Made by a program: the position numbers and the translations under genes
Shown: one piece after another, positions 1 through 11,395 of the stretch
Layout of the letters: every line of letters begins with the position of its first letter
How positions within the stretch are numbered: the stretch's first letter is position 1
Assembly (NCBI GenBank): GCA_019247135.1
Contig: JAFAPL010000371.1
Span: 1 to 11,395, forward strand
Direction: 5' to 3'
Source of the DNA: Chloroflexota bacterium
GTDB taxonomy: Bacteria > Chloroflexota > UBA6077 > CF-72
DNA: 11,395 bases
Notes under the pieces: model-generated
Told to the model about the DNA's origin: nothing
The model's input: only the letters and a program-made list of their open reading frames with translations
The model's database searches: none

Positions 1-1
1 G

Positions 2-304
2 ATCGTTGTCACCCAGCCGGGCGGACACGTCACTCTGGATACCATTCCCGGGGTGAGCCCGACCCAGCTTCACCGCACCGTCGAATTCGAGCACGATACG
101 TTGATGCAGGCGGGCGACGAGCACGTGATGTTCCTCAAGAAGGCAACGGACGGTACGTTCTACGTGGTCGGCGGCCCTCAGGGCCGACTGTCCCTCGACA
201 AGAGCGGCAAGGTCCACCCGATCGACCCATCCGCTCCAGCCTTGAAGAACCACAACGGGCGGCTTCTCGAAAGCCTGGTCGGAGAGGTCTCCACCGCGAA
301 GTAA
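2..304 (+). CDS. 3' end of an envelope-type protein, paralogue of the next gene
   Basis: The reading frame is open from the left edge of the window, so the beginning of the gene lies outside; about 100 codons are visible, ending in TAA. A GTG at 53 is possible but unlikely as the start, because similarity to the next gene begins before it. The visible part matches the C-terminal half of the gene at 424-1239. Shared elements are a QPGG turn, a 'DTLMQAGDEHVMFL' strand (DPLMRANARYVFFL in the neighbour), a 'YVVGGPQGRLS' motif and a 'VHPIDPSAPA' motif near the end. The pattern suggests a compact beta-rich domain. I do not recognise a named family and assign no function. Location at the cell envelope is inferred only from the membrane segment of the paralogue. 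The two genes look like a tandem duplication. Confidence 0.75.
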   Translation: MVVTQPGGHVTLDTIPGVSPTQLHRTVEFEHDTLMQAGDEHVMFLKKATDGTFYVVGGPQGRLSLDKSGKVHPIDPSAPALKNHNGRLLESLVGEVSTAK

Positions 305-423
305 AGGCGGCGGCCGAATCCCGTTAGACGACAGGGCCCTGGACCGTTTCGGCGAGTACGGGCCCTCCTGCCATGGAACCAATCGTGCAACCCTGACGTC
401 TTTCCTCCAATAGGGAATTTCGA

Positions 424-1239
424 ATGGTATCGACTTCTTCGCCGCCGCCCACACCAGCCATCCCTCACTCGTATGCAAAAATGAGCTTTGCACGCTTTCC
501 GGGGACGTTGTTCGGGGACCACTTCCGTCTCATCGCTGGTGTCGGCTTGGGCGCCGCGGTCCTGTTGGTTGCGGTTGCCTTGGGGAGAGCGTACTTGGAA
601 TTGCAGCAGCCGATGAATGGCCCCGCACTGGGCTCAGACGGGTCCGTACGAGCAATACCTGACCTGGCTTCACTCGTGCGCCAATCGGACCTGGTAGTCG
701 TCGGCCGGGTAACCGACGACGGTACGACGCACCTTCAGGCCCAACCCGTCGCCACTCCTGTAGTCCATCCCCCGCCTGCGTCCCCGGACGGTCCATCAGT
801 CAAGGTGGTGCGCGATGCTCCTCCGCCGCCACCTGCTGCGTTGGGGCAAGCGGGGGCCGCTCGCCAGCCACAGATGCTCGTGACGAACTATGCGGTCGTC
901 ATCGAACAGGTGTTGCGCGGTGCTAGCGCGGTTGGACAGCAAATCACGCTCGTCCAGCCGGGCGGCGTCCTCAGCGCGGCGATTTTCCCAGGGGGACCAG
1001 CACTCACTCGCACCGTCCAGGTCGAAGCTGACCCACTGATGCGCGCGAATGCGCGGTACGTGTTCTTCCTTCGTCGCGGGGAGGCGGGCACATGGTATGT
1101 AGTGGGCGGCTCTCAGGGCCGTATGTCGATCGACGCACGAAATAACGTGCATCCACTCAACCCGAGCGCCCCCGCAACGCACGCATACGATGGAGACTCA
1201 CTTGAAAGATTCGTCTCCGCGGTCGCCCGGATTGGCTAA
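424..1239 (+). CDS. Membrane-anchored protein of unknown function (tandem paralogue)
   Basis: A 271-residue protein. Residues 36-54 form one hydrophobic segment (LIAGVGLGAAVLLVAVALG) after a short N-terminal region, so the bulk is probably held outside the membrane. Residues 78-96 (DLASLVRQSDLVVVGRV) look like the first strand and helix of the extracytoplasmic domain. Residues 105-140 are low-complexity and proline-rich, probably a loop inside the domain. The C-terminal 120 residues align with the preceding partial gene (QPGG at 178-181, YVVGGSQGRMS at 225-235, VHPLNPSAPA at 242-251). The ATG at 424 is preferred because it is the first in frame; an internal ATG at 481 (residue 20) would still keep the membrane segment. 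No strong Shine-Dalgarno is seen before either. It begins 119 bp after the preceding gene and may share its transcript. Function unknown. Confidence 0.8.
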   Translation: MVSTSSPPPTPAIPHSYAKMSFARFPGTLFGDHFRLIAGVGLGAAVLLVAVALGRAYLELQQPMNGPALGSDGSVRAIPDLASLVRQSDLVVVGRVTDDGTTHLQAQPVATPVVHPPPASPDGPSVKVVRDAPPPPPAALGQAGAARQPQMLVTNYAVVIEQVLRGASAVGQQITLVQPGGVLSAAIFPGGPALTRTVQVEADPLMRANARYVFFLRRGEAGTWYVVGGSQGRMSIDARNNVHPLNPSAPATHAYDGDSLERFVSAVARIG

Positions 1240-1570
1240 CAAAGCTCCATCGCCGCTGCACTACTCAATCGTCTCGACACGGCGGAAATATGGACGATCG
1301 GGACTTTCGCGCAAGGCGTCACGGTGTATTTTCCGTTTCGGTGCGCTTTCCAGCCACGCCTGAAGCGAGCGGACCGGGCACGTCTGCTCGGATGAGCCGT
1401 ACGGAATGCCCAGTCGTCTGGATTGGGGTGCAGCCGGCGGCTTTAGCCCATCGAAAGGCCGCGTCGACCGCGTCTGTCTGGCACAGAGTCCTGAGTTCTC
1501 GATCAGCGTGAGGAATCCGTGAGGAATCCGATGGGCATTGGCGCGAGCGTAGGACGGACCAGGTTGTGAG
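1240..1570. other. Gene-free stretch before the recombinase remnants
   Basis: About 330 bp without a convincing gene. A 73-codon open frame from an ATG at 1290 has an arginine- and serine-rich, low-similarity product and no ribosome site, so I do not call it. The only structure I see is an 11-bp tandem repeat near the end, listed separately. No convincing terminator hairpin was found after the TAA at 1239. Confidence 0.5.
1508..1529. repeat. Perfect 11-bp tandem direct repeat (two copies)
   Basis: GTGAGGAATCC occurs twice head to tail, at 1508-1518 and 1519-1529, about 40 bp before the recombinase remnant. It may be a slippage product or a recombinase-associated site; the sequence alone does not decide. 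Confidence 0.7.
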
Positions 1571-2121
1571 ATGACTGGGTCCTCGCTATGAGGGACTCTC
1601 GCCCGAGGAGGTCCGCGCCGTCATCGCCGCCGGCAACTGCGAGCGCGACCGGCTACTGCTGCGGGTACTGTGGGCGACGGGCGCTCGGATCTCGGAGGTG
1701 CTCGCCCTGCGCCCCAGGGATGTGCGTCGCGACAGCCTGGTGCTCCCCAATCGGAAGAACCCCAGTCAGCCCACCAAGCGCGTGTTCCTACCGGGCGCCG
1801 AGCTAGGGCTCACGGGTGAGCTCCTGCTGTGGGCCAAGGAGCAGGGCGTGGCCGACGACGAGCCCTTGTTCTTCTCGCGCAAACGTGACCGTTATGGTTC
1901 GCGACGGGCACTACAGCGAGGCCAAGCCTGGCTCATTGTGAAGGAGGCCTCAGAGCACGCCAACATCCGGGTCCTGGCGCTGCGCGCCTCAAAGCATGGT
2001 CCGGCTGGCGAAGCCGCGCCGGTGCACCCCCACCTGTTCCGACATGCACGTGTACGGCAGATCGTGCGCACGACACGCAACCTTCCCCTTGCCCAACGTC
2101 AGGCAGGCTGGAGCCGACTGC
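1571..2121 (+). pseudogene. Tyrosine recombinase catalytic domain, truncated (remnant A)
   Basis: The frame running through 1575-2121 encodes a stand-alone tyrosine recombinase (phage-integrase family) catalytic domain. An N-terminal LSPEEVRAVIAAG helix leads to LWATGARISEVLAL, which carries the first catalytic arginine (codon 1686). Near the end comes HPHLFRH (His codon 2031, Arg codon 2040), then AGWSRLQ, where a Trp stands in the third His/Trp position. Coding similarity stops right after this, so the nucleophilic tyrosine and the C-terminus are missing; the adjoining DNA is a Tn3 transposase piece on the other strand. The 5' end is also damaged: an ATG at 1571 begins MTGSSL and stops, while the good frame starts with no proper start codon just after a TGA at 1572, suggesting a frameshift near 1575-1587. 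Unlikely to make active enzyme. Confidence 0.8.
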
Positions 2122-2534
2122 AGATTTTCCAACAGCAGGCCTTCGCCACCAAAGAACAGCCATTTGGCGAAGCGGTGGTACGCCTCGACCTTGTTGGTGG
2201 TGGCGCTGATCTGCTCGAGCAGTTGGGCGCTGCTCAAGTACTCCAGCAGGAACGCAGTCCGAATGACGCGGCCGAGTTCAGCGAATGCCTGATACTGGCG
2301 GTTGCGTCGGCTATAGGTGCCCAGCTTCCTCAAGAGCAGTGCCGACGACACGGCGCCAGCTTTCACCGAGAGCACGACCTGCAGCAAGTCCTGCCAGTGG
2401 GTCTGAATCAACTCCCAGTCGACGGTGTCGGTGAACAGCGCGTCAATGTGCTGGTAGTGAACGTCCTTGGACGGACGGAAGAACGTCACATCTTTCCAGT
2501 TGCGGATGCGCGGCATGAGTTTGATGCCTAGCAA
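2122..2534 (-). pseudogene. tnpA: Internal fragment of a Tn3-family transposase (TnpA)
   Basis: On the minus strand an open stretch of about 135 codons matches an internal part of the C-terminal DDE region of Tn3-family transposases. It opens with LGIKLMPRIRNWKDVTF and contains LRKLGTYSRRNRQYQAFAELGRVIRTAFLLEY and NKVEAYHRFAKWLFFGGEG-like segments in the family order (read in parts). Upstream sequence, including the earlier catalytic region, and the C-terminal end are absent. The left boundary, about 2122-2140, is where similarity passes into remnant A; the right boundary, about 2531, passes into remnant B. No terminal inverted repeat borders the piece, so it is rearrangement debris and not a transposon. 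The overlapping region differs clearly from the transposase at the right edge of the window, so it comes from a different Tn3-family element. Confidence 0.8.
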
Positions 2535-3457
2535 GTGGGCGCCGGCCGATGGTTGGCGGAGAACTATCCCGATGTTCGGTCGCCGGATCGTTGGACTCGT
2601 GACCTGGGGCTTGCCTATGTGGTCGCCGTCAACAACCTAACGATCGGCGAACTGAGCGCACCGAGCAGTTGGCACCTACGGCCGCGTGGCAAGCCAATCT
2701 CGGCGAACTACAGGGCTCGTCTGATCGGAGGCATCCGCGCGGTCCTCCGCGGGAATAGGGCTGGTGTACTCGGCGGCTTGATCCGTATCGCGTCTTCGCC
2801 ATCTCGCGCTCCATCAAAGCTCAGATTGGGCCACAGCCACGACTCATGGCCGATGACCTTGGGGCCAAGCTCCTCTGGGCAGGAATCCACCTCAATGCTC
2901 AGGATCTCCAATCGACCGGCTGTATCCGTTGACGTTGATACGGGTGCTGGTCGTGCCCTGGTTGTTCGCCGGACTCTCCAGCGAGAGCTCGCACGGCTTC
3001 GCGTCGGCGGCATGCGCTGGCAACAACCGAATGGGTCTCGAGCTGCTGCCCAGCGCCATTCAGACGACGTTGCCTGCTTGCTGGACGTGTCAACGCACAA
3101 GACTGGTGCGAGCTACACCAAGCCTGTGGATCCCCTGGTCGGTGACGCGATCGCAGGCTGGCAGGCAAAGCGTCCGGCGCAACCCCTCCGCGTCGACGCC
3201 AAGACCGCCGAGTCCGTTGCGCTTCTGCTGCTTCAGCGGCCGTCCGGTACCACCACGCTATCTGAACACGACGTCGATTCCGGCGCTCTGCAACAAGCCG
3301 CGCTGCCACGAGAGGACGCGCGTGGACGCATAACCAGCCACCGGGTCGCACGACCATCGCCACGCAGCTCTACAACGCGAAGGAGTCGATGACCCTGTTC
3401 GAGTTGCAGGCCCGAGGATTGGGCCGAGAAGACCCGCGTAGAGTGGCAATTGACACT
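2535..3457 (+). pseudogene. Second tyrosine recombinase, multiply frameshifted (remnant B)
   Basis: Pieces of a long tyrosine recombinase can be followed through several frames. RWLAENYPDVRSPDRWTRDL and SANYRARLIGGIRAVLR lie in the first frame. From about 2780 the frame changes to SIKAQIGPQPRLMADDL and AKLLWAGIHLNAQDL; from 2923 to YPLTLIRVLVVPWLFAGL; from 2985 to ELARLRVGGMRWQQPNGS and KTGASYTKPVDPLVGDAI; from 3238 to RYLNTTSIPALCNK; from 3297 to ALPREDARGRITSH; and from 3347 to RTTIATQLYNAKESMTLFEL. At least six shifts and an in-frame stop are needed. The segment where the first catalytic Arg is expected (after LFAG) reads L-S-S, the HxxR box is split by a one-base deletion, and the usual LGH is LGR. 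The tyrosine region near 3440-3457 is barely recognisable. Clearly dead. Architecture recalls large recombinases such as Tn554 TnpB, which I hold only loosely. Confidence 0.78.
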
Positions 3458-3621
3458 GGACGTGAGCGCGCGGGAGTTCGAGCCGGTCCGCCAGCAGCAC
3501 GCCCCTGGCCGGCGGCCAGCAGCGACAGCTTGACCGGCTCGGGCTGGACGTGCAGCACAAGGTACCTGAGCAGCGCGCCGACGACGATCACACCCACGTA
3601 CACGAGCAGCAGCCGGCTCGA
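3458..3621 (-). pseudogene. Hydrophobic stub after the P450 fusion, possible 5' remnant of a membrane gene
   Basis: Right after the TAA of the P450 fusion (3622-3624), and in the same frame, the minus strand reads SRLLLVYVGVIVVGALLR, then YLVLHVQPEPVKLSLLAAG: one good transmembrane helix and a short tail. A GTG at 3601 could start it. Beyond about residue 38 the product becomes alanine, glycine and proline rich and merges with DNA next to remnant B, so any gene here has lost its 3' part. It may be the truncated fifth gene of the operon, or chance hydrophobic coding. No family recognised. Confidence 0.3.
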
Positions 3622-6600
3622 TTAGCTCGTTGGCCAGACGTCGGCCACGTAGCGGTGGTTGGACGCGAGGTCAGCCAGCCATGCCTCGGCGGCCGCCGCG
3701 TCGCCACCAGCCTTGGCCTGGCGGATACTGGCGAAGGCTTTACGCACGTCCGGCGCCATGCGGCTGGCGTCGCCGCACACGTAGACCGCGGCGCCGCCCT
3801 CGAGCAGCTCCCAGACCGAGTCCGCCTGGCCTCGGATGGCGTCCTGCACATACATCCTGGGCTGGCCGTCCATACGCGAGAAGGCTGGTTCCACGCGCGC
3901 GATGCCGTCGGCCTGGAACTGGCGCAGCTCGTCGGCATAGAGGAAATCCTGGGCCGGGTTGCGGCAGCCAAAGAACAGCAGCGCCGCCCCCAACTCCTTG
4001 CCCTGTTGCTTCAAGGCGGCGCGCTCCTGGAGGAACCCTCTGTAGGGCGCCAGGCCGGTGCCCGCCCCCACCATGATGATAGGGGTGGTCGGGTCCTGGG
4101 GCAGGCGGAACGGCGTGCTCGGGCCCTTGACGAAGCCGTCAACCACCGCCCCGACCGGCTGCTCGGAGAGGTAGCAGGAGCACACGCCGCGGTAGCGCCC
4201 GCGGCCGGACCGGGCCGGCGCGTCGACCACCGCCACCGTGGCGCTGCAGGTGCCGGCATCGACCAGCGGCGAGGACGAGATGGAGTAGTAGCGCGGCTTG
4301 AGCGGCGGCAGGAACTCCAGGTACAGGTTGAACGGCAGCGCGCACGAGGGCGCGTCCTCGAGCAGGTCGATGACCGAGATGTGCCGGTCGAGCACCTCGC
4401 TCCGATAGCGAGCGGCGCTGTCGGGGTCGTCGCCGGCCAGCGCCAGCAGCCGGTCGTGTTCGGGCGGGCACTCGCTGTACGCGACCAGTACCTGGATCTG
4501 GGACCGCCTGGCCACGTCCTGCAGGTCGACGTAGGTCCCGAGCAGCGCGGCCAGGTCGACCGACTCGCCCACCGGCAGGAAGGTCTTGCTGGTGCTGTTA
4601 TTGGCGATGCGCACCCGCGTCTCGGGCGTCAGGTGGAAGCGCTCGGCGACCCGCCGCACCAGCGCCGGGTCGTTGCGCGGCAGCACGCCCAGGTAGTCGC
4701 CCACCTGGTAGCTGGCGCCCTCGGGCAGGCTGAACTCGATGTGCTTGGCCGAGCGCGGCGACGGGGTCGGCCCGTCTTTGGTGTGCAGCTCGTGGTTGGC
4801 CAGGAGCCGGAGCGGTCGGGCCGCGTACTCGGCCCCGAAGGGACTGACCACCGCGGCCTCAGCGACCACCTCGACCTCGTAACGGTGACCCTCGGCGGTG
4901 GCGCCGTCGCTGGGCTCCACGGGCGCACCCACGGCCGTGGCCAGCGCTCGCCAGAGCGGCGCGTACCAGGACCGGAACTGGCCGTCGAAGTCATCGCTGG
5001 TGTCGCCCTCGCCGCGCGGGTAGACGCGCTCCGCCCCGTGCGCCTCGAGCTGCTGGTCGATCAGGTTGGGGATGCGCTGGTAGGTCGACGGCCATTCGTG
5101 GCTGCCGCAGCCGAAGACGGTGAACTTAACGCCACGCAGCGCGTCAAGGGCCAAACTACTGCCGGTCAGCCAGTCGACGAAGCGGGCGGCGTTGTCCGGC
5201 GGAGCGCCGTTGTAGGAGGCCGAGCTGATGACCACGGCGCCCTGGGTAGGCAGCTTGCCGACGTAGTCGTCCAGCGATGCGACGTTGGCCGAGAAGCCGC
5301 GCGCCGTGCCCTCGGCCGCCATCTGGCGGGCCAGGTCCTCGGTCGTGCCCAGGTTGGAGCCGAACAGCACCAGCAGTGGCGTGGCATGCTGCACCAGCAG
5401 CCGATCCCTGGCGACCGGCGCCGGTTCTTCTTCCGCCACCGCGGGCGGGGTCTCCACTGTGGCCGGGGCCGGCGCGACGGTGACACGGTGCGTGCGCGGC
5501 CGGACCTGGATGAGGAAGTCGGCCGGCTTGACGGTCATCGTCTCGCGGATCTGGAGCTGGTAGTTGGCGAAGTCGACGAACTCGAACCGCTGCAGCAGCA
5601 TGCCCAGCACCAGTGTGGCTTCCTGAAGGGCGAACTGGCGCCCGATGCACGACCGCTGGCCGTGGCCGAACGGCTTGTAGACACTGGCCGGGCGGTCGTG
5701 CTCGGCCTCGCGCGTGAAGCGGTCCGGGTCGAACGCCTCCGGGCTCGGCCCCCAGACCGCAAGATCCCGATGGAGCATCGGAGTCAGGACGAGGATTTCC
5801 TGGCCCTTCTCGAGCTGGTACTTGCCGCCGATGACCGTGGTCTCGTACGGGTAACGGCTGAAGGCCGGCGCCGTCGGCCACAGGCGCAGCGTCTCCTTGA
5901 GCACCTGCAGCACGTACTGGAGCGCCCGCACCTGCTGGTAAGTGGGCAGCTCCGACGGGTCGGGTCCGAGAACACGGTCGACCTCGGCGTAGGCCCGCTC
6001 GAGCACCCCCGGGTTGCGCAGGAGGTAGTAGATGGCGAACGACAGCAGGCCGCTGGTGGTCTCGTGGCCGGCGACCAGGAAGGTGATGATCTGGTAGCGG
6101 ATGTTGACGTCGTCCAGACCCTCGCCGGTCTCCTTGTCGACGCCCCGCAGCATGTGGCCGAGCAGGTCGTTCGCCTCGGCCTGGTCCGGGCTGGCCTTGC
6201 GCTCGCGGATCAGCTTGTCAACGAGCCCGTACATGATGCTGGTGTCGTCCTGGAACTGGCGCCGGCGCCGGATCATAACGGCCGATTGGCCGGGCAGTCG
6301 GGTCTGCCGGGCGAGCGACTCGCTCAGCGCACGCATCATGGCCTCGACGAAGGGGTGCTGGTCCTCGCGGTAGAAGGAGTTGAAGCGGTAGCCGAAGCCG
6401 CACAGGCCGATGGTGTCCAGGGTCAGCCGGGTCATGTCGGCCGCGACGTCGACGGCCTCGCCGGGGTTGGTCCGCGCCCACTTCTCCGCCAGCTGCTCGG
6501 CGATGTCGACCATCTGCGGCATGTAGCCCTTCATGGCCGACTGGCTGAAGTTGGGCAGCAGGATGTTGTGTGCCTTCTGCCAATTCGGCTCGTATGTCCA

Positions 6601-6897
6601 GGCGGTGAACAGGCCGTCGCCGGCGATGGAGTCGTGGCCGTGGGCGCGCAGCTGCGGCAGCTTGTCGAAGCGCTCGTCGTCGCAGATCTCGTCCACCAGA
6701 CCGGGGCCGAAGACAACGACCAGCCTACGGTTGGGGACGACGAGCTGGTAGATGCCGGGCTGCTGGCGCGCCAGTTCCATCATCGACTGGACGGGTGTCC
6801 CGCCCAGCAGGTCGAACAGGTTGCCCACCACCGGGACGGCCCGGGGCTGGGGGATAGCTTCCAGCGTCGCGGCGCTGGACGCGCTCTCGGTCGTCAT
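3622..6897 (-). CDS. Self-sufficient cytochrome P450/NADPH-P450 reductase fusion (CYP102 family, P450-BM3-like)
   Basis: A 1,091-residue cytosolic enzyme that, by family knowledge, hydroxylates medium- to long-chain fatty acids or similar substrates using NADPH and O2 in one polypeptide. The heme domain (about 1-468) has AGHETTS with the O2-activating Thr280, the ExxR helix E335-R338, and FGHGQRSCIG with heme ligand Cys417. Active-site positions that matter in P450-BM3 are recognisable: Phe97 (BM3 Phe87), Arg57 (Arg47), but Val61 where BM3 has Tyr51. A Pro/Ala/Glu-rich linker (about 469-503) leads to the FMN flavodoxin domain (about 505-655: GSNLGTTE, SASYNGAPPDNA, FGCGSHEW with Trp602). The FAD domain follows (RYYSISSSP at 869-877, RGVCSCYL at 903-910), then the NADPH domain (GAGTGLAPYRGF at 944-955, CGDASRMAPDV) and a C-terminal Trp1088 that usually stacks on FAD. 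BM3 is 1,049 residues, so this is complete. Its ATG overlaps the preceding P450 stop in ATGA. Confidence 0.96.
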   Translation of the reverse strand: MTTESASSAATLEAIPQPRAVPVVGNLFDLLGGTPVQSMMELARQQPGIYQLVVPNRRLVVVFGPGLVDEICDDERFDKLPQLRAHGHDSIAGDGLFTAWTYEPNWQKAHNILLPNFSQSAMKGYMPQMVDIAEQLAEKWARTNPGEAVDVAADMTRLTLDTIGLCGFGYRFNSFYREDQHPFVEAMMRALSESLARQTRLPGQSAVMIRRRRQFQDDTSIMYGLVDKLIRERKASPDQAEANDLLGHMLRGVDKETGEGLDDVNIRYQIITFLVAGHETTSGLLSFAIYYLLRNPGVLERAYAEVDRVLGPDPSELPTYQQVRALQYVLQVLKETLRLWPTAPAFSRYPYETTVIGGKYQLEKGQEILVLTPMLHRDLAVWGPSPEAFDPDRFTREAEHDRPASVYKPFGHGQRSCIGRQFALQEATLVLGMLLQRFEFVDFANYQLQIRETMTVKPADFLIQVRPRTHRVTVAPAPATVETPPAVAEEEPAPVARDRLLVQHATPLLVLFGSNLGTTEDLARQMAAEGTARGFSANVASLDDYVGKLPTQGAVVISSASYNGAPPDNAARFVDWLTGSSLALDALRGVKFTVFGCGSHEWPSTYQRIPNLIDQQLEAHGAERVYPRGEGDTSDDFDGQFRSWYAPLWRALATAVGAPVEPSDGATAEGHRYEVEVVAEAAVVSPFGAEYAARPLRLLANHELHTKDGPTPSPRSAKHIEFSLPEGASYQVGDYLGVLPRNDPALVRRVAERFHLTPETRVRIANNSTSKTFLPVGESVDLAALLGTYVDLQDVARRSQIQVLVAYSECPPEHDRLLALAGDDPDSAARYRSEVLDRHISVIDLLEDAPSCALPFNLYLEFLPPLKPRYYSISSSPLVDAGTCSATVAVVDAPARSGRGRYRGVCSCYLSEQPVGAVVDGFVKGPSTPFRLPQDPTTPIIMVGAGTGLAPYRGFLQERAALKQQGKELGAALLFFGCRNPAQDFLYADELRQFQADGIARVEPAFSRMDGQPRMYVQDAIRGQADSVWELLEGGAAVYVCGDASRMAPDVRKAFASIRQAKAGGDAAAAEAWLADLASNHRYVADVWPTS

Positions 6898-8309
6898 CGG
6901 GCCGCCTGCCCAGTCCGCCGCGGGTGGACCTTCATTGTGAAACCCTCCGGCTTCTCGGTCAGCGTCTCGTGGATCTTCAGCTCGTAGTTGTTGTAGTCGA
7001 CCAGCTCGAAGCGCTGGAGGATCATGCCCAGCACCAGCGCTGCCTCCAGCATCGCGAACTGCCGACCGATACAGGCCCGCTGGCCGTTGCCGAACGGCTT
7101 GAAGGCGTTGGGTGGCAGCCCCCGCTCGTTCTCCTCGCTGAAGTGGTCCGGGTTGAACGCCTGGGCGTCGTCGCCCCAGACGCTCGGGTCGCGGTGCAGG
7201 CTACCGACCAGGATCGAGGCCCCTTCCGGCCGGGTGATGCGGTACTTGCCGCCGATGACCTCCGCGTCGGCGTGAGGCTGGAGGGTGAAGGCCGGCGCCG
7301 GCGGGTGGAGGCGCAGTGCCTCCTTCAGCACCTGGGTGATGTACCTGAGCTGGTGCATCTGCTGATACGTCGGCATCACGGTCGTGTCGGTGCCCAGCAC
7401 CTGGTCGACCTCGGCGTAGGCCTTTGCCAGGACGTCCGGGTGGTGCATCAGCAAGTACAGTGCGAACGACAGCAGGCCGCTGGTGGTCTCGTGGCCGGCG
7501 ATCAGGAAGGTGATGATCTGGTAGCGGATGTTAACGTCGTCCAGACCCTCGTTGGTCTCCTTGTCAACGCCGGTCAGCATGCGCGCCAGCAAGTCGATCT
7601 TGCCGTTCTCGCCCTTCGGCTGGGCGCGGCGCTCCTTGATGAGGGTGTCGACCATCTCGTCCATGTACTCGACGTCGGCGTCGAACTGGCGCCGCTCGCG
7701 CACGCTGATTTTGTCCTGCACCGGCAGGCGGTTGGCGCGCTGCATGGACTCGCTCAGGCAGCGGGTCATGGCCTCGACGAATGGGTGTGGCGCCTGGCGG
7801 TAGAAGGAGTTGAAGCGGTAGCCGAAGCCGCACAGGCCGATGGTGTCCAGCGTCAGCCGGGTCATGTCAGGCGTGACCTGAATGTCGTCGTCCGGGTTCA
7901 GACGCTGCCACTTCTTGACCAGCTGCTGAGCGATGTCGACCATCATCAGGAAGTAGTCGCGCATCGCCTGCTGACTGAACGCGGGCAGCAGAATGGCGTG
8001 CGCCTTGCGCCAGTTGGGCTCCTCGGTATAGGCGGTGAACAGCCCGTCGCCGGCGAATGCGCGCACTTGGGTGAGGCCGGCACCGACCTTTTTGTCGAAG
8101 CGCTGCGGGTCGCACAGCTCGTCGGCCAGCGCGAAGCCGGAGACGAACACCGCCTCACGGTTGAGGATGGTCAGCCGGAAGATCGGCCCGTAATCGCGCG
8201 CCAGGGCGTTGAGCGCCGCCACGGGGGCGCCCCGATCGACGTCAAACAGGTTGCCGACGACCGGCTTCGCCGGCGGCCGCGGGATCTCTTCCAATCGGAC
8301 ATCTACCAC
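6894..8309 (-). CDS. Stand-alone cytochrome P450, CYP102-like heme domain without reductase
   Basis: A 471-residue P450 that corresponds to the heme domain only of a CYP102 enzyme and stops where the BM3 linker would begin. All core features are present: AGHETTS with Thr275, ExxR at E330-R333, FGNGQRACIG with heme ligand Cys413, and the long TRLTLDTIGLCGFGYRFNSF stretch shared with the fusion. Phe91 matches BM3 Phe87, Arg51 matches Arg47, and Phe55 takes the Tyr51 place; RLHPPAPAF differs from RLWPTAPAF in the fusion. The GTG start at 8309 is chosen because an AGAGGAG ribosome site lies at 8316-8322, six bases upstream, and because the upstream frame is the overlapping membrane gene. It has no flavin domains, so it needs electrons from elsewhere; the adjacent fusion is the obvious candidate donor, by inference. 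Probably arose by duplication of the fusion's heme domain. Confidence 0.92.
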   Translation of the reverse strand: MVDVRLEEIPRPPAKPVVGNLFDVDRGAPVAALNALARDYGPIFRLTILNREAVFVSGFALADELCDPQRFDKKVGAGLTQVRAFAGDGLFTAYTEEPNWRKAHAILLPAFSQQAMRDYFLMMVDIAQQLVKKWQRLNPDDDIQVTPDMTRLTLDTIGLCGFGYRFNSFYRQAPHPFVEAMTRCLSESMQRANRLPVQDKISVRERRQFDADVEYMDEMVDTLIKERRAQPKGENGKIDLLARMLTGVDKETNEGLDDVNIRYQIITFLIAGHETTSGLLSFALYLLMHHPDVLAKAYAEVDQVLGTDTTVMPTYQQMHQLRYITQVLKEALRLHPPAPAFTLQPHADAEVIGGKYRITRPEGASILVGSLHRDPSVWGDDAQAFNPDHFSEENERGLPPNAFKPFGNGQRACIGRQFAMLEAALVLGMILQRFELVDYNNYELKIHETLTEKPEGFTMKVHPRRTGQAAR

Positions 8310-8806
8310 GCCAGGCTCCTCTTGCGACTTTGATACGCCCGATAAGTCGCGAGCGCGTTCGCGACCACCATGCCGACGCCGAACGCCAGCAGGGCCGACG
8401 TGGCCAGGCCAGCGATGGACGGGTCGGGGTTGCTCCGCCCGACGACTTGCCGCACCACCACGCGGCCGGCGAACACCACCAACCACAGCATGACGCCCAG
8501 CTGCGTGTTCTGCACCAGCAGCTTGGCGGCGTCCGTGTCCACCCGGTGCACGTCGAACTGCGTACCGCGGACGAAGCCGACCAGCAGCCCGAGCAGCAGA
8601 CCGACCCCTATCCAGCCCCAGGCGCCAAGGTCGCCGGGCGTGCTGCGCACCAGCGTGACGGCCGTGAGCAGCACCAGGACCAGCGGCACCAACCACAGCC
8701 GGCGCACCGACACCCGCCGCTGACGCATCTGCATCAGCAGCAACACGCCCACGAGAAGCAGACCAGCGGCGTCGATCAGCGGGTTGCTCAGGTCAGCGAT
8801 CCTCAT
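8303..8806 (-). CDS. Small four-helix membrane protein, DUF1453/CcdC-like
   Basis: A 167-residue polytopic inner-membrane protein. Hydrophobic segments lie at about residues 8-26, 37-53, 63-79 and 100-118, with a fifth weaker one at 131-151; basic loops (MRQRRVSVRR at 27-36) fit the positive-inside rule. The pattern LLGLLVGFVRGTQFDVHRVD followed by LGVMLWLVVFAGR resembles the DUF1453 (CcdC-like) proteins often found alone or near redox or cell-envelope genes; I match it by appearance only and the biochemical role is unknown. The ATG at 8806 overlaps the amylase stop in ATGA with a GAGG ribosome site four bases upstream, and its TAG overlaps the next GTG by seven bases, so translation is probably coupled on both sides. 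An alternative is an unrelated small membrane protein. Confidence 0.8.
   Translation of the reverse strand: MRIADLSNPLIDAAGLLLVGVLLLMQMRQRRVSVRRLWLVPLVLVLLTAVTLVRSTPGDLGAWGWIGVGLLLGLLVGFVRGTQFDVHRVDTDAAKLLVQNTQLGVMLWLVVFAGRVVVRQVVGRSNPDPSIAGLATSALLAFGVGMVVANALATYRAYQSRKRSLAW
8316..8322 (-). promoter_or_regulatory. Ribosome binding site fixing the GTG start of the stand-alone P450
   Basis: AGAGGAG on the minus strand, six bases before the GTG at 8309 and inside the last codons of the membrane protein gene. It supports the short start over the much longer open frame that runs through the upstream gene in another phase. Confidence 0.7.
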
Positions 8807-10629
8807 GGGACCTCGCCCGATCGCGCCACGAAGGCCCCCAGCCGGCCGAGCGTCAGGGTCGCGCCCCCGCCGGCCCGGACGGCCAGTCGGGCGGCGGCAT
8901 TCGTCTCGCCGGTTCGTGCCAGGACCCCCGTGTAGGCGCCCGGCGGAAGATCGACCGGCGTCGTCAGCTCGACCGTCCGGGCATCGCCACGGTTGACGGC
9001 GACTAGCACCGTGTCGGCCCCGGACCGACGCTCGAACACGAGCACGTCCGCGTCGGTGTACACACCTTGGTAGGTGCCCTGCCAGACCGCCGCGCTCGAC
9101 TGCCTCAGACGCGCTAGCGCCTGGATGATTTCGAAGGCCGGCGTCGTCTCGCTCCAGGCGGTCATGCCCAGCCGGTTGTAGGGGTCGTCGTTGTCCGAGT
9201 TGATGTATGTCGGCGGCGTGTCGTGGCCCTCGTCGTAGCGGGCCAGGTACTGCTCGTCGCCGTAGAAGATGATCGGGATGCCGCGCACGGTCATCAGCAG
9301 CACCGTGGCCAGATCCAGCCGCCGTTCGCGCTCCGTCTCGCTCTGGATGCCCAGCTTCTGCAGGCGCACGAGCGTCCGCATCTGGTCGTGGTTGTCGATG
9401 AAGGTGCCCTGCCAGTCGTCGCGACCGTCGAACGCCGTGGTCCGCTGCTGGAGCAAGGCGTCCAGGTCGGCGCCACTGGTCGCCTGCGCCGGCTCCTCGT
9501 AGCTGCCGCCGATAAAACGGTTCAAGGCCAAGGCGAGCTGGAAGTCGAGGATGTTGGTGCCATACACGTCGTAGTGGTTGGCGAAGGCGAGCGACCGGTC
9601 GTCTCCGACCCCGCCGTTCGACCACTCGCCCACGAAGTAGGGCGCCTCTCGCCCCTCGGCGGCGGTGTGGTCCGTCAGCTCGTGGGTGAACCGGGCGACG
9701 AACTCCGGGAACGGGAACTTGATCGCATCCAGACGAAAGTCGTCCACGCCGTTGTCCAGCCACAGCTTGCCGGCCGCGATCAGGTACGCGGCCATCGTGG
9801 GATTGCGCTGGTCGTAGCCACTGAGATCGGCGAGCAGGCAGTGGTGGAGCTGCCAATCGTCCCACTCGGAATCCGCCACCTTCTGGGCTGCCTGGCAGGC
9901 GGCGGTGTTCTGGTAATGTTTGTAGAAGCGCCTGCCCGTCGCCGGATCGTAATCGTGCGCATAGCTACGGATGAACGGGACGCTCGGTCCATCGAGCTGA
10001 TCGAGCTGGCCATACGCATGGTTGTCGTTCGGGTTCGAGTGGTTGAGAGTGATGTCCTGGATGTAGCGCATGCCGCGGGCGTGCAGGGCCTGGCTGAGCT
10101 GGCTGACGTCGGCCCAGGTGCCAAAGTGCGGGTTGACAGCGTCGTAGTTCTGCACCCAATAGCCGTGGTAACTCGTCCCGTAGCCGGTCCCGCCCTCGTA
10201 GGCGGCGACGTTCTCCATGAGCGGCGTCACCCACACCGCCGACGCGCCCAGGCGCTGCACGTAGTCCAGCTTGTCGATGATGCCTTGGACATCGCCGCCC
10301 CAGTAGCGGCGCCATTGGGCCTCATCCGGACACGTCTGCTCGAAGCAGTTGACGTCGTTGGTGGCGTCGGGATGGTCCGGATCGACGTAGGGCTCCAAGG
10401 GCTCGTGCGCGTGGAAACGGTCAGCAACCAGGAAATAGATCGTTCGCGAGCGGTAGTCGGGCGCCGGCTGCGCCGCGGCCGTCCCGCCAAGCCCGGACGG
10501 CACTAGCACCAGGGCCGCGAGGCCGAGCAGGATAATCGGCGTCAGCAACTGGCGCACGAGCGCGATTTGGTGCTCCATGGCCTCGGAGTAACGGGACGGA
10601 TTGGGCTCGGTAGTTACGTGGTTCGGCAT
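8803..10629 (-). CDS. Secreted alpha-amylase-family glycoside hydrolase (GH13)
   Basis: Predicted to hydrolyse or transfer alpha-1,4-glucans outside the cell. Positions count from the internal ATG at 10578, which gives 591 residues; the ATG at 10629 adds 17. MEHQIALVRQ then LLTPIILLGLAALVLVP form a signal peptide with a likely cut after Ala36. GH13 regions follow in order: DITLNH at 175-180; FRLDAIKF with nucleophile Asp284; FVGEWS with acid/base Glu318; TFIDNHD with Asp398. An early RRYWGGDVQGI and YHGYW recall cyclodextrin glucanotransferase/maltogenic amylase types (GH13_2-like), but there is no C-terminal starch-binding domain. Cys78/Cys83 and Cys228/Cys247 may form disulphides, fitting export. 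A small beta domain closes the protein (about 500-590). The stop overlaps the next ATG. Neither start has a clear ribosome site, and the frame stays open to 10794, so the N-terminus is uncertain. It is the first gene of the block. Confidence 0.9.
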   Translation of the reverse strand: MPNHVTTEPNPSRYSEAMEHQIALVRQLLTPIILLGLAALVLVPSGLGGTAAAQPAPDYRSRTIYFLVADRFHAHEPLEPYVDPDHPDATNDVNCFEQTCPDEAQWRRYWGGDVQGIIDKLDYVQRLGASAVWVTPLMENVAAYEGGTGYGTSYHGYWVQNYDAVNPHFGTWADVSQLSQALHARGMRYIQDITLNHSNPNDNHAYGQLDQLDGPSVPFIRSYAHDYDPATGRRFYKHYQNTAACQAAQKVADSEWDDWQLHHCLLADLSGYDQRNPTMAAYLIAAGKLWLDNGVDDFRLDAIKFPFPEFVARFTHELTDHTAAEGREAPYFVGEWSNGGVGDDRSLAFANHYDVYGTNILDFQLALALNRFIGGSYEEPAQATSGADLDALLQQRTTAFDGRDDWQGTFIDNHDQMRTLVRLQKLGIQSETERERRLDLATVLLMTVRGIPIIFYGDEQYLARYDEGHDTPPTYINSDNDDPYNRLGMTAWSETTPAFEIIQALARLRQSSAAVWQGTYQGVYTDADVLVFERRSGADTVLVAVNRGDARTVELTTPVDLPPGAYTGVLARTGETNAAARLAVRAGGGATLTLGRLGAFVARSGEVP

Positions 10630-10992
10630 CGGCACTTTTTGGTAGCGGCAGTCTAGAGCCAGGCGTCGCCAGGGGCCAGAGGCGTGGTCACTGAATCCAA
10701 TGGCACCCAGGTCGGCCGCTGCTGCGTGTGGGAGATGAACAACGAAGCCGAGGCCGAGCACTGTGTCGGTCGCGAGCTCTTGTCCATATGTCATGGTTCA
10801 CGCGGTACTTGGCCAGGCCGCGCGCATCCGAGCGCTTCGACCACACCGACATCCCTCCCAATGTTCAGCCCGCACGGCGAGTCAGCCGGAAGCCCGCACG
10901 CTCGGTCGACAGCCGGTCGACAGCAAGTCAGCAGTTCTGGGGATACGCTCGCCGATTCGGTGCGAGACGGTGTTGAACGCGACGTAGTGCAT
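10630..10992. other. Upstream region of the operon, between amylase gene and transposon end
   Basis: About 360 bp with no convincing gene. The amylase frame stays open to an ATG at 10794, but those 55 extra codons (GQELATDTVLGLG and on) precede the signal peptide and would be abnormal for a secreted protein. The operon promoter should lie here, yet I see no sigma-70-like pair I would defend. An 11-bp tandem repeat lies at 10903-10924. The segment ends at the Tn3-type inverted repeat, so promoter elements further out could have been displaced by the insertion. Confidence 0.45.
10903..10924. repeat. Perfect 11-bp tandem direct repeat (two copies)
   Basis: CGGTCGACAGC occurs twice head to tail, at 10903-10913 and 10914-10924, about 280 bp upstream of the amylase start and 68 bp from the transposon end. 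Each copy holds the palindrome GTCGAC, so the pair could serve as a binding site, or could be replication slippage. Confidence 0.6.
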
Positions 10993-11030
10993 GGGCTCCC
11001 GCAATCATCGGAACGAAAATGTCCATCAGA
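10993..11030. repeat. Terminal inverted repeat of a Tn3-family transposon (transposase-proximal end)
   Basis: GGGCTCCCGCAATCATCGGA followed by ACGAAAATGTCCATCAGA resembles the 38-bp ends of Tn3-family elements, which begin with a run of G, hold a CGGAA core and are AT-richer in the inner half. It sits exactly where expected: the TnpA stop codon (11026-11028) lies inside it. The outer boundary is taken at the GGG at 10993; it could be one base off. The mate repeat and the target duplication lie outside the window. Confidence 0.65.
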
Positions 11031-11395
11031 AGTCGTTGGCATCGGGCGACGTAACGAGCAGGTCCTCCTCGTCGAGCTTGGCGGGATCGCGCAGGGGTCG
11101 GAACTCACCGCGGGCGACGGTCTCCGGCAGCGAGAAGTGGTAGCGGCCCAGGGACGTTGATATGGTTGGTGCCCAGGGGTGAGAGGCGCGCGACGTCCTC
11201 GTCATTGACAGTACCGCCCTGGGCGCGCACTTGGGTCAGGGCGCGGTCCATGTACAGCGTCGTCCAGAGGATCAGCACGTTGACCACCAGGCCCAAGGCC
11301 CCGAGCTGATCCTCGATTCCCTCGCGATAGGGCTGGCGGAGCTCGCCTTTGCGGCCGTGGAAGACGTGCCGAGCCACTTTGTGGCGGTCCTCATG
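11026..11395 (-). pseudogene. tnpA: C-terminal end of a Tn3-family transposase (TnpA), frameshifted, runs off the window
   Basis: The minus strand is open from the right edge: HEDRHKVARHVFHGRKGELR, YREGIEDQLGALGLVVNVL, and DEDVARLSPLGTNHIN are the hallmark C-terminal segments of Tn3-family TnpA. After HIN the frame breaks at 11151-11153, where GTCCCTGG has one base more than expected (GTC CTG G). In the next frame the protein resumes as LGRYHFSLPETVARG and ends LLVTSPDANDF with TGA at 11026-11028. The shift removes only the last 43 or so residues from the true frame and replaces them with 11 unrelated ones, so activity is doubtful unless the extra C is a sequencing error. TnpA catalyses replicative, cointegrate-forming transposition. 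Adjacent sequence at 10993 is the terminal repeat. Confidence 0.85.

Follow-up and report, generated by a model that had tools for sequence, protein, structure and literature searches.

A reductase-less CYP102-like P450 encoded in one operon with a complete CYP102 fusion that may supply its electrons

A Chloroflexota bacterium encodes a stand-alone CYP102-like P450 immediately before a complete CYP102-type fusion of P450 and reductase, and this pair recurs in a related soil bacterium. Therefore, the solo P450 probably borrows electrons from the fusion. We consider reduction in trans by the neighboring fusion to be the likeliest mode, through transient docking rather than in a fixed mixed dimer, and on the sequence comparisons described here we favor it with moderate confidence. 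Throughout, "the window" is the whole stretch of DNA that was analyzed, 11,395 nucleotides of contig JAFAPL010000371.1.

Four genes are tightly packed on the minus strand of the window in the order amylase-like, DUF1453, solo P450, and fusion, and every stop codon overlaps the next start. The solo gene (6894..8309, minus strand) runs from a GTG start at 8309 to a stop at 6894 and encodes 471 amino acids without reductase domains. A good ribosome site, GAGGAG, lies just 5' of its start, and Pfam p450 is the only domain of its product (E value, 1.8e-87). The fusion gene (3622..6897, minus strand), our proposed donor to the solo P450, encodes 1091 amino acids with P450, FMN (flavodoxin), FAD, and NADPH-binding domains, which match Pfam p450, Flavodoxin_1, FAD_binding_1, and NAD_binding_1. 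Its start shares an ATGA with the solo stop (6894..6897, minus strand). The heme domains of the two window proteins are identical at 274 of 464 positions (59%). The preliminary description, which reported a reductase-less P450 with a homologous heme domain and an ATGA overlap with the fusion, was right in its coordinates and in its account of the genes. It had also placed the end of the solo protein at the point where a linker would start. Our alignment bears this out, because only 7 residues follow the last aligned position (464). In the fusion, about 35 to 40 residues lie between the end of the heme alignment and the flavodoxin domain.

Two overlaps upstream of the solo gene were absent from that description. 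The solo start and the stop of a DUF1453 gene (8303..8806, minus strand; 167 amino acids) share the sequence GTGGTAG (8303..8309, minus strand), and the DUF1453 start overlaps the end of an alpha-amylase-like gene (8803..10794, minus strand; 663 amino acids) by an ATGA (8806-8803). The DUF1453 product is a membrane protein (PF07301, CcdC-like) by a precomputed Pfam column, and our own scans gave it no match above the curated cutoff. Scans of the window for Rfam families and tRNAs found nothing. The surroundings of the operon include Tn3 transposase fragments and a weak integrase-like match.

Under the rule of CYP nomenclature, proteins with more than 40% identity to CYP102A1 are in the CYP102 family. 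The heme domain of the window solo is 54% identical to that of P450-BM3 (242 of 450 aligned positions) and therefore falls within the family; the identity of the window fusion is 55%. The fusion carries FMN, FAD, and NADPH domains in one chain and is a self-sufficient CYP102. The solo does not have this arrangement. It is a reductase-less CYP102, a heme protein with no fused reductase.

The preliminary description had named confinement of the pair to this contig as a reason to abandon its proposal. However, the pair is conserved elsewhere. A contig of a Chloroflexota MAG (L001) has a solo gene (9974-11419) and then a fusion gene (11416-14652), with the order and overlaps of the window. The solos are 70% identical and the fusions 73% identical between the two loci, and the L001 equivalents of the ATGA and GTGGTAG overlaps are GTGA and ATGGTAG. 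The L001 DUF1453 gene (9477-9980) is 56% identical to that of the window and overlaps the solo start. Because L001 repeats the pair together with its two gene overlaps, the pair is not a chance arrangement. A 28-residue amylase remnant also lies 5' of the L001 DUF1453 gene, so the four-gene order may be ancestral. In addition to the window and L001, where the pairing was read from sequence, two further pairs (P0004/P0128 and P0008/P0123) are indicated by solo and fusion contigs of equal size, 8564 and 459031 bp. Equal contig sizes also suggest, without a reading of the sequence, that solos are linked to DUF1453 (3797, 9629, and 15691 bp) and that a fusion is linked to DUF1453 (30314 bp). Among 110 other fusion contigs, there were no size coincidences with solo or DUF1453 contigs.

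The pair is rare: in our data it comes from the window, a single MAG, and proteins from metagenomes. When species genomes were scanned with two peptide patterns and the best 80 of 481 relatives were kept, one locus (L001) had a solo and a fusion, and the other 79 had fusions only, including one split in two frames and two cut by the contig end. We also searched sets of genomes with strict E-value cutoffs; these sets overlap, and few candidates were scored per genome in the large ones. The MAG that holds L001 (G001) had the sole solo frame in its class (1 of 29 genomes). It was again the only genome with a solo frame in a phylum sample of 400 genomes, 22 of which had a match, and among 201 relatives, 10 of which had a match. 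In the class of G265 and G139, 11 of 47 genomes had a match, all in frames of at least 1080 amino acids, and none was a solo. A fusion from a sister group (L011) had no frame of at least 80 amino acids in the 1149 bases upstream of it. Viral contigs gave 55 pattern matches, none of which was a relative.

In a protein search limited to lengths of 0.55 to 1.75 times that of the solo, solo-sized relatives were at the top of the best 120 of 4578 matches, with identities of 74 to 84% for P0002-P0004 and 66 to 72% for P0006-P0024. The L001 solo is P0013, and the fusion of L001 has a heme domain almost identical to that of P0125. The solos P0015, P0017, and P0023, from contigs of 0.5 to 1.4 Mb, had no fusion contig of equal size among the best 120 fusions, but the fusion of L001 itself is likewise missing there under its own contig size, which limits the weight of this list. 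In P0014, a solo sequence continues into about 19 residues resembling a reductase C terminus, and there is a DUF1453 on a contig of equal size. This is either a deletion of a fusion in one genome or a misassembly.

A tree of both heme domains had been suggested as a check. We used 99 of 364 candidate heme domains in a quick IQ-TREE run with SH-aLRT support only, and the internally repeated P0005 was left out. The 35 solo-labeled rows were chosen by length from the best 120 of 4578 matches, plus the window and L001. Thirty-one of these 35 form one clade among the fusions (SH-aLRT, 97). It consists of 24 rows that we call solo-I, which include the window and L001 and represent 23 distinct sequences (support, 100), and 7 further solos (support, 98). 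The remaining solo-sized rows, P0042, P0049, P0053, and P0080, are scattered among the fusions. The source of P0049 labels it partial. P0042 and P0053 continue into linker-like ends and appear truncated, and P0080 may be an independent solo. The partner fusions are in a separate clade of 10 rows (support, 100) within a 38-row fusion group (support, 97). Support is poor at the node linking the solo clade to its neighbors, and the tree by itself gives no direction of change. Even so, because fusions surround the solo clade, the simplest account is a single old fusion paralogue from which the reductase was lost, and the solo would descend from it. A recent tandem duplication, which would unite the 24 solos and the 10 partner fusions in one clade, is disfavored at an AU p of 0.039, a marginal value for a group that was named post hoc. 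We also looked for co-divergence of solo and fusion, but identities among four solos correlated only weakly with those among four fusions (r of 0.22 from 6 values), which gave the idea no support.

The residues of the solo are consistent with a working P450. The equivalents of C400, E320, R323, E267, F87, W96, and H100 of P450-BM3 are kept in 24 of 24 solo-I rows, and that of T268 is kept in 23. Therefore, the solos have the P450 signatures (heme Cys, ExxR, and I-helix Glu-Thr), with one row lacking the threonine. Residues were compared in 24 + 7 solo rows and 10 + 18 fusion rows, and entropy was compared between the 24 and the 28. The mean entropy of 34 proximal sites, taken in part from an excerpt of PMC11900375, was 0.61 in solos and 0.62 in fusions. 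Compared with 416 other positions, these sites showed no significant relaxation (p 0.60). The reductase-facing side of the solo may thus have stayed under constraint, although this result is permissive and could reflect common structure. Between the window and L001, the solo genes differ at 24, 18, and 42% of first, second, and third codon positions. The corresponding values for the fusion are 16, 13, and 38% in the heme part and 20, 17, and 46% in the reductase part. In the solo gene, differences are about twice as frequent at third positions as at first and second positions, which is the pattern expected of a gene under purifying selection. An AlphaFold model of the solo, made with 26 sequences, was poor (mean pLDDT, 59.8) and was set aside.

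These observations can be combined in a mechanism. A paralogue of an ancestral CYP102 fusion would have lost its reductase and become a stand-alone P450, which would have stayed in the same operon as a complete CYP102 fusion and the gene for a small membrane protein, DUF1453. Coupled translation would produce the two P450s together. NADPH would reduce the FAD of the fusion and then its FMN domain, which would dock on the proximal face of the solo and pass electrons to it in trans, as it would to the heme domains of its own dimer. In this way, one reductase would serve two kinds of P450 active site. Joint expression, the direction of reductase loss, docking, electron transfer, and a difference in substrates are the parts of this scheme that we infer.

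The preliminary description had made two proposals about the partnership, and they did not fare equally. The first, that the solo uses the reductase of the fusion, is in keeping with the operon, with the retained catalytic and proximal residues, and with the MAG. In that 8.3-Mb assembly, for which completeness is unstated, the single Flavodoxin_1 match is the FMN domain of the partner fusion. Whether CYP102 transfer is within chains, between chains, or both has been argued from mutant heterodimers, models, and proteolyzed mixtures, and in P450-BM3 the FMN of one monomer is described as reducing the heme of the other (PMC7261786). The second, a mixed dimer with the fusion, meets evidence on both sides, which we draw from excerpts of the CYP102A1 literature. 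A complex of a full-length monomer and an isolated heme domain was inferred from sedimentation of the proteolyzed enzyme, and in all 10 of 10 AlphaFold runs the isolated heme domains were predicted to pair (PMC9510131). Heme-heme contact is also reported in a cryo-EM structure of CYP102A1 (PMC11900375) and in modeled homodimers (PMC8874714). However, the excerpts place the dimer interface of CYP102A1 in the reductase (PMC7261786 and PMC11900375), and isolated heme domains gave no dimer by size exclusion (PMC9510131). A bolder version of the proposal would make the solo an obligate trans client of a P450 that doubles as its reductase, possibly in an asymmetric hetero-complex, and both would be anchored at the membrane by DUF1453. 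A self-sufficient P450 would then have become a common source of power for a second active site that has a substrate range of its own. We regard this version as speculative and rather unlikely.

The solo might instead be served by a separate ferredoxin and ferredoxin reductase encoded elsewhere in the genome, as CYP102B1 presumably is, with the fusion sharing only its operon and pathway. Plasmid relatives are informative here. Ten plasmid neighborhoods were opened (L115-L124), of which five contain fusions (L117-L120 and L124) and one a 644-amino-acid frame (L121). In L116, pDND3A of Rhodococcus gordoniae, the gene after the solo P450 encodes a stand-alone diflavin reductase, which is a natural precedent for supply in trans. 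The CYP102-like solos of two Rhodococcus plasmids (L122 and L123) have no annotated fusion or reductase adjoining, and that of a Streptomyces plasmid (L115) is in an unannotated stretch. The solos of L115, L122, and L123 indicate that solo CYP102s can exist without a neighboring diflavin donor. Both CYP102B1 and CYP102H1 are recorded as reductase-less in an excerpt of PMC9728198. Furthermore, the MAG has 16 Fer2 matches, in frames of 159 to 1002 amino acids, and 19 P450 matches, some of them split in two, so other electron donors must exist in it. However, no ferredoxin or reductase gene was seen within the operon at either locus or among the three scanned genes 3' of the L001 fusion, which are isomerase-, short-chain dehydrogenase-, and methionine-synthase-like and are not redox partners. 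The MAG has no Fer4_13 match and one borderline Fer4_15 match, in a 678-amino-acid frame, and upkeep of the solo beside a diflavin fusion would be a coincidence. On balance, we think a separate ferredoxin system unlikely, though not so unlikely that it should be ignored.

There is less to recommend a solo that acts mainly as a structural or regulatory partner of the fusion through heme-domain contact, or that is driven by peroxide, with no NADPH-driven turnover. Such roles would suit a protein without its own reductase and the heme-heme contacts in the AlphaFold and cryo-EM models of CYP102A1 (excerpts of PMC9510131 and PMC11900375). However, every one of the 24 solo-I rows has an intact Cys and ExxR, and 23 of them have an intact Glu-Thr pair, whereas peroxygenases are described without the acid-alcohol pair (excerpt of PMC10988616), and the size exclusion result with isolated heme domains is also unfavorable. 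We consider these roles improbable. An artifact, whether a frameshift, a misassembly, or a decaying tandem duplicate, is already contradicted and is very improbable indeed. P0014 does join a solo to a reductase end, and the transposase fragments and integrase-like match around the operon might be viewed with suspicion, but the same layout is found in a second assembly at 70% identity. The 24-row solo clade with its support of 100, the codon-position pattern of constraint, and the marginal AU result for the post hoc group all point the same way.

The solo resembles CYP102A1 and other CYP102A fusions in its heme domain and kept catalytic residues, and its partner is such a fusion. However, P450-BM3 is one chain, whereas here the fusion gene directly follows the gene for an extra heme protein that has no reductase. 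In microsomal systems, one diflavin reductase (CPR) is shared by several P450s in trans. The pair described here would work alike, except that its reductase belongs to a P450 fusion and shares an operon with the client. The R. gordoniae plasmid also has a stand-alone CYP102-like P450 beside a separately encoded diflavin reductase, but that reductase has no P450 of its own, and the solo is only 44% identical to the window solo. CYP102B1 of Streptomyces coelicolor and CYP102H1 of Nocardia farcinica are likewise CYP102-series P450s without a fused reductase, but the excerpt of PMC9728198 does not tie them to an adjoining CYP102 fusion; both are outside our tree and were compared by description. 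A described pair of solo and fusion CYP102s was not found in the portions of the open-access literature consulted, a scope that excludes most subscription journals. Thus, reductase-less CYP102s are known, and the pairing with an adjoining CYP102 fusion appears to be new. A natural pair with one reductase-less partner would allow trans transfer to be measured with wild-type proteins. If our reading is true, apparent orphan P450s may have their donors in neighboring fusions, and fusions could act as electron sources for other P450s.

The DUF1453 gene, a new element in this picture, is just 5' of the solo gene in both sequenced loci. An exclusive link between DUF1453 and the pair was rejected, because a second copy is present in the MAG and weaker matches turned up in 8 of 400 other genomes. 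The second copy is beside sulfatase-type genes, and so DUF1453 is not tied to P450s alone.

The solo P450 gene is preceded by a gene for a DUF1453 (CcdC-like) membrane protein both in the window and in L001, the Chloroflexota MAG contig that carries the same pair of solo P450 and fusion. In the window, this protein (167 aa) is encoded directly before the solo P450 (8303-8806, minus strand), and in L001 its gene is at 9477-9980, ahead of the solo P450. A protein search with the DUF1453 protein returned only 14 proteins. The MAG also encodes a DUF1453 paralogue (G001:C167, at 5796-6317 of locus L154), which adjoins sulfatase, sulfate permease, and sulfatase-modifying-factor genes. Directly upstream of the L001 DUF1453 gene is a 28-residue remnant (9259-9342) that matches residues 466-493 of the window's amylase. 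Because of this remnant, an amylase gene may once have been located there and since decayed.

Tn3-type transposase fragments lie on both sides of the amylase-DUF1453-P450 operon (1989-2534 and 11105-11395). Both are on the minus strand and thus oriented alike, and the operon may have been transferred as one block. An integrase-like fragment (1698-2531, plus strand) was a match below the Pfam cut-off. At the window start, two adjoining plus-strand frames (53-304 and 424-1239) had no match in a Pfam scan. Their C-terminal parts are alike (YVVGG.QGR.S.D....VHP..PSAPA), and the two look like tandem paralogues.

Other solo-sized CYP102 proteins were found among the relatives. Seven of 471-479 aa (P0025-P0027, P0031, P0038, P0039, and P0054) form a second subclade, sister in the tree to that of the window's solo P450. 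P0080 (46064-bp contig) clusters with a Binataceae fusion, and its reductase was possibly lost independently. P0014 (15691-bp contig) is a solo P450 that ends in ~19 residues similar to the C-terminal end of the reductase in the fusion, and it represents either an in-frame deletion of the fusion or a misassembly. On plasmid pDND3A of Rhodococcus gordoniae (L116, 4022-7116), the CYP102 architecture is naturally split: one gene encodes a CYP102-like P450, and the adjacent gene encodes a diflavin reductase.
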